The notes beneath the pieces were generated by a model. That model did not search any database and had not been told where the DNA came from. It saw only the letters and a list, made by a program, of their open reading frames with translations. 64,000 nucleotides of DNA, taken from Lachnospiraceae bacterium. Lineage in GTDB: Bacteria > Bacillota > Clostridia > Lachnospirales > Lachnospiraceae. The DNA lies in NCBI GenBank assembly GCA_910574865.1, contig CAJTDN010000010.1, positions 124,001 through 188,000 on the forward strand, given 5' to 3'. Below, in pieces: positions 1 to 64,000 of this stretch. The translations under genes were made by a program, and so were the position numbers. Positions within the stretch are counted from its first letter, which is position 1, and each line of letters starts with the position of its first letter.

Positions 1-1656
1 GGCGCGGAGCAGGCTGTTTTTCCAGAGCGTCTTTCCCTTGACACGGCGTACGAGGCTTAAGTATCCCATCAGGAACAGCCCGGACACAAGCGCGGCATAA
101 ATGCCGATTGTCAGCAAATCAGACCCATACAACGATATTTTTGATTCCACGATCAACGTCTCCGTATAATACGAAACATCACGGTCATATTCGGAGATTC
201 TCCAGCCTTGCATAATATCAAGCCCGAACAGCGCGACTGCCGTCAGGACGAACCATGGGATAATCGCGGCCAACGCGCCCAGCTCCGTCTTCCAGCGGTC
301 AAACGCGTTCAAATGCAATTCCTCGTCCCCGTCCTTCCGCCCGGCCACCATGGTCAGCCAAATCAACGCCACCGCGAACACCACCGCACAGAAAACGGCC
401 GCTCCCACCCAAAGCTTGTGATATGGCGCCCACCGCTCATAAGCAGCGGCCGCCGTGGCATAATCGTCATACGTAACCGGATAGCTCGTGTCAATTCCCA
501 CCACGTACGTATAATCGGCGGTCATCGACTGGCTTACGTCCACGACCTTGGCCCATTTTCCTACGGCAACCACGTCCACGTTGCTTTCACAAGCCTCCCT
601 TTCCGGCTCCACGATGACATATTTACAGTTCTTTTGCTTTTTAATGGTGGAAACATAATCCTCCCATTTTCCGTAATTGGAAAATTCCCGGTTGTTGCTA
701 AAAACACGCTTTGCCCCATGATCGACAAACAAATAGAACAAGTTCGTATTTCCCTCATCCCACTGCTCGCCATTGTAAAGGTACGTTTCCGCATCGCTGT
801 TGATGTTGGAGAGCGCCACCTGAAACTTGTCGTTTACCTCCGAAAGCCTGCCGTTCAGCCCCGGGCTTTGCTCCACCGCCTGCAAAAGGGACTCCGCGCC
901 AATCGGCTTGAACAAATCTGTTACCACGCGGTCAATCACCCAGCAGTCCACATATATTGGATTTCCTTCCGCGTCCCGCAGGTTCAACCGTCCGGAAGCG
1001 ATGATTTTCATGCTCTCTTCCGTTTGCTGCTGGTTCTGCATGTCATAGGAATATTGCTTGGGAAACAATAACAATTCAAACTCCCCGTTTTCCAGCTCGG
1101 TAAAAAATTCTTGTTCCAAGGCGCCAAATTTTGGCACGGCCACGTCGCCCATGTATAAGTTCAACTCGCCTTCCGTCACCTTTTGCCGAAACACTTCCCG
1201 ATAATAATACGCGTACGTCCCGTCCGTCTTTTTACAAACCACGATTCCCCTTGCCTCGTACCCGTCATAATTACCCTTGCCGCGTTCTCGCCCCCACTCG
1301 ACCAAATCCCCCAGCCGGTACGAAAGCCCCGACTCATTGACTCCGCTGACGCCCCCCCCATCCGCATAGGTGAGAATGTCCACGACTTTGTCCGGGTCGT
1401 ACTGCCCTTCCGTCTCGAACTGATCCTTCTTGTCAAGATACTCCAGTATCTGCTGCGCGTCCCAACCAAGCCTACGCGCGAAGACGTTCGTGTCCTCATA
1501 ATGTTCCCTTACCGGTTCAAACACGTCCCCCGACGACACCACCGACGACACGCAAAAGACCATGACCATGCTGATTGCGAACCCCACCGACGACACCACC
1601 GCCGCCAGCACGAGGGCCAGCTTCACGACGGGCCGCCTATACCATTTCTTATTCAC
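1..1656 (-). CDS. Membrane sensor histidine kinase, N-terminal part (runs off left edge)
   Basis: Reading the minus strand from a GTG at 1656 gives 552 codons with no stop before the window ends, so the gene is truncated by the window, not by mutation. Residues about 9-38 form a membrane segment. A long hydrophilic extracytoplasmic region follows to about residue 405, then three more hydrophobic segments near 412-435, 455-480 and 513-535. A G-rich Shine-Dalgarno-like run lies just upstream. The gene follows an OmpR-type response regulator on the same strand with a 75-bp gap, the usual order for a two-component pair. The catalytic HisKA/HATPase part is not in the window, so the kinase call rests on context and topology. 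The start could also be a nearby alternative codon. Confidence 0.7.
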   Translation of the reverse strand, partial: MNKKWYRRPVVKLALVLAAVVSSVGFAISMVMVFCVSSVVSSGDVFEPVREHYEDTNVFARRLGWDAQQILEYLDKKDQFETEGQYDPDKVVDILTYADGGGVSGVNESGLSYRLGDLVEWGRERGKGNYDGYEARGIVVCKKTDGTYAYYYREVFRQKVTEGELNLYMGDVAVPKFGALEQEFFTELENGEFELLLFPKQYSYDMQNQQQTEESMKIIASGRLNLRDAEGNPIYVDCWVIDRVVTDLFKPIGAESLLQAVEQSPGLNGRLSEVNDKFQVALSNINSDAETYLYNGEQWDEGNTNLFYLFVDHGAKRVFSNNREFSNYGKWEDYVSTIKKQKNCKYVIVEPEREACESNVDVVAVGKWAKVVDVSQSMTADYTYVVGIDTSYPVTYDDYATAAAAYERWAPYHKLWVGAAVFCAVVFAVALIWLTMVAGRKDGDEELHLNAFDRWKTELGALAAIIPWFVLTAVALFGLDIMQGWRISEYDRDVSYYTETLIVESKISLYGSDLLTIGIYAALVSGLFLMGYLSLVRRVKGKTLWKNSLLRA

Positions 1657-1731
1657 CCCTAAAACCCCCTTCCCCAATCCAAATGAATGTCTGCCATCCA
1701 CTGGGGCCACTGACCATGAACGGCACCTTAT

Positions 1732-2433
1732 TTACAACTTTTCAATCTTGTACCCGACGCCCCACACGACCTTCAAATACCTGGGTTCCTTCGGGTTAAT
1801 CTCAATTTTTTCACGGATATGGCGGATGTGCACCGCCACCGTGTTGTCCGCCCCAATGGCATCCTCGTTCCAGATGGATTCGTAAATCTGGTCTATCGAG
1901 AACACCCGCCCCTGATTTTTCAAAAGCAGCCGCAGGATGTTATACTCGATCGGCGTCAACCTGACAGGTTCACCGTCCACGGTCACTTCCTTCAAGTCGT
2001 CGTTCATGCACAGCCCGCCGCTCTCGTATATCTTGTATTTCTCATCCTTCGCGCTGCCGCCAAGCTGCGTGTAACGCCGCAACTGCGACTTGACGCGCGC
2101 CACCAGCTCCAGCGGGTTGAACGGCTTGGTCACGTAATCGTCCGCCCCCACGTTCAGGCCGAGAATCTTGTCCACGTCCTCCGACTTGGCAGATAAAATG
2201 ATAATCGGGATACTATGCTTTTCACGAATCTTGAGCGTGGCCCGGATTCCGTCCAGCTTGGGCATCATCACGTCCATCAAAAGCAGGTGGATTTCCTCCG
2301 CCGAAGATTCCAGCAGCTTGACCGCCTGCTCGCCGTCGTACGCCTTCAAGACGTTACAACCCTCCTGGCTCAAATAAATGTCAATCGCCTCGACGATTTC
2401 CTTGTCATCGTCGCACACCAATACGTTGTACAC
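1732..2433 (-). CDS. OmpR/PhoB-family response regulator
   Basis: A two-component response regulator of about 233 residues, the normal length for this family. The receiver domain (residues 1-120) has the acidic pocket CDDD, the phosphoacceptor Asp in LLMDVMMPKLDG, the switch Ser in IIILSAK and the Lys in DDYVTKPF. The C-terminal winged helix (about 130-230) has the family pattern RLTPIEYNILRLLLKNQGRV and ends VVWGVGYKIEKL. A GTG at 2433 is chosen because AGGGAGGT sits 7 nt upstream and the receiver domain begins at once; the reading frame stays open to 2538 but the extra residues do not match the family. It probably partners the truncated kinase at 1-1656. Its targets cannot be read from the sequence. 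Confidence 0.93.
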   Translation of the reverse strand: MYNVLVCDDDKEIVEAIDIYLSQEGCNVLKAYDGEQAVKLLESSAEEIHLLLMDVMMPKLDGIRATLKIREKHSIPIIILSAKSEDVDKILGLNVGADDYVTKPFNPLELVARVKSQLRRYTQLGGSAKDEKYKIYESGGLCMNDDLKEVTVDGEPVRLTPIEYNILRLLLKNQGRVFSIDQIYESIWNEDAIGADNTVAVHIRHIREKIEINPKEPRYLKVVWGVGYKIEKL

Positions 2434-2601
2434 TTGCCTTACCTCCCTCTTCATGTCGTAATCATAAAAACATGTCCCAATACCATGTTTTTTATGCAAG
2501 CACAAAGCGCGTGACTTTTCAGCCGTGATATTCATCATATCCGAGAAACTTTAAGGATGATTGGGGAAATTCTTAGGATTTCTTTAAGTGTTCCCATAAC
2601 G

Positions 2602-2741
2602 GGATTCCTCTACTTGAATCCTTTTACTTAGATTCCTTTACCCGGGTTCTTTTATTCAGGTTCTTTTATTCGAGTTCTTTTATTCGGGTTCTTTTATTCG
2701 GGTTCTTTTATTCGGGTTCTTTTATTCGGCATCTTTTTTGT
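2602..2741. repeat. 14-bp minisatellite (ten units)
   Basis: Ten head-to-tail units of 14 bp with consensus GGGTTCTTTTATTC. The three central units (2686-2727) are identical and the outer ones diverge progressively. It lies in the non-coding gap between the divergently transcribed response regulator and the FAD oxidoreductase. The rest of the 2434-2970 gap holds a short GTTAC hairpin and a promoter. Confidence 0.9.
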
Positions 2742-2809
2742 TCTGTTGCGCTTCTCATGCGTTTTCCAGTTTAGTATACAAGATTTCCCCGGATTCCACA
2801 AGGGACATT

Positions 2810-2845
2810 GTTACAATTTGCGGCTTGACCGCCGTGGATTGTAAC
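2810..2845. repeat. Solo GTTAC hairpin module of the MITE-like family
   Basis: A 36-bp imperfect palindrome beginning GTTACAATT and ending GATTGTAAC. It closely matches the first hairpin of the longer elements at 31803 and 49934, but the second and third modules are absent. No flanking target duplication is visible. Confidence 0.7.
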
Positions 2846-2883
2846 GGTACCTTTCCTTTTCTTTGGGAAATTAAAGGAAAAGG

Positions 2884-2912
2884 TTGCGATTGTCGCGGAT
2901 TAGACCTATAAT
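2884..2912 (+). promoter_or_regulatory. Probable sigma-A promoter for the FAD oxidoreductase operon
   Basis: TTGCGA (2884-2889) and TATAAT (2907-2912) are separated by 17 bp, about 60 bp upstream of the start at 2971. Confidence 0.6.
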
Positions 2913-2970
2913 AGTATGAAAAGGTCGCTCTATGTTCTTACAACAGTTTTCGTTTTTGAAAGGAGACACT

Positions 2971-4710
2971 ATGGATTTTTATAAAGAGCGTTACGACGTG
3001 ATTATTATCGGCGGCTCCCTGGCCGGGTTGGCCGCCGCTTTACAATTACAATCCAAAGGCGTTTCAAACGTCCTGGTTTTAGAAAGAGGGAACTTCCCCG
3101 GCGGGCAGGCGGCCGGATACGTGCAAAACGGCTTCGAATTCCAAATCCCCCTGCCAGGCACGATGTTCGTCGGCACGAAAAAGGAGCCCTCGAAAACCGG
3201 GCAGTTCCTTCATGATATGGGAATGGACGGCGGCTGGCAACCCGTTTCCGAATGTTACCGGGTCGTGTTGCCCGATTTTGACATCGACGTGACCTTGCAT
3301 GCCGGATACGAGCGGGCGGCGAGGGAGATTAATGCCGTAGTCCCCGGCACTTACGACGGGGTCATCGGCCTCATGAACCTATGCCGGCAAGTCCACGACA
3401 GCATGGACGTTTTGTCCGGCAACTGGCCCGGCCGGATGCAGATGATGATGAAGCATGCGGAATTTGTACGAACCGCCGGATACAGCGCCGCGGAAATCAT
3501 TTCCACTTTCCGCCTGCCGCAAAAGGCGGTTGACATTTTAAATGCCCAATGGGTTTACATGGGATACTCCTTGGATACGGTACCATTTACCGAATACGCC
3601 CTATGGATGGCCGAATGTTTCGCCGAAAACCGCCTCTGCCAGGAGCCGCTCGCCAAGCTGGCCTTGAAAATGCAGAAAAAGGCCGAGGCAAGCGGGATAC
3701 AAGTCGAATTTTGCCAGGAGGTCGATAAAATCCTTGTCAAAAACGGCAAGGTTCTTGGCGTGCGCACGGCGCATGGCGACGAAATCCATGGGGATTACGT
3801 GATTTCCACACTTTATCCGGACAAGGTCTACCCACAAATGGTCGAACCGTCCTCCGAGGTTCCGCAAAATGCCCTCCGGTTCGTGAACAGCCACAAATTA
3901 TCCGCGGCTCCCGTCTCCGTAATCATGACGATAGACGGGACGCCCGAGGAAAACGGCATTCGAAACCACTTTACGTTTTTTAGCAACACACTGGACGACG
4001 AAGCATCGGACGAGCCCCTCTCCGATGCCGAAGTCGAACACATTTTGACGGACGCGGAACCGCCGCTTAAAGACGACGTGCCCGCCAAGGGATGCCCGAC
4101 AAATTACGATTGCATCACGGCCGTCTGCCCCAATTATGCCAGCCAGGCGGCCGTGCCCGAAGGCTACACGTTGCTTTACCTTACCGCCCTCGCACCCGTG
4201 ACCGCTTTCCAAAATATCGGGGAAGACGCGTATCATGACGTGAAGCGCCGCCTCGCGGACGAATTGATTGCCGCATATATTAACATTTCCGGCGTGGATT
4301 TCAGGCCCTGGATTACGGAAGTCGAGGTCACGACCGCGGTCACCATTTCCCACCGGCTCGGCACCTGGAAAGGCGCCATTTACGGCCACGTGCCGGCCAT
4401 GGAACATCACGTGGCCGCCCGCCTGAGGATGAAGAAGCAAGAACGGTTTATCGAAGGACTTGCATTTGCCGGCATGGACGGCAATGACGCGGGCATACAA
4501 GTTCCAGGCGGCTTGGAGGCCGCGCAAGACGTCTTAAATGACATGGACGAGAAAAGAAACGCGGACGATTCCGGGCAGAAGACGGACAAGCCGGTGCCGC
4601 AAAAAGGGACGGACGGTTCAAGCCAGAACACCGGCAAGCCGATACCAGAAGAAGGGGCGGTTGCTCCAAAGCAGAAAAAGGAGGCGGTAGAAAATGGCAA
4701 GCAAAATTAA
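2971..4710 (+). CDS. FAD-dependent NAD(P)-binding oxidoreductase (phytoene desaturase/retinol saturase-like)
   Basis: A flavoprotein of 579 residues. The N-terminus carries the dinucleotide-binding Rossmann motif VIIIGGSLAGLAAALQL followed by an Asp/Glu-type end (VLERG) and GGQAAGY, the arrangement of the CrtI/amine-oxidase superfamily. The C-terminal FAD contact looks like GLAFAGMDGNDAGIQVPGG. The ATG at 2971 is preferred over 2932 because AAGGAGA precedes it. After residue about 525 comes a hydrophilic low-complexity tail of two similar Lys/Gln/Gly/Pro-rich segments, unusual for the family. The stop lies inside the next gene, which begins at 4694, so the two are translationally coupled. The substrate is unknown. 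Saturation or desaturation of a polyunsaturated lipid is a reasonable family-based inference, with electrons from the neighbouring reductase. Confidence 0.85.
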   Translation: MDFYKERYDVIIIGGSLAGLAAALQLQSKGVSNVLVLERGNFPGGQAAGYVQNGFEFQIPLPGTMFVGTKKEPSKTGQFLHDMGMDGGWQPVSECYRVVLPDFDIDVTLHAGYERAAREINAVVPGTYDGVIGLMNLCRQVHDSMDVLSGNWPGRMQMMMKHAEFVRTAGYSAAEIISTFRLPQKAVDILNAQWVYMGYSLDTVPFTEYALWMAECFAENRLCQEPLAKLALKMQKKAEASGIQVEFCQEVDKILVKNGKVLGVRTAHGDEIHGDYVISTLYPDKVYPQMVEPSSEVPQNALRFVNSHKLSAAPVSVIMTIDGTPEENGIRNHFTFFSNTLDDEASDEPLSDAEVEHILTDAEPPLKDDVPAKGCPTNYDCITAVCPNYASQAAVPEGYTLLYLTALAPVTAFQNIGEDAYHDVKRRLADELIAAYINISGVDFRPWITEVEVTTAVTISHRLGTWKGAIYGHVPAMEHHVAARLRMKKQERFIEGLAFAGMDGNDAGIQVPGGLEAAQDVLNDMDEKRNADDSGQKTDKPVPQKGTDGSSQNTGKPIPEEGAVAPKQKKEAVENGKQN

Positions 4711-5890
4711 CGTCAACGGGTTTTTCAGGGACACCAGCGGCCTGCCCCGCATGGAGGAATTGCGAAAAAGCCACCTTGCAAACGCCCCCGCGGATCCCGA
4801 CACGGACGACTTCATCCGCCGCCTGGCCGAACGGCTGCATCCGAAAAACATGCGGTTCCAAGTCGTTTCCATTATTGAATCCTCCGACTATACCCGCGTT
4901 TATCGACTGGTTCCAATGGATGGACATATTCCCGTCTTCCAATGCGGCCAATACATGAACCTGCGCCTGAAAATCGGGAACAGCGTGCTCACGCGCCCCT
5001 ACACGATTTCATCCGCGCCGTTTGAAGCCCGCGGCGACAATCCGTTCGTGGAAATTGCCGTGCACCATAAAAAGGGGGATTTCGTGCCGGACTACTTGTT
5101 CAAGAAGTTCAAAGTCGGCGACACGTTGGACGGCTCCATGCCCTTTGGCAATTTTTACTGGGAGCCTTTGCGCGATTCCAGAAACATTGTTGCCATCGCG
5201 GGCGGCAGCGGCATCACACCGTTTTACTCCATGGCGAAGGAAGTCGCCTCCGGCAGGATGAAGGGGTGCAAACTGACCATCCTTTACGGCTCTGCCAAAT
5301 CCGACGACATAATGTTGAAGGATGAGCTGGAACAACTAAGTTCCACGTGCTGGGACATAAAAATCGTGCACGTACTGTCCGACGAGCCGGGCTGGCCGGG
5401 AAAAAGGGGATTAATCGGCCAAGAAATGATTAAGAGGTACTCATCAAAAGGTTGTACTTATATGTTCTGCGGGTCATTCGCAATGTACGGGCACGTGCTG
5501 AACGCGCTGAGCGAACTGGAAATTCCCGCGCGGCGTTTCCGCCACGCCGTCATCGGCAGCCCGTCCGACGTCTCCATCCTGCCCGGTTATCCGAAGGAAA
5601 AAAGCGGAAAGACGTTTCAAATCACCGTGGTCCGCGGCGCGAGGCAGGACTCCATCCACGCTTCGGCCCATGAGACCGTGGCCGTGGCATTGGAACGCGC
5701 GGCAATTCCCATCGACACCCACTGCCGCAACGGCGAGTGCGGGTTCTGCCGCAGCCAGCTCGTCTCGGGGGAAATCTTCGTCTCCCCGGTCGGCGACGGC
5801 CGCAGGGAAGCCGACAAAGAAACGGGCGGCTTTCATCCTTGCTCGTCATGGCCGCTGAGCGACTTGAAGATAAAGATTCCGATTATGTGA
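4694..5890 (+). CDS. Ferredoxin-NAD(P)H reductase with C-terminal plant-type 2Fe-2S domain
   Basis: An electron-transfer flavoprotein of 398 residues. An N-terminal region of about 50 residues precedes an FAD-binding barrel (about 50-160) with the flavin motif RPYTISSAP. The NAD(P)-binding domain (about 165-300) contains IAGGSGITPFYSMAKE and the terminal YMFCGSFAMYGHV. A C-terminal 2Fe-2S ferredoxin domain (about 310-398) has the ligand pattern CRNGECGFC followed by a distal Cys in FHPCSSW. This layout matches oxygenase-reductase and Hcr-type proteins. The ATG at 4694 has AAGGAGG upstream and overlaps the previous stop by 17 bp. It most likely passes NAD(P)H electrons to the upstream flavoprotein or to a shared partner; that pairing is inferred from coupling. 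Confidence 0.92.
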   Translation: MASKINVNGFFRDTSGLPRMEELRKSHLANAPADPDTDDFIRRLAERLHPKNMRFQVVSIIESSDYTRVYRLVPMDGHIPVFQCGQYMNLRLKIGNSVLTRPYTISSAPFEARGDNPFVEIAVHHKKGDFVPDYLFKKFKVGDTLDGSMPFGNFYWEPLRDSRNIVAIAGGSGITPFYSMAKEVASGRMKGCKLTILYGSAKSDDIMLKDELEQLSSTCWDIKIVHVLSDEPGWPGKRGLIGQEMIKRYSSKGCTYMFCGSFAMYGHVLNALSELEIPARRFRHAVIGSPSDVSILPGYPKEKSGKTFQITVVRGARQDSIHASAHETVAVALERAAIPIDTHCRNGECGFCRSQLVSGEIFVSPVGDGRREADKETGGFHPCSSWPLSDLKIKIPIM

Positions 5891-5952
5891 GCGTAAACTT
5901 TGCTCCCCCGGAAGATTTTGTGTGATTAAAAAAACAAATTACCTGCTACACG

Positions 5953-5995
5953 AAAAACCCCCGTATAGGTCAAGACCAAATGACCTGCACGGGGG
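5953..5995 (-). terminator. Intrinsic terminator downstream of hypB
   Basis: On the minus strand a GC-rich hairpin (arms 5981-5995 and 5958-5972, loop of 8) is followed directly by TTTTT. It lies about 110 bp past the hypB stop. It is convergent with the flavoreductase gene, but the T-run is only correct for minus-strand transcripts. Confidence 0.8.
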
Positions 5996-6107
5996 GCTGC
6001 ATTGCACGGAGCAACCGGCTTTTATTCATGGTGATGTTCGCGCCATCAAACATGTACGTTTCGTTTCCAACACCGACGGACACGGATACACAAGCGGCCG
6101 CGTCGGC

Positions 6108-6776
6108 TCACTCCTTCCACGCCGCCACTTCCGCCTTCAACCAATCCGTCCATTTGTCGATGCCTTCCCCCGTCTTCGCGCAAATCGGGATAATCCTCGC
6201 CTTAGGATTGCGCATGTGCACGTACTCCTCACATTTCCCCATGTCAAAGTCAAAATACGGCAAAACGTCAATCTTGTTGACCAGCACCACGTCACACACG
6301 CTGAACATCAACGGGTATTTAAGCGGCTTGTCATGACCTTCCGGCACCGAAAGAATCATGGCGTTCTTCACCGCCCCGGTGTCAAACTCCGCCGGGCAGA
6401 CCAGGTTTCCGACATTTTCCAAAAATACCAGGTCCAGCCCTTCCACTCCGAACTCGTCAATGCCTTGCTCCGTCATGCCCGCGTCCAGGTGGCACATGCC
6501 GCCCGTATGCAGCTGGATGACCTTCGCCCCGAACTTCTCAATCGTGTGCGCGTCCACGTCCGAATCGATGTCCGCCTCCATCACGCCGATGTCCAAGTCC
6601 TTCGACAACGCCTCAATCGTACGGCCAAGCGTCGTCGTCTTGCCAGAACCGGGACTTGACATCAAGTTCAACAAATACACGCCCTTCTCCTTTAATTTTG
6701 CCCGCAAGGCATCCGCCTGACGGTCGTTGTTCTCAAAAATGCTCCGCTTCACCTCGATGACCCTGATTTTGTCCAT
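6108..6776 (-). CDS. hypB: Hydrogenase/urease-type nickel incorporation GTPase HypB
   Basis: A SIMIBI-class GTPase of 222 residues that drives nickel insertion into [NiFe] hydrogenase (in some species also supplying urease). The P-loop SSPGSGKTTT is at about 41-50. The Walker B-like segment EADIDSDVDA, the metal-site motif GGMCHLDAGM with conserved Cys-His, and the NKID specificity motif are all present. There is no N-terminal His-rich stretch, so it is the short form. The partner hypA and the hypCDEF genes are absent from both sides, so it stands alone here. A consensus promoter at 6857-6885 and a terminator at 5953-5995 bracket it as a single-gene transcript. Confidence 0.95.
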   Translation of the reverse strand: MDKIRVIEVKRSIFENNDRQADALRAKLKEKGVYLLNLMSSPGSGKTTTLGRTIEALSKDLDIGVMEADIDSDVDAHTIEKFGAKVIQLHTGGMCHLDAGMTEQGIDEFGVEGLDLVFLENVGNLVCPAEFDTGAVKNAMILSVPEGHDKPLKYPLMFSVCDVVLVNKIDVLPYFDFDMGKCEEYVHMRNPKARIIPICAKTGEGIDKWTDWLKAEVAAWKE

Positions 6777-6856
6777 CTTATCTTCCTCCCTTTTTTATGA
6801 ATAACCCACGAAAGAACACCATCCGTATCATGCATACCGCGCCCCCTTATACGTTC

Positions 6857-6885
6857 ATGTTAAAACACCTGCGGGCTTTTGTCAA
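6857..6885 (-). promoter_or_regulatory. Sigma-A promoter for hypB
   Basis: On the minus strand TTGACA (6880-6885) and TAACAT (6857-6862) are separated by exactly 17 bp, about 80 bp upstream of the hypB start. Confidence 0.7.
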
Positions 6886-6904
6886 ACAAAAAAACAAAAA
6901 ATGC

Positions 6905-6933
6905 TTGAAATATGTGCCAAGATATGATATTAT
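6905..6933 (+). promoter_or_regulatory. Promoter of the tRNA unit
   Basis: TTGAAA (6905-6910), a 17-bp spacer and TATTAT (6928-6933) precede the tRNA-Glu by about 60 bp. It is divergent from the hypB promoter. Confidence 0.65.
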
Positions 6934-6992
6934 ATCTATTCGGAAGCTGTGGGAACGGCATTTAAGCCGCAAGCTCCGCATGTTCCATAGCT

Positions 6993-7064
6993 GGCTCCGT
7001 GGTCAAGCGGTTAAGACATCGCCCTTTCACGGCGGTAACACGGGTTCGATTCCCGTCGGAGTCA
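6993..7064 (+). tRNA. tRNA-Glu (anticodon TTC)
   Basis: A full cloverleaf of 72 nt. The acceptor arm GGCTCCG pairs with CGGAGTC with one G-U, and the discriminator is A. The anticodon stem TCGCC/GGCGG closes the loop CTTTCAC, giving anticodon TTC. The T arm is ACGGG TTCGATT CCCGT. The 3' CCA is not encoded. Confidence 0.95.
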
Positions 7065-7076
7065 CTTGCCGTCCGA

Positions 7077-7210
7077 TAAGTTCGTGAAATGCCTCGCTAA
7101 CGGCGACGACATGCATCGCACCAAGGAAACTCCTTTCATCTAAATTCGTGGGATACCTCGTCAAGATTCAAGGAGTAGATTCACACTAAGCTCGTGAAAT
7201 ACCTCGCTAA
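7077..7210. repeat. Three 24-bp direct repeats in the tRNA spacer
   Basis: Imperfect copies of TAAGYTCGTGAAATRCCTCG plus CTAA occur at 7077-7100, 7141-7164 and 7187-7210 between the tRNA-Glu and tRNA-Cys genes. Copies one and three differ at two positions. The rest of the 158-bp spacer shows no reading frame. Confidence 0.7.
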
Positions 7211-7222
7211 GTGTTCATACCA

Positions 7223-7293
7223 GGCGCAGTAGCCAAGTGGTAAGGCGTGGGTCTGCAACACCCTGATCACCGGTTCAAATCCGGTCTGTGCCT
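7223..7293 (+). tRNA. tRNA-Cys (anticodon GCA)
   Basis: A 71-nt cloverleaf. The acceptor arm GGCGCAG pairs with CTGTGCC, with the T discriminator expected for cysteine tRNA. The anticodon stem GGGT/ACCC closes the loop CTGCAAC, so the anticodon is GCA. The T arm is ACCGG TTCAAAT CCGGT. The 3' CCA is not encoded. Confidence 0.95.
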
Positions 7294-7299
7294 CTCGCG

Positions 7300-7343
7300 A
7301 AAATCCCCCAACCGCCTATAAGATTGGCATTTGAGGGATTTTT
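7300..7343. terminator. Bidirectional terminator after tRNA-Cys
   Basis: AAAATCCC (7300-7307) pairs with GGGATTTT (7335-7342) around a 27-nt loop and runs into T-rich sequence. Read the other way it also ends in TTTT, so it can serve the convergent small gene at 7359. Confidence 0.7.
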
Positions 7344-7358
7344 CATTTTCCCAAACCC

Positions 7359-7589
7359 TTACTCGTCGAACTCCAACACGGCAATGTTGAATTTCGGCGT
7401 CCTTTTCAGTTCCACGACCCTTCCCCTCTTCGACTTCAAGCGCTCCCGGCTGGTAAAATTCCCGCTCATTCCCAAAGCGTCCTCCAACATGTAATAATAC
7501 GCGCTCGGCAGCACGCCCTCGCTCACGCCAAGCTCTTTCCCCACCTCGAACGCGGCAAGGTTCTCTATGGTAAATTCCATCGTGCGCAT
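7359..7589 (-). CDS. Small hypothetical protein (76 aa)
   Basis: Family not recognised. The ATG at 7589 is chosen because AAAGGGAGGG lies 7-13 nt upstream; the frame stays open to 7775 but the extension shows no further start signal. The protein starts MRTMEFTIENLAAFEVGKEL, has a helical N-terminal half and a basic, strand-rich C-terminal half (KSKRGRVVELKRTPKFNIAV). It contains no membrane segment and no cysteines, so it is probably cytosolic. It is convergent with the tRNA unit and ends at their shared terminator. A MITE-like element sits about 200 bp upstream. Confidence 0.6.
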   Translation of the reverse strand: MRTMEFTIENLAAFEVGKELGVSEGVLPSAYYYMLEDALGMSGNFTSRERLKSKRGRVVELKRTPKFNIAVLEFDE

Positions 7590-7786
7590 CTCTCGCCCTC
7601 CCTTTATAAATGCATAATTTCCTTGTGTCAACGTCAGCAGGCCACGGCAGCACGGCCAAACCATACGCCCCCCGCTTGACGTCAATGCATGGACGACCAT
7701 ATTGCCATCCATACGCCAATGATAACACAGATTTCCCCTTTTTTCCAGCACAAATAAATTAGCGTCGGTGTACAAGCAAGCTCGCA

Positions 7787-7943
7787 GTTACAATTCAGCC
7801 CCGCGCCAGCGCGGGTCCGAATTGTAACGGGCATCACCCGCATTTTTAGTTTGCCTACGGCAAAGCGGGTGATGCATCGGCCAGATTTACGTGCATCCTC
7901 TCGGCCAATCAGCGTGGTGATTGGCCGGGGACTGAACTGTAAC
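7787..7943. mobile_element. MITE-like palindromic element, family A copy 1
   Basis: A 157-bp element with terminal inverted repeats GTTACAATTCAG / CTGAACTGTAAC (11 of 12 matching). It is flanked on both sides by the exact 8-bp direct repeat AGCTCGCA (7779-7786 and 7944-7951), a target-site duplication. Inside are three hairpins: a GC-rich GTTAC...GTAAC stem, CATCACCCGC / GCGGGTGATG, and CATCGGCC...GGCCAATC/GATTGGCC. It contains no reading frame, so movement would need a transposase supplied in trans. Copy 2 at 12337 differs at only a few bases. Confidence 0.88.
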
Positions 7944-8027
7944 AGCTCGCAACGCTCATTCCTTGTTTCCCCATCTTGTGAAAAGTAACCAAATCAAAAA
8001 GTCCCTGATAATTTATTTACAAAAATA

Positions 8028-8056
8028 TTGCATTTATGTTTAAAAAGTATTAAGAT
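8028..8056 (+). promoter_or_regulatory. Promoter of the bactofilin operon
   Basis: TTGCAT (8028-8033), a 17-bp A/T-rich spacer and TAAGAT (8051-8056) lie about 60 bp upstream of the bactofilin start. Confidence 0.55.
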
Positions 8057-8117
8057 AGTATGGCGGCTTGGTTCCGCGGGATTCAAACAAAGAAAGATAA
8101 TACATAGGGGGTAAATC

Positions 8118-8627
8118 ATGTTTAACACAAAAAAGACAAATTTCGAAACCACTTCGGCTTCCACCATTAACACGATTATTGGTGACAAGTCCAAAATCAT
8201 AGGCACGCTGACCGCTTCCGAACCCACTCGCGTGGACGGTGTCCTGGAGGGCAAAATTTTATCGGAAAGCGCCGTCATCATTGGCGAACACGGTTCCATA
8301 AACGGGGACATCGAGGGCCACGACATATTAATTGCAGGAGTCGTGAACGGCAACATCCACGCTTCCGAGCGCATCCGCATCACTTCCACCGGGCGCGTCT
8401 TCGGCGACATTTTCACCAGGACGCTGGTCATTGACGAAGGAGCTTCCTTCAAAGGCAATTGCCGGACGGATGTCGCGGAGGAAATGTCCGCAATCGAGCC
8501 ACTTTCGGACAACGGCCAACAATGGGACGACACTGGCGATGAACCACATTGGAACACGGTCGAGACCATCCAGGAAGAAACCGCTTCCGTTCAAGCGCAA
8601 GATAACAAGAGGTCTAAACGTGCATGA
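8118..8627 (+). CDS. Bactofilin (polymer-forming cytoskeletal protein)
   Basis: A 169-residue protein of the bactofilin family, which forms nucleotide-free filaments at the membrane and positions cell-wall enzymes. Residues about 18-115 make the right-handed beta-solenoid, seen as repeated G-x-I/V/L rungs: IIGDKSKIIGTLTASEP, VDGVLEGKILS, INGDIEGHDILIAGVVNGNI and GRVFGDIFT. Short disordered tails flank the core; the C-terminal tail is acidic, then basic. A good GGGGG-type ribosome site precedes the ATG. The stop overlaps the next start by 4 bp (ATGA), so it is coupled to a NlpC/P60 wall hydrolase, matching the family's usual link to peptidoglycan remodelling. Confidence 0.92.
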   Translation: MFNTKKTNFETTSASTINTIIGDKSKIIGTLTASEPTRVDGVLEGKILSESAVIIGEHGSINGDIEGHDILIAGVVNGNIHASERIRITSTGRVFGDIFTRTLVIDEGASFKGNCRTDVAEEMSAIEPLSDNGQQWDDTGDEPHWNTVETIQEETASVQAQDNKRSKRA

Positions 8628-9727
8628 AATGGGAAAAATTTAAAAAAGAACTTCTTTCCTTAAATTATACGGTGATGCTTCTCCCGCATTCCGAGAGAAA
8701 GCCGATTCATTTTAAGATTCCGGTATGGGTTTTTGGACTTGTCTTTTTCCTGCTTCTCATTTTTACCGGGACATGCCTGTTTTTCGCCGGTTCACGCTAC
8801 CGGCTCGCGGAGGTGCAAAAGGAAAAGGAAGAACTGGAGCAGGAATGGATACGGCTTACGGAAGAAAAGCAGGCTGCAGACGAGGAAAACGAACTTTTAA
8901 GGATTGCCCAGGAGGCGCAGGAAGAAGAACTAAAAAAACTGGAACAAGAAGCCCGGGACATGATCCAGGAGCTGAACGAATTGATACAACGGGAAAATGA
9001 AATCCGCCAGGAACTCGGGCTGACACAAGATTCTTTCGGGCAAGGCGCCTTTGAAACGGACGGGGAAGACCCCGAATCCGGAGATGAGGCCATGGACGGC
9101 TCGCCGCGGGCATCACGTGAACACATGCCCTATTCTTATAAAATGGATGCCGTTCAAAAAATGGCAAGCTCCGGCAGGTTTGAATCGCTCTCTACCGACT
9201 CAATCACCATCCTGATGGAAGACATCGAGGGCTTCCAGTCCATCCAGGAGGAGCTGGGTCTCCTCCAAGACCGCCTTGCAGAAAAGACGGCGGCATACGG
9301 CGAGTACATGGGCGCCATCACCGCCAAAAAGGAAGCCGAGGCAGAAGAACGTGTACGCAAGGAAGCCGTTCGCGCGTCAATCGTGGACACGGCCTTGTCT
9401 TATGTCGGCGGCCCTTACGTGTACGGCGGCTCAAACCCCAATACGGGCACGGATTGTTCCGGCTTTACAAAATACGTTTATGAGCAAGTCACCGGCATCG
9501 GCCTGAACCGTACCGCGGCATCCCAGTCCACGCAAGGCCATCCGGTTTCCGCCGAAACCGCAAGGCCGGGGGACCTGGTATTCTACGGCAGCGGTTCCAT
9601 CAGCCATGTGGCAATTTACATAGGGGACGGCCAAATCGTACACGCCGCCAACAGCCGCAAGGGAATCATCCAATCCGACTTATACTATCAGACCCCGGTA
9701 AAAATCGTAAGCATTTTGGATGACTAA
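8624..9727 (+). CDS. Membrane-anchored NlpC/P60 peptidoglycan endopeptidase with coiled coil
   Basis: A 367-residue protein. A short cytosolic N-terminus (MKWEKFKKELLSLNYTVMLL) is followed by one membrane segment at about 34-54. A long Glu/Lys-rich coiled coil covers about 57-130, then a linker and second helical stretch. The C-terminal NlpC/P60 domain (about 248-367) has catalytic Cys in GTDCSGFTKYVY, catalytic His in ISHVAIYIGDG and the third polar position in IVHAANS. It should cleave peptide stems of peptidoglycan outside the membrane. The N-terminal layout resembles bactofilin-linked M23 peptidases (LmdC-like), but here the catalytic domain is of a different class. It is coupled to the bactofilin by an ATGA overlap. 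Confidence 0.9.
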   Translation: MKWEKFKKELLSLNYTVMLLPHSERKPIHFKIPVWVFGLVFFLLLIFTGTCLFFAGSRYRLAEVQKEKEELEQEWIRLTEEKQAADEENELLRIAQEAQEEELKKLEQEARDMIQELNELIQRENEIRQELGLTQDSFGQGAFETDGEDPESGDEAMDGSPRASREHMPYSYKMDAVQKMASSGRFESLSTDSITILMEDIEGFQSIQEELGLLQDRLAEKTAAYGEYMGAITAKKEAEAEERVRKEAVRASIVDTALSYVGGPYVYGGSNPNTGTDCSGFTKYVYEQVTGIGLNRTAASQSTQGHPVSAETARPGDLVFYGSGSISHVAIYIGDGQIVHAANSRKGIIQSDLYYQTPVKIVSILDD

Positions 9728-9873
9728 ACAAGGCTAGCGTGACGTCGTCGCCATTTGTGGATTTTTCCCACTGCAAGGCAATCAACGTACGCCAGCCCAT
9801 CTGTTCCTTTATCCGCAAAAACAACGGCGGGTCGTAAGCACGAAGCCAATTTATCCGGCCATTCCTGAACGTC

Positions 9874-10812
9874 TTACTTCATCCGCTCTTGTATCCAGCC
9901 ATAAAAATCTTCCATCACCTGCCGCCTGTCCGTCTCGTTGAGCAACTCGTGGCGGTCGCCCGCGTACAGTTTAATCGTCACGTCCTTGATTCCCGCCGCC
10001 TTGTATTTCTCGTACACCTTGCGCACGCCCTTGCCGAACCCACCGCATGGATCCTCCATGCCGGCGGCGAACAAAATCGGCAGCGTTTTGGGAACCATGA
10101 ACAAATTCTCCCGCTTCTGCATTTTCAACATGCCGCCCAGCATGTGGTAATAGGCGTTGACCGTGAACATGAACGAACACAGCGGATCCGAAATATACGC
10201 ATCCAGCTTCTCCGAATCGCTCGTCACCCAGTCGGCCCGGGTGCGCGTCGGCTTGAACGAATTATTAAAAGATCCCGTCACCATGTGGTCCACCAGCCTG
10301 CTGCGGTAATGCCCGCCCTTGACCAAGGCAATCATCTTGCAAAGGGCGCGCCCCCCGTACAGCACGATTTCCGGCTGCTCCTGCACGACGCCGATGACCA
10401 GCGCGCCGGCCAGCCCGCTCCCGTACATCTGGATATACTGCCTCAGCAAAATGGAACCCATGCTGTGCCCGAGCATGAAATATGGAACGTCCGGATATTT
10501 CCTCATGGTGCGGGTGCGCAAGGTATGCATGTCGCTTATCACGCACGCATTTCCATACTTTTGGTGAAAATACCCATATTCCGACTTGCCCTGCACGGAT
10601 TTCCCGTGTCCCAAATGGTCATTGCCGACCACGTAGAACCCCCGCCCACAAAGATACCTCGCGAACTCGTCATAACGGTCAACGTACTCCACCATCCCAT
10701 GGCAAAGCTGAATCACGCCCACGACCTCGTCTTCCGGTTTCCACTCAACCGTGTGTATCTCTGTATTGCCATCCTTTGACGGGAAATAAAATTCGTCCTT
10801 CATTTTATCCAC
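9874..10812 (-). CDS. Alpha/beta hydrolase, monoacylglycerol-lipase/lysophospholipase-like
   Basis: A serine hydrolase of about 312 residues. The fold markers are LCHGMVEYVDRYDEFARYL near residue 36, GNDHLGHGKS near 63, the nucleophile elbow GHSMGS near 115, the acid in AAGMEDPCG near 245 and the His in GDRHELLNE near 285. These place it in the Hydrolase_4 (PldB-like) group. Translation probably starts at the GTG at 10812, which shares one base with the citrate synthase stop (TAGTG); an ATG at 10803 is an alternative. It is therefore cotranscribed with citrate synthase. The physiological ester is unknown, and a link to central metabolism is positional only. Confidence 0.88.
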   Translation of the reverse strand: MDKMKDEFYFPSKDGNTEIHTVEWKPEDEVVGVIQLCHGMVEYVDRYDEFARYLCGRGFYVVGNDHLGHGKSVQGKSEYGYFHQKYGNACVISDMHTLRTRTMRKYPDVPYFMLGHSMGSILLRQYIQMYGSGLAGALVIGVVQEQPEIVLYGGRALCKMIALVKGGHYRSRLVDHMVTGSFNNSFKPTRTRADWVTSDSEKLDAYISDPLCSFMFTVNAYYHMLGGMLKMQKRENLFMVPKTLPILFAAGMEDPCGGFGKGVRKVYEKYKAAGIKDVTIKLYAGDRHELLNETDRRQVMEDFYGWIQERMK

Positions 10813-12182
10813 TACCTATCCTTCAATTGAATATAGTCACGATACGGTGCCAACGGCTTGTACGCCGGACGAATGATTTTGTCCGCGTTTTGCAGCTCTT
10901 CCAACCGGTGCGCGCTCCACCCGACAATCCTGGCCGCCGCGAAAATGGGCGTGTACAATGCCGGAGGCAGGCCAAGCATGCTATATACCAAGCCACTGTA
11001 AAAGTCGACGTTCGCGTTGACGCCCTTGTAAATCCGACGCTTCTCCCCGATAATCTGCGGCGCCATGTGCTCCACCTTTTCATATAGCGCATATTCCTTC
11101 TCGAAATGCTTCTCCAACGCAAGCTGTTTGACAAACTTCTTGAATATCTCCGCCCTGGGGTCGGAAACGGAATAAATCGCGTGGCCCATCCCGTAAATAA
11201 GCCCCTTCCGATCAAATGCCTTCTTGTCCAGCAAATCCGACAAGTACCTGCGAATCTGGTCGTCGTCCGTCCAATCCGTCAGCACTCCCTTCATGTCCTC
11301 GAACATCTGGGTCACCTTGACGTTTGCCCCGCCATGCTTCGGCCCTTTAAGGGAAGACATGGCCGCCGCGATCGTAGAATACGTGTCGGTGCCGGAAGAA
11401 GTCACCACGTGGGTCGTGAACGTGGAGTTGTTGCCACCGCCATGATCCATGTGAAGCACCAGCGCCATGTCAAGAAGCCTTGCCTCCAGTTCACTGTACT
11501 CCCTGTTCTCACGAAGCATCATGAGAATGTTTTCCGCAGTCGAAAGCTCCGGGTTCGGGGCATAAATATACAAATCTTGTCCAATTTTATAATTATATGC
11601 GTGATAGCCGTAAACCATCAGCATCGGAAACTGGCTAATCAAGTTGATGCACTGGCGCAGGACGTTCGGCAGGCTGGTGTCGTCCGCCTTGTCGTCATAT
11701 GCGTACAGCTGCAGGATGCAACGCGAAATGCTGTTCATCATGTCCGGGCTCGGTGCTTTCATTATGACGTCACGCGTGAAATTCGGCGGCAGCATCCTGC
11801 GGGCTGAAAGCATGTCCTGAAAATCCTCAAGCTCGGCCTCCGTCGGAAGTTCGCCAAACAGCAACAGATACGCGGTCTCCTCAAATCCCGGATGCTTCGC
11901 CTCCAAAAATCCCTTTACGATATCCTTGATGTTGTACCCCCGGTAATAAAGGTTACCAGGACAAGGTACTTCCTCCCCGTCCACGACTTTTTTCGCGCAG
12001 ACGTCGGAAACGTTCGTCAATCCGGCGAGCACGCCTTTCCCGTTCAAGTCGCGCAGGCCTCGTTTTACCTCATACTCCGTGTACAGTTCCTTCTCAATCG
12101 CGTTGTTCCTCTCGCACTTCGCGGCCAACTCCTGGATCCGCGGAGTGTTCTCAAAAATAATATTGTCAATGTTTTTCGCCAT
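10812..12182 (-). CDS. gltA: Citrate synthase (citrate/2-methylcitrate synthase family)
   Basis: Condenses acetyl-CoA with oxaloacetate to form citrate. The protein is 456 residues. Conserved sites are the substrate His in LVLHMDHGGGNNSTF, the catalytic His in SSLKGPKHGGAN and the second His with the following region in IYGMGHAIYSVSDPRA. A family-typical small segment FYSGLVYSMLGLPPALYTPI and AARIVGWSAHRLEE close the fold. An N-terminal extension of about 60 residues precedes the core. Transcription probably begins at the promoter 12272-12300. The stop overlaps the hydrolase start. No aconitase or isocitrate dehydrogenase is nearby. A 2-methylcitrate specificity cannot be excluded. Confidence 0.93.
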   Translation of the reverse strand: MAKNIDNIIFENTPRIQELAAKCERNNAIEKELYTEYEVKRGLRDLNGKGVLAGLTNVSDVCAKKVVDGEEVPCPGNLYYRGYNIKDIVKGFLEAKHPGFEETAYLLLFGELPTEAELEDFQDMLSARRMLPPNFTRDVIMKAPSPDMMNSISRCILQLYAYDDKADDTSLPNVLRQCINLISQFPMLMVYGYHAYNYKIGQDLYIYAPNPELSTAENILMMLRENREYSELEARLLDMALVLHMDHGGGNNSTFTTHVVTSSGTDTYSTIAAAMSSLKGPKHGGANVKVTQMFEDMKGVLTDWTDDDQIRRYLSDLLDKKAFDRKGLIYGMGHAIYSVSDPRAEIFKKFVKQLALEKHFEKEYALYEKVEHMAPQIIGEKRRIYKGVNANVDFYSGLVYSMLGLPPALYTPIFAAARIVGWSAHRLEELQNADKIIRPAYKPLAPYRDYIQLKDR

Positions 12183-12271
12183 TGGCCTCCCTCTCTTCTA
12201 TGTAAGTCTCTTCGTGGCACGTTGCCATCCAACCGGCAAATCTTGTGCCTTTCGTCCACTTCGACTTTTTT

Positions 12272-12300
12272 ATTATACTAAAAACCATGGATATATACAA
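12272..12300 (-). promoter_or_regulatory. Promoter of the citrate synthase operon
   Basis: Minus-strand TTGTAT (12295-12300) and TATAAT (12272-12277) are separated by 17 bp, about 90 bp upstream of the citrate synthase start. Confidence 0.65.
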
Positions 12301-12336
12301 TGAATTGAGTATTAAATCTTTATGAACTGGAAAAAC

Positions 12337-12493
12337 GTTACAATTCAGCCCCGCGCCAGCGCGGGTTCGAATTGTAACGGGCATCACCCGCATTTTTAGT
12401 TTGCCTACGGCAAAGCGGGTGATGCATCGGCCAGATTTACATGCATCCTCTCGGCCAATCAGCGTGGTGATTGGCCGGGGACTGAACTGTAAC
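12337..12493. mobile_element. MITE-like palindromic element, family A copy 2
   Basis: A 157-bp near-identical copy of the element at 7787-7943, in the same orientation. It has the same GTTACAATTCAG / CTGAACTGTAAC ends and is flanked by the perfect 8-bp direct repeat GGAAAAAC (12329-12336 and 12494-12501). The flanks differ from those of copy 1, which shows insertion rather than duplication of a larger segment. It lies just upstream of the citrate synthase promoter. Confidence 0.9.
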
Positions 12494-12563
12494 GGAAAAA
12501 CAAAAATATGAGATTCCTGCAATATATAAATGATAACACGGCCAACTTTGGCAAGCAGCCAAA

Positions 12564-12603
12564 AAGAGATGAAAAACATACACCTCATCGTCTTTCATCT
12601 CTT
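12564..12603 (-). terminator. Terminator downstream of the radical SAM gene
   Basis: On the minus strand AAGAGATGAAA pairs with TTTCATCTCTT around an 18-nt loop, followed by TTTTT. It lies about 80 bp past the stop at 12682. Confidence 0.7.
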
Positions 12604-12681
12604 CCTATTATTTTCCTCACTCTCGGCCCATGCATAAGGGCACGCTATCCGTCACCATGTGCCCCCAGGTTCACGCCCTCG

Positions 12682-13278
12682 TCACACGAACTTCCTCACC
12701 CTCAGTTCCACGCCCTGCTCCCGCGCCAGCTTCCGGCTCGCCTCGACATCCTCCCCGGACAACACGTCGACCACGGTGAACTTCACCGACTTGATCAACT
12801 TCCCACATTCCTTGGCAAATGCCAGCATCCCCTCGAACGCGTCCTCGAACTGCGGGCGCGTGACGTCCATGTACGCCTCCTTCGTCGGCGCGTTGAGGCT
12901 GATGGAAATGGTGTCCACCACCTCGGCCAGTATTGGTACGATATCTTTCTTATGATAAAGGTTTCCCAACCCGTTCGTGTTGACCCGGATTTGCAGCCCG
13001 TATTTTTCTTTCGCGTATTTCGCGGACTCGACCAAATTTTCCAACGCGCAAGTCGGCTCCCCGTAACCACAGTAAACGAGTTCCTTCTTTCCCGTAAAAT
13101 CATACGCGTCGATGGCCGCCTTGATTTCCTCAAGCGTCGGATCCGCCTTGTGCCAGAGCGTGTCCGCGTCCCCCACCCCGTCGTGGTGGCTGCGGATGCA
13201 AAAACGGCACGCGCAGTCACACTTGTTCGTCAAATTCACATAAACATTGTCATTATAAGTATACAAAATATCCGCCAT
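12682..13278 (-). CDS. Radical SAM protein, TatD-associated type
   Basis: A 198-residue radical SAM enzyme. The cluster motif is CDCACRFC (C-x3-C-x2-C) near residue 20, preceded by ILYTYNDNVYVNLTNK and followed by IRSHHDGVGDADTLW. This N-terminal signature matches the family described as TatD-linked radical SAM proteins. The SAM-binding Gly-rich segment is CGYGEPT, and the strand TISISLNAPT is in the expected place. The ATG at 13278 is used because GGAAAGGGG precedes it. No tatD gene is adjacent in this window, which is unusual for the family name. It follows the ECF S-component and pyridoxamine kinase on the same strand. Its substrate is unknown. Confidence 0.88.
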   Translation of the reverse strand: MADILYTYNDNVYVNLTNKCDCACRFCIRSHHDGVGDADTLWHKADPTLEEIKAAIDAYDFTGKKELVYCGYGEPTCALENLVESAKYAKEKYGLQIRVNTNGLGNLYHKKDIVPILAEVVDTISISLNAPTKEAYMDVTRPQFEDAFEGMLAFAKECGKLIKSVKFTVVDVLSGEDVEASRKLAREQGVELRVRKFV

Positions 13279-13392
13279 GGATGAATCCCCTTTCCAATTC
13301 GCACCCTGCCTTCCCTTATTTAGGCGGCAGGCCACACGCCTCTTTGCCACTTTTTATTTCCACGTTTTTCTCACGGCATGCCGCAAGACAAT

Positions 13393-13953
13393 TCACCGGT
13401 TCACTTTTACCTTACTCGTCACTTTCTCCGTCATTCCAAGTATCGGCATGATTTTTTGTTTCAAGTGAATCCGGTCAAGCGCCACGGCCAGCGCGAGGAA
13501 TATGGCCGCGCTGCCGCCGGACTGTACGGCACTGCCGGCAAATGAAACCAGCGGGGCAACGAAATTACCGAACAAAAGACCTTCTGCCAGCCAGTAACCC
13601 GTCGCCGAAACAAGAGCCGCGGCAAATGGGGCGACGGCGTTTCTCGGGCAAAGGACGCGTCCCTCCTTACTGGTAAACGGCAGAGTAATTAGCATTTTAA
13701 TAACTATCGTCGCCGGAGCCCACAACGGAGCGGTCAACAAGTCCGCCAGACCGCCGCCGACAGCCGCCGCCACCAATGCGTACGGTCTCGGCAAAAGCAC
13801 TGCCGCCACATAAATCAGCGCGTCGCCAAAATGAATGTACCCCCCGTTCGCCCCATACGGAATATGGCAGATGTACGCCGTCATAATGGCAACCATCGCC
13901 GCCAAAAGTCCCGTCATCACCATCTTCGTTGTCGTTGCATTTCGATTTTTCAT
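13393..13953 (-). CDS. ECF transporter S-component, likely for a vitamin B6 compound
   Basis: A 186-residue membrane protein with about six hydrophobic segments, the size of ECF substrate-binding subunits. Near the N-terminus MTGLLAAMVAIMTAY is followed by GGYIHFGDALIYVAAVLL and ALVAAAVGGGLADLLT, the conserved S-component pattern. It would bind a substrate outside and pair with a shared ECF module encoded elsewhere. The gene starts 54 bp after a pyridoxamine/pyridoxal kinase on the same strand, so uptake of a B6 vitamer (PdxU-like) is the best inference. Assignment to ECF is firm, substrate is not. Confidence 0.85.
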   Translation of the reverse strand: MKNRNATTTKMVMTGLLAAMVAIMTAYICHIPYGANGGYIHFGDALIYVAAVLLPRPYALVAAAVGGGLADLLTAPLWAPATIVIKMLITLPFTSKEGRVLCPRNAVAPFAAALVSATGYWLAEGLLFGNFVAPLVSFAGSAVQSGGSAAIFLALAVALDRIHLKQKIMPILGMTEKVTSKVKVNR

Positions 13954-14007
13954 CTTAATTTCCTTCCTTCTTAAAAAGTTTATAGTTTCATTTCCCGTTG
14001 TCCGATA

Positions 14008-14976
14008 TCAAGATTCCCAGGTATTCAACATTCCCAGATATTTTTCGAAATTCGCCCCTTCGTTTCGCTCCACGCCCTCCCGCGCGGCATCCTCCATCGC
14101 CCGGGCGATAAATTCCCCGGCCAGTTCCACGGTTTCGAAAACTTCGTCCCCCCGCGCCATGCCGCCGGCCAGCACCGACGCGAACAAGTCGCCCGTTCCC
14201 GAAAAACTGCCGCCAATATAAGGAAATGCCGAAAGCCTGCTGACAATCGTCCCATCGGACAAGCCGTTGACGTTCCTGCCTGGAAATTCTTCCCCGTCTT
14301 GCGGCCGCGTTCCCCTCTTTACCACCGCCAGATTCCCAATCTTTTCCACGCCGTCGGCCGGATCCTCAAACCCGATTCCCGTCACTACCACGACATGTGG
14401 GCCCTTGGCGATCATTTCCCGCGCCATTTCCTCAATGGCTTCCAGGAATCTGTCGTTTCGGGTCAAGAACCCACAACCTTGGAAATCATTTCCGGTCAAA
14501 AGGCACAATTCCGTCAAATTCGGCGTGATGACGTCCGCCCGCGCCGCCAAGCGTTTCATCCGTTCCAACAGCTTCGGCGTGAACATCTTGTACGTGCGCC
14601 CATCGTCCCCCATGACCGGGTCGACCAGCAAAAACGGTCTCCGCCTTTCCGCCGCCTTCCCCCTCCCCGAAGGATTCCCCACGTGAAACGTGTCCAGAAA
14701 CCGGAAAATATGCATGATTTGCTCCTCGTTTGCCACATATCCGGTGTAAATTCCGTCAAACGCAACCCCCATCTTTTCCCATTCACGACGAAAGTATTCC
14801 ATCTTTTCCGTATAGTCGTCACAATAAAAGCTCGGATATCCCGTCTGAGCGCTCAGTATCGCCGTCGGCAGGGGGCATGGCTGCGCGCCCATGACGGAGA
14901 TCACCGGTATCGCCGCCGTCAGGGAACAACGCCCGAATCCCGACAAGTCATTGATAACCGCTATTTTCTTTCCCAT
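14008..14976 (-). CDS. pdxY: Pyridoxal/pyridoxamine kinase (PdxK/PdxY-like)
   Basis: Phosphorylates B6 vitamers in the salvage route to pyridoxal phosphate. The 322-residue protein belongs to the ribokinase-like fold: KIAVINDLSGFGRCSLTAAI at the start, DPVMGDDGRTYK near 150, TPNLTELCLL near 185 and the anion hole/catalytic motif GSFSGTGDLFASVLAGG near 262-278. The catalytic Asp is in GTGD. The ATG at 14976 is used because an AGAGGGGAAGAG ribosome site precedes it; the frame is open further upstream. The next gene downstream is the ECF S-component. An internal Gly/Arg-rich stretch (about 125-140) is not typical and may be a surface loop. Confidence 0.92.
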   Translation of the reverse strand: MGKKIAVINDLSGFGRCSLTAAIPVISVMGAQPCPLPTAILSAQTGYPSFYCDDYTEKMEYFRREWEKMGVAFDGIYTGYVANEEQIMHIFRFLDTFHVGNPSGRGKAAERRRPFLLVDPVMGDDGRTYKMFTPKLLERMKRLAARADVITPNLTELCLLTGNDFQGCGFLTRNDRFLEAIEEMAREMIAKGPHVVVVTGIGFEDPADGVEKIGNLAVVKRGTRPQDGEEFPGRNVNGLSDGTIVSRLSAFPYIGGSFSGTGDLFASVLAGGMARGDEVFETVELAGEFIARAMEDAAREGVERNEGANFEKYLGMLNTWES

Positions 14977-15142
14977 TCTCTTCCCCTCTTTCCAAGGAAC
15001 CGTCATGACGTCGTCGTGCGAATCACACGTCGCCCGCACGCCAACGTCAAACTCTGGAAATAAGATACCATGCATCTGGCTTTATCGAAATAACCAATTT
15101 GCATGTTTTTGACCAGTCCAGTTTGCGTTTTTCCTTTTACAC

Positions 15143-15196
15143 AAAAAAGAACTGTTACATATCCTAAACATGATGGAATATAACAGTCCTTTTTTT
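15143..15196. terminator. Bidirectional terminator-like inverted repeat
   Basis: An A-tract, arms AGAACTGTTACATATCC and GGAATATAACAGTCCT, and a T-tract make an imperfect long hairpin just past the GH2 stop at 15226. It should end GH2 transcription on the minus strand. Confidence 0.75.
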
Positions 15197-15225
15197 AAAT
15201 AAAGCTCCCGCCCACTGGTTCCTTG

Positions 15226-17205
15226 TTATTTTTCAGATTTTATTTTCTGCACTTCCCGGTCGAACGTCAGCACCCCGTTGACTTCCTCCTCCACGTCCGA
15301 CACCTGCGTGTACACGCTGGCACACAGCCCCTGCGGAATCAACGCCTGTACTTTTTCATCCAGCTCCTTATATGCCTGGTTCAAGGCGTCCAATTCCGTG
15401 TACGTCCCATAGCCGTACAATTCCTCGCACGCGCTGTGCCCCTGCACCTGCAAAGCGATTCCGCCAAATTCGGAGAGCACCGCCGCCCTCTCCTCCTCCG
15501 GCTTCACTTCCAATTTGAAAAAATAATTATGCACGCTCTGCATGTCGCCGCAGCCCTGGTCAAACCAGCCGCTCGCGGAATCTATCAACCGCGTGCCGTC
15601 CTCCTGCCTGACAATCTCCGTCATTTTCCGGGTGGAAAACTGTCCCCACCCTTCGTTGAAAACGACCCACGCCGCAATGCTCGGATGACGCTTCAACAAC
15701 CGAATGGTCCCGCGCATTTCCCGCACGAATTCCAGCCTTCCCTTCTTGTCCTTTCTTGACAAAAGCCACCGGGAACGGTCGCCGACCTTGATATTTTTAC
15801 ACGAAAGCGCCGTCGCCAGATACGTCACGTACCAGTCCTGGTAAGCGGAACCGCCGTTTACCATGTCCTGCCACACGACCATGCCCAGCCGGTCACAATG
15901 ATAATACCAACGCTGCGGCTCAATCTTGATATGCTTGCGAATCATGTTGAATCCCACGGATTTCATGGTCCGGATATCATAAACCATCGCCTCGTCGGCC
16001 GGCGCCGTGTAAAGCCCGTCCGGCCAGTACCCCTGGTCGAGCACTCCTTTCTGGAACTGCGGTTCGTGGTTTAGGCAAATACGCGGGATGCCCTTCTCAT
16101 CCGGCTCCACGGAAAACTCCCGCATGGCAAAATAGCTTCGCACCTCGTCGGCTCCCATTTTCACGGTAAAGTAATATAAATACGGGGTCTCGCAATTCCA
16201 CAAGCGCAATGCGGGAATATCTATCTCGATTGGCTGGTTGGACGTTCCGGACGCGGTGGCGACAATCCGCGGACGCGCCACGTCGCCCGCTCCCTCTTTC
16301 TTCGCATCCACGATTACACCATCTACCGCCACGTCCGTGCTTTGTTCATCCGCATAAATCCCTGCCTGCTCCACGGCGATTTCCAGCGGGATATTACCCG
16401 CCGCCTTCACCGTGACACGCACTTTGCCGGATGCCGGGCTTCCATCCCTGCCAACGGCTCCCAGTTCCGTTTGCACATCCAAATCTTCTATATAATGCGC
16501 GGGCACGTATTCCATCCACACGGTCTGCCAGATGCCGCTCTGTGCCGTGTAATACATCCCGCCGCGCCCAAGCTTTTGCTTTCCCCTCGCGTGGTAGGAG
16601 GTATCGCTCAAATCCTTGACCACGACGGACAATTCCACCATTTTCATGCCGCTTGCGACTTTCGGCGCCTTCACATAGTCCGTGACGTCCACCGTAAACG
16701 GCAGATAGCCGCCCGTGTGGCGCGCCACCTCCATGCCATCCACATAGACCCGGCAATGCTGGTCCACCGCCCCAAAATGCAAAAGCAACCGCCGGCCTGC
16801 CGCCATTTTTTCCATGTCGACCTCCACCATGCGCCGGTACCAAAGGAATTCGTCCGGCCGCAATTGACGGTTCACTCCCGACAACAGCGTCTCCGGCGAA
16901 AATGGCACGCAGATTTCCCCGGCCGCAAGTACCTCCCCGCCCAGGCCAAGTGCGCCGAAGCTTTCACCAGATTCCGACACGCCGGACGCGCCAACCACTT
17001 CGCCCGGCTTCTCTTTCCTGCCAAAGTGATCCGGCCTGCGCCCGGTTTTTGTAAACGCGTACTCCCACATTCCGTTCAGGCAAACATGGCCGGCCCGCCG
17101 CATCAGCGGGCGGGGATATTCCTCAAGCACGTGTTCCTTGTCAAGTTCCCGCCCCCATCTTGTACATAATTGCCGGATGGCCTTCGGTTGTTTCTTCTTT
17201 CCCAT
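15226..17205 (-). CDS. Glycoside hydrolase family 2 (beta-galactosidase/beta-glucuronidase superfamily)
   Basis: A 659-residue cytosolic-looking glycosidase without a signal peptide. The order is an N-terminal sugar-binding jelly roll (about 40-220, with LWYRRMVEVD and HFGAVDQHCRVYVDG), an immunoglobulin-like domain (about 225-360) and a TIM barrel (about 365-650). The acid/base Glu is in WVVFNEGWGQF and the nucleophile Glu in VLSEFGGIAL. The barrel is compact, and the long fifth domain of LacZ is lacking. The N-terminal domain holds a Gly/Glu-rich insertion near residues 62-95. It lies downstream of the NYN-LOTUS gene on the same strand. Which beta-linked sugar it removes cannot be decided from sequence alone. 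Confidence 0.92.
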   Translation of the reverse strand: MGKKKQPKAIRQLCTRWGRELDKEHVLEEYPRPLMRRAGHVCLNGMWEYAFTKTGRRPDHFGRKEKPGEVVGASGVSESGESFGALGLGGEVLAAGEICVPFSPETLLSGVNRQLRPDEFLWYRRMVEVDMEKMAAGRRLLLHFGAVDQHCRVYVDGMEVARHTGGYLPFTVDVTDYVKAPKVASGMKMVELSVVVKDLSDTSYHARGKQKLGRGGMYYTAQSGIWQTVWMEYVPAHYIEDLDVQTELGAVGRDGSPASGKVRVTVKAAGNIPLEIAVEQAGIYADEQSTDVAVDGVIVDAKKEGAGDVARPRIVATASGTSNQPIEIDIPALRLWNCETPYLYYFTVKMGADEVRSYFAMREFSVEPDEKGIPRICLNHEPQFQKGVLDQGYWPDGLYTAPADEAMVYDIRTMKSVGFNMIRKHIKIEPQRWYYHCDRLGMVVWQDMVNGGSAYQDWYVTYLATALSCKNIKVGDRSRWLLSRKDKKGRLEFVREMRGTIRLLKRHPSIAAWVVFNEGWGQFSTRKMTEIVRQEDGTRLIDSASGWFDQGCGDMQSVHNYFFKLEVKPEEERAAVLSEFGGIALQVQGHSACEELYGYGTYTELDALNQAYKELDEKVQALIPQGLCASVYTQVSDVEEEVNGVLTFDREVQKIKSEK

Positions 17206-17343
17206 GATTTCCTCGCTTTCTTTGCCCCGTACCGCTCCGGTTCACGCATGTCCCATGCCGCTTTCATCCACGCATGCCCCGTTCCGCCCGCTGCCATTCT
17301 CATTTACACGCAAACCGCCTTGCACGGACTATGCGCCATGACC

Positions 17344-18315
17344 TCATTTCTCATACACGGCCCGGTTCTGTTCCTCGTCTTCCTTCACGGACACATGTTC
17401 AAAGCTTCGAATATACTGCTTAAACTGGGAATACCCATAATCCCGCACCTTGAAATCACGGAATTCGCTGCGGATTTTATTTCCCAGCACGCCCAGCGAA
17501 ATCCCCTGCGCTCCCGCCGCCTTGATTTCCCGCAGGATGAATTCTTCCACTTGTTCCTTCTTGCTCTTGTCCTCGTTGAACATCACCGTGACCTGCGTCC
17601 CCGCCTGGTTCAGCTTAAGCCTTGGCAAGGTCTCCAAAAATTTCGACAAGAGGCTGTAACCATAACGCCGGACGTCGAAATCCGGATACAGTTTCACGAG
17701 ACGGCTTCCCACTTCACCAAGCCCGGTCTCCTTGTCGTCATTTTTATTCTCGGTAATAATCTTGGCAACCGCCTCCTCGATCTGGCTCTTCGTCACCGGC
17801 ACGCTGCTGACGTTCGCCGACGAATTGTTCCTCCTGACGTTCTTGCCCTCGTCCACGTTCCGTACCGCGTTGCCCTGCACGCTGTCCTCCAGGAGCAGTT
17901 CCAGCTCCGTGAAAATGTCGCATGCCTTGCGGAACGGTACCGGCGTCTTGCTCTCCCCCATCCCTATGACCGTGCGCCCGCCCTCCCGCAGGCGGCTCGC
18001 CAGCTTCGTAAAATCGCTGTCACTGGAAACAAGGCAGAACCCCTCCAGTTCATTCGTGTAAAGCATGTCCATGGCATCAATGATCATCGCCGAGTCCGTC
18101 GCGTTCTTCCCATGCGTATAACTGAACTGCTGGATTGGCGTGATGCTGTTCTGCAAAAGCACCTCCTTCCAGCTCGAACTTTGCGTGCTCGTCCAGTCCC
18201 CGTAAATCCTTTTGTACGTCACGTTTCCATATTTGGACAATTCGTCCAAAATCGGCGTGATATATTTCGCCGACACGTTGTCAGAGTCAATCAATAACGC
18301 AAACCTATTTTCCAT
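17344..18315 (-). CDS. NYN-domain ribonuclease-like protein with two LOTUS/OST-HTH domains
   Basis: A 323-residue protein. Residues about 5-150 form a NYN (PIN-like) nuclease domain with the acidic site in ALLIDSDNVS, the segment GKNATDSAMIIDAMD and SSDSDFTKLASRL. After a Ser/Asn-rich linker come two LOTUS/OST-HTH modules, about 172-245 and 253-320, each containing a characteristic FDVRRYGYSLLSKFLE or FKVRDYGYSQFKQYI element. NYN proteins are metal-dependent RNases, and LOTUS domains bind RNA (G-quadruplex RNA has been reported). The natural RNA is unknown. It is followed by GH2 and preceded 45 bp upstream by the YfcE-like gene, all on the minus strand. Confidence 0.9.
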   Translation of the reverse strand: MENRFALLIDSDNVSAKYITPILDELSKYGNVTYKRIYGDWTSTQSSSWKEVLLQNSITPIQQFSYTHGKNATDSAMIIDAMDMLYTNELEGFCLVSSDSDFTKLASRLREGGRTVIGMGESKTPVPFRKACDIFTELELLLEDSVQGNAVRNVDEGKNVRRNNSSANVSSVPVTKSQIEEAVAKIITENKNDDKETGLGEVGSRLVKLYPDFDVRRYGYSLLSKFLETLPRLKLNQAGTQVTVMFNEDKSKKEQVEEFILREIKAAGAQGISLGVLGNKIRSEFRDFKVRDYGYSQFKQYIRSFEHVSVKEDEEQNRAVYEK

Positions 18316-18360
18316 AAATTCTTAATTCCTCTCGTTATAAATGATGGCAGACCATCCGAA

Positions 18361-18966
18361 TCATGATGGCACCAATTTCTTCGTGAACAAGCACGTCCGT
18401 TCCCCGTCAAACGTCTTCCATTCGAACGTGCCGTTCTGGTAAACCATGTACCCGTGTCCGGAACCATTCTTGGGGATGGACACCGACCCTGGATTCATGT
18501 ACACGTATCCCCCCGCGTGCCCCGCGCCTTGCAATGCCGCCCCGCCCGCGCACGGAATTTCAAAATGCTCGCAGGCCGGTATGTGCGTGTGCCCGTTCAA
18601 CAAAATGTCACCGTCTTTCAACATGGGCGGGTTCTGCGGGTTCCACACATGCCCATGCGTGGCAAACACCGTCTGCCCGTCCAATTCCAATAAACAATAT
18701 TCGGCCATGACGGGAAACTCGAGCACCATCTGGTCCACCTCCGTGTCACAGTTCCCCCGCACGCACAAAATACTTTCCCGCATCGGGTTCAGCATGGCAA
18801 TGACCTCCTTCGGCCCATACCCCCTTGGCAGGTCGTTTCGCGGACCATGGTAAAGAATGTCACCCAGAAGGAGCAGGCGGTCGGCCCCCTCCGCCGCAAA
18901 GGATGCCAACATTTTCCGGCAATAATACGCCGAACCGTGGATATCTGACGCAATCATCAATCTCAT
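18361..18966 (-). CDS. YfcE/MJ0936-family metallophosphodiesterase
   Basis: A 201-residue phosphodiesterase. Metal ligands occur in order: MIASDIHGS at the start, LLGDILYHGP near 38, RGNCDTE near 80, ATHGHVW near 112 and LNGHTHIP near 135. The active-site layout is that of dimetal phosphodiesterases acting on small phosphodiesters. The ATG at 18966 is used because the protein begins directly with the first metal motif; the frame is open upstream. It is placed between the PP2A-like phosphatase gene and the NYN gene, all minus strand, so probably one transcript. Confidence 0.92.
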   Translation of the reverse strand: MRLMIASDIHGSAYYCRKMLASFAAEGADRLLLLGDILYHGPRNDLPRGYGPKEVIAMLNPMRESILCVRGNCDTEVDQMVLEFPVMAEYCLLELDGQTVFATHGHVWNPQNPPMLKDGDILLNGHTHIPACEHFEIPCAGGAALQGAGHAGGYVYMNPGSVSIPKNGSGHGYMVYQNGTFEWKTFDGERTCLFTKKLVPS

Positions 18967-19106
18967 CTCAATATAATCCTTTCTTTTTCGCCCCCATACG
19001 CCAATTTCCAGCCGCGTCCGCAAGTCCCACGCCCCCTGCCTGGTCCAGGCCGGGCCGCCCCGCAACCCGGCTGCAGATTTTATGCCTCTCCCCGACGTGG
19101 CGCCCC

Positions 19107-19931
19107 TTATCCCACGTGTCCGGCGACGTAGAACGCCTCGCCGTCGTCCAGCCGGTATGCCGCCAGGTTGCCGCCAAACACACAGCCACAGTCTATCGCC
19201 ACGTGCCCATGGCCCTCGTACACCAATGCCCTCCTGTCCCCGCGGATTCCCGGGGTGGGGGTGTGTCCCGTGACAAGGAACGTGTTTTCATCCTGAAAAT
19301 AGCGCCGCCCATAATCCGCCCTATGGAAAACCAGTTCCACCAAATTACACCCGTCCAGGCTTTCCGTGTCCGGCCTGTCCCGCAAATCCCGCAAGACGGC
19401 ATCCGCGGACGTCCGCGCCGACTCCGGGGAAACGTTTTCCCGCTCCCGTACCGGTTCCGCGTCCACGTCGGCCTCAGCATGAAGCGGCACGTCGGCATGC
19501 ACCAACACGTATTTCCTCCCCTTTATCTTCAGTTCCTCATAAACGGCACACTCTTCCAGGTATTCCAGGATTGTCCCGCGTGCCGCCTCGTCCAGCCGGG
19601 CAAACTGGTTCACGGTCGTGTCCCCGCCCTCTTCCATCCAATACATGTAATTCATGAAATCGTCCTCGGACAAATGGGACTCGAAATTCTCCTCCGTAAT
19701 TTCCGTGTTCAGCTTCCTTAACACTTCCATGGCCATGTATTCATGGTTGCCAAGCATAGGATAAATATTGGGACGCAAAAGCAAGTCCTGCAACAACGGA
19801 ATCGGATCCGGGCCGCGGTCCACCATGTCCCCGAGAACGTACATGTCGTCCTGCTCCGAAAACCCGATCAAATCCAAAAGTTCCAAAAACTCCCGATAAC
19901 AACCATGAATGTCCGACACCACGTACGTCAT
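19107..19931 (-). CDS. Calcineurin-like serine/threonine or Ap4A-type phosphatase
   Basis: A 274-residue metallophosphatase of the bacterial PPP class (PrpA or ApaH-like). Signature motifs are SDIHGCYREF at residue 6, GDMVDRGPDP at 34, GNHEYMAME at 62, YVLVHADVP at about 140 and VTGHTPTPG at about 228. The C-terminal AIDCGCVFGGNLAAYRLDD is common in this class. The motif pair GDxVDRG and GNHE is specific for PPP enzymes. Either phosphoprotein or diadenosine tetraphosphate is a plausible substrate. It is the first gene of the minus-strand run that continues with YfcE-like, NYN-LOTUS and GH2. Confidence 0.88.
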   Translation of the reverse strand: MTYVVSDIHGCYREFLELLDLIGFSEQDDMYVLGDMVDRGPDPIPLLQDLLLRPNIYPMLGNHEYMAMEVLRKLNTEITEENFESHLSEDDFMNYMYWMEEGGDTTVNQFARLDEAARGTILEYLEECAVYEELKIKGRKYVLVHADVPLHAEADVDAEPVRERENVSPESARTSADAVLRDLRDRPDTESLDGCNLVELVFHRADYGRRYFQDENTFLVTGHTPTPGIRGDRRALVYEGHGHVAIDCGCVFGGNLAAYRLDDGEAFYVAGHVG

Positions 19932-20127
19932 AAAGTAAAACCCGCACCATCCCCCACCCCTTCATGGGAGATGACAATCCTTTCCAATTTTAAGTGCGGC
20001 GTTAGCCCCCGCCGCCTCCTTTCCCCGTTACAAGCCGTGCCTTTTGGCCGCGAATCCTAACCCTTACCTACTACTATACATCCACGGGCCGAGATATACA
20101 AGGAAAATTATCATAAATCATTACAAT

Positions 20128-20853
20128 TCATGCCCGGTCATTTTCTACACCAACGTAAAGACCGGCAACGAGGGTTACCAGAAGCTGGTGGAGCTTGGCT
20201 GGAAAATGCGCACGAAATGGAGCACGGGCATGGTTGACGCGTGGTACCAGCTAAGTACCGACACGGACGATTTTGACGCGTACATGGCGGACGAGACGCA
20301 TCCAAGCGGAAAAGGATACCTGGAATGGATCACGCCGTTCATTGAAAGCAAGGTTCCCGGCATACTGCGCGATTATGAAGTGTCCCTCATCAACGCCAGG
20401 CCGGAATACGAATTGGACGCGGTCGCGGCCAACGAGCCGAACATTCTGACCGGCAAGCACGTCATTTACCTCGGCTCCTCCGTGACCTACGGTGCGTCCA
20501 GCAACCAGCTCTCCTTCGTGGAGTACATTGCCAAGAGAAATGACACGACGACGGTCATCGGGGCCATGGAATACATCATTTGCTACGCGAAGCAGACCTG
20601 GAACTGCCCGGTCATGTTCTACACCGGAACCAAGTACGACAGCGAGCAATACGCGGAAATGGTCGAGGCGTTAAAGCAGCTTCAAACCAAGTACGGCATC
20701 GGCGTGATTGACATGTGGGACAACCTTGATGCCAACATCCCGCAGTACGACGAATACATGGCCGACGGCATCCATCCGAACCGCGCGGGCTACTTGAACT
20801 GGTGGACACCGTACATGGAGCAGTGTATGATTGAATATTTGTCACAACAATGA
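20128..20853 (+). pseudogene. Remnant of a tandem SGNH/GDSL hydrolase, rearranged
   Basis: The frame contains two copies of the C-terminal half of an SGNH hydrolase (CPVIFYTNVKTG...ADETHPSGKGY and CPVMFYTGTKYD...ADGIHPNRAGY), both with the D-x-x-H-P catalytic pair. Between them lies a single N-terminal block with the nucleophile (YLGSSVTYGASS). The first copy lacks its N-terminal half: similarity begins abruptly at about 20128. The second copy jumps from AKRNDTTTV straight to IGAMEYIICYAK, omitting the middle of the fold with the oxyanion-hole Gly and Asn blocks. The frame can be extended to 20044, but that sequence is not family-like and has no ribosome site. This fits two deletions in a tandem-domain esterase; it is probably inactive. 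Confidence 0.75.
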
Positions 20854-20865
20854 CATGATGACCAC

Positions 20866-20910
20866 AAGGGGGGGCGGCCACGCAAATCAAGCGGCCTGCC
20901 CCCCTTTCCT
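20866..20910 (+). terminator. Terminator after the SGNH remnant
   Basis: AAGGGGGGG-C-GGCC pairs with GGCC-T-GCCCCCCTTT around a short loop and is followed by a pyrimidine/T-rich tract. Confidence 0.75.
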
Positions 20911-20913
20911 TTT

Positions 20914-21017
20914 CCATTTCTATCGTCGCCATGTAGATGCCATGAATGGTCAATGATTCGACATGCCGACATTTCCTCCATTTCCATCGCCGCCATGCAG
21001 ATGCCAAAGATGGTCAA
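20914..21017. repeat. 40-bp imperfect direct repeat
   Basis: 20914-20953 and 20978-21017 share CCATTTCYATCGYCGCCATG and continue with further close matches to a common AATGGTCAA/GATGGTCAA end. The repeat lies between the SGNH remnant's terminator and the end of the Ca2+-ATPase gene. Confidence 0.7.
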
Positions 21018-21036
21018 CGGCCTGACAACACCTTGT

Positions 21037-23817
<2,781 letters not shown>

Positions 23818-23863
23818 TCCCCCTTTCGTTTACCGCCCATGCGGCACGCATACGGCTTGTACC

Positions 23864-24014
23864 GATATACCGTTACGTTTCGGGCCAAGGCCGAACCGTA
23901 ACGGCATATGGCCATTAGAATCGCTTCGCGATGGGCCATATGCCTTGTCCCCATCACGTTTTCGTACGGTCGGCGCAGTAAAGCGCAGACCCGGCTGAAA
24001 TGTATCGGCATATC
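23864..24014. mobile_element. Diverged MITE-like palindromic element (family C)
   Basis: About 151 bp with imperfect terminal inverted repeats (GATATACCGTTACGTTTCGG against the complement of the right end, 16 of 20 matching). It has three internal hairpins in the same order as families A and B: GTTAC...GTAAC (23872-23902), GGCATATGGCC...GGGCCATATGCC (23903-23944) and a third weaker stem. Sequence identity to the other families is low outside the GTTAC/GTAAC tips. No clear target duplication was found, so the exact ends are uncertain. Confidence 0.6.
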
Positions 24015-24177
24015 ACATCGTATGCCGCGGCGGTGGAGGATATGACGGTTACTTTTTACTGGGAACGTCCAAACAACCGCTAACGCAAATATTCCATAAA
24101 AACAGTATTGAATCTTTCGGTTACATATGCTAAGGTATATAACACGCAGGAGTGGTTTTCATAGATGAGGAAAAGTA

Positions 24178-25353
24178 ATGGCGTTCACCCATATCGACTG
24201 TTTTAGCGGACCAGGAGGAATTTATACGGGACTTCATGCCGCCGGGTTCGAAACAAAAGTGGCAATCGAATTTATTCAAAGCTGTTGTGAAACATATTCG
24301 GCCAATCATCCGGAAGTACATATGATTCATTCGGACATCAGAAACGTAACGGCTGATGATATTCTAGCTTATATACCGAAAGAAGGGGTAGATTTAGTTA
24401 CGTCAGGAATGCCGTGCGAAACTTTTTCCACAGCCGGAAACACGTCAAGATCTTTTTACGATGACAGGCAATTCTTATTTCGGGAAGGAATCCGCATCGC
24501 AAAGATTTCTAACGCGAAGATGATTCTTTTTGAAAATGTGCCCGCCATTACGACCAAAACAGTGGAAAAAGGATTGAAAACCTTGATTGTCGATATTTTA
24601 AAACGAGAACTAACAGAAGCCGGATACGTCAACCATAAAGAATTTGTCCTAAGCGCGGAGCAATTTGGCGTGCCGCAAAAACGAAAACGTTATTTTATCC
24701 TGGCATGCAAACATCCTGAATGGGAACTAAAAGAGCCTTTCCCCCAAAAGGAAGGCTTTGTTACCGTTGAAGACGCATTTGCCGGTCTTCCAAACGTCAT
24801 TCCAAACAGCAACGAAGAAGCCATGTCCTACGAGGGCGAAGAATCCTCTTTTTCCAAAAAAATGAAAGATTTATCATTCTGGCGAAGAGAGGGTTTTGAT
24901 AATCGGCTTACATATCAAATGCCTATGAAGCACAGGGCATGTACGTTGGAGCGATTCGGCCTGCTTGACCAAGGCGAAAGCTTAAAAGACCTATTTGAAC
25001 GATATGACGAAGAAGAGCGTAAAAAGCTTCAAGAACGGAGAGTTCTGCCCAAAAAGATGTTTATCAAAAGAAACTATCGCCTGATATTAAACCAACCATC
25101 CCCAACCGTCACGAGCCATTGTTTGGATGAATTTGTCCATCCCATTTACAATCGGGCCTTGACGGTTCGGGAATGTGCCAGGTTACAGTCATTTCCGGAT
25201 TCCTATGATTTTTGCGGCGGTCCATATTTAACTCCGCATCTTCATAACGATATTCAGGATAAATACGAGCAAATAGGCGATGCCGTCCCTCCACTTTTGG
25301 CATATGCGTGGGGACGGCGCATCCATGAAATTTTAGAACAGCATTCTAAATGA
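24178..25353 (+). CDS. DNA cytosine-5 methyltransferase
   Basis: A 391-residue m5C methyltransferase. Motif I is HIDCFSGPGG, motif IV with the catalytic Cys is SGMPCETFSTAG near residue 78, motif VI is LFENVPAI near 118, and motif VIII is QFGVPQKRKRYF near 165. The target-recognition region spans about 205-300, and the C-terminal motifs IX-X are RALTVRECARLQSFP and YEQIGDAVPPLLA. All catalytic motifs are present, so it should be active. Base composition and codon use are clearly more A/T-rich than the neighbours, which suggests transfer. The next ORF begins just past its stop but is frameshifted, so a cognate nuclease may have been lost. Confidence 0.93.
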   Translation: MAFTHIDCFSGPGGIYTGLHAAGFETKVAIEFIQSCCETYSANHPEVHMIHSDIRNVTADDILAYIPKEGVDLVTSGMPCETFSTAGNTSRSFYDDRQFLFREGIRIAKISNAKMILFENVPAITTKTVEKGLKTLIVDILKRELTEAGYVNHKEFVLSAEQFGVPQKRKRYFILACKHPEWELKEPFPQKEGFVTVEDAFAGLPNVIPNSNEEAMSYEGEESSFSKKMKDLSFWRREGFDNRLTYQMPMKHRACTLERFGLLDQGESLKDLFERYDEEERKKLQERRVLPKKMFIKRNYRLILNQPSPTVTSHCLDEFVHPIYNRALTVRECARLQSFPDSYDFCGGPYLTPHLHNDIQDKYEQIGDAVPPLLAYAWGRRIHEILEQHSK

Positions 25354-25367
25354 TAAGGGAGATAAGA

Positions 25368-25719
25368 ATGGCGCTTTCGATTAAAGAATTAATTACTCAA
25401 TATAAAGAGGAATATGACTACTGTGAGGAACAATATATGTCGGCATGGCAGGCAATCGTAACCGATATTGATGAAAACGCATCTGAAAACAGAAAGACCG
25501 CCGCCCGGCGTAATGCACAAAAAATGCGATTGACAAGGCATTTGTCCAATCCATGGCACATTTTCCTGACATCGACGAAGAAGTCATCTGGGCATTGAAT
25601 CGGATGGTAGAATTTACCATGATATTTCTTTTGAAATCATGGCAAGGCATGCGGTAACCGCTGCAGATTGTTTTGGAGTCAATCGGGCACGATTAACAAG
25701 AAATTGGATGGCCGAATGA
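25368..25719 (+). pseudogene. Frameshifted gene following the methyltransferase
   Basis: An ATG at 25368 with GGGAG upstream opens a frame (MALSIKELITQYKEEYDYC...) that stops at 25598. Plausible protein continues in the other two frames: DKAFVQSMAHFPDIDEEVIW in one, then GRIYHDISFEIMARHAVTAA and a closing RARLTRNWMAE ending at 25719 in the next. The first shift would be at the A6 run near 25516 and the second near 25585. This reads as one small gene of about 115 codons broken by two single-base changes. Position suggests a restriction or accessory partner of the methyltransferase, but no domain is recognised. Confidence 0.6.
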
Positions 25720-25783
25720 ACTTTAACAAGCGAAATACCCAACAGCAAGCTACGAGGTATCCACCCTCGCGGCAATCGCAAAA

Positions 25784-25882
25784 GGGGGCTGTCGGGCAAT
25801 GCGGCAAACCCACAATATATGTTGTAATGCATTGGGATTCACAACCATATTGCGGGTCGGCAGCATTTTTCCGACAGCCCCC
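25784..25882 (-). terminator. Long inverted repeat / terminator after the GLUG-repeat gene
   Basis: On the minus strand GGGGGCTGTCGG (25871-25882) pairs with CCGACAGCCCCC (25784-25795), followed by TTTT. The 75-nt interior contains smaller nested complementary segments. It lies 20 bp past the stop at 25902. Confidence 0.75.
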
Positions 25883-25901
25883 GGAGTTGAAAAGCAACGG
25901 T

Positions 25902-28900
25902 TTACAAGCCTTCAAAAAATCCCGTTTTCACCACGGCGAATTCAAGTTCGCCGTCCTTTGTGGGAACCAGTACGTGTCTGCCGTTTACCGTGGCATCGGC
26001 CTTTTCCCACCCATCTTCGGTTTTGACATAAATGCAGATTTTTTTCGTGTTCCCGTCGTTTGGGTGGTAGCGTATGTTCCTCGTTTCCAGGCCGTCGTCA
26101 GGCCAGGTGACGCGCCATTGTTCCAGCACCTCGTGCCCGTCAATCCGGGTGACGGCTCCCGCCGCCGCGTTGCCCGTGCCGTCCGTGTCCCCGTCATGGC
26201 CGGCTCCGTCAATCCGGATTGCCGTCACCGTGTCATCCTGACGAAACTGCCCTTCCACGAGCACCGCCGGGCGGCCGTCTTCCTGCAAGGTGTCGGCGGC
26301 CAGCAGGGTGGCGTACTGCAGGTAGCTTCCGGTTATGACGGTGTCCGCCGTGAGGGTTTCCATTTCCGGCCGGTCCCAGGCCAGGTAGTAGCCCTGCGGC
26401 GGTTCGGGGCAAGGGTAGTCATTTGCCGCGATTTTGCTTCCATAGGGCAGCCACAATGTTTTCTGCGCGGTGTACTCATAATTTTTCAAATCCTGCCCGT
26501 CCTTTTGTGTCTCACCCAGCCGGTCGTCCGTGCGGAATGTCACGACCAGGCAGCAAAAACCGTCGGGGATTCCCGGCAGGGCCAGCATTTGCTCATAGGA
26601 AATGCCCTCGGCCTGCCCGGCGTAGCTTACGCGGTCGATGCCGGCGAGTTGTCCTGACACGAAATAATTTTCATTTGCCGCTCCCTCGACCTCGCCCGCG
26701 ATTGCCCCGGCGAACTGGCTGGCGGAGACGATGGAGACCATGGAACGGCAACGGCTTATCGTCCCGCCCGATCCGGCGATGCCACCCACGTATTTCCCGC
26801 CGCCCAGAATGCATTTGGCATGGCTGTCACGGATGGTGGAGAGGGAGTAGCCACATATGCCGCCCACGTAATCCCCGCCGTTGCTGCTTGTGATGCCATA
26901 GTTTTGCCCGCTGACGATGATTCCCAAGTCCATGCGTCCCGCCACGCCCCCAGCGCAGTTTTTCTTGGCCAGGACTTCGCCATAATTGACGCAGTTTAGA
27001 AGAATCGCCCGTGTCTGGTAGGTATAACGGTAGGACTTGTGTTCGGCGTCTTTTTCGTCGTCCTCCGGGTCAAGGTCGTATTCCATGGCCATCGCCCCGG
27101 CAATGCCGCCGACATTGACATCCGCCTCGATGACCCCGGTGTTCGTGCAGCCTTCCACCTTGCCCTGCGTGGTATTTGCGATGTCCTCGTCCGAAACGTC
27201 TTCGTACACGTCCTCGTAAGACAGGTCTTGTACCTCGTCCAGCGCGTCGAGGAAGAGGTTCATGATTTTCATGAACTGCTTGTTGACACCTTGCATGTCG
27301 GCGAGGATGACATCCTTCGAATTTCGCATCTCGTCATTCATCAGGGAGAGCTGGCTGGAAATCGCGTTTAAGGAGGACGAAAGCTGCTGAGACTGGTTGG
27401 AAAATTCCCCGTCAATCGCCGGGATGGTGACCGGCTCCTCGTTTAGCATGTCAGATAGGCAGTCATGCAGGTGTCCGGACGAAGCGTCCAGGTCGTCGCA
27501 GGCATTGTTGAAATTATCGCGGATGGATTTCAGTTCCTCCTTTTCCTCTTCGCCGAAACAATTGTTGATTTCCTCGCGCATCGCGGACAGCGTGTCGCCC
27601 ACGGCCTGCAACCGTCCCCGCAGCGCGTCGATGTCGGCGTCCACGTCAATGTCACCGTTTTCCGAACCTTGCCACAAGTCCTGAAGCTGCGCGTCCAGTT
27701 GGTCGGCCAGTTCCCCGAGGCGGTTCGCGCTTTCGGAATTTTCGATTTCTTCCCGCAGATCCTGCAAATCCTGCCGGCAATCTGTCAACCGTCCGTGGAC
27801 GCTTTCAAACTCGCCGCGGATGGCCTGCAGACGGCTTTGGTAGCTGGCCATTGCCGCCGAAGCGTCGTTTATGTTCTGGATTCCGTCATTGGCATAATCG
27901 ACCATGTAGTCGCCCATCCATTGCGCGCTGTTCCTCGCGCTGTCGGTGTAAGCGGAAATCTGTTTCAGGCGGGCATAAACCGTGTCCCCGGCATTTCCTG
28001 CATCGGTCATCAATTGGTCCAGCATCGTCTGCAGCGTGTCCAGTTCGCCGCGGATTTCCGCCATGGAGTTATTTCCATAAGCAAGGCTTACGTTGGGAAC
28101 CATTTGCCCGGCAATGCCCCCGATATCTTTCCTGCCATAAACGTGCCCTTCGTTTTTACATGCTGCCATGTAACCGCATTGTCTGCCGACGATGCCGCCC
28201 ACGTTGTAACCGACGTGCGGATATCCGACATCCCCGGCATTTTCGCATTCCCGGATGATGCCGGTCGAATAACCGGCGATTCCCCCGGTGTCCGTCGTGG
28301 AAGGGATGCCCTCTTCGGAATTATAGCTTTTCCAGAGGCGGTATACCATGTCGCCAATCCCCTCGAGATCGTTCTGGCTCTCGGTAAGGACGGTATTCAC
28401 CGCGGCATCGTTCTGGCAGGAGAAGACGACGCCTTCGTTCTGTCCGGTGATGCCGCCGGTAAAATGCGTGCCGACCACGGCACCGGACACCGTGTTGTTG
28501 ACGAGCTGCCCGCCCACCAGGTTGTTTCCGGCAATGCCGCCCACGTAGTCCGTGCCTTGGACCAGTCCCGAAAAAGAGCATTCGAGAATGAGGCCGCCGT
28601 TGTTTGCCGCAATCCCGCCGATGCGTGCCTGCGTCCCGTCGGGAACCACCATGCCCCGGACGTTTAAATTGCGGATTTGTCCCGTTTCCTGCACGTACGC
28701 GAACAGACCGCAGTCGGAGCCCCCCCCCGTGATCATGAGTCCGGAAACCGTGTGCCCCCGCCCGTCAAATATGCCGCCAAAGCTGGGAATGGTGACCGCC
28801 GTATCGCCAAGGTCTATGTCCTGCTCCAGGAGGAACGTTTTTCCGCGTGAATACGTGTCGAGCGAGCAGTATTTTTCCAGGGCGAACAAGTCCTGCGCGG

Positions 28901-29057
28901 AATTCAGGTGAACCACCGCCTGGTTGAACTTGTCAGAATCGGCCGTCCCGGGTACGCTGTTGTCCGCCGAGACCGGCATCGGCCGGGCAAATATGAGTGT
29001 CGTGGCCAGAAATATCGAAAATATTTTGGTCAATGGTTTCTTATATAATTTACGCAT
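25902..29057 (-). CDS. Secreted GLUG-repeat protein with central coiled coil
   Basis: About 1051 residues. A signal peptide (MRKLYKKPLTKIFSIFLATT, cleavage likely after PVSA) is followed by repeated GLUG-type motifs such as YVGGIAGNN, HFTGGITGQN, DTGGIAGYS and KYVGGIAGSG, which form beta-solenoid rungs. They occur in two blocks (about 95-320 and 660-830). Between them, residues about 325-640 are alpha-helical with heptad-like Leu and many Asp/Glu/Gln residues, likely a long coiled coil. The C-terminal 220 residues are strand-rich. The ATG at 29057 is selected for AAGGAGGAAAT upstream. It starts 22 bp after the MMPL stop, so it is probably an extracytoplasmic partner of that transporter. No catalytic motif is seen. 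Confidence 0.82.
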   Translation of the reverse strand: MRKLYKKPLTKIFSIFLATTLIFARPMPVSADNSVPGTADSDKFNQAVVHLNSAQDLFALEKYCSLDTYSRGKTFLLEQDIDLGDTAVTIPSFGGIFDGRGHTVSGLMITGGGSDCGLFAYVQETGQIRNLNVRGMVVPDGTQARIGGIAANNGGLILECSFSGLVQGTDYVGGIAGNNLVGGQLVNNTVSGAVVGTHFTGGITGQNEGVVFSCQNDAAVNTVLTESQNDLEGIGDMVYRLWKSYNSEEGIPSTTDTGGIAGYSTGIIRECENAGDVGYPHVGYNVGGIVGRQCGYMAACKNEGHVYGRKDIGGIAGQMVPNVSLAYGNNSMAEIRGELDTLQTMLDQLMTDAGNAGDTVYARLKQISAYTDSARNSAQWMGDYMVDYANDGIQNINDASAAMASYQSRLQAIRGEFESVHGRLTDCRQDLQDLREEIENSESANRLGELADQLDAQLQDLWQGSENGDIDVDADIDALRGRLQAVGDTLSAMREEINNCFGEEEKEELKSIRDNFNNACDDLDASSGHLHDCLSDMLNEEPVTIPAIDGEFSNQSQQLSSSLNAISSQLSLMNDEMRNSKDVILADMQGVNKQFMKIMNLFLDALDEVQDLSYEDVYEDVSDEDIANTTQGKVEGCTNTGVIEADVNVGGIAGAMAMEYDLDPEDDEKDAEHKSYRYTYQTRAILLNCVNYGEVLAKKNCAGGVAGRMDLGIIVSGQNYGITSSNGGDYVGGICGYSLSTIRDSHAKCILGGGKYVGGIAGSGGTISRCRSMVSIVSASQFAGAIAGEVEGAANENYFVSGQLAGIDRVSYAGQAEGISYEQMLALPGIPDGFCCLVVTFRTDDRLGETQKDGQDLKNYEYTAQKTLWLPYGSKIAANDYPCPEPPQGYYLAWDRPEMETLTADTVITGSYLQYATLLAADTLQEDGRPAVLVEGQFRQDDTVTAIRIDGAGHDGDTDGTGNAAAGAVTRIDGHEVLEQWRVTWPDDGLETRNIRYHPNDGNTKKICIYVKTEDGWEKADATVNGRHVLVPTKDGELEFAVVKTGFFEGL

Positions 29058-29079
29058 ATATAATTTCCTCCTTCCTCGT

Positions 29080-31683
29080 TTACTCATTTGGAGCGTCCGT
29101 GTTTGCCGTGTTCAAGTCTTTTCCCTTCGCCGCGTCCGTGTTTGCCGCGTCCGTGTTTGCCGCGTCCGTGTTTGCCGCGTCCGTGCCGTTTTCCTCTTTC
29201 ATCTCCGTATCCGTGTTTTTTTCTTCGAGATACCCGGTAGCCTGCCGTGCGGACTCGTCATTTATCGCGTTCCCGTATATCAGGTTCACGTTGACATCCC
29301 CGTCCACGACCACGTTTACCACGCCGTAAATCTTGCCTGAGATTTCTCCCGAGACGAACCCGTCGATACGGGTGGTCCCTTTCCATGAACCGCGCTTTAG
29401 CGGCGTGGAGATGGCGAAGGAGGTTCTGTCAATTAATTTCTCGCCCAGCAGCAAGAGTTGTGGCAGCACGAACATGACGATGAGGATGGAAATAATCGTG
29501 CCGCGTCCGAGGCTTTGCCCGATGCCCGCGATGGCGGCTTCCGAGGTCAGGTTCCCGATCAGGACGCTCGCGAGTGCCATCATGGAGCCGGAGGTGATGA
29601 TGGTCGGAAACGCGAAGTTCAACGTTTCTATGATGGCATCCTCTTTGGCCATTTTGTCCTTCAGCTCCATGTAGCGGCTGGAAATGACAATGGCATAATC
29701 AATGTTCGCGCCCATCTGCACCGAGCTCACGACCAGGTAGCTCATGAAGAAGACCCCCTGGTTTTGCAGATACGGGATGCTGAAATTAATCCAGATACAG
29801 CCCTGGATGACCAATATCAACAAAAGCGGCATGCCGACGGAGTTGAAGGTGAACAAAAGTACCGCTAGCACGATGATGATGGAAACGATGCTGATGATAA
29901 TGTTGTCCGTGGAAAATGTCTTCTGGAAATCGTATTCGCTGGACGAATCGCCCACCACGTAAACATCGCCTTCGGGATAATATTTGCGTGCCGTTTTCTC
30001 TATCGTGTCGAGGAACGCGTAAGTCTCGTCACCACTTGTCGGGAGGGTCAGGTAAATGAGAGCCCGGCTGTAATTTTCCCCTTGGAGCTGCTTTTTTCCG
30101 TTACTCATCTGGGAATAGGCATCCTCCAACGTCTCCATCAGGTCGTCGTCGAGTGTCACGTAACCCTCCTGCACTTCCTCGTAGACGAAGAAAAACATGT
30201 CCATTAGCGGAACCCCGTAGCTGGAAATGCCGCCCACGATTTTGCCATAGTCCTCCTTGTCCGCCGCGTATGCGGTATAGACAAGCTCGGCCAGCTCGTA
30301 ATCCATGTCAATCAGTTCCGAAAACTGGCGCGGGGTCAGCTTGTCGGTCAGCATGTAACCGTTCATGGCTTCGGTGTTGGAGAGCCCGAGCGAGCTTGAA
30401 ACCTCGTCGTAACCCTCCAGTTCGGCCAGCAGGCGGCTTTCTTTGGCGTAACTGCCCGCGGGGACGACGAGGGCCACCATGTTGTCCGAGCCGAACGTGT
30501 CCTCGATTTTTTGTGCCGCGATTTGCGTGTCATTGAGCTGCGGCGTGGTCAGGGAGCCGTAGCCGTATACGTAAGGGCATTTCGCGGAAAAGAAATAGCC
30601 CGCGATAATCAGCAGCACGAAAAGCGGCGGGATGGCGAAGCGTGTCTTGTAGTCGAATCGTCCCACGAAGGGGATTTTGGGGACAAAATTCTTGTGTACG
30701 GTTTTGTCCATCCATTTGCCAAACAGCACCAGCAGTCCCGGCATTAAAAGGAACACGGACAAGAGGCTTAAAAGGATGGCCTTAATCAGGCAGACGCCCA
30801 TGTCCGGCCCGATTTTGAACTGCATGAACATCATCGCGGCCAGGCCGCCGATGGTGGTCAGGCTGCTGGCGCAGATTTCCGGGATGGCCTTACTTAATGC
30901 CACGACCACGGCGTCGCGGACCGGCAGCGCCTGGTGTTCCTCCTTGTAGCGGTTGCAGAAAATGACCGCGTAATCGACGGACAGAGCGAGTTGCAGCACG
31001 ATGGTGACCGAGTTGGAGACGAAGGAAATCGTGCCGAGCAAAAAGTTCGTCCCCATGTTGACGATGGCGGCGGAGACGAAGGTCAAGAGCAGTACCGGCA
31101 CCTCCGCATAGGTCTGGGAAGTCAGGATCAGTACCAGCACGACGACGACAGCCACGTAGACCACGATTTTGTTCATTTCCGAGGTGATGATTTCCTCGGT
31201 CGTGTTTTCGAAGGAGGACGTGTAATAGAGGTCGTAGGCCGACAGCGCGTCAAGGACCGCCTCATGCGCCTCCAGGCAGCGTCCGTCAGACTCGTCATAG
31301 TCGTAAGTCACCGAGTAAAGGGCGGCCAACTGGCAATAATGATCCGCCGTGTCGTCAAATACCACGGACTGCACGCCGTCCATCGCGGCAATCTCGTCCG
31401 CGAGCCGTTTTGCCTCGTTGTATGTAATGCTGTCAACCATGACCTGGTCCGTCCCGAACGTGACGAATTGCTCCGCCATCACGTCAAGCCCCTTCCTTGT
31501 CACGGAGTCCGGCGGGAGGTAGGCGGTCAGGTCGTCTTCCACCTTGACCCAGCCCTGGGAAAACGCCGAAAAAATGACCAGCATGATGTACAAAAAGAAA
31601 ATCAGGTTGCGTTTGTCCACGATCAGGTTGGCAAGACGCAGCATGAAATTTTTGTCAGACTTGTTTTTGGATTTGGAACTCAT
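29080..31683 (-). CDS. MMPL/RND-family transporter
   Basis: An 867-residue exporter of the MmpL/YdfJ class. Two halves each have one lone helix (about 30-48 and about 350-368), a large external loop and a cluster of five helices (about 172-315 and about 590-745). Family sites include LQLALSVDYAVIFCNRYKEE and VQMGANIDYAIVISSRYMEL, the helix-4 Asp pairs used for proton coupling. The cytosolic C-terminal tail is odd: residues about 765-800 read as G-rich beta rungs (IDGFVSGEISGKIYGVV), followed by repeats of TDAAN. It is divergent from a TetR regulator and followed by a secreted GLUG protein. Transport of a lipid or amphiphile is the usual family role; the substrate is unknown. Confidence 0.92.
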   Translation of the reverse strand: MSSKSKNKSDKNFMLRLANLIVDKRNLIFFLYIMLVIFSAFSQGWVKVEDDLTAYLPPDSVTRKGLDVMAEQFVTFGTDQVMVDSITYNEAKRLADEIAAMDGVQSVVFDDTADHYCQLAALYSVTYDYDESDGRCLEAHEAVLDALSAYDLYYTSSFENTTEEIITSEMNKIVVYVAVVVVLVLILTSQTYAEVPVLLLTFVSAAIVNMGTNFLLGTISFVSNSVTIVLQLALSVDYAVIFCNRYKEEHQALPVRDAVVVALSKAIPEICASSLTTIGGLAAMMFMQFKIGPDMGVCLIKAILLSLLSVFLLMPGLLVLFGKWMDKTVHKNFVPKIPFVGRFDYKTRFAIPPLFVLLIIAGYFFSAKCPYVYGYGSLTTPQLNDTQIAAQKIEDTFGSDNMVALVVPAGSYAKESRLLAELEGYDEVSSSLGLSNTEAMNGYMLTDKLTPRQFSELIDMDYELAELVYTAYAADKEDYGKIVGGISSYGVPLMDMFFFVYEEVQEGYVTLDDDLMETLEDAYSQMSNGKKQLQGENYSRALIYLTLPTSGDETYAFLDTIEKTARKYYPEGDVYVVGDSSSEYDFQKTFSTDNIIISIVSIIIVLAVLLFTFNSVGMPLLLILVIQGCIWINFSIPYLQNQGVFFMSYLVVSSVQMGANIDYAIVISSRYMELKDKMAKEDAIIETLNFAFPTIITSGSMMALASVLIGNLTSEAAIAGIGQSLGRGTIISILIVMFVLPQLLLLGEKLIDRTSFAISTPLKRGSWKGTTRIDGFVSGEISGKIYGVVNVVVDGDVNVNLIYGNAINDESARQATGYLEEKNTDTEMKEENGTDAANTDAANTDAANTDAAKGKDLNTANTDAPNE
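29129..29188. repeat. 15-bp in-frame tandem repeat in the MMPL gene
   Basis: Four adjacent units of GCCGCGTCCGTGTTT (last one altered) encode the TDAAN pentapeptides at the C-terminus of the transporter. Confidence 0.85.
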
Positions 31684-31735
31684 GTCACATTTCCCTCCTT
31701 AAAAATGCGGACATGTATCATTTGACGCTCTACCC

Positions 31736-31794
31736 GTTACAGTTTAGCCATGACTTGGCCGTGCGGCAGGGCGCACAGCCCCGTGAACAGTAAC
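31736..31794. repeat. Short internally deleted MITE-like element
   Basis: 59 bp starting GTTACAGTTTAG and ending GTGAACAGTAAC. Its right part (GGCCGTGCGGCAGGGCGC onward) is identical to the right end of the 31803 element, while the middle is missing. Only 8 bp (TGAGGACA) separate it from that element. Confidence 0.7.
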
Positions 31795-31802
31795 TGAGGA
31801 CA

Positions 31803-31950
31803 GTTACAATTCACGGCCTAACCGGCCGCGATTGTAACGGCATCCAGCCATTTAAAATTGCCTACGGCAATGGGCTGGATGCCCTATCGACACCATCACT
31901 TTATCGGACGGTGGCCGTGCGGCAGGGCGCACAGCCCCGTGAACAGTAAC
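31803..31950. mobile_element. MITE-like palindromic element, family B copy 1
   Basis: 148 bp with ends GTTACAATTCACGG and CCGTGAACAGTAAC (12 of 14 complementary). It is flanked by TGAGGACA (31795-31802) and TGGGGACA (31951-31958), a 7-of-8 target duplication. Internal hairpins are GGCC-rich GTTAC...GTAAC, CATCCAGCCATT...GGGCTGGATG with inner GCC-TACG-GGC, and a third around GGACGGTGGCC. No ORF. Copy 2 is at 49934. Confidence 0.85.
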
Positions 31951-31989
31951 TGGGGACAAACGAATTTTAATTTGCAAATGCCTATTTAA

Positions 31990-32018
31990 TTGACAAATGT
32001 CCGTTAGCATGATAATAT
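31990..32018 (+). promoter_or_regulatory. Sigma-A promoter upstream of the TetR gene, with nearby repeat motifs
   Basis: TTGACA (31990-31995), a 17-bp spacer and TAATAT (32013-32018). TTGCAAATG and TTGACAAATG repeats around the -35 and AAATTTGCAA just downstream could be regulator sites. The leader to the TetR start is about 200 nt; no ORF is seen there. This region also holds the unassigned start of the divergent MMPL transcript. Confidence 0.6.
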
Positions 32019-32231
32019 GCAAGTAGAAACAAATTTGCAACGTACAGTTTTGCAAAAAGGTCAGATAATTGACAATTGTATGATATATGTAAACGAACGG
32101 TTACGGTTCAGCCAACGAGGAAGCGTAACAACGAACGGGCGCGGATGGACTGTGACGACATGGCAGATAGGGTGGCGCGGATGTCACGGGCGTGAATGGC
32201 GGTGGGCGCGGCTGAAATGGAGGGTATTATG

Positions 32232-32816
32232 ATGGAAGAGAAGGCGGATTTAAGGATTATCAAGACGAGGAAGGCTTTGTTTGACACGTTTCTGGAGCTT
32301 TTGCAAGAAGAAAGCTTTGATTCGATCACGGTCAACGCCCTTTGCGAGAAGGCCATGGTGCGAAGAGCCACCTTTTACAAGCACTTCGCGGACAAGTATG
32401 ACTTTTTCGCGGCGTTCGTGCGACGCGTTTCAGAAGAGTTTTATGCCAAGAGCCGGGAACAGATGCAGGAGGAACGGCGGCTCACCACGCCGTTGGAATA
32501 TTGTTATCTGATGTCGGTCCAGTTTTTCGGGTTTTTGCGCGAGCATGAAAAATCCATCAAAAACGTGATGGAGAGCGGCGCGTTTTATCTTTTGCTGGAC
32601 ATTCTCACTGAGGAGATTTACCGCAGCTTTTACCTTGAGCTGAACGATTACGCGAAGGAACACCCGATGCCCGTCCCGCCTGCCGTGGCGGCTTCGTTCA
32701 TCACGGGCGGCCTGGTGCAGATTGGCAAAAAATGGGCGAAAAACCCGTCCTATAAAGAGGTGGACGGGCTTCTCGCCGACATTCGTGTGCTTTTAAATTC
32801 CATGTGCCTGTTCTGA
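32232..32816 (+). CDS. TetR/AcrR-family transcriptional regulator
   Basis: About 194 residues. The N-terminal helix-turn-helix (about 5-55) shows the TetR pattern: RIIKTRKALFDTFLELL, then FDSITVNALCEKAMVRRATF and YKHFADKYDFF. The C-terminal ligand domain is helical, with LEYCYLMSVQFFGFLREHEK and AASFITGGLVQIGKKW. GGAGGG lies 7 nt before the ATG at 32232; the ATG three bases earlier is also possible. It is divergent from the MMPL-GLUG pair and probably represses it, as is common for TetR/MMPL neighbours. That link is inferred. Confidence 0.92.
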   Translation: MEEKADLRIIKTRKALFDTFLELLQEESFDSITVNALCEKAMVRRATFYKHFADKYDFFAAFVRRVSEEFYAKSREQMQEERRLTTPLEYCYLMSVQFFGFLREHEKSIKNVMESGAFYLLLDILTEEIYRSFYLELNDYAKEHPMPVPPAVAASFITGGLVQIGKKWAKNPSYKEVDGLLADIRVLLNSMCLF

Positions 32817-32823
32817 CAGTTCC

Positions 32824-33372
32824 TTATTTCTTCTTGATTTTGTTCAGTTTCCTGTTTAATTCGAGAATCTCCTCCTTGGACATGGCTTCCGCCCCGACCG
32901 TCCCCATCATGGAGAGAATCCGTTTCACGCTGAAGCCGCCGATCATTTTCATCATGTCCGTGTTCTTCAGGTCGAACCCGGCGGCCCCGCCCTTCATCTT
33001 CTTCATCAGGGAGGCACCGAATACCGCACCGCGGAATTTTATGACAAAAAAAGGGACGGAACGTGCATTCCGCATTCCCGTGCTGGGTGACGGATGACGT
33101 GAATTATGATGAATCCATGAAAGCGGTTCTTTTTTACTTAACAGCAGGTGCAACGCGTCCTTGGAGAAAACGACGCAGTTTGTCCGTGACATGACTGACG
33201 GGACACTCTCGCCCTCCGTCTGGATGATAAACAGGCCGTGCCGTGAGTTTTCATCAAAAAGCTTGCAGGAACAAGACGCACTGTTTGCGGCTCTTCTTGA
33301 CACACCGGTAATGTATGTGGACGCAATTAATCCTTCCAACCTGATGCCGGTCTTCCTCTCGCCGTAATCCAT
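32824..33372 (-). pseudogene. Fused remnants: GPH symporter segment and glycosidase C-terminal tail
   Basis: An open frame of 182 codons that is not a natural protein. It begins MDYGERKTGIRLEGLIAS, a cytoplasmic-loop signature of glycoside-pentoside-hexuronide symporters, and loses similarity at once. About 80 residues of unknown origin follow. The end (NTDMMKMIGGFSVKRILSMM and SKEEILELNRKLNKI) resembles the short Met-rich C-terminus of clostridial GH3 glucosidases. Together with the symporter N-terminus at 33383-33520 this fits deletions that joined pieces of two sugar-use genes. The GH3 assignment of the tail is tentative. Confidence 0.55.
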
Positions 33373-33382
33373 AATAAGTAAT

Positions 33383-33520
33383 CTACAACATCAAGACCGT
33401 ATTGATGCTAAACGCCAGCCCTCGCATCGACCAAATCCATTTTAACCACCTTGGCAGCTTTTCATTCTCGGCCATTGTTGCCGGATTCGCCCAATTCGGT
33501 TTTACTTTTTCTTTTCTCAT
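33383..33520 (-). pseudogene. N-terminal fragment of a GPH-family sugar symporter
   Basis: A 45-codon frame with a strong ribosome site (GGGAGGAAAAAG) and ATG at 33520. It reads MRKEKVKPNWANPATMAENE, then KLPRWLKWIWSMRGLAFSIN and TVLML, then stops at TAG. GPH symporters normally continue LQITYY here; the next codons after the TAG do encode ITYY, so the stop looks like a CAG-to-TAG change, and a frame change follows directly. It lies 17 bp after the rhamnosidase stop, so a symporter once sat in the rhamnosidase operon. Confidence 0.7.
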
Positions 33521-33537
33521 TTTCTTTTTCCTCCCGG

Positions 33538-36318
33538 CTACATCCGGCAACTAAATTCATACGTCCCGCTGCCCCTCTCCTCCACCGTCCCGTCCGGCAG
33601 GCGCACGGTGGCCGTCGCGTTACACGGCACCTCCACCTTGACCTTTAACCGTGTCCCGTCTTCCGTTTCTTCCTTCCTCCACTCGCAGGCGGCCTTTCCC
33701 TGCGGCGTGTCGTAGCTTCGTTTCGCCCATTCCAGTTTTTCGTCCGGCCTTGGCGCGAAAACAATATGGCGAAATCCCGGCGCGTCCGTGTCAATCCCGC
33801 CGATATAGCGGAACATCCAGTCGTCCACGCAGCCGAAGGAATAATGGTTGAAGCTCAACTGTCCCGGATTGCCCTGCTCGTCGTAACCGAAGCAGTTTTC
33901 CCAGATGGTCGTCGCCCCCGCGTCCACCTCTGAAAGCCACGACGGGGCCTTTTCCTGCCAAAGCAACGTGTACGCGAGGTCCTCCCGCCCGATTTTACAA
34001 AGCGCGTCCAGCAAAAACGGGGTCCCGAGGAAACCCGTGTCCATGCACATGTCATTTTCCCCGAGGGATTTCACCAGGTTCGCGGCAAACGTCTCCTTGA
34101 ATTCTTCCGGCACCAAATCAAAATAAATCGGCAGGACATACGCGCCCATCAACTTGGATGGCATCGAGCCGTCCTCGCGGATCACGCCCTTTTGAATCGC
34201 ATGCTTCATCTTCTCCGCGATTTCGCCGTATTTCTCCCGCATTTTCCCATATGTGTTTTCTCCCTGCCCATACCGTTCTGCCAAAATGCCGCAAATCCTG
34301 GCAAACGTGTCAACTGAAAACCAGCCGAATATCGGCGCCGTGTAGCACGCGCTCGCCGCCATGATTTTCCCTAAATTCTTCATGTCCAGGCCGTTCTTGT
34401 TCTGGCTCGGTATCAGCCACTCGCCATAATGATAGCCGGTATCCCAAAGATAATTTTCAATTTCATCCGGCAACACGCTGTCTTTCGGCTTTGACGTGGC
34501 CGCCTTCTGGATAATGTAGTCGCACCATTTTTTCATGCAGTCGAATTGCCGCCGCAGCACGGCGGTATCGCCGGTCGCCTCATACATCCGATAGGGAACG
34601 ATGACCGCCGCGTCCCCCCAGCCGGAAGAAGTCGCAATCCCTTTTTCATGATACATCAGGTTCATCATTTTTCCGGTCATCGGATAGGTTCCGTCATTCG
34701 GTACGACCATCGGCACGACGCCGTTTTCCTCCTGGTCATGCGACACGTTTTCCAGCCAGCGGGAAAACAACGCGCCACAGTCCTCGTTCAGCAACGCCGT
34801 CTTCGCGTACACGAGCATGTCGCCCGTCCATCCCGCCTTCTCCCGCTGCGGGCAATCGGTCGGAATGGACGTCATGTTGGCCCGCTGTGACCAGCGCGTG
34901 TTCTCGTACAAGCGATTCAATCGCGCGTCGGAAGTCTCAAACGTGCCCAGGTTCCTTTTTTGCGTCGAGACGGCGACCGCCACGAAGTCTTGCGCACGAA
35001 CCTCCTCCAGGCCCGAGACCCGCACGTAACGGAATCCATGGTAAGTAAAGGTCGGTTCGAACATGCGGCTTACGCCGTCCGAAATATAGACGTCCTTCTG
35101 ATCCACGCCCACGCCCGCGCCTCCCGCCGCCATGATGTTGCTCGTATAATTTCCATCCTTGTCCAAAACTTCCGTATGCTCCAGCGTGACCGCCGTTCCC
35201 TTCGGCGCATTCACGTTCATCCTCACAAACCCGGAAAGCACCTGGCCAAAATCCAGAATCCACTCGCCCTTAGGACTGCGGCGCACCTCCTTGACCGGAA
35301 GCTCGCATTCCCTCATCACCGGCTCGCCAAGCTGCGCCACCAGGTTGTCATATCCAAACGTCCCGATTTTCACCTTTTTCCAGTCATCCGCACTCCTCTT
35401 TCTCATGTCACGTTTTGCAATCGCGCCTTGCTTCGCCATATCGCGTCCATCCCGGTTTTCGTCCGCGTCATTTTTCGGCTCGTCCCACCCTTCGCGAATC
35501 TCGTTGGCGTCATATTTTTCCCCGGAAAATAAATCCGCGCAGCGCACCGGCCCGTAAGACGTTTCCACCTCCTCGTCGGAACAAACCATCTGCGTCGTCC
35601 CATCCTCATATGTAGCCTCCAACTGGAAAAGCACGGCATGTTTCAATACTGGCCGCTTGATGTTCGGCAACGTCTGCGGCCCCAAGAACCATCCGTCCCC
35701 CACGTACATCCCGAGGACGTTGTCGCCACGCTTCAGCAAATCGGTAACGTCATACGTCTGGTAGCATAAATATTTCCCATATGCGGTATGCTCCGGCGCG
35801 AACAAGCGGTCGTCCGGGCGTTTTCCATTCACGCTGAGTTCGTAAATCCCATGGCAGGTCGCGTACACCCGCGCCCTGACGGGCGTTCCTTTCAATGTGA
35901 AGGCCCTGCAAAACATCGTCGCCGGCGGCTGCTTGCCAAACCCTTTCTTCCCTTTTCGCCGATACGCCGCCGAGACCGCCCACTTCGCCATCCATTCCTC
36001 TTTCCCGAGCAATGCCGTCTCAAACCTCGCGCTTCCCACCGCCCGGTTGCCATGATTGTCCCACACGGTGACTTCCACGCGGTAACCCGTCCGGCTCGCC
36101 AATCGTTCCCCTTCATAATCAATATAAAGGTTCTCCCCGCTTTCAACCTTTCCGCTGTTCCACGTTTCCCGGCCGCTTTCTACCTCCGTCACACGAATCT
36201 GATACGCCTCCTGCAGCGTATTTTCCTCCTCGCTTGCCAGTTTCCACGAAAACCACGGCGTACGGTCAATTCCCAATGGATTCGTCATGTAAAGCACTTT
36301 CACTTCCGATACTTGCAT
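33538..36318 (-). CDS. Alpha-L-rhamnosidase (GH78)
   Basis: A 926-residue rhamnosidase releasing terminal alpha-L-rhamnose from glycans or plant glycosides. No signal peptide, so it acts inside the cell after uptake. Domains: an N-terminal Fn3-like module (about 1-110), a carbohydrate-binding jelly roll (about 125-290), a concanavalin-like domain with ILDFGQVLSGFVRM (about 330-440) and the (alpha/alpha)6 barrel from about 455. The barrel has the family stretch SIPTDCPQREKAGWTGDMLV containing the acidic catalytic region, and later TIWENCFGYDEQG. A charged insertion near 270-310 is atypical. It is divergent from an AraC regulator and followed by a broken symporter gene. Confidence 0.93.
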   Translation of the reverse strand: MQVSEVKVLYMTNPLGIDRTPWFSWKLASEEENTLQEAYQIRVTEVESGRETWNSGKVESGENLYIDYEGERLASRTGYRVEVTVWDNHGNRAVGSARFETALLGKEEWMAKWAVSAAYRRKGKKGFGKQPPATMFCRAFTLKGTPVRARVYATCHGIYELSVNGKRPDDRLFAPEHTAYGKYLCYQTYDVTDLLKRGDNVLGMYVGDGWFLGPQTLPNIKRPVLKHAVLFQLEATYEDGTTQMVCSDEEVETSYGPVRCADLFSGEKYDANEIREGWDEPKNDADENRDGRDMAKQGAIAKRDMRKRSADDWKKVKIGTFGYDNLVAQLGEPVMRECELPVKEVRRSPKGEWILDFGQVLSGFVRMNVNAPKGTAVTLEHTEVLDKDGNYTSNIMAAGGAGVGVDQKDVYISDGVSRMFEPTFTYHGFRYVRVSGLEEVRAQDFVAVAVSTQKRNLGTFETSDARLNRLYENTRWSQRANMTSIPTDCPQREKAGWTGDMLVYAKTALLNEDCGALFSRWLENVSHDQEENGVVPMVVPNDGTYPMTGKMMNLMYHEKGIATSSGWGDAAVIVPYRMYEATGDTAVLRRQFDCMKKWCDYIIQKAATSKPKDSVLPDEIENYLWDTGYHYGEWLIPSQNKNGLDMKNLGKIMAASACYTAPIFGWFSVDTFARICGILAERYGQGENTYGKMREKYGEIAEKMKHAIQKGVIREDGSMPSKLMGAYVLPIYFDLVPEEFKETFAANLVKSLGENDMCMDTGFLGTPFLLDALCKIGREDLAYTLLWQEKAPSWLSEVDAGATTIWENCFGYDEQGNPGQLSFNHYSFGCVDDWMFRYIGGIDTDAPGFRHIVFAPRPDEKLEWAKRSYDTPQGKAACEWRKEETEDGTRLKVKVEVPCNATATVRLPDGTVEERGSGTYEFSCRM

Positions 36319-36339
36319 CTCGTCTTCCCCTTTCTACGC

Positions 36340-36356
36340 GCCCCGTGAACAGTAAC
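36340..36356. repeat. Right-end fragment of a family B element
   Basis: GCCCCGTGAACAGTAAC is identical to the right tip of the elements ending at 31950 and 50081; the rest is absent. It lies between the rhamnosidase start and its promoter. Confidence 0.55.
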
Positions 36357-36373
36357 ACGCGTCTTTCTATTTT

Positions 36374-36401
36374 ATTATACCAAAAATTAGGGGATTGCAA
36401 T
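36374..36401 (-). promoter_or_regulatory. Probable rhamnosidase promoter (extended -10)
   Basis: Minus-strand TGGTATAAT (TATAAT at 36374-36379) with ATTGCA 16 bp upstream. This intergenic space (36319-36538) is shared with the divergent AraC gene. Confidence 0.55.
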
Positions 36402-36538
36402 TACCTTGGCTTGCTGATACACTATACCAAATTGCGGAGTGAAGAGGCAGGCGCGCAAAGATGCATTTTGTCAGCATAGCTGACTTGCGCGCCGCCGCAA
36501 GAACGCCGGCGGCATTCTTGAATAGAAGGAGGAAGAAA

Positions 36539-37663
36539 ATGTTCGAACATATTTATTTTTCCACATGGAGCGGAAAGCATGATTATAATGCCGAGGATGT
36601 CCTCGCAGATAAAGATTATTCGGCGTTTGCGGACACGTATCCGGAACTGACATCCCCTGACAGCAACTACCTGATTCAAGGAACGTACCATTTCCTTTTG
36701 CCACGCCCTTATTCCCGCGCGACACAAGGCACATGCCGCGACACTCCGGGAACGCCCCAGGATGCCCAGAGAACGCCCCGGGATGCCCAGAGAACGCCCC
36801 AGGATGCCCAGAGAACGCCCTGGGATACCCAGGGAACGTCGGTCATGAAATGCATCCCGGATGCCTTCATCCACATGCAATCGTTCAGTTATGGGAAACT
36901 GGGGGAACGCTACTACACGGAGCGCAAGAATTACCCGTCCTATTTGCTCTTGCTTACCTATCAAGGCGAGGGGCTTTTACGCTACGAAGAAAAAGAATAT
37001 TCTTTGAAAAAAGGGGACGTGTTCTTTATTGACTGTAAAAAATACCACTATTACCGCACGGTTGGGGCGGAATGGGAACATTCCGACCTCCACTTGCAGG
37101 GAACGTTTGTCGAGCAATTTTATGAGGAATACCAGGTCGGGCGGCATCCCGTTTTCCATTTCAGCAACATCCAAACTTACCAGGAGGTGTTGGAACGCGC
37201 GCTCCGCATCCAGACCGGCAGCCAGATTCATTGGGCGGCCATGGCCTCCCACGAATTTGAAAACCTCCTCTTCCTCCTCGTGGAGCAAGACCTGGAAACG
37301 CCCGGCGAGGTACGGCCGCCTGAAGCCATCATATTGCTGCGAACCTACCTGGAGCATAATTTCCGCCAGGATTTGTCGTTGGACAAAATGGCCGATTTCT
37401 GCAGCATGAGCAAATATCATCTTTGCCGCGAATTTAAACGTTACATCGGCTTTTCCCCACGGGAATACATGATTAAGCTGCGCGTAAGCCAGGCACAATT
37501 ACTGTTGCAAAGCTCCGCCATCGCGAGCTACAAAGTTGGCATCCTCTGCGGTTTCGAAAACGAGGCCAACTTTATTCGCCAATTTAAAAAATATAGCGGC
37601 ACGACCCCCGCCAAGTACCGGGAGAATTTCGCGGTGACGAAATCGGGAAAGGGTGATTTGTAA
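36539..37663 (+). CDS. AraC-family transcriptional regulator with heptapeptide repeat insert
   Basis: A 374-residue regulator. The N-terminal half holds a cupin-like effector domain (about 100-215, with YPSYLLLLTYQGEGLLRYEE and GDVFFIDCKKYHYY). The C-terminal 100 residues carry two helix-turn-helix motifs, LDKMADFCSMSKYHLCREFK and VGILCGFENEANFIRQFKKY, ending GTTPAKYRE. The ATG at 36539 has AGAAGGAGG upstream. Between the N-terminus and the cupin lies a run of TPQDAQR-type repeats (about residues 68-100) not expected in the family. It is divergent from the alpha-L-rhamnosidase and probably activates it in response to rhamnose or a rhamnoside (inference). Confidence 0.93.
   Translation: MFEHIYFSTWSGKHDYNAEDVLADKDYSAFADTYPELTSPDSNYLIQGTYHFLLPRPYSRATQGTCRDTPGTPQDAQRTPRDAQRTPQDAQRTPWDTQGTSVMKCIPDAFIHMQSFSYGKLGERYYTERKNYPSYLLLLTYQGEGLLRYEEKEYSLKKGDVFFIDCKKYHYYRTVGAEWEHSDLHLQGTFVEQFYEEYQVGRHPVFHFSNIQTYQEVLERALRIQTGSQIHWAAMASHEFENLLFLLVEQDLETPGEVRPPEAIILLRTYLEHNFRQDLSLDKMADFCSMSKYHLCREFKRYIGFSPREYMIKLRVSQAQLLLQSSAIASYKVGILCGFENEANFIRQFKKYSGTTPAKYRENFAVTKSGKGDL
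36752..36835. repeat. 21-bp in-frame tandem repeat in the AraC gene
   Basis: Four units of 21 bp (first unit ACGCCCCAGGATGCCCAGAG plus A) with a degenerate fifth just upstream (about 36731-36751). They encode Pro/Asp/Gln/Arg heptads in a linker position. Confidence 0.9.
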
Positions 37664-37669
37664 CTGGTA

Positions 37670-39010
37670 TCACCCTCCCTCCGGAACGTTCAGCAGGGCG
37701 GACACGCAAAAGCTTCCATCCCCCGACTCGATTTCCAGCATGCCCTCGTATTGCGCCACGATATTTTTGACGGATTCCAGCCCCACGCCCCATCCCTCAT
37801 GCTTGGTGGAACGGTAGCGGCCGTCCTCGTCCGGCACGACCTCCTGGTCGCAAGTATTTTCAATCCGGACGAACACCGCGTCCGCCCGCGCCTTGACCTT
37901 GACCGAGATTCGGGGCGGCTCATCCCCCGCCTCCACGCACGCCTCCAGCGCATTTTCCAACAAATTTCCCATCAACACGGACAACGCGCTGTCCGGAATG
38001 CCGACTTGTCTTGGAATGGATGCCGACACGGAAAATCCAACCTGCTTCTCCCTCGCCTGCTGCCCGAAATAAAGCAACAGGATATTGACCGCGTCATGCT
38101 CGCAATACAAGACCGCGTCGTCACCCGGCAGCGATTTCTTGTAACCTTGCAAATACTCACGGAGCTTGTCATATTCCCCGGCGGCCAGGTAACCGTCCAT
38201 GACGGCGACGTGGTGGCGAAGGTCGTGCCGTGCCTGGCGGGTCGCGGCAATCTGCCGGTTCAGGTTCCCAAACTGGATGTTCTGGATTTCCAGCTGGTGG
38301 TTTTTCTCCGCCAAGACACGGTTTTGCTCCTGCTCGTCAACCAGCCGGACGGACGTGTGGTAAACCAGGAACGCGCCCATGTTGATGCAAAAAATAAATA
38401 CGGCGGACGACGGCTCCAGCGCGATTTCCAACGCCGTCTTCTCACTCCCATAGCTATACCAAAACCACAACAAGTAAAAGGTGGACGGAATCAGCCACAA
38501 ATAATTCCACGCGAACGTGCTTATTCGCGCATTCACCTTGTCCACGTAATATTTACGAAAATATAAGAACAAGGGAACCGCCACGAGCAGGCCGACCGCC
38601 AGGATACAGACGGAATATGTCCACCGATAGGGCTGCCGGGCCATTTCCCTTCCGAAAAAAACTCCTTCCATGCACTTGGAAATCGTCACGACCATGTTCG
38701 CGATATTGGAAAGCATGAGCAGGGTGAACAACGTCGTTCCAAAAGAGGCGTCCACCGCGGCAAAATAAAACAATGCGTACAAAACCGTGGAAATGATGGA
38801 AAGCATGCCCTTGCCCACCCCCGGCATGAACGCGGCCAGCGACCCCATGCAGATTTGGAACACGCCAAGCAGGCCAATCATGAGCATGGTAACGGCCTTT
38901 GAAAACCGCAGCCGCTCCCAAAACGGGTAGAGGGCGAGCAACAAAAACGGAAGAAAATTGAGGACGGAGTACAAGCAAATTTCTAAGATTCGATAAAATG
39001 GCGGCATCAC
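37670..39010 (-). CDS. GHKL-type sensor histidine kinase (AgrC/VirS-like)
   Basis: A 446-residue membrane kinase. Six to seven hydrophobic segments fill about 8-235, typical of peptide-sensing kinases. A coiled linker (EQEQNRVLAEKNHQLEIQN) leads to the phosphoacceptor region RQARHDLRHHVAVMDGYL near 262-280. The ATPase domain has the N box MGNLLENALEAC and the G box HEGWGVGLESVKNIV. The C-terminal domain is the short GHKL form. Its start overlaps the LytTR response regulator stop by 4 bp (ATGA), so the two form one unit. It is convergent with the AraC gene, only 6 bp apart. The sensed signal is unknown; no propeptide gene is evident in the flanking 390 bp. Confidence 0.92.
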   Translation of the reverse strand: MMPPFYRILEICLYSVLNFLPFLLLALYPFWERLRFSKAVTMLMIGLLGVFQICMGSLAAFMPGVGKGMLSIISTVLYALFYFAAVDASFGTTLFTLLMLSNIANMVVTISKCMEGVFFGREMARQPYRWTYSVCILAVGLLVAVPLFLYFRKYYVDKVNARISTFAWNYLWLIPSTFYLLWFWYSYGSEKTALEIALEPSSAVFIFCINMGAFLVYHTSVRLVDEQEQNRVLAEKNHQLEIQNIQFGNLNRQIAATRQARHDLRHHVAVMDGYLAAGEYDKLREYLQGYKKSLPGDDAVLYCEHDAVNILLLYFGQQAREKQVGFSVSASIPRQVGIPDSALSVLMGNLLENALEACVEAGDEPPRISVKVKARADAVFVRIENTCDQEVVPDEDGRYRSTKHEGWGVGLESVKNIVAQYEGMLEIESGDGSFCVSALLNVPEGG

Positions 39011-39732
39011 CGTTCCACCTCCCTGCGCATTTTTTCAAACCGAAACCTGGTATAGGCGTCCTTTGCCTCCCTATATTTCCTACGGGTAATATGGATAAAT
39101 TTCCCATTACTCAAGACAAATCCTTCTTCCGTCATCTTCGCGACCTCGTGGAAATTGATGAGGATCCCCCTTATCGGTGAAAAGAAGCATCCGCACGGGA
39201 GCAGCAGCCTCTCCATCTCCATCTGCGAGGTCCGTACCCGGCGGGGCTCCTCGCCCTTTAGGTAAACCGTCACCACGTGGTTAAAATAATCCGTATAAAG
39301 GACATGGCGGACCAGGATTGGCCGTCCATCCGGCAGCACCAAGGTTTTTGCCAGCTCCATGGCTTCCATGTCCAGGCGGCAAAACATCGACGACACCCCC
39401 TCCTGCGTCACCGGCTTGAGAAGGTAGTACCTCGCGTCCACCTCGTAACTCTCGGAAGCGAACTCGTTACTTGTCGTGCAAAATACCAGCCGCACCGCCT
39501 GGTCCGCCTTTCGAATCCTGCGGGCCGTCTCAATCCCGGTAAGCTTATCCATGAAAATGTCAAGGATGACGAGGTCATAAACGCCAGCCCGCCAGCTTGA
39601 AAGAAACGCCTCGCCGCTTTCAAACGCGTCAATTTTGCCCCCCAGGTGGCCGTAACTTGCCAGTTCGCCTCGCACAAGCCCCGACAGCGACTCCATTTGG
39701 ACATGGTCATCCTCTATAATCGCAATCCGCAT
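39007..39732 (-). CDS. LytTR-family response regulator (AgrA/LytR-like)
   Basis: A 241-residue regulator. The receiver domain has IIEDDHVQ, the phosphoacceptor Asp in YDLVILDIFMDKLTG, and LLKPVT near 108. The LytTR DNA-binding domain (about 135-235) has LYTDYFNHVVTVYL, SPIRGILINFHEVAKM and GKFIHITRRKYREAKDAY. An AAGGGGGGCG ribosome site precedes the ATG at 39732. The leader just upstream contains two copies of a 44-bp hairpin. It pairs with the GHKL kinase downstream. Targets are unknown; the beta-helix surface protein starting at 40125 is divergent and a candidate. Confidence 0.92.
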   Translation of the reverse strand: MRIAIIEDDHVQMESLSGLVRGELASYGHLGGKIDAFESGEAFLSSWRAGVYDLVILDIFMDKLTGIETARRIRKADQAVRLVFCTTSNEFASESYEVDARYYLLKPVTQEGVSSMFCRLDMEAMELAKTLVLPDGRPILVRHVLYTDYFNHVVTVYLKGEEPRRVRTSQMEMERLLLPCGCFFSPIRGILINFHEVAKMTEEGFVLSNGKFIHITRRKYREAKDAYTRFRFEKMRREVER

Positions 39733-39743
39733 AATACGCCCCC

Positions 39744-39891
39744 CTTACCATGAGCACTTAGTGACCGTCCTTTGGTCACTTACGTGCGAATGTAGTTACC
39801 TGCAACTTGGCGAGGTTTTCTACGAGCCTAGTGCAGCGTAACTTCCTCTTACCATGAGCACTTAGTGATCGTCCTTTGGTCACTTACGTGC
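39744..39891. promoter_or_regulatory. Repeated hairpins in the LytTR operon leader
   Basis: Two 44-bp direct repeats (39744-39787 and 39848-39891) differ at one base. Each folds as GCAC..AGTGACC / GGTCACT..GTGC with a 7-nt loop. Between them is a GTTACCTGCA...TGCAGCGTAAC palindrome (39795-39842). The first copy lies within 12 bp of the response regulator start and overlaps its ribosome site. The rest of the gap to 40124 holds a further palindrome, ATGACC-AAAA-GGGTCAT (39979-39995), and no ORF. Confidence 0.7.
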
Positions 39892-40124
39892 AAGATTTCC
39901 TCTGATACCAAGTATACCGTAACCATTAAAAAAAATCAAACACTACGACGATTTCAAACAAGCCAATTGAGTCATTTTATGACCAAAAGGGTCATGGCAG
40001 TGGCGTTCCCCCCCAAAACCGCCTAAAATCTAAAATATAAAGGCACTTTCCCCGTGCAATGCCGCCGCGCCGCGCACCGCGGCCATGCATCAAGGGAGAA
40101 TAAGGAAAATAAAAGGAGAAAGTC

Positions 40125-42386
40125 ATGAAAACCAAAAAATATTTCAAACGATTCGCAGGCCTGCTAGTCCTTGGCGTCATACTGGGGCTTATGCCGGCAA
40201 CGGCACTCGCGGACACCCCCACGCAGGTCGTTTCCATGGACGTGGGGGCGCAAAACAAAAACGACGAATACTGTCGGATAGATGACAAGGGCATCTGGCT
40301 GAAAAGAACGGACGTGGTTTACGAGCTTTCAGGCAGCACCGATAAGCCAATCGAACTCTGGACCCCCGGCGACAATCCCACCGACGCCCAAAAACGCATT
40401 TACGTCCGATTAAATAACGTGACCGTAAATGGCGGAATTAAGGCCATAACCCCTCCCGTCGGCATCATACTCGAAGTTCCCGCCGGAACAGTGAACAACT
40501 TTGGCCCCATATCCGCCAGCAACATTTCCATCTCCGGCAGCGGCACGCTAAATGCCACTTATTTGAATATTAGTCAATTCAAGTCGAACATGCCGCGCGC
40601 CTTAAACATCTCCGACACGACGGTGAACGTAAGAAACGCCGACGGCTATAGCAGTTATTGGAACGGCAGCATCGTGCTGGGAGGAAATGCCGACGTCACG
40701 ATCGTGGGGAACGGCATGTATCCCGTCCTAAATATAGGGGAAAACGACGACGCGGCCGGCATGATCCTGCAAGAGAACGCAAGCCTCAAGTGCCTGCAGG
40801 ATGATATCGATACCCCCGCCGCCGCCCGGGTCAGCGGCATTTCCCTATATAATAACGGCTCAACCCTTCTTATGAAAGATAACAGTTACCTGGAGGCCGA
40901 GGGGAAAGCTTCTACGACCGCCCATAAAGGATTCGGGATAATCTCCGACGGTTCCGTTACCGTACAAGACAATGCGACGCTCAAGGCCACCGGCCATGAT
41001 TATGCCCTGATTGCCAGCAATATCATCGTGAACGGTGGAACGGTCATTGCCAACAGCAAGGAATCCCTCGGCATATATGCCCCCGACGCCATCTCCATTT
41101 CAAACGGTGCCAGCGTCACGGCAAGCGGCACATCCCCCGCGATACAGTCAAACAATATTGCCATTTCCAATAGTGCGGTAAATGCCGTCTCAAGTAATGG
41201 CATCGCGATTTACTCCACGGCCGACGTTACCATTACCAACAGCATCGTGGAGGCAACAAGCGCGGACGGGCAAACCGGCATCCAATCAGACGGTACCGCT
41301 TCCGTCTCCGATTCCTGGATCCACACCTCGGGAAACGAAGACTTTGAGAACCATATCGAGGACAGCGTCCTGATTAACAAGACGGCGGGAACCGTCATCG
41401 GGAACCACACGCTCCCCGGCGACGCGACCATACCCGCCGGCACGACGCTGACATTTCCCGATGGTACCAGCCTCTCCGTTCCCTCCGGGGTCACCCTCAC
41501 CATCAAAGGAACCATTGACGGCAGCTTCGACATTACGAACAACGGCACGGTCATCTGCAACGGCCATGTCGGCGGCACGGCCACTTGCGGCGGGAAGGCG
41601 GTCTGCGAAATTTGCGGTAAAGAATACGGAGAAATAAATGCCGACCATCATACCGGCTTTACCAAAATTGACGCGAAAGCCGCCACGCACCTTGCCATCG
41701 GAAATGTCGAGCATTACATATGTAATGGTTGTGGTAAATATTTTGGCGATGCGGCAGGAACCCGCGAAATCAGCCAGGCAGAAACCATCATTCCCAAAAC
41801 GCTGGCACACACCGTTGACGATACGGGATTACACGCGGACGAGAGCGGACATTGGAACACCTGCGCGTGCGGCATCGTACTAAATAAGTTCGACCATGTT
41901 TTCAAATGGATCATTGACAAAGAGGCAACGGCGGACAAGAACGGCGAAAGGCACGAGGAATGCACGGTCTGCGGCTATAAAATGGCCTCCGTGGAAATCC
42001 CCGCGACCGGAACTTCTGTCGAGCCGGGCACCCCGGGTGGTGATTCAGACCAACCAGGGAACGCGGACACCAATCCCGATGACTCGGACAACCAGGGCGG
42101 CTCGGGCAAACCGGGGGACGCGGGCGACCAGGGCGGCTCGGGCAAACCGGGGGACGCGGGCGACCAGGGCAGCTCGGACAAACCGGGGGACACGGGCGAC
42201 CAGGGCGGCTCGGGAAACATCGGCAGCACGCAGACCCAACCGGGTCAGACGCATGCCCCGCAGACGGGCGATGGCGGCAGCCTTGTTCCGTGGATGGCGC
42301 TCCTGCTCGTAAATGGAACGGTGCTTGCCATGACAGCCATGCAACGAAAAAAGCCAACATGCTCTTTTGGCGTAAAAAGGACATGA
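40125..42386 (+). CDS. Secreted beta-helix surface protein with sorting-like C-terminus
   Basis: 753 residues. A signal peptide (to about residue 29, ending TALA) is followed by a long right-handed beta-helix-like region (about 60-410) rich in Asn/Ser/Gly turns, e.g. SDGSVTVQDNATLKATG. Residues about 480-625 contain several C-x-x-C pairs (CEICGKEYG, CNGCGKYFG, CTVCGYKM), likely zinc ribbons or disulfides. Three collagen-like 12-residue Gly/Asp/Lys/Pro/Gln repeats follow. The end has APQTGDGG, a hydrophobic stretch (LVPWMALLLVNGTVLAM) and a basic tail (QRKK), i.e. an LPXTG-like sorting signal. It is probably anchored to the wall by a sortase encoded elsewhere. Function is unknown; adhesion or glycan binding is possible. 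Confidence 0.85.
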   Translation: MKTKKYFKRFAGLLVLGVILGLMPATALADTPTQVVSMDVGAQNKNDEYCRIDDKGIWLKRTDVVYELSGSTDKPIELWTPGDNPTDAQKRIYVRLNNVTVNGGIKAITPPVGIILEVPAGTVNNFGPISASNISISGSGTLNATYLNISQFKSNMPRALNISDTTVNVRNADGYSSYWNGSIVLGGNADVTIVGNGMYPVLNIGENDDAAGMILQENASLKCLQDDIDTPAAARVSGISLYNNGSTLLMKDNSYLEAEGKASTTAHKGFGIISDGSVTVQDNATLKATGHDYALIASNIIVNGGTVIANSKESLGIYAPDAISISNGASVTASGTSPAIQSNNIAISNSAVNAVSSNGIAIYSTADVTITNSIVEATSADGQTGIQSDGTASVSDSWIHTSGNEDFENHIEDSVLINKTAGTVIGNHTLPGDATIPAGTTLTFPDGTSLSVPSGVTLTIKGTIDGSFDITNNGTVICNGHVGGTATCGGKAVCEICGKEYGEINADHHTGFTKIDAKAATHLAIGNVEHYICNGCGKYFGDAAGTREISQAETIIPKTLAHTVDDTGLHADESGHWNTCACGIVLNKFDHVFKWIIDKEATADKNGERHEECTVCGYKMASVEIPATGTSVEPGTPGGDSDQPGNADTNPDDSDNQGGSGKPGDAGDQGGSGKPGDAGDQGSSDKPGDTGDQGGSGNIGSTQTQPGQTHAPQTGDGGSLVPWMALLLVNGTVLAMTAMQRKKPTCSFGVKRT
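42096..42203. repeat. 36-bp in-frame tandem repeat
   Basis: Three units of 36 bp with a partial fourth encode the GGSGKPGDAGDQ-type repeats before the sorting signal. Confidence 0.88.
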
Positions 42387-42412
42387 AAATGGCATAAATC
42401 CGTTTTTCCACC

Positions 42413-42442
42413 GGGTAGGAGGGAATCCCGTCCCTCCTGCCC
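42413..42442 (+). terminator. Hairpin after the surface protein gene
   Basis: GGGTAGGAGGGA pairs with TCCCTCCTGCCC around a 6-nt loop, 27 bp past the stop. A clear T-run is missing, so its terminator role is uncertain. Confidence 0.5.
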
Positions 42443-42493
42443 GTAACATCAAACATGTATTTTCCCGGCATTCTCAAAGAGCTTATAAATTGA

Positions 42494-42769
42494 CTATAAA
42501 AGCCCGAGCCGTTCAAATTGCTCCCTAGGAGCCTCGTTTTCTTTCATCAGCGTTATCATTTGTCGTATCATGGTTTTTTCTAAGGCCTCGTCATGCATAG
42601 GATGGCATTGGTGCGGATCCGTCTGCAAGTCAAATAGCAAATTACCCTTTCGACATTTCAACGTCGTGTCACCAGAGGTAGCGTCGGTGTACAGAAGGCA
42701 ACACGGTCGATGAAGGACATATTTTCCAAAAGGGTATTCTCCCGAAAGTGCTTTCGAATGGAATTGCAT
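42494..42769 (-). pseudogene. C-terminal fragment of a sulfatase
   Basis: 91 codons open from 42769. The end (GNLLFDLQTDPHQCHPMHDE, then MKENEAPREQFERLGLL) matches the C-terminal tail of formylglycine-dependent sulfatases, where LFDLxxDPxQ is typical. The catalytic N-terminal domain with the Cys-x-Pro-x-Arg site is absent, and a strong terminator lies 15 bp upstream of the ATG, so this is a truncated remnant. It fits other remnants of carbohydrate-use genes in this stretch. Confidence 0.7.
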
Positions 42770-42783
42770 GTACCAGGTTTTCA

Positions 42784-42823
42784 GTGAAAAAGTGCGGTCC
42801 TAACTAAGGGCCGCACTTTTTCA
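42784..42823. terminator. Strong bidirectional terminator
   Basis: GTGAAAAAGTGCGG...CCGCACTTTTTCAC is a near-perfect hairpin with A- and T-tracts. On the minus strand it ends the solute-binding protein/hybrid kinase unit. 42824-42939 holds nothing recognisable. Confidence 0.85.
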
Positions 42824-42939
42824 CCATCCCCTATTTCCCATCCGAACGCTTCACGTCCCCAAAAATTCTACTTCCCGTCAGGCGAACGCGTTTCTTCTCT
42901 TTCCCTCCGCGAAAAACCCCGTCCGCTGCACCAACCGCG

Positions 42940-45222
42940 TTACCCCTCCGCGTCTTGCGCCTCCAGCACCGCCCGCACCGTCCGTTCCAGCACCGTCATG
43001 TCCACCGGCTTGGCAACGTGGGCGTTCATCCCCGCCTCCAGCGCGTCCCGGATGTCCTCGGCAAAGGCGTTCGCCGTCATGGCGATGATGGGAATCGAGA
43101 GCGCCAGCGGATGGCCCGAATCACGAATCGCCCGCGTGGCGTCATATCCGTTCATCACCGGCATCTGCACGTCCATCAGCACGATTTGGTACCGCCCCGG
43201 TACGGATTTTTCGAACGCATCCACCACGAGCCGTCCATTTTCAAAAATGTCGCAGGTAGCCCCCTCCATGTCGAGCAACTCGCCAAGGATTTCCGCGTTA
43301 ATCTCATTATCCTCGGCCACGAGAATATGCATCCCGTGCAGGACTCCCTGCTCCCCGCCATCCGCTTCCGTCCCCGAATCTTGCCCATGGACATGCACGG
43401 AGTCCGCCTTCTGTTCGCCAATCTGCAGTTCCAGGTCCACCGTGAAAGTGGAGCCTTTTCCCTTCTCGCTCTCCACCGAAATCTTTCCGCCCATCAAGTC
43501 CAGCAGGTTCTTGGTAATGGCCATTCCAAGCCCGGTTCCCTGGATTTTGTTGGTCACGCTGTCCTCTTCCCGCGTAAACGCCTGAAAAATCTTCTCCACA
43601 TATTCCTCGCTCATGCCATAACCGTCGTCCGCCACGATAATCCTGAAATGTGCCAGCTGCTTGGTAAACTGGGGAAGTTCCTGCACGGTGAGCGTGACAT
43701 GGCCCCCGTCCGGCGTATACTTGACCGCGTTGGACAACAAGTTCAACAGAATCTGGTTCAGGCGAAGCTTATCCATCACCACTTGCACGTGCTCCAGGCC
43801 TTCATTATGAATCTCGAACGTATGCCCCTTCGCCTTCATCTGTGGACGGATGATGGAATCAATGTTATCAATCAAGTCGACCATGCTCTCATTGGACAAG
43901 TTCAGCGTCGTCTTGCCGGCTTCGATTTTGCTGATGTCCAAAATGTCGTTAATAAGTCCGAGCAAGTGCTGGCTGGAGGACGTGATTTTCCTCGTGTACT
44001 CCCTCACCTTGTCCGCATTGTCGGCGTCCCTGGCCAGAAGAGTGGAAAAACCGACGATGGCGTTCATCGGGGTTCGGATGTCATGGCTCATGTTGGAAAG
44101 GAAGGAACTCTTGGCCTTGTTCGCCTCCTCCGCGATTTGGAAAGCCTGCTCGGCCGTCTCCTTGGAACGCGCCAGCATCGCGTTGGACTCCTCCAGGCGC
44201 GCGTTCATTTCCTCATGGCGGCGCGAATTCTCCTGCTCCTGCAAAAACAGCCGGACGCTGCTCTGCTGCCGCACGATGGATACCACGACCAGGACCAGCA
44301 TGGCCAGAAGGATGATTGACAAAACCAGCAGCGTACGTATGACCGCCCCCACCATGTCCACGGTTCCCGCCGCCACGTAATCCGCCGGTATCAGGAACAA
44401 TAAAAGCGTGTCATATTCTTCCAGCGAGGTAATGCAATAGTAATATTCAACGCCATCATATTTAAAATTGTCACTGACCGTGCTTTTTTTGACAAGATCG
44501 GCCCTGATATCGGGAATCCCCTGCCCTTCCATGCCCTCGATTGCCTTCAAAACGTTATATGCCTGAATGGTATTTTGCCCCGGGACGTTATCGTGCATCC
44601 GCGTCCCGTTTCCTTTTAAAATATAAGTCTCGTTCTGACTTCCGTAGGCGACACTGTCATAATACTTGCTCAGCGATTCCATGTCCTTCAAAAGAATGAC
44701 ATGCGTGAACTCGACGGCGGATTCTCCCACCTCGATTGGAACATCCAGTTTTTGCACGAATGCCCAATGGCTCCCTTCATAAGCAAAGCTGTCCGATATG
44801 AACGTATACCGGTCCTCCCCGCCGGATATTTGGTCAATGTCAGGCCACACGCCATGCCCGCCTTCCGCGTCATAGCAGTTCCCCCGGCCGTCCAGCAGCA
44901 TCAGCCTGGAACTGTAACTGTCCATCTCCAAAAACGCGTCCAACCCGCCAATTTTCCCAACCGCCTCCTCAACCGTGTCAAACTTTTGGACTTCCAAGGC
45001 GTTGACCGCGGTAGTCAGATAATTCCAATGGGAATCGAGGGCATTTTTCAAATTTATGCGCACCTGGGACGTAACTTCGTTCAGCTGCATGGTCCGTTCC
45101 TTAAAAATCTGCCTTTGTAAATACTTCGCAAAATAAGAACCTCCGACCAGCAAAAACAAAAGCAGGCAAACTGCCAACGCCGCCGGGGGCAATATGCCGC
45201 GCCAATCTTTCTTAGGCCTCAT
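42940..45222 (-). CDS. Hybrid sensor histidine kinase with C-terminal receiver domain
   Basis: About 760 residues. One membrane helix (about 8-32), an extracytoplasmic Cache-like sensor domain (about 40-285) and a second helix (about 292-315) precede a coiled linker. The HisKA domain has FLSNMSHDIRTPMNAIVGFS, and the HATPase has LLNLLSNAVKYTPDGGHV, VADDGYGMSEE and GTGLGMAITKNLLDLMGG. After an acidic linker, the receiver domain has LVAEDNEIN and the acceptor in VLMDVQMPVMNGYDATR. The ATG at 45222 has GGGAGG upstream; an in-frame ATG at 45243 is an alternative. It follows a solute-binding lipoprotein gene by 52 bp, so the binding protein may present its ligand to this kinase. The phosphorelay partner is not nearby. 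Confidence 0.93.
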   Translation of the reverse strand: MRPKKDWRGILPPAALAVCLLLFLLVGGSYFAKYLQRQIFKERTMQLNEVTSQVRINLKNALDSHWNYLTTAVNALEVQKFDTVEEAVGKIGGLDAFLEMDSYSSRLMLLDGRGNCYDAEGGHGVWPDIDQISGGEDRYTFISDSFAYEGSHWAFVQKLDVPIEVGESAVEFTHVILLKDMESLSKYYDSVAYGSQNETYILKGNGTRMHDNVPGQNTIQAYNVLKAIEGMEGQGIPDIRADLVKKSTVSDNFKYDGVEYYYCITSLEEYDTLLLFLIPADYVAAGTVDMVGAVIRTLLVLSIILLAMLVLVVVSIVRQQSSVRLFLQEQENSRRHEEMNARLEESNAMLARSKETAEQAFQIAEEANKAKSSFLSNMSHDIRTPMNAIVGFSTLLARDADNADKVREYTRKITSSSQHLLGLINDILDISKIEAGKTTLNLSNESMVDLIDNIDSIIRPQMKAKGHTFEIHNEGLEHVQVVMDKLRLNQILLNLLSNAVKYTPDGGHVTLTVQELPQFTKQLAHFRIIVADDGYGMSEEYVEKIFQAFTREEDSVTNKIQGTGLGMAITKNLLDLMGGKISVESEKGKGSTFTVDLELQIGEQKADSVHVHGQDSGTEADGGEQGVLHGMHILVAEDNEINAEILGELLDMEGATCDIFENGRLVVDAFEKSVPGRYQIVLMDVQMPVMNGYDATRAIRDSGHPLALSIPIIAMTANAFAEDIRDALEAGMNAHVAKPVDMTVLERTVRAVLEAQDAEG

Positions 45223-45274
45223 TTCTAGGCCGCCTCCCTTCATCCCCCGGCCCGGGGTGTCCTTCTTCCTCCTA

Positions 45275-47095
45275 CTATTTCCATGGGTTCGCGTCGGGAG
45301 CGACTTCTTTTTGCTCCCTTAAATAATCTTGTAAAAACTTCTGGAGGGAACCTTCATGCACTTCCGCGGAATACTCAATCGCCACCTCCTCCGTATATCC
45401 TTGCATGAAAAACGCCACCTGGTACTTTGTGCCGTCATCCAAAGCCGAACCATCCCTGGTCACCAAAAGGTATGGATACGGGTCGCCGTCACCACACGCG
45501 TCAAATCCCTCCCCGGCCAAAGCCTTGGCCTCGGCCCCGCTCATTGTCATCATGGCGTATTCCCCGTCGACGCCGGGACTGATGCCGCTGACGACGTCCG
45601 CGTTAATATTTCCCGCATAGAGCCTTCCGCTGATGCCCGCCTTTAGTTCAAAGCCGTCCTCGCGGAACTCGCCGACGGGAACCATCACCGCATCCGCCCC
45701 CGTGGCGCTGCCCAAAGCCTTGCCCGCCAGCTCGGCGGTTTCTTCCAAACTAAAGTCCGCCTTGCTTTCACAGAAATTATGCGTCCTCGACCCTTCCAAG
45801 TAATTTTGCTGAAGTTCGTCCATCCGGGCGATACACCGCGCCCCGTCCATGCCCTCCTCGCCCCAAAACCACTCTTTAAAGACCAGCCCCATGTCCGCCA
45901 GGACGTTTTCCCAATTGGCATACGTCATCTGGAAGGCGCGCCCTTCCTTCATGGCCCGCCGCGCGTCATAAAGCAGCGCCTCTTCCGAAACGTCGCTGCC
46001 GTCCAGCACTCCCATGACACATGGCGAGTCCTCGCCCATGAGCGCGGCCTGCCCTTCCGGGGAAAAGAGCAGCGACATTACCTTGACCGCGTCCTCCAGC
46101 TTCTTTTCGTTACCCGGCTCTGCCAGCCGCCTGCTGATGCCGAAATAATACGTGGGACTGTACATGTATACGTTTTTACTACCATCCTCGCTGACATATG
46201 GCATCATGCCCAGTTCATCCGTGCTACCCGCTATCCTGGTATCGGAAACGGTGGCCACCGCAGTGAGGAAGACCGCCTTCCTCCCGCCCAGGTACTCTTC
46301 TATCAGCTCGAAGCTGCTCGCGTCCCCGGGATCGACATGGAACATTCCGATGTCGATGTAGCGTTGCACGTAATCCATCGTGTCTTCCCACATCCCCTCA
46401 GCCGTGGCCCTCCCCGCCAAAAAGTCGCGTTCCCAGTTTACCCCCTCCGGGGTGGTCAGCCAACTGGTCTTGGCCAGGTTGAACACGGCGGAAAAAGGGC
46501 CTCCGGTCACCTGCGTGGCAATGACGCCGGGAATCATCCCTTCCTTCTCGATTTCCTTGCACAACGCTTCGAGCTCGGTAAAATTGTCCGGCACCTTCCA
46601 GCCCTTCTCGTCCATCAACGTCTTATTATAATAAATGCCATACATGGAATTGCCGGTCGGCAAAAGGTAAATGCCGCCGTCAATGGACACCTCGTGCAAA
46701 ACTGACGTGGAAAGGTCGTTGATAAACGGGTAGCTTGACAAATCCACGAGGCGCTCCCCCGCCAAGTCCTCGTCCACAATCTGCGACGTGATAAAAATGT
46801 CCGAAATGTCGTCGGCGCGCATCTGCGCCCAACTGTACCCCGTCTTGTTGCCCCCCTTGTAATAGACGAATTCCAGTTCGACCTCCGGGTACGTCTCGTT
46901 TAGCAATTCAAAAAAATCCTTGTGGTTTGCATAACTGCCCCAAGTCCCCCAAGTCAGCGCGTCGCCGTCCGCCGCTTTCCCATCCGTTTTCCCCCGCCCC
47001 TTTCCACCAGGGGAAGCCGGGGTACAGGCCGACACGGACAACGCGGCCGCGATGAATACGACGAACAAGCACCTTGCCATCTTCTTGCCCATCAT
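45275..47095 (-). CDS. Solute-binding lipoprotein fused to a 5'-nucleotidase C-terminal-like domain
   Basis: 606 residues. The lipobox is LSVSAC at about 24. Residues about 45-430 form a family 1 extracellular solute-binding fold (LTWGTWGSYANHKDFFELLN near the start, MYGIYYNKTLMDEKGWKVPD in the core, SLLFSPEGQAALMG later). The last 150 residues differ from ordinary binding proteins: VMVPVGEFREDGFELKAGIS, GRLYAGNINADVVSGISPG and LDDGTKYQVAFFMQGY resemble the C-terminal domain of periplasmic 5'-nucleotidases. No ABC permease genes are adjacent; instead a hybrid kinase follows, so a sensing role is more likely than transport. A consensus promoter lies at 47128-47156. Confidence 0.85.
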   Translation of the reverse strand: MMGKKMARCLFVVFIAAALSVSACTPASPGGKGRGKTDGKAADGDALTWGTWGSYANHKDFFELLNETYPEVELEFVYYKGGNKTGYSWAQMRADDISDIFITSQIVDEDLAGERLVDLSSYPFINDLSTSVLHEVSIDGGIYLLPTGNSMYGIYYNKTLMDEKGWKVPDNFTELEALCKEIEKEGMIPGVIATQVTGGPFSAVFNLAKTSWLTTPEGVNWERDFLAGRATAEGMWEDTMDYVQRYIDIGMFHVDPGDASSFELIEEYLGGRKAVFLTAVATVSDTRIAGSTDELGMMPYVSEDGSKNVYMYSPTYYFGISRRLAEPGNEKKLEDAVKVMSLLFSPEGQAALMGEDSPCVMGVLDGSDVSEEALLYDARRAMKEGRAFQMTYANWENVLADMGLVFKEWFWGEEGMDGARCIARMDELQQNYLEGSRTHNFCESKADFSLEETAELAGKALGSATGADAVMVPVGEFREDGFELKAGISGRLYAGNINADVVSGISPGVDGEYAMMTMSGAEAKALAGEGFDACGDGDPYPYLLVTRDGSALDDGTKYQVAFFMQGYTEEVAIEYSAEVHEGSLQKFLQDYLREQKEVAPDANPWK

Positions 47096-47127
47096 GCCTC
47101 TCCTCTCTCATAACGTGTTCTGACATT

Positions 47128-47156
47128 ATTTTATTCTTATTTTTTCCCTCTGTCAA
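47128..47156 (-). promoter_or_regulatory. Sigma-A promoter of the binding-protein/kinase operon
   Basis: Minus-strand TTGACA (47151-47156), 17-bp spacer, TAAAAT (47128-47133), about 30 bp before the start at 47095. Confidence 0.75.
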
Positions 47157-47235
47157 CGGTGACAATACAGCTTGTTGTTTTTTGCGCTTTTGCAGTAACT
47201 TTTTACGGGATGGGGAACAAGCTTTCTCATGACAC

Positions 47236-47268
47236 AAAAAGGACGCGCCTGCCCGGCACGCCCTTTTT
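47236..47268. terminator. Bidirectional terminator after the GH3 gene
   Basis: AAAAAGGACGCG pairs with CACGCCCTTTTT (10 of 12) around a short loop, past the GH3 stop at 47346 on the minus strand. Confidence 0.75.
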
Positions 47269-47345
47269 CACGTTCGATATATATCGGCCCAAATGTAGCG
47301 TCAACGTACAAGTGGCACGCACGAGCCCCTACATTTTTCACGCCA

Positions 47346-49793
47346 TCACAATACTTCGCGAACGCATTCGATTTTATCCAGTTTTTCATTCAACCGCCTT
47401 ATGATTTCACCTTGCCCTTCCACGTCGCCCGTAATTTTCGCCATCACGCCGGACAAATATTTTTCCAGCGGGGTGCCGACAAAGTATAACGCCTGGCTTT
47501 TAAACGCCTCCATGTCAAACGCCGTCCCGAGCACGTCCTGGCACGCCGCCAGCGCCCTTGGTTCTGCCGCGATGGAACCGATGGAGGATTTCGTGGACAA
47601 GCCATACGGGTTCTTACCGGTCAACATGATCCGTACGCTCTTCGTAATGTTCGCCACGGAATTCCCGGCCAACAACTCGTACACGCCCGGTTCAGCCGTC
47701 CACTCATGCAGGGACGTGTCGTAAGACGCGAATGATTTCGGCACGAGCTCCATTTCCACGCATGTTTCCTCTCCTGGCGCAAGCTCCACCTTGGCAAACG
47801 CCTTCAGCTCCTTCTCCGGCTTGTCGAGGGTGGACTTTTCGTCCCGCACGTACAACTGCACGACCTCCTTGCCCGCCATCGTCCCCGTGTTCTTCACCTT
47901 CACGGTCACGCGCAGGGGCTTTGTGGACCGGCTGTCATACTCCCTGTCCGACACGGCGATGTCCGTCAACTCAAACTTCGTATAGCTCAAGCCATGGCCA
48001 AACGGGTACAAGGGCTCGATGCCCTTATAATCGTAATAACGATACCCGACATATATTCCCTCGCCATAAGTCACTTCACCAAACTCGCCCGGGAAATTCT
48101 TGCTGGTCGGGCAGTCACGGTAATGCTTCGGGAACGTCAGCGGCAGCTTCCCGCTCGGGTTCGCGTCGCCAAACAAGAGGTCCGCCGTCGCCCTCGCGCC
48201 CTCCATGCCCGGGAAGAACAAGCACACGATGGCGTTTACGTCGTCCACGTAGTCCATCAAGTCCACCGGCCCGGCCACGTTCAATAATAGGACAATCCGC
48301 CTGCCGGCCGCCTTCGCCTTGGCGATGGACGCGACAAGCATTTCCTTGTCCGCCGGGTCAAAGTCCATGTCCGCGCGGTCGCTTCCTTCTTGTCCGGACG
48401 CTCCCGCGGTAATAATCACGGTATCGGTGTCGTCCCCGATTTCTTCATATAATACTTCGGAAGTCTTCGTCCCCACTTCCTTTACAAGGCTCGTAAACTT
48501 GCCCGTGTCCACCTGCGCGCTTCCGGAACCGGACTCCATGAACCGCTCGCAAAGCTTTCCAAACAAGGCCACCTTCGTCCCCTTGGCAAGCGGCAGGAGA
48601 CCGTCATTTTTCAAAAGCGTGATGCCTTCCACCGCCGCGTCATAGGCGGCCTTGCGCGATAACCCGTTATCAATGGACGTGTACTTCCTGCCCTTGAACT
48701 TCGGCGTTTGCAAAATCATGCGGAGCGTCCTGGCCACCGCGTCGTTTAGCCGTTCCTCGCCAATCTCTCCCGACTCCACGGCCTGGTAAAGCCGCTCTTT
48801 TCCCCTCGGCCCCGGCATGTCCATGTCGTTTCCGGCTTTCAGCGCCTCCACCTGGTCGTACACCGCGCCCCAGTCGGACACCACCTGACCCTCGAATCCC
48901 CATTCCTCTTTCAACACTTGTGTCAACAGCCAGTCATTCTGTGCGCAGGGCTTCCCGTTGATGGAATTGTAGGCACTCATGACCGTCCCCACCTTTCCTT
49001 CCTTCACCGCCGCCTCGAACCCCGGCAAATATATTTCACGCAACGCACGCTCGGAAATGTGCTCGTTGACGCCCTGCCTGAGCGTCTCCTGGTTGTTTGC
49101 CGCAAAATGCTTCACGTCCGCCACCATGCCCTGGTCCTGCACGCCCTTGGAAAATTCCGGAGCCATCTTGCCGCAAAGGAACGGATCTTCCGAAAACGAC
49201 TCAAAAAGTCGGCCGTTGCGCGGATCCCGGTGAATGTTCGTGTTCGGTGTTCCCAACAGCACGTCCACGCCATAGGTTTGCGCTTCCCGTCCCACGGCTT
49301 CACCCACCTTGTAAATCAATTCCGGCTTCCACGTCGCGCCCAGAAGCATCCCCGGCGGAAAACATCCCGGCTCCTCGCCGTTGGGCCGCACTCCGTCAAT
49401 CAAGGAACGCAAATGCAAAATAATTTGCTTCGTCTTTTCCGGCATTTCCTCCGGCAACGGATTCGAATTGGTTGCATAAGGCACCAGTCCCATAAAGGCC
49501 GAGCCGCTCTCGTTGTTGGACTCGTTGCTTTCCTCCCCTTTCTTCGGCAACTTCTCCATCTTCGCGTCATCCATCTCAATGCTCATGCGAAGCCCTACCA
49601 GCTCGCCCATGTACTGCATCAGGTTCACGCCCGTCGCGCCATCCAAATATAATATGGACGGAATACCGTACTGCGGCATCTCCGGAGAAGAAAACGTACT
49701 CCTCCCCGTCAGCAGGTCCACCTTCTCCTTCACTGACATTTCCGCAAGCAACGCGGGAATTGACGCTTCATCCACCAATTTGCCCATAAACAT
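47346..49793 (-). CDS. Glycoside hydrolase family 3 beta-glucosidase-type enzyme
   Basis: 815 residues, no signal peptide. The N-terminal (beta/alpha)8 domain contains MVADVKHFAANNQE and the nucleophile Asp in QVVSDWGAVYDQ near residue 308. The (alpha/beta)6 domain follows (about 395-610), with IITAGASGQEGSDRADMD. A Fn3-like domain (about 655-730) has VTVKVKNTGTMAGKEVVQLY, typical of GH3 C-termini, and a short helical tail ends the protein. The order and length fit intracellular beta-glucosidases of Clostridia acting on gluco- or xylo-oligosaccharides. AAGGGAGA precedes the ATG at 49793. It has its own extended -10 promoter and a terminator, so it appears monocistronic. Confidence 0.93.
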   Translation of the reverse strand: MFMGKLVDEASIPALLAEMSVKEKVDLLTGRSTFSSPEMPQYGIPSILYLDGATGVNLMQYMGELVGLRMSIEMDDAKMEKLPKKGEESNESNNESGSAFMGLVPYATNSNPLPEEMPEKTKQIILHLRSLIDGVRPNGEEPGCFPPGMLLGATWKPELIYKVGEAVGREAQTYGVDVLLGTPNTNIHRDPRNGRLFESFSEDPFLCGKMAPEFSKGVQDQGMVADVKHFAANNQETLRQGVNEHISERALREIYLPGFEAAVKEGKVGTVMSAYNSINGKPCAQNDWLLTQVLKEEWGFEGQVVSDWGAVYDQVEALKAGNDMDMPGPRGKERLYQAVESGEIGEERLNDAVARTLRMILQTPKFKGRKYTSIDNGLSRKAAYDAAVEGITLLKNDGLLPLAKGTKVALFGKLCERFMESGSGSAQVDTGKFTSLVKEVGTKTSEVLYEEIGDDTDTVIITAGASGQEGSDRADMDFDPADKEMLVASIAKAKAAGRRIVLLLNVAGPVDLMDYVDDVNAIVCLFFPGMEGARATADLLFGDANPSGKLPLTFPKHYRDCPTSKNFPGEFGEVTYGEGIYVGYRYYDYKGIEPLYPFGHGLSYTKFELTDIAVSDREYDSRSTKPLRVTVKVKNTGTMAGKEVVQLYVRDEKSTLDKPEKELKAFAKVELAPGEETCVEMELVPKSFASYDTSLHEWTAEPGVYELLAGNSVANITKSVRIMLTGKNPYGLSTKSSIGSIAAEPRALAACQDVLGTAFDMEAFKSQALYFVGTPLEKYLSGVMAKITGDVEGQGEIIRRLNEKLDKIECVREVL

Positions 49794-49933
49794 TCTCCCT
49801 TCTCTTTTACGATTTGTTTTTTAATACCAATTATACCAGACACATTTCAAAAAAAATAACAATGTTGCGATTTACCTTGTACAATGTTGTCATTTGACCC
49901 GGACTTGAAAAATGGCCGCCCCTTTCATCCTGG

Positions 49934-50081
49934 GTTACAATTCACGGCCTAACCGGCCGTGGATTGTAACGGCATCCAGCCATTCAAAATTGCCTCTGGC
50001 AATGGGCTGGATGCCCACTGGCACCATCACTTTATCGGACGGTGGCCGTGCGGCAGGGCGCACAGCCCCGTGAACAGTAAC
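49934..50081. mobile_element. MITE-like palindromic element, family B copy 2
   Basis: 148 bp nearly identical to 31803-31950 with the same GTTACAATTCACGG / CCGTGAACAGTAAC ends and internal hairpins. The flanks CATCCTGG (49926-49933) and ATCCTGG directly after the right tip (or CATCCTGG if the final C is shared) form a 7-8 bp target duplication. It sits between the GH3 promoter region and the pilus-like operon promoter. Confidence 0.85.
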
Positions 50082-50141
50082 ATCCTGGTTTCATTCCTTA
50101 CCAAAGCCACAAAAAAAAATTCCCACATTTTCCAAACATGT

Positions 50142-50149
50142 GGTATAAT
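50142..50149 (+). promoter_or_regulatory. Extended -10 promoter of the pilus-like operon
   Basis: GGTATAAT at 50142-50149, preceded by T (TGGTATAAT), lies about 55 bp before the first gene start at 50203. The -35 region is weak. Confidence 0.5.
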
Positions 50150-50202
50150 CAAAAAGGGTAAATCCAGATACCCTAGGAAAAATTTAGAGGAGAACGATAG
50201 AG

Positions 50203-50886
50203 ATGAAAAAATTCAACATCTACAAAATCATCCAGTTCATTTTATTTGCAGTCCTTATGGCCGCCAGCTTGTACATGGTTTTGGCGAGTCCCGAACTTTC
50301 CGCCTTGCTTGCCGCCAACACGCAGCTTCGCACGGTATGCATCCTGCTTTGGGGTTCCCTCGGGCTTTCGCTCCTATTTACGATGACGGACTTTATTTTT
50401 TTCGCTTCCTCGAAGAACCGCCGAAAAATGGGATTCTCCATGTTTTTCGACCCCGTGGCCGGCATCGCGAACCGCCACGGTTGTGACGTTTTGATTGAAA
50501 AGTATTGGGATAAGCCACTGCCAAGGAACATCGGCTGCATCATGTTCGAATTGACGAACCTCAAGGAAATCAACCAGACTTACGGACATCTGCAGGGAAA
50601 TAAAATGATACATGACTTTTCGAGCTTCTTACAAGAGGCTTCGCTTGACCTTTGCTTCGTCGGGCGCAATGGCGGAAACAAGTTCATCGCCGTTTTCGAA
50701 ATTTGTGATTATGAAAAAATAAAGACCTTTTTAGATCTTCTTGACACCCGCGTAAACGAACACAACAAGATGCCGGACATTCATCCGATTCGGTTTCATT
50801 TTGGCATCGCGTTTGACGAAGATTCAAAGGTTCGCACCATTACCGACTTGATTGCCCTTGCGGACAAACGGATTTATAATACATGA
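50203..50886 (+). CDS. Membrane protein with degenerate GGDEF domain
   Basis: 227 residues. Two membrane helices (about 8-28 and 43-67) precede a diguanylate-cyclase-like domain (about 78-225). It has the entry FDPVAGIANRHGCD, the substrate-contact strand CIMFELTNLKEINQTYGHLQ and, at the signature site, RNGGNKF instead of GGDEF. The catalytic acidic residues are therefore replaced (Asn-Lys), so it is unlikely to make c-di-GMP and may bind nucleotide or act structurally. It is the first gene of an eight-gene operon with pilin-like proteins, PilC and PilT. c-di-GMP control is a common theme for such pili, but an active site is not present here. Confidence 0.82.
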   Translation: MKKFNIYKIIQFILFAVLMAASLYMVLASPELSALLAANTQLRTVCILLWGSLGLSLLFTMTDFIFFASSKNRRKMGFSMFFDPVAGIANRHGCDVLIEKYWDKPLPRNIGCIMFELTNLKEINQTYGHLQGNKMIHDFSSFLQEASLDLCFVGRNGGNKFIAVFEICDYEKIKTFLDLLDTRVNEHNKMPDIHPIRFHFGIAFDEDSKVRTITDLIALADKRIYNT

Positions 50887-50927
50887 CTTCGAGACCCGAA
50901 AACCGTGACAGAAAGGAGAACGTGGCA

Positions 50928-51881
50928 ATGCGCAAGAAACCACTTCTTTGTGGTATATTTCTTATGATATTCATGATGGCCTTTTTATCCATCGGCTGCA
51001 CGGGGAACGCCAAGGATTCCTCGTCCTCCTCGAAAGGCCGGTCTTCCCAAAACCATACGGACGAACGAAGGACCACCTCGCAGGATTGCTTGTTGCCCGA
51101 AGCGCCGGGCACCGCCGTTTATGGAAATGACGCGGTTTCCATCGACGCCTCCAACTCGTCGGAAGGATACGTCATGATATGTTACAACGGCTCCGTTGAC
51201 AAGGTGAAGCTACAAATTACCACGCCGGACCAGACGACCTACACTTACAACCTGGCCCTTGGCTCTTACGAGACGTTTCCCTTGCAGGGCGGAAATGGGA
51301 CTTACGACATCAAGATATTGGAACACGCCTATGACGACAAGTATTCCGTCTTGTTTACCCAGAAACTCGACGTCACGATAACCGACGAATTCAAACCGTT
51401 CCTATACCCGAACCAGTACGTCTGGTTCGAGCAAAATTACAGTGCCGTCAGTTTTGCGAAGACGCTTTCCGAAGACTCGTCCAACGACTTGGACTACGTG
51501 GAGCAAGTATATCTTTATGTAATAGGAAACATCACGTACGACGAGGAACTTGCCGAGACCGTCACTTCGGGCTACCTTCCGAACATCGACAACACCATGC
51601 GCACGAAGAAGGGGATTTGTTTCGACTACGCGTCCCTGATGGCGGCCATGCTCCGCTCCCAGAACATCCCGACCAGACTGGTGGTCGGCTATTCCGGGGA
51701 CGCCTACCACGCGTGGATCAGCGTTTACCTGGACGAAATCGGCTGGGTCGACGGCATCATCCAGTTCGACGGCAAAAGCTGGTCGTTGATGGATCCGACG
51801 CTCGGCGCGAACAACAGCAGCTCTTCAGTAAAGAAATATGTCGGTGACGGAAGCAACTACACGGTAAAGTATTTTTATTAA
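50928..51881 (+). CDS. Transglutaminase-like cysteine protease/transferase lipoprotein
   Basis: About 317 residues. The ATG at 50928 follows GAAAGGAG. A lipoprotein signal ends in LSIGC near residue 25, then a Ser-rich linker. Residues about 60-155 look like a beta-sandwich. The transglutaminase-like domain (about 165-300) has the triad Cys in RTKKGICFDYASLMAAML, His in GDAYHAWISVYL and Asp in WSLMDPTLGA. Such domains cleave or form amide bonds, often on wall or surface proteins. It is the second gene of the pilus-like operon, so the pilin-like products are attractive substrates (inference). Confidence 0.88.
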   Translation: MRKKPLLCGIFLMIFMMAFLSIGCTGNAKDSSSSSKGRSSQNHTDERRTTSQDCLLPEAPGTAVYGNDAVSIDASNSSEGYVMICYNGSVDKVKLQITTPDQTTYTYNLALGSYETFPLQGGNGTYDIKILEHAYDDKYSVLFTQKLDVTITDEFKPFLYPNQYVWFEQNYSAVSFAKTLSEDSSNDLDYVEQVYLYVIGNITYDEELAETVTSGYLPNIDNTMRTKKGICFDYASLMAAMLRSQNIPTRLVVGYSGDAYHAWISVYLDEIGWVDGIIQFDGKSWSLMDPTLGANNSSSSVKKYVGDGSNYTVKYFY

Positions 51882-51901
51882 TAAGGAAGGGGAGGACAAT
51901 C

Positions 51902-52936
51902 ATGAAACCATTTTCCAACATAGAACTTTCTTCATTCTGCGGCCAGACCGCCTTGATTTTAAAATCGGGCATTTCCGTCACGGAAGGGCTCACCATCATG
52001 CTGGAGGACGCCGCTTCCCCGGAAGAAAAGGAGGTATTGGAAAGCCTCCTGGAAAGCGTACAGGAAACCGGACAGTTGTACCAGGCCATGGAAAACACGA
52101 AAATTTATCCTTCCTACATGATACACATGGTACAAATCGGGGAGGAGACCGGCACGCTCGACGAGGTCATGGAATCATTACGAAACCATTACGAGCGCGA
52201 GGATTCCATTAGCAAGAGCATCCGCAACTCCATCACGTACCCCATGATTATGACCGGGATGATGGCCGTCGTCATCGTCGTCCTCCTCGTGAAGGTCATG
52301 CCCATTTTCAACCAGGTGTTTATCCAGCTCGGCACGGAGATGACGGGATTTTCCCGGGTGCTGATGGACATGGGAACCATCATCAACCGTTACGCCGTCG
52401 TGTTCATCGTCCTTCTCGTACTCATCGCGGCTCTTGCCATTTACGGCACGCGCACGGCCAGTGGACGGGCGATGGTACAAAAACTCGGATACAAACTTCG
52501 TTTCACGCGGGTCATCTACGAGGAACTGGCGGCCTGCCGGTTCGCCAGCGGGATGGCGCTCACCCTTAGCAGCGGCCTGAACCCGGATCGTAGCATGGAA
52601 CTGGTTCATTCTTTAAATGACGACCCGGTTTTCCAGAAAAAGCTCGACCTTTGCCAGAACGAGATTAACGAAGGGAAGGACTTGTCACAAGCCCTTTTCG
52701 CCTCGGGGATGTTTTCGGGAATTTATGCCCGCATGGCCTCCATCGGCTCCAAGACCGGTTCCATGGACCAGGTCATGGAACAGATTGCCGAGCTTTACCA
52801 GGACGACATCGACACCCGCATGAACAACGTACTGGCGGTGCTAGAACCCACCTTGGTCATCTTGTTGTCCTTAATCGTGGGCGTGATTCTCTTGTCGGTA
52901 ATGATGCCGCTGATGGGAATCATGTCGAGCTTATAA
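51902..52936 (+). CDS. Type II secretion/type IV pilus inner-membrane protein (GspF/PilC-like)
   Basis: 344 residues. Two T2SF domains (about 8-125 and 210-335) each precede membrane helices; helices are near 118-140, 165-185 and 312-335. Conserved pieces are IEETGTLD-like QIGEETGTLDEVMESL and IGSKTGSMDQVMEQIAELYQ, and the end LLSLIVGVILLSVMMPLMGI. This platform protein links cytosolic ATPases to the pseudopilus. It is somewhat shorter at the N-terminus than PilC of Gram-negative bacteria. It lies in the middle of the operon, upstream of the pilin-like genes and the PilT-like ATPase. Confidence 0.92.
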   Translation: MKPFSNIELSSFCGQTALILKSGISVTEGLTIMLEDAASPEEKEVLESLLESVQETGQLYQAMENTKIYPSYMIHMVQIGEETGTLDEVMESLRNHYEREDSISKSIRNSITYPMIMTGMMAVVIVVLLVKVMPIFNQVFIQLGTEMTGFSRVLMDMGTIINRYAVVFIVLLVLIAALAIYGTRTASGRAMVQKLGYKLRFTRVIYEELAACRFASGMALTLSSGLNPDRSMELVHSLNDDPVFQKKLDLCQNEINEGKDLSQALFASGMFSGIYARMASIGSKTGSMDQVMEQIAELYQDDIDTRMNNVLAVLEPTLVILLSLIVGVILLSVMMPLMGIMSSL

Positions 52937-53035
52937 TCACGGAAACGCAGGCTTATGGCAATTCACGGACATCGCCGCAAGCACTTCGTGAAATCCGCCA
53001 TGCGATTGTCAACTATAGGAAAGGAGCCTTGGGGC

Positions 53036-53368
53036 ATGAGTCGATTTACATATAAGAAGCAACCGCGCACCGCGCCAAAATTTTTGCTTTCCGTCTGCTT
53101 GTTTTTTGCCATCCTCTTCCTCTTCGTGGGAGGCGTCTCCTCACTCTCCTCCGGCACGAGGCAGAGGCAGAAGGAAAGCCTCGAAAACGCCATCACGCGC
53201 GGCATCACGTATTGCTACGCCATGGAGGGGACTTATCCGGAAAGCCTTGACTACCTGCGGGAGAACTACGGGCTTACCTACGACGAGAACTTGTTCTTCG
53301 TTGACTACCGCGTCACCGGCTCGAACATTTTCCCCGACGTGACAATCATTGAAAGGAAGGATCAATAA
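53036..53368 (+). CDS. Small pilin-like/accessory membrane protein
   Basis: 110 residues from the ATG at 53036 (AAAGGAG upstream). A short basic N-terminus precedes one helix (PKFLLSVCLFFAILFLFVGG). After it come RQKESLENAITRGITYCYAM, then EGTYPESLDYLRENYGLTYD and the closing VDYRVTGSNIFPDVTIIE. The part after the helix resembles minor pseudopilin heads, in which an ITRGI/YPxSL segment is frequent, but no canonical prepilin cleavage site (G-FxxxE) is present. The stop shares one base with the next start (TAATG). Confidence 0.7.
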   Translation: MSRFTYKKQPRTAPKFLLSVCLFFAILFLFVGGVSSLSSGTRQRQKESLENAITRGITYCYAMEGTYPESLDYLRENYGLTYDENLFFVDYRVTGSNIFPDVTIIERKDQ

Positions 53369-53850
53369 TGCGGTTTCGAACAAAGCACAAGCACATGATA
53401 GATTTTTTGTTTCCCGTCGCGTTATTTTTTGTATTTGCCTTGTCCGCGCTCACGGTCATCCTGCTTGCGGCCAAGATTTACCAGTCCACCACGGAGCATT
53501 CCTCGTTCAATTATACGTCAAGGACATGCTTGTCCTACATCGCGGAAAAGATTCATCAAAACGACGTGGGCGGTACGGTGTCCATCGGGACTTTTGACGG
53601 ATGCGACGCGCTGGTTCTGGAACAGGCGCACGGTGAGGACACGTATTATACTTACATATATGTCCATGAAAATGAATTGAAGGAACTTTTCATCAAAGAA
53701 GGGGCAGAAGTGACCGCCGCGGACGGCAAGACGGTTCTCAAGGTGGAGGATTTTTCGATGGAATCCCTTTCCGACAACCTCATGCAATTCCACTGCGTCG
53801 ACGAAAACAACCAGGAGAGTTCTTCCGTTTTATGCATAAGGAGCCATTGA
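53368..53850 (+). CDS. DUF4860-like membrane protein of the pilus-like operon
   Basis: 160 residues. A basic start is followed by one membrane helix (DFLFPVALFFVFALSALTVI) and an extracytoplasmic domain of mixed strands (TCLSYIAEKIHQNDVGGTVS, then EDTYYTYIYVHENELKELF). The pattern matches proteins annotated DUF4860 in Lachnospiraceae, seen near pilin-like genes. The single-helix-then-head layout is like a pilin without cleavage motif. It is coupled to the previous gene by overlap. The 107 bp after it holds a hairpin and the next ribosome site. Confidence 0.72.
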   Translation: MRFRTKHKHMIDFLFPVALFFVFALSALTVILLAAKIYQSTTEHSSFNYTSRTCLSYIAEKIHQNDVGGTVSIGTFDGCDALVLEQAHGEDTYYTYIYVHENELKELFIKEGAEVTAADGKTVLKVEDFSMESLSDNLMQFHCVDENNQESSSVLCIRSH

Positions 53851-53957
53851 ACCACCGGCTCCACGCATGCCGCACACACGACATGTACCACGTGATTCAC
53901 ACACGTGCGATGCAAAATAGCGTTTTGTTTTAAACATAAACAGAAAGGATTACTTTT

Positions 53958-54479
53958 ATGGTACGTAAAAGCAGGGCCAGATCATCCAGTTTATTTTTGA
54001 TAGAATTGATACTCGCCATCCTCTTTTTCTCGGTCGCGAGCGCCGTTTGCGTGCAATTATTCGTAAAGTCGCATTTGTTAAGCAAGGATTCCAACGCCAT
54101 GAACCACGCGGTAAGCGAATGCGCCAACGTCGCGGAAATCGTCGCCTCGGCGGAAAGGGCAGAGGACGTCCTGAACGCGCTGGAAGCCTTGTACCCGGAC
54201 GCCTCCCGGCCCGAGGCCGGTACGGACACGCAAGACAACCTCTTTAACGGAACCATTTTCGTGTTTTATGATAACGCGTTTGTCGCCTGCAAAGAAGGGA
54301 CCGAAGCGGAATACTTTCTTGCCATTCACCTCACGGAGGAAGAAAATACGTTGCAGGCCCACATGCAAATGTCAAAAATGGAGAACCCGCAAGACCTCGC
54401 GCGGGCCGACGGACAAATCGTTTTTGAATTAGAAACCACGCACCACGTGGCAAGGAGGACAGACCATGCGCAAAGATAA
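53958..54479 (+). CDS. Prepilin-like protein
   Basis: 173 residues. The N-terminus RSSSLFLIELILAILFFSVA is close to the class III/IV pilin helix, with the conserved Glu (position 5 of a mature pilin) in LFLIEL. The residue before cleavage is not Gly but Ser, so processing by a standard prepilin peptidase is uncertain. The helix continues into SAVCVQLFVKSHLLSKDSNA; the head (about 60-160) has strands and ends QIVFELETT. It overlaps the next gene by 14 bp. Confidence 0.75.
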   Translation: MVRKSRARSSSLFLIELILAILFFSVASAVCVQLFVKSHLLSKDSNAMNHAVSECANVAEIVASAERAEDVLNALEALYPDASRPEAGTDTQDNLFNGTIFVFYDNAFVACKEGTEAEYFLAIHLTEEENTLQAHMQMSKMENPQDLARADGQIVFELETTHHVARRTDHAQR

Positions 54480-55047
54480 ACAGCAATCTTCTTTTATAAA
54501 CATCGGATCCTCCTCGCTGCTGGTCATATTCTTAATACTGTGCCTTGTCACCTTCGCCATCCTCTCCGTCTCCAGCGCCAAGAGCGACCATTCTTTCAGC
54601 GAACGGTTGGCAGGACATAAGACGGAATATTACGAGGCTTCCGCACGGGCGGAGCTCATTGTCGGGAAAATTGACGAGACGTTGTACGGGCTGGCTGAAA
54701 GTGGCGGCCCGGCAGGTTCGCAAGGCGTTGCACAAGGCGGGGACACGGCCGAAAACACGGACACGGTTGACACGCCGCAAAACGCGGAAGATTACTTTGC
54801 CGCCGTGGCGAAAACGTTTGACGGCATGCTGGTTGACGGCATCACGCTTTCCTGCGCCACCGTGGCAGACGACCTTTTTATCTCTTACGAAGTCCCGATA
54901 GGCGAAAAGCAGATGCTGAACGTGCGGCTCTTGGTCACGGACTACACGAAGGATGACACCTATTATAGGACCGCGGCGTGGCAGGTCGTTCCTTTCGGCA
55001 CTTGGGAAGGCGACGAAAGTCTCGACCTCATGCCGGTCACACAGTAA
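54466..55047 (+). CDS. Membrane-anchored accessory protein of the pilus-like operon (PilX/TadE-like layout)
   Basis: 193 residues. AAGGAGG precedes the ATG. One N-terminal helix (INIGSSSLLVIFLILCLVTF) leads into the helical stretch FSERLAGHKTEYYEASARAE, as in accessory pilus proteins. A Gly/Asp/Thr-rich linker (about 80-110) and a strand-rich C-terminal domain follow. No enzymatic motif. The family is not firmly recognised; its place between the pilin-like gene and pilT supports a structural role. Confidence 0.68.
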   Translation: MRKDKQQSSFINIGSSSLLVIFLILCLVTFAILSVSSAKSDHSFSERLAGHKTEYYEASARAELIVGKIDETLYGLAESGGPAGSQGVAQGGDTAENTDTVDTPQNAEDYFAAVAKTFDGMLVDGITLSCATVADDLFISYEVPIGEKQMLNVRLLVTDYTKDDTYYRTAAWQVVPFGTWEGDESLDLMPVTQ

Positions 55048-55087
55048 CATATCCGTGGGGCATAACAAATAAAAGGAGTTGATTTTT

Positions 55088-56143
55088 ATGAATTTAAAAG
55101 AAATATTGGAACAGGCAATCAACGAGCAGGCCTCCGACGTGTTCATCGTCGCCGGACTTCCCGTGTCCTTTCGAAAAAACAACGTCATACGCCAGATTAA
55201 CGGGGAAAAGTTGTTCCCGACGGATACGGAAAGCTTGTTGGCGGAAATCTACGGGCAGGCCGGCGGGCGCAGCCTGAAAATCCTCCACGACATGGGAGAC
55301 GACGATTTTTCCTTTGCCATCCCCGGATTGTCACGTTTCCGTGTCAGCGCCTACAAACAGAGGGGCGCGTTGTCGGCGGTCATCCGCATCATTTCCTTCA
55401 ACCTTCCCGATTTTAAAGATCTGGGAATTCCCGAACACGTCATCCACCTGGGCGACGGCGGAAAGGGTATGGTGCTCGTCACCGGGCCTGCCGGAAGCGG
55501 GAAATCGACCACCCTCGCGTGCATTATTGACCAGATTAATAAAAAGTCCCACAAGCACATTATCACGCTGGAAGATCCGCTCGAATACCTCCACCGGCAC
55601 GATCAGAGCATCGTCAGCCAGCGCGAAATCAACGTGGACACGGAAAATTACGTGACGGCCCTTCGTGCCGCCCTTCGCCAGAGCCCGGACGTGATCCTTC
55701 TTGGCGAGATGCGCGACTATGAAACGATAAACGTCGCCATGACGGCCGCCGAGACCGGACATTTGCTGCTCTCGACGCTCCACACCATCGGCGCCGCCAA
55801 CACGATAGACCGTATCATCGACGTGTTCCCGGCCAACCAACAACGGCAGATTGCCATACAGCTTTCCACCGTGCTGACCGCCGTCGTGTCACAGCAGCTT
55901 GTCCCGACGGTCGATGGCAGGGTCATTCCCGCTTTGGAAATCATGACCGTGACCCCGGCCATCCGCAACATGATCCGGGACAACAAGGTGCACCAGATTG
56001 ACGGCCTGATTTACTCTTCCATGAAGGAAGACATGATATCCATGGACGGAAGCCTGCAAAACTTATGCAGGCAAGGGAAAATCAGCAAGGACACGGCGTT
56101 GAAATACGCCACGAACCCGGAAATGTTGGGCAAGAAATTATAA
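55088..56143 (+). CDS. pilT: PilT-like type IV pilus ATPase
   Basis: 351 residues, cytosolic hexameric ATPase normally driving pilus retraction. The N-terminal PAS-like domain (about 1-105) begins ASDVFIVAGLPVSFRKNN. The core has Walker A in VTGPAGSGKSTTLAC near 130, the Asp box HIITLEDPLEYLH, Walker B with VILLGEMRDYETINVAMTAA and the His box LLLSTLHTIGAANTIDRII. The C-terminal AIRNMIRDNKVHQI is PilT-like. The ATG at 55088 with AAAGGAG is preferred over the TTG at 55079. PilT usually accompanies PilB; no assembly ATPase is in this operon, so PilT may serve both roles or PilB is elsewhere. Confidence 0.93.
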   Translation: MNLKEILEQAINEQASDVFIVAGLPVSFRKNNVIRQINGEKLFPTDTESLLAEIYGQAGGRSLKILHDMGDDDFSFAIPGLSRFRVSAYKQRGALSAVIRIISFNLPDFKDLGIPEHVIHLGDGGKGMVLVTGPAGSGKSTTLACIIDQINKKSHKHIITLEDPLEYLHRHDQSIVSQREINVDTENYVTALRAALRQSPDVILLGEMRDYETINVAMTAAETGHLLLSTLHTIGAANTIDRIIDVFPANQQRQIAIQLSTVLTAVVSQQLVPTVDGRVIPALEIMTVTPAIRNMIRDNKVHQIDGLIYSSMKEDMISMDGSLQNLCRQGKISKDTALKYATNPEMLGKKL

Positions 56144-56152
56144 AGCACCAAT

Positions 56153-56179
56153 CGAGTAGGGGCGATTTTCCCCTACTCG
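56153..56179 (+). terminator. Hairpin after pilT
   Basis: CGAGTAGGGG pairs perfectly with CCCCTACTCG (loop CGATTTT), 10 bp past the pilT stop. A downstream T-run is lacking, so it could be a processing or pause hairpin. Confidence 0.6.
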
Positions 56180-56292
56180 TCGCGCCGGGACAAGCCGCGT
56201 AAGCAACATATGCCTTTTTGTCCCGTGTGCACAAAAAGCCTGTGTTCTTGAGACGGGAGTCATTCCGCATCTGATATAACGTGGGCAATAAA

Positions 56293-56334
56293 CATCACCC
56301 GCCCTTCCATTCACCTTCGGCAGGACGGGTGATG
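56293..56334. repeat. Solo second-hairpin module of the MITE-like family
   Basis: CATCACCCG ... CGGGTGATG with an inner CTTCGG loop region matches the middle hairpin of family A elements (7787, 12337). The outer GTTAC modules are missing. It lies between the convergent pilT and acidic TPR-like genes and may act as a terminator. Confidence 0.65.
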
Positions 56335-56347
56335 GCATGTTCCCCGC

Positions 56348-57175
56348 TTACGAAAATGGAAGTTCGTCATCATTCCCGTCCTCATCTTCGTCATCCCAGT
56401 CTTCATCCCCGTAATCTTCAAAATCCCAATCTTCATCCCCATAATCCTCGAAGTCCCAGTCTTCATCTTCGTCACCGGCAAAGAGCTCCCCGAAATCGGT
56501 GAATTCCTTTTCCATCATCTTGTCGACTTCGTCCTCGTACTTTTCAAGGGACCTGCGCATGCGCCTGGCCTTGTCCTTTTCGCCCATCGTCTCGTAAAGC
56601 CGTACCGCCGCCCGCCAAATCATCTCGTTTTCCTCGCAACATTTCCCGTTGTCCGGCAAATATTCCTTCACGACTTTTTCCGCCCCGGCAAGCTCTCCCG
56701 CGTCGGTCTGCGCGTAAACGAGCGCCGCGGCCGACACCTGCCCGGCCTCCTCCGACTGGTTCTTGACCGCCTCCTGGTGCCACCTCTCGCAAAATACCAC
56801 GGCCTCCCCAATCTTTCCTTGTCCCTTTAACGCCTTGGACAATACGAAACGAATGTCCGTCGATTCGTCTTCCACCCAATGAAACATTCCCAGCAACGTC
56901 TTGCAAACCTCATAGAGCCTCTCATACATTTTATGCATGTCCAACTCGTCCATGTAATCCTCCAAAAAGCCCGACACGTCATGCGCGAAATCCGTCTCGT
57001 CATCTACCTGGTACAACTCGCCGGCAAAATCCGGATTCACCTTCCGCTCGCTCTCAATGATTCCAACCAGCGCGTCGAACGCCTCGTCCCATACGTCCTT
57101 GTCCATGGTTGACGATATCATGTTCATATAACATTTTCCTGACAATTGGTCAAATCTCTTCCACATTCTGTCCAT
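56348..57175 (-). CDS. TPR-like helical protein with acidic repeat tail
   Basis: About 275 residues from the ATG at 57175 (AAGGA upstream). The body is all helical with TPR-like pairs, e.g. LSKALKGQGKIGEAVVFCER, AALVYAQTDAGELAGAEKVV and AVRLYETMGEKDKARRMRRS. The last 45 residues are almost all Asp/Glu with aromatic spacers, arranged as repeats of GDEDWDFEDY. Such tails are common in protein-interaction or metal-binding roles. No signal peptide. Function unknown. The gene is followed by the solo hairpin at 56293. Confidence 0.75.
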   Translation of the reverse strand: MDRMWKRFDQLSGKCYMNMISSTMDKDVWDEAFDALVGIIESERKVNPDFAGELYQVDDETDFAHDVSGFLEDYMDELDMHKMYERLYEVCKTLLGMFHWVEDESTDIRFVLSKALKGQGKIGEAVVFCERWHQEAVKNQSEEAGQVSAAALVYAQTDAGELAGAEKVVKEYLPDNGKCCEENEMIWRAAVRLYETMGEKDKARRMRRSLEKYEDEVDKMMEKEFTDFGELFAGDEDEDWDFEDYGDEDWDFEDYGDEDWDDEDEDGNDDELPFS

Positions 57176-57298
57176 GATAAAATCCTTAAACCTTTCTTTT
57201 TTATTACATGGCGGGACAAAGCTCCGCCCCGCAAAACCCCCGTCACTCACCGCCCTGCCCCGCGCCCCGTCTCTTAAACAACTTCCCTGTCCAATCCA

Positions 57299-57838
57299 CT
57301 AAAAAAACCTGGCAATTTCCGTGTCCTTCTTCCTCGGCGGCATCTCCGGTTCCACCATCCCATATCCAAAAGCGATGACCGAGACGATTTTCTGATCCTT
57401 CGGAACTTCCAGCAGTTCCCGCAACTTCGCCTCGTCGCGAATGCCCATGATAAGGCTGTCGATTCCCAAGTCCTTCGCCTTCAACACCATGTTTTCATTT
57501 TGCAACGCCAAGTCATAAATACCCCAACCGTTTCCCAGCTCGTTGACCGCCTGGCCGTCCCGCTCGAAACCGGAACGGTTCATCACGAACGCCGTCACCA
57601 CCAGGACGCTCGCACCTTGGCAACTATTCGCGTTAAACTCGGGCAGACATTCGTTTCGTACCTTCTCAAGCAAGTCCGACGACACCACGCAATAATATCT
57701 CGCCGTCTGGCTGTTTTTCCACGACGGTGCCAATATGGCGGCCTCCAAAATCTCCCTCATCTGCTGCCCGCTCACTTTCTCAAGTGGGTTAAACGCGCGC
57801 ACGCTCCTTCTCGTCTCCACTACCTTTTGGAACTCCAT
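57299..57838 (-). CDS. Nitroreductase-family flavoprotein
   Basis: 179 residues. The N-terminal signature is VVETRRSVRAFNPLEKVSGQ, followed by ILEAAILAPSWKNSQTARYY, the FMN-contacting region. LGIDSLIMGIRDEAKLRELL and VIAFGYGMVEPEMPPRKKDT close the fold as usual for this family. It would use FMN and NAD(P)H to reduce nitro or quinone-type compounds; the true substrate is unknown. The ATG at 57838 is used for AAAGGAGAAG upstream. It lies 120 bp upstream of the acidic TPR-like gene on the same strand, possibly one transcript. Confidence 0.92.
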   Translation of the reverse strand: MEFQKVVETRRSVRAFNPLEKVSGQQMREILEAAILAPSWKNSQTARYYCVVSSDLLEKVRNECLPEFNANSCQGASVLVVTAFVMNRSGFERDGQAVNELGNGWGIYDLALQNENMVLKAKDLGIDSLIMGIRDEAKLRELLEVPKDQKIVSVIAFGYGMVEPEMPPRKKDTEIARFF

Positions 57839-57960
57839 GCTGCTTCTCCTTTCGTCCATCATCTTGCTACATTTTAACACATATCTGGCCAGCGTGCCAT
57901 AAAACCCGCAAAAAACATCAAAAAAATCCCATTTGATTTTACATACTAATCTGTTATAAT

Positions 57961-58203
57961 GGTACCAGGGTCAAAAGGTCATGTGTTCCATGCTTGCATG
58001 GAAAAGCATGACTTTGGAAGTGCGCAAAACACCGAAAAGTAGCCATTTTCCGTAGGAAAATGAGCGGATTTGAGGTGTTTTAGGGCACTGAACGTCCAGT
58101 GGACGTTCGTTTAGTGCCGACCGTAGCGGAGCGGAGACAACGAGAGCACGTAGTGCGGAGTAATCCGTGGGTATCATTGGGGCAAAACTTGTTTTAGCCC
58201 CAA
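57961..58203. other. Non-coding block with four hairpins
   Basis: No convincing ORF. Nested palindromes: AAAACACC...GGTGTTTT (58026-58081) enclosing CATTTTCC-gta-GGAAAATG (58044-58062); GGCACT...AGTGCC (58084-58118) enclosing AACGTCC/GGACGTT; and TTGGGGCAAAAC/GTTTT-A-GCCCCAA (58177-58203). From 58204 to 58506 there is a CCGGTG/CACCGG hairpin near 58280 and an AGCGTCGGTGTAAA motif at 58254, nothing else recognised. Confidence 0.6.
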
Positions 58204-58506
58204 CATCTTATAATGAATCATGCAAAAGCATTCCCTTGTTTGAGTATTTTGGCAGCGTCGGTGTAAAGATGGCAACACGGCCGGTGCCATATGTGCACCG
58301 GCGCCACCATCTAATTATAGCATTCCCAGATTGTTTTTGCACTTCCTATTTTCATGGAGCACTGTTTCCGAAAGAAGACGGGTAAGTGACACGGCATCTG
58401 GAAACGGACGGAATTCGGGAGTAGATGTAAGTAGATGTACTTTGGAACCGATGACGCCGCCCTTTAAATCGGAATGAGGAAACAAAACTAAGAGGAGGAA
58501 AAAATT

Positions 58507-59910
58507 TTGAAAAAGACAAGTATCATCTTATCCGTACTAACCATGGCCGCCCTGCTCATGGCGGGTTGCGGCGATGACTCCGGCAAGGCGGCCACGATGC
58601 GCTTCTTGCGGGCCGACGGCGAGGCATGGATAAGCGACGAGGAACAAAAGAACCTTGACGTTGCCGAAGGAATGAGCCTTTATTCGGGCTACGGCGTGGG
58701 CACGTCGGCCCACGCGAACGCGTGGCTTACATTGGACGAGGCGACGACGGCCAAGATGGATTTCTCAAGCGAGATTGGAATTAAGCGGAGCGAAGACGGA
58801 AAACAACTCGAGGTGGACGTAAAATCCGGCAAAATGTATTTCAACTTGGCCGAACCCCTCAAAGACGACGAAAGCCTTGACATCGAGACAAGCACGATGA
58901 CAGTGGGCATCCGGGGAACCGCCGGCTGGGTGGAAAGTCACGACGATTATTCCATCGTTGCCATTTTAGAGGGCCACGTGGCGCTCACCGCCAAGAACGG
59001 GGGCGACTCCGTCATATTGGGCGAGGGATATATGGCCACCCTTTTCCATGGCCGTGGATTTGAGGTTGAGCAATTTTCCACAAAAGACGTCCCGGAATTC
59101 GTGATGAACGAGGAAGACACAGTCCATATGCTGGAGACGCTGGGGATGAACCTCGACGCGTCCGCAAACGACACGGAAACGAAAGAGGATTCTCCCGACT
59201 CCAAGTTGCCCTATGACCCAAAAGCCGGCTTGGAACTGCCCGAAATTCCCGATGACGGCATTGCCAGGGAAGTCATCGAGGTGGCGGATAACGAGGCGTT
59301 TCAATCACTCCTCGCGAGCGGCCGCGACCTGTCCAATACCGAAATACGGCTCGGGGACGGCGAGTACAAGTCCGACTACGGCCTGGCCATCGGCGCATAC
59401 GAAAACGTGTCCATCATCGGCACCGGCAAGACGCGGATCGTCGTAGACAATGGGGGGGCTACCGTCCTGGATTCATACGGATCCAAGAACCTGCTCCTTT
59501 ACGGACTGGTACTTGGACACGACATCCCGCCCATGGACGAGTGCTCGATGGGCGTCTTGTCCTTCTTCGGATGCGAAAACGTGTCCGTGGTGGGCTGTGA
59601 CATCTACGGCTGCGGACTCGTCGGCATAGAAGCTTCCAGCGACGTCACCATCACGGATTCCGTGATACGGGAATGCAGTTATTCGGCCGTACAAACATAC
59701 TCGGACTGCACGGTCCATTTCGTCAATTCCATCATCCAGGATAATGACGGCCCATACTTGTTTGTCGGTGCCGAGGGCTCGAAATTCTTATTTGACGACT
59801 GCACCATACAAGGAAACCACTCCAATGCGGAATTTGCCCCAATGAGTGATGGCATGGAGCCCGACGTGACCATGAACAACACCACGGAAAAGAATAACGC
59901 CTGGCAGTGA
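58507..59910 (+). CDS. FecR-domain lipoprotein with right-handed beta-helix
   Basis: 467 residues from a TTG start at 58507 with AAGAGGAGG upstream. The lipobox is LLMAGC at about 21. Residues about 30-200 form a FecR-like domain: VAEGMSLYSGYGVGTSAHAN, then KSGKMYFNL and TMTVGIRGTAGWVES, the motif (VRGTxxxV-type) typical of this group. A linker leads to a beta-helix region (about 255-450) with rungs such as NLLLYGLVLG, NVSVVGCDIYGCGLVGIEAS and DVTITDSVIRECSYSAVQTY. Attached to the membrane outside the cell. A glycan-binding or sensing role is possible; no catalytic residues are evident. No partner sigma factor is adjacent. Confidence 0.85.
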   Translation: MKKTSIILSVLTMAALLMAGCGDDSGKAATMRFLRADGEAWISDEEQKNLDVAEGMSLYSGYGVGTSAHANAWLTLDEATTAKMDFSSEIGIKRSEDGKQLEVDVKSGKMYFNLAEPLKDDESLDIETSTMTVGIRGTAGWVESHDDYSIVAILEGHVALTAKNGGDSVILGEGYMATLFHGRGFEVEQFSTKDVPEFVMNEEDTVHMLETLGMNLDASANDTETKEDSPDSKLPYDPKAGLELPEIPDDGIAREVIEVADNEAFQSLLASGRDLSNTEIRLGDGEYKSDYGLAIGAYENVSIIGTGKTRIVVDNGGATVLDSYGSKNLLLYGLVLGHDIPPMDECSMGVLSFFGCENVSVVGCDIYGCGLVGIEASSDVTITDSVIRECSYSAVQTYSDCTVHFVNSIIQDNDGPYLFVGAEGSKFLFDDCTIQGNHSNAEFAPMSDGMEPDVTMNNTTEKNNAWQ

Positions 59911-59944
59911 GCGGCTGATTTCATCCGACTGTGAATAATAACGA

Positions 59945-60775
59945 TTAATCAGCAAGGTATTCCTCCAGACAAACACCCAAGGCGTGAATCTGTTTTGCGT
60001 CATCCCGGCCCACATAGCGATAGTGCCAGGGCTCATAGATGATACCGGTAATCTCGCTCTTCCCGGTAGGGTAACGGAGAATGAAGCCATATTCCCAGCT
60101 ATGAGCCATCAGCCATTTTTGAACCTCCGTGTTCTCTTGTGATTCGTCCAAAAGCTGGTGGTCAATGTCCACGATGTCCACCGCCAGACCCAACTGGTGC
60201 TCACTGGTTCCCGGCACTGCCACGGACTTTCCCGCCTCGGCTTCGGCGGCATCCTGGTCGTATCCTTTGTCCAGATACCGCCCTACCTCTTGTTGATACA
60301 AGCTCTCCTGAACTTCCTGGGTGCGGTAGGCAGAACAAATAACCGGGGTCAGCCCATCCGCCCGGCAGGCATCCATCATTGCCTGAAGGTCGGGATAGCA
60401 CCGCTCGTCCACCTGAAGGCCATTTTGGAGCGTTACCGTCTGAACCGTATAATTTTCAGGCAAAGGATTCCATGGGTTGACCAGCACCAGCTTCCATGTA
60501 CCTGCCGCAATAGGCTCTGACGCAACGGAAGGGTCAGACGCCGATTGCGGCGGACTATTTTGTATGGACTCATTCGACGCGGGCACGTCCGCCGCCGGAG
60601 GGTCAACCGTCTTGTCCCCACTCGGCATGAAGGCCACCATGCAAACAATAGTGGCAAATAGAAAAGCGGATACGGGAAACAAGTGCCGGGCCAGTCGGTG
60701 AAGCCGTTTTTTCCTGCGTCTATATTTGCGCTGGCATATGTATCTTTTATGTACTACGTTCTCGATTTGTCTCAT
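59945..60775 (-). CDS. VanY-like D-alanyl-D-alanine carboxypeptidase (M15B)
   Basis: About 276 residues. A basic cytosolic N-terminus and one membrane helix (LFPVSAFLFATIVCMVAFMP) are followed by a Ser/Pro-rich linker and the M15B peptidase domain (about 90-270). Zinc and catalytic sites are in VICSAYRTQEVQESLY, GTSEHQLGLAVDIVD and IIYEPWHYRYVG. It should trim the terminal D-Ala (or D-Ser) from stem pentapeptides. GAGGTGA precedes the ATG at 60775; an upstream GTG is also in frame. It follows a VanR/VanS-like pair and an unknown membrane protein on the same strand. No ligase gene is present, so glycopeptide resistance as such is not implied. Confidence 0.92.
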   Translation of the reverse strand: MRQIENVVHKRYICQRKYRRRKKRLHRLARHLFPVSAFLFATIVCMVAFMPSGDKTVDPPAADVPASNESIQNSPPQSASDPSVASEPIAAGTWKLVLVNPWNPLPENYTVQTVTLQNGLQVDERCYPDLQAMMDACRADGLTPVICSAYRTQEVQESLYQQEVGRYLDKGYDQDAAEAEAGKSVAVPGTSEHQLGLAVDIVDIDHQLLDESQENTEVQKWLMAHSWEYGFILRYPTGKSEITGIIYEPWHYRYVGRDDAKQIHALGVCLEEYLAD

Positions 60776-60882
60776 AAAAATCACCTCGCCATGATTGGAA
60801 TATCCTCATCATAGCAAGGTGTTTCTTAGAATCTTTATCGGTCTGCCATCACTTTGGCATCTTCATCATTACAATTCACCAC

Positions 60883-61611
60883 TCATTGAAAATTAAAAAA
60901 AATGTAATCACTTGTTATTTCCAGATTCAAGTCATAAATTGTCGCGTCGTCTTTTGAGAAAAAGCCTATGCTAAACCAAGAGGGTTGGTCACTTGTCATA
61001 GTATGGTCATCCACTACTTTCATATCTATCCGATTAAAATCATAGTAGTCCTGCAAAAACACGATCCACTTATCCACCCAAAAAGTGGCATCTTCTACCA
61101 CGCCGCCATCTGTCGGGACATTCTTTACCATTATCCGTACGGCTTTTCCCGTGGCATCGTCTACCGTTATAAAAGTTCCAAGGCCATTACCCCATGTACA
61201 TGTCCAAATCAGGGCCGAGCTTCCATCTTCGCCCACCAGCAACTGCGGTTCTGCATATCCGTCGGCTTGTGCCGCATATTCCAACTCACCTTCCGGAAGC
61301 AGGTCGTAATCATCTAACATCTCCATCACGTCCAGTGCCGCTTGGCTGGCATCTTCTTTGGCCAGTACCGTTTTCCCCTCCCAGATGCTCTCCACGTGTT
61401 CCATTGACATCAACTGTAAAGTTGCCCCCACGTCGCCCTCCTGCCGTAAGGTAAGATTAATGCCGCTCAGCTTCATTTTCTTTTGAAACTTACTGATTTG
61501 AGCGTCCTGCATTTGTGATGCCAGGTAAGGCAAAGTCGCTCCCAGAACGACGAAGAACAAGGCAACAAACAAAGTGGAGAATGGTAAAATATATTTCCTC
61601 CCGCACTTCAT
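60883..61611 (-). CDS. Hypothetical membrane-anchored protein of the VanRS-Y unit
   Basis: 242 residues, family not recognised. The ATG at 61611 overlaps the kinase stop (ATGA) and has AGGAGG upstream. One N-terminal helix (ILPFSTLFVALFFVVLGATL) suggests export or anchoring, and the rest is extracytoplasmic: helix, then strands and the closing TIYDLNLEITSDYIFFNF. It contains few cysteines and no known catalytic motif. A regulatory partner of the kinase is possible from its coupling. Such 'YycH-like' or signal-modulating proteins occur in other operons, but no clear similarity can be claimed. Confidence 0.7.
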   Translation of the reverse strand: MKCGRKYILPFSTLFVALFFVVLGATLPYLASQMQDAQISKFQKKMKLSGINLTLRQEGDVGATLQLMSMEHVESIWEGKTVLAKEDASQAALDVMEMLDDYDLLPEGELEYAAQADGYAEPQLLVGEDGSSALIWTCTWGNGLGTFITVDDATGKAVRIMVKNVPTDGGVVEDATFWVDKWIVFLQDYYDFNRIDMKVVDDHTMTSDQPSWFSIGFFSKDDATIYDLNLEITSDYIFFNFQ

Positions 61612-63041
61612 GGACGTCCTCCTCTCAGTTCCACGGTGACACAAGCTCCACCTTTTTTTCTATTTGCAAACCGCAGGCTTCCGTTATGGAGCGATACAAT
61701 TTCCCGGCACAAAGCCAGCCCCAGTCCAAAACCTCCTTGCCTTCGGGAACGAGCCTTGTCCACGCGATAAAACGGCTCTGTCAGATGCTTCAACGCCTGG
61801 GGCGGAATGCCCCGACCACCGTCTAAAACACGAATCCGACAGCCCCTCTCCGTCATTTCCTGACAAAACCGCAATTCCCCTCCGTCCTCCATCGACTTTT
61901 GGGCATTGTCCGCCAGGTTCAATAGGAGCGACCGCACCAGATCGGGCTCCATCAAACAAATTCCTTCCTCGCAGTCATAATAGAGATGAATGCCCTTCTC
62001 CTGGTAAACCGGCTCCAACCACCGGGCCAATTGCTCCACCAGCGCTCCGGGGCTGACCGGAACCAGGGGTATGTCCCGCCGCCTAAGCACTAGCAGTTCC
62101 AACAACTTGCGGGACAAGCTTTCCAGCCGCTTGCCCTCCGAATAAATGTAACCTGCCGCCTCGGCTTGTTCCTCCTGGGTCAACGTGCCGCTCCCAATCA
62201 AATCAGCATAACCGACAAGGGAAGTCATCGGGGTTTTCATTTCATGGGCAAAACTGCCGACAAACCGCTCCTGCCGTTCTACGGATTGGCGCAATTGCTC
62301 AATATGGCGTTCCTTCTGTTTCGCATCGTTTTCCAATTGTCCCGCCATCGTATTAAAATCCCTAGAAAGCTCTCCAATCTCATCCCGTGACCGAACCCGG
62401 ACACGAGTGGCATAATGACCGGACGCAATCATCCGGGAGGCTCGAGACAAGTCTTTAAGCGGGGATGTAAGAACCCAGGAAATGGTATAGGACAGTATGC
62501 CGCACAGCAAGAACATGGCGAGAAAGACTTGAAAATAGGTATGCCGTTGGGCGTCCCTCGCGATATAGAGTTCACTGACATCATGGCTGGTTAAAAGGTA
62601 GAGCGTGTTCCCATTTGTTTCTATCGCTCCGGCCAATACCAGATAATGCCCGCCTTTTCCATCCTCCAAAATGTGAAACAAGCACTCTCCCGATGCCGGC
62701 ATCTCGACACTTTCGCTCATTCGGAATATTGAAGTTTGAACACTCCCGCCCTCATAAATCACTTCCTCCGCGGTGGACAACCGAAGATTTGACCAAAAGG
62801 CACTATTTTGCTGGTAAAGCTGCTCCATCGTCCGTGAGAGTACCTCCCGATTCAAATACGCTTCCAGACCGTTGACGATTTGCAGCGTGCCCCAGACCAT
62901 GCGATAATCACCAAACGCCGCGGCTTCCTCCCGTTCCAAGGATTCCTTGAAAGAGGCGGAAATCAGCACGCTTCCTCCGATTCCAAAAAGAAAGGACAAT
63001 AGTGCCAACATGGAACACGTTATTTTCAGGTGAATTTTCAA
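61608..63041 (-). CDS. VanS-like sensor histidine kinase
   Basis: 477 residues. Helices near 8-30 and 168-190 flank an extracytoplasmic sensor of about 140 residues. A HAMP domain (about 190-242, with SPLKDLSRASRMIASGHYAT) leads to the HisKA domain with FAHEMKTPMTSLVGYADLIG, then the ATPase domain with LLLNLADNAQKSMEDGG, VLDGGRGIPP and GGFGLGLALCREIVSLHNG. The phosphoacceptor is the His in AHEMKTP. Its start overlaps the response regulator stop by 4 bp. It may sense wall precursors or an antibiotic; that is inferred from the downstream VanY. Confidence 0.93.
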   Translation of the reverse strand: MKIHLKITCSMLALLSFLFGIGGSVLISASFKESLEREEAAAFGDYRMVWGTLQIVNGLEAYLNREVLSRTMEQLYQQNSAFWSNLRLSTAEEVIYEGGSVQTSIFRMSESVEMPASGECLFHILEDGKGGHYLVLAGAIETNGNTLYLLTSHDVSELYIARDAQRHTYFQVFLAMFLLCGILSYTISWVLTSPLKDLSRASRMIASGHYATRVRVRSRDEIGELSRDFNTMAGQLENDAKQKERHIEQLRQSVERQERFVGSFAHEMKTPMTSLVGYADLIGSGTLTQEEQAEAAGYIYSEGKRLESLSRKLLELLVLRRRDIPLVPVSPGALVEQLARWLEPVYQEKGIHLYYDCEEGICLMEPDLVRSLLLNLADNAQKSMEDGGELRFCQEMTERGCRIRVLDGGRGIPPQALKHLTEPFYRVDKARSRRQGGFGLGLALCREIVSLHNGSLRFANRKKGGACVTVELRGGRP

Positions 63042-63697
63042 GTCTCCACCTCCAACCGGTAGCCCACCTTGTTAATCGCCCGAAGGCAATTTTCCCACCC
63101 AACCTTTTTCCGCAAGCGTTGAATATGGAGATCCACCGCCTTGCTACCGAAAGGATATTCTTCGCCCCACACCCGTTCATAGATTGTTTCCCGGTACATG
63201 GCGCGCCTTGGATTCCTGACAAACAGTAGAAGTAAATCATACTCCGTCTTGGTTAAACTGATTTCTTGCCCATCCCGCCACACCTGCATGGAAGCGGTGT
63301 CAATTTTCAAATCTCCGATTTCCAGCATCATGTCACCCTTTTTATACCGGCGCAAAACCACGTCAATGCGAGCCAGTAGTTCAATCACTTCGAAGGGTTT
63401 CACAATATAATCTTCCGCCCCCAGCTTGAGCCCCTTTACCCGGTCTTGGACGGAGCTTTTTGCCGTCAAAAAAATCACCGGAATTTCCAGCGGACGAATG
63501 TAGTCCATCAGCTCAAAGCCATCGATTTCAGGGAGCATTACGTCCAGCACGATTAAGTCATATTGGTTCTTCTCTAAACAATCTGCCGCCTCCAGTCCAT
63601 CAAAAGCACAAGTACAACGGTATCCTTCCTTGGCCAGGCTAAGACGAATCAGGTTGGAAATTGGCGCTTCATCTTCTACAATCAAAATGTTAATCAA
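63038..63697 (-). CDS. VanR-like OmpR-family response regulator
   Basis: 219 residues. The TTG at 63697 is used because GGGAGGA lies 7 nt upstream and the next residues are INILIVEDEAPISNLI, the normal start. The phosphoacceptor is in YDLIVLDVMLPEIDGFELM, the switch residue in VIFLTAKSS and the Lys in DYIVKPFEVIELLAR. The winged helix has ISLTKTEYDLLLLFVRNP and AVDLHIQRLRKKVG, ending INKVGYRLE. The likely target is its own four-gene operon. Confidence 0.93.
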   Translation of the reverse strand: MINILIVEDEAPISNLIRLSLAKEGYRCTCAFDGLEAADCLEKNQYDLIVLDVMLPEIDGFELMDYIRPLEIPVIFLTAKSSVQDRVKGLKLGAEDYIVKPFEVIELLARIDVVLRRYKKGDMMLEIGDLKIDTASMQVWRDGQEISLTKTEYDLLLLFVRNPRRAMYRETIYERVWGEEYPFGSKAVDLHIQRLRKKVGWENCLRAINKVGYRLEVET

Positions 63698-64000
63698 GAC
63701 AAATCCTCCCAGCACAAAATCATGATACATTCATCATACATCATCCAGGCATCAAAACGGCAACAGTGCAATGTAAACGTTTGCTCTCTTGAAGATACGG
63801 TATTCTAAAATTCTATTGCTTGCATAATAGCATCCCCGGGAATATCGTTAACAAAACTGAATCGTATCTCTTAGGGCTCTTTTTAATCCTTGTCCTTCGT
63901 CGCAAAGTAATCTTTTATAACGACAGTGGATTTTTGCCCGTCTCCAGAAAATGCCGCTTTACTCACTTATGCATCTAATATACCACATTTACCCCCCTTT
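63698..64000. other. Right-edge intergenic region
   Basis: Promoter region of the response regulator and then A/T-rich sequence. A very short minus-strand frame (GTG near 63964, reading VSKAAFSGDGQKSTVVIKDY and a few more codons) may be the tail of a decayed gene, but is too short to call. Confidence 0.35.

What the first reader, a model, noticed from the sequence alone, without database searches (positions are those of the whole stretch)
7787..12493. Two near-identical 157-bp MITE-like elements with perfect 8-bp target duplications
The copies at 7787-7943 and 12337-12493 share almost the whole sequence, end in GTTACAATTCAG / CTGAACTGTAAC, and are flanked by different exact 8-bp repeats (AGCTCGCA and GGAAAAAC). 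They carry three internal hairpins and no gene. This is direct evidence for recent transposition of a non-autonomous element, probably mobilised in trans. I do not recognise it as a named element.
Basis: partly seen in the sequence, partly recalled or inferred. Interest (0 to 1): 0.75.

Follow-up and report, generated by a model that had tools for sequence, protein, structure and literature searches.

The report
Folded mini-transposons of gut Lachnospiraceae
The two repeats are recent copies of a tiny gene-less jumping DNA element that is spread through a family of gut bacteria, probably moved by the enzyme of a larger transposon, and unusual because its folded shape has been kept while most of its letters changed.

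Summary
Two 157-bp copies (155/157 identical) lie at 7787-7943 and 12337-12493, each between exact 8-bp duplications. The genome holds 8 identical full-length copies and a second subfamily, B. Of 51 near-full-length copies checked, 32 have an exact 8-bp duplication. In 10 congeners no such element lies at the site of copy 2; G002 aligns across it. These are mobile MITEs.

The likely helper is a GTTAC-ended IS66-family (ISBst12-like) IS: in G007 seven complete copies of two such ISs carry GTTACTATTCACAG at both ends and exact 8-bp duplications. No intact helper was seen in the window's own genome, and co-occurrence across genera is poor.

Beyond the finding, the element belongs to a Lachnospiraceae-wide set with a fixed plan: terminal palindrome, bulged hairpin, third hairpin, right end. 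32 diverged members show strong compensatory change. Stem mismatches are A.C rather than G.T about 3:1 as written, so the bottom strand seems to be the one kept foldable. What the fold does is unproven. Solo terminal hairpins of 27-41 bp with exact duplications also occur. New variant of a known kind.

The parts
7779..7786 (.). left target-site duplication AGCTCGCA
7787..7943 (+). MITE, subfamily A, copy 1 (157 bp); top strand = H1-H2-H3 order
7787..7828 (+). H1: terminal palindrome; left TIR plus an inverted copy of the TIR
7831..7875 (+). H2: hairpin with a 5' bulge and an apical stem/loop GCC-TAC-GGC
7900..7929 (+). H3: third hairpin
7932..7943 (-). right TIR GTTACAGTTCAG
7944..7951 (.). 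right target-site duplication AGCTCGCA
12329..12336 (.). left target-site duplication GGAAAAAC
12337..12493 (+). MITE, subfamily A, copy 2 (157 bp); no A or B match in the orthologous loci of 10 congeners
12494..12501 (.). right target-site duplication GGAAAAAC
31803..31950 (+). MITE, subfamily B copy (148 bp), duplication TGAGGACA / TGGGGACA (7 of 8)
31736..31794 (+). shortened copy (59 bp) ending in a B-type right end, directly before the B copy
   Evidence: sequence inspection
49934..50081 (+). MITE, subfamily B copy (148 bp); duplication CATCCTGG (8 bp if the last C belongs to it) or ATCCTGG (7 bp)

Best explanation
Each copy is a non-autonomous DNA transposon (MITE). Shown: 12-bp inverted ends, 8-bp target duplications, identical copies, empty sites, and a conserved three-hairpin interior with no gene. 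Inferred: a DDE transposase of a GTTAC-ended, ISBst12-like group of IS66 acts in trans on the two ends and inserts the element with an 8-bp staggered cut. The interior is not coding; it is kept because one strand (the complement of the strand written here) must fold. The most likely reason, at little better than even odds between the two, is that it folds as RNA when read through from neighbouring genes, which makes copies tolerable or stabilises the transcript. The alternative is folding as single-stranded DNA or a cruciform that brings the two close ends together during transposition. The inner arm of H1 and the right end are direct repeats, so deletion between them would leave a solo H1 of 27-41 bp, as a solo LTR is left by a retrotransposon.
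For: Copies: 8 identical full-length A copies in the own genome. Duplications: 32 of 51 exact, 7 more with one mismatch. Empty sites: no A or B match in the orthologous loci of 10 congeners, and G002 aligns across the site; paralog L177:9838-9949, 99.1% over 112 bp. Partner: ISs of 2458 bp (4 complete copies) and 2176 bp (3 complete copies) in G007 with GTTACTATTCACAG at both ends and exact 8-bp duplications and an IS66-type transposase (PF03050 41.6 bits, cut-off 23.1). A scan of the loci then held for GTWAY ends plus an exact 8-bp duplication found 96 short elements and 8 long ones, 6 of the 8 being these ISs. Four other IS66-bearing loci with duplications have GTAAGC, GTAAAC or GTAACC/GTAAGC ends, so the GTTAC TIR is not general to IS66 here. 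GTTAC-ended IS66-like copies without duplications are in G004 and in G086 of another genus. An experimentally active ISBst12-group IS in print has a TIR GTAACTGCTCAGCA and an 8-bp repeat (PMC12898284, passages), matching the GTAACTGCTCAG end of MITE L330. MITE against IS by BLAST: matches at E<=0.01 lie at the ends (14-24 bp) apart from one internal 14-mer. Fold: 32 diverged elements, 83.9% of cells paired against 67.1% in shuffles, covariation score 0.411 against 0.142, slid controls at most 43.9%; H2 lower stem, paired per sequence with one bulge allowed, 343 Watson-Crick of 362 pairs. Strand: A.C 183 to G.T 64 overall, 26 to 7 with one representative per 70% cluster, n=39. Orientation: genes on both sides read with the bottom strand at 57 sites, with the top strand at 32, of 179. 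Solo H1: five with exact duplications.
Against: No intact IS66 transposase in the readable own genome, only a remnant; contigs C42-C82 and half of C40 are withheld. The G007 transposase has relatives in only 1 of 20 pattern-positive and 2 of 20 pattern-negative genomes of other genera, so no co-occurrence. Of 131 places with the H2 core in loci L235-L381 and with room to look, 72 have both ends and a duplication with at most one mismatch (55 exact); 59 do not, being old, cut or perhaps other hairpins. Whole-element energy only weakly favours the bottom strand (22 of 32 as RNA, p=0.076; 20 of 32 as DNA, p=0.12), and of the four members with a different H3 three have the more stable top strand as RNA. 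The H2 apical stem does not share the bias (0 A.C to 3 G.T in the 39 representatives; 8 to 5 over all). In recent copies G>A slightly exceeds C>T, also in unpaired positions, so part of the bias may be mutational. On the raw alignment the H2 lower stem counts 27 G.T to 8 A.C; I attribute this to rows in the wrong register, since per-sequence pairing gives 1 to 5.
Confidence: 0.78

Rival explanations
1. Same MITE, but the conserved palindromes are a by-product of DNA repair: hairpin-templated (quasipalindrome) correction copies a change in one arm to the other, so compensatory changes arise without any use of the fold.
For: Arms are long and near perfect; recent copies accumulate changes freely in paired and unpaired positions.
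Against: It predicts no strand preference, yet A.C exceeds G.T about 3:1 in H1, the H2 lower stem and H3 (not in the H2 apical stem). Unpaired features are also kept: the 5' bulge and the three-base apical loop. Part of the set was fetched with a pattern that fixes them, but 52 of 79 hairpins from loci below L235, which that pattern did not fetch, also have the TNC loop.
Confidence: 0.2
2. The mobilising enzyme is not IS66-type but another DDE transposase, missed because it lies in withheld or unread contigs.
For: No intact IS66-type partner visible in the own genome; contigs C42-C82 read N; IS66 co-occurrence is poor. Other transposase families were not searched in the own genome.
Against: In the loci scanned, the only long elements with these ends and exact 8-bp duplications were IS66-type, apart from one composite and one segmental duplication.
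Confidence: 0.12
3. Solo H1 units (27-41 bp) are themselves transposed as minimal elements rather than left behind by deletion.
For: Exact 8-bp duplications around L412:448-488, L423:349-385, L435:323-359, L240:2895-2922 and L342:2238-2264.
Against: H1's inner arm and the right TIR are direct repeats about 100 bp apart, so simple deletion explains them; no identical solo H1 at several sites was shown.
Confidence: 0.2
4. A fixed, ancestral repeat or host regulatory element (RNA gene or terminator) that is no longer mobile.
For: Conserved fold and intergenic position.
Against: Identical copies with different exact duplications; no A or B match at the orthologous site in 10 congeners; no Rfam family matched the element.
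Confidence: 0.02

Closest known systems
Bacterial structured MITEs: ERIC/IRU, Correia/NEMIS, RUP, CIR (PMC2229807 passages; PMC10969869 passages); BOX (recalled)
   Same: Gene-less or nearly so, about 100-200 bp, terminal repeats in most, transcripts predicted to form stable stem-loops, some reported to affect neighbouring mRNAs.
   Different: 8-bp duplications and GTTAC/GTAAC ends; three separate hairpins, one with a conserved bulge; fold kept by compensatory change across genera, with a strand preference; IS66-like partner.
IS66 family, ISBst12 group (e.g. ISDge4, PMC12898284 passages; IS66 members with 8-bp repeats also in PMC3281130 passages)
   Same: 8-bp direct repeat; TIR GTAACTGCTCAGCA resembles MITE ends GTAACTGCTCAG and GTTACTGTTCAC; IS66-type transposase in the G007 ISs.
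   Different: The MITEs carry no gene and share little but the ends with the ISs; the 2458-bp IS has an extra 121-aa ORF; ends begin GTTAC.
REP/REPIN elements (PMC3733652 passages; REPIN papers seen in a listing only)
   Same: Short, high-copy, palindromic, thought to be mobilised in trans.
   Different: REPs go with HUH transposases and make no target duplication of this kind (recalled).

Membership tests
MITE (non-autonomous DNA transposon) | short, no transposase gene | tested here: met
   157 bp, no gene; relatives mostly 130-160 bp
MITE (non-autonomous DNA transposon) | terminal inverted repeats | tested here: met
   GTTACAATTCAG / GTTACAGTTCAG
MITE (non-autonomous DNA transposon) | target-site duplication at many sites | tested here: met
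   32 of 51 exact
MITE (non-autonomous DNA transposon) | insertion polymorphism / empty sites | tested here: met
   copy 2: G002 aligns across the site, no A or B match in 10 congener loci; L177 paralog empty. Copy 1 not tested
MITE (non-autonomous DNA transposon) | mobilised in trans by a related autonomous element | tested here: inconclusive
   matching IS66-type ISs in G007, none intact in own genome; no transposition assay
IS66 family (for the partner ISs in G007) | IS66 DDE transposase | tested here: met
   PF03050 41.6 bits over cut-off 23.1; NF033517 150.8 bits, under its cut-off of 180
IS66 family (for the partner ISs in G007) | 8-bp target duplication | tested here: met
   7 of 7 complete copies exact; two further gene copies lack one end
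IS66 family (for the partner ISs in G007) | TIR beginning GTAA (recalled family consensus) | tested here: not met
   TIR begins GTTAC; so filed only as an IS66-related, ISBst12-like group
known Rfam RNA family | covariance-model match at gathering score | tested here: not met
   one search gave only sub-threshold matches (E 0.78-6.2)

The most novel reading that the evidence does not exclude
The element is a structure-dependent parasite: the folded bottom strand itself (as transcript or as single-stranded DNA) is what the IS66-type machinery or a host factor recognises, so the transposon is defined by a shape kept across the Lachnospiraceae rather than by an internal sequence.
Probability: 0.3. 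Interest if true: 0.85.

Novelty: new variant of a known kind. Interest (0 to 1): 0.6.

Why it matters
It gives gut Lachnospiraceae a recently active mini-transposon family with a candidate transposase; at the sites examined it lies between divergent genes more often than between convergent ones. It also offers a comparative data set in which selection on the fold of a MITE, and on one strand of it, can be separated from selection on its sequence, which bears on why bacterial MITEs are structured at all.

Tried and rejected
Rfam: no family for the element; above threshold only two tRNAs and Clostridiales-1 in the window and one T-box in L273. Own-genome transposase: searches with the G007 protein, PF03050 and NF033517 gave at most a remnant. 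Small contigs as collapsed IS copies: they read N. Co-occurrence of MITE and IS66 transposase across genera: not seen. Nested A-in-B insertion as an empty site (L003, L004, L022): not clean. Terminator reading of H2 on the bottom strand: the T-run after the hairpin is absent in subfamily A, so dropped on inspection. UNCG tetraloop reading: dropped, because pairing gives a three-base loop. Literature: ten searches of the open-licence library listed nothing that by title or abstract start describes this element; passages were seen in PMC2229807, PMC12898284, PMC3281130, PMC10969869 and PMC3733652, no paper was read whole. This is not proof that it is unpublished.

Full report
Observation. The two copies are as described: 157 bp each, 2 differences, GTTACAATTCAG...CTGAACTGTAAC, flanked by exact AGCTCGCA and GGAAAAAC. 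The window lies in G000:C10:124001-188000 of a 5.33-Mb draft genome.

Copy number. Copy 1 has 52 matches in the own genome at E<=0.001, 8 of them identical over all 157 bases, the window copy included; some of the 52 are the H1 palindrome matching itself on the other strand, and 40 of 97 first-look candidates were scored. A second subfamily (B, 148 bp) has 46 matches and two full copies in the window, 31803-31950 and 49934-50081. The end motif occurs 162 times against 2 for the reversed control. Of 60 fetched A and B loci, 51 near-full-length copies were evaluated: 32 have exact 8-bp duplications, 7 one mismatch and 12 more; 7 were partial and 2 not evaluated. The offsets allowed were narrow, so a few of the 12 may be misses: L010, L014, L033 and L047 show longer shifted repeats.

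Empty sites. The site of copy 2 lies upstream of a gene at 10812-12182 (minus strand) that I take for citrate synthase from its translation, without a search. Orthologous regions were found in 10 of the 10 congeners searched; G011 was not included. None shows an A or B element at E<=1e-3 in the fetched locus. In G002 the alignment runs through the site with no insert, with an 8-base gap next to the junction. In the other 9 the downstream side did not align. In G007 two copies with duplication GCCAGTAA have a third paralog without the element, 99.1% identical over 112 bp. The site of copy 1 was not examined in other genomes.

Distribution. A matches 7 of 61 and B 10 of 61 genomes searched, own genome included; all are the same genus except G014. 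A pattern for the H2 core matched 21 of 397 genomes of the family sample with 0 control matches, and only the own genome of 196 in the class sample. Not every core match is a full element: of 131 with room to look, 72 have both ends and a duplication with at most one mismatch, 55 exact; 16 more had no room. Among the 59 others are the Pseudobutyrivibrio loci L270 and L340, where I see no ends. The pattern is strict and misses subfamily A, so genome counts are lower bounds for the set. G007 has the contig length of Schaedlerella arabinosiphila DSM 106076, which makes the genus probably Schaedlerella.

Partner. I scanned 40 stretches of G007 for paired ends plus duplications without assuming a family. 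This gave the MITEs and a 2458-bp IS. It codes for a 121-aa and a 587-aa protein; the latter matches the IS66 transposase, the former nothing in Pfam or NCBIfam. G007 has 6 full-length copies of this gene and 3 of a second one at 51% identity, in a 2176-bp IS with a 530-aa open frame. Four of the six and three of the three have GTTACTATTCACAG at both ends and an exact 8-bp duplication; the other two gene copies lack one end. Over the loci then held, an exact-duplication scan found 96 elements of 60-450 bp and 8 of 700-4500 bp: 6 IS66-type, one composite, one segmental duplication. Four other IS66-bearing loci with duplications have GTAAGC, GTAAAC or GTAACC/GTAAGC ends. GTTAC-ended IS66-like copies without duplications are in G004 and in G086 of another genus. 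By BLAST the MITEs share with the ISs only the ends, 14-24 bp at E<=0.01, apart from one internal 14-mer in L236. Against this stand the missing partner in the own genome and the poor co-occurrence.

Architecture and fold. Full members read left TIR within palindrome H1, hairpin H2, spacer, hairpin H3, right TIR. H2 has a conserved 5' bulge and usually a three-base loop closed by C-G. On 32 diverged elements RNAalifold gives 20 pairs, 14 with double-sided change. For the structure that I named, 83.9% of cells are paired against 67.1% in shuffles, and the covariation score is 0.411 against 0.142, reached by 0 of 500 shuffles; further pair types reached only 58 against 52.7 (26 of 500 shuffles as high), which is weak. 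The H2 lower stem is out of register in several rows; paired per sequence, with the best register and one bulge allowed, it has 343 Watson-Crick of 362 pairs. Modules are exchanged between subfamilies: L065 has an A-like right half on a different left half, and four members (three titled Blautia, L289, L314, L355, and L280) have a different H3.

Which strand. A.C and G.T mismatches are equally likely if the fold does not matter. A.C prevails: 183 to 64 in 214 hairpins, in which H1 was found for 152 and H3 for 166, and 26 to 7 (n=39), 33 to 9 (n=52), 40 to 16 (n=66), 58 to 19 (n=89) and 126 to 52 (n=152) as the identity cut rises from 70 to 92%. The short H2 apical stem does not follow (0 to 3 at n=39). 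A.C on this strand is a wobble pair on the other. In recent copies G>A against C>T is 42:34 and 20:19 in paired, 37:19 and 21:15 in unpaired positions, so mutation alone may give a mild bias of the same sign, smaller than 3:1 in stems. The apical loop on the bottom strand reads GNA in 52 of 79 hairpins from loci not fetched by the core pattern; GNA loops closed by C-G are very stable in DNA (recalled). Whole-element energies are not decisive.

Context. Of 179 distinct sites, 49 lie between divergent and 11 between convergent genes; with co-directional genes the bottom strand is sense at 57 and the top strand at 32; at 30 a neighbour was not found (a crude ORF caller). This hints at an effect on transcripts.

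Minimal units. H1 alone occurs with exact 8-bp duplications at five places, 27-41 bp long, one of them in the own genome, where a 30-bp unit with 7 of 8 also occurs. Of the 18 places looked at, 2 were exact, 4 had 6 of 8 and 12 none. Deletion between H1's inner arm and the right TIR is the simplest origin.

Verdict. What is new is the extent, the candidate partner group and the strand-specific conservation of shape. The role of the fold is inferred.

Noticed in passing
L169:14369-16360 (G007): Two B-type MITEs in the same orientation flank a PD-(D/E)XK (Rpn-like) gene, and the whole 1992-bp unit has an exact 8-bp duplication GTGTAATT. Either a composite transposon or recombination of a circle into a resident MITE.
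   Followed up: partly
L004:~1384, L192, L169, L180, L185, L243:~1316, L261:~1549, inverted in L085; L003 in H3: A second, about 50-bp hairpin repeat (with TTTAG.ACGGACCG) sits repeatedly at the tip of the MITE hairpins, and also outside recognisable MITEs (L017, L288, L375). It looks like another small mobile unit that targets hairpin tips.
   Followed up: partly
L322 near 5808: Tandem H2-like hairpins (CCCAT..AAAATTGCCTNCGGCAATGGG) without MITE ends.
   Followed up: no
window 57960-58176: Clostridiales-1 RNA (Rfam RF01699), above gathering score.
   Followed up: no
window 12263-12336: A stretch of about 60 bp upstream of the citrate-synthase-like gene is conserved in congeners, and the conservation ends close to the MITE insertion site.
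   Followed up: no
L316:7487-7580, L324:880-954, L415:404-457: Shortened elements of 54-94 bp with 7 or 8 of 8 duplicated bases: internal deletions of the family.
   Followed up: no
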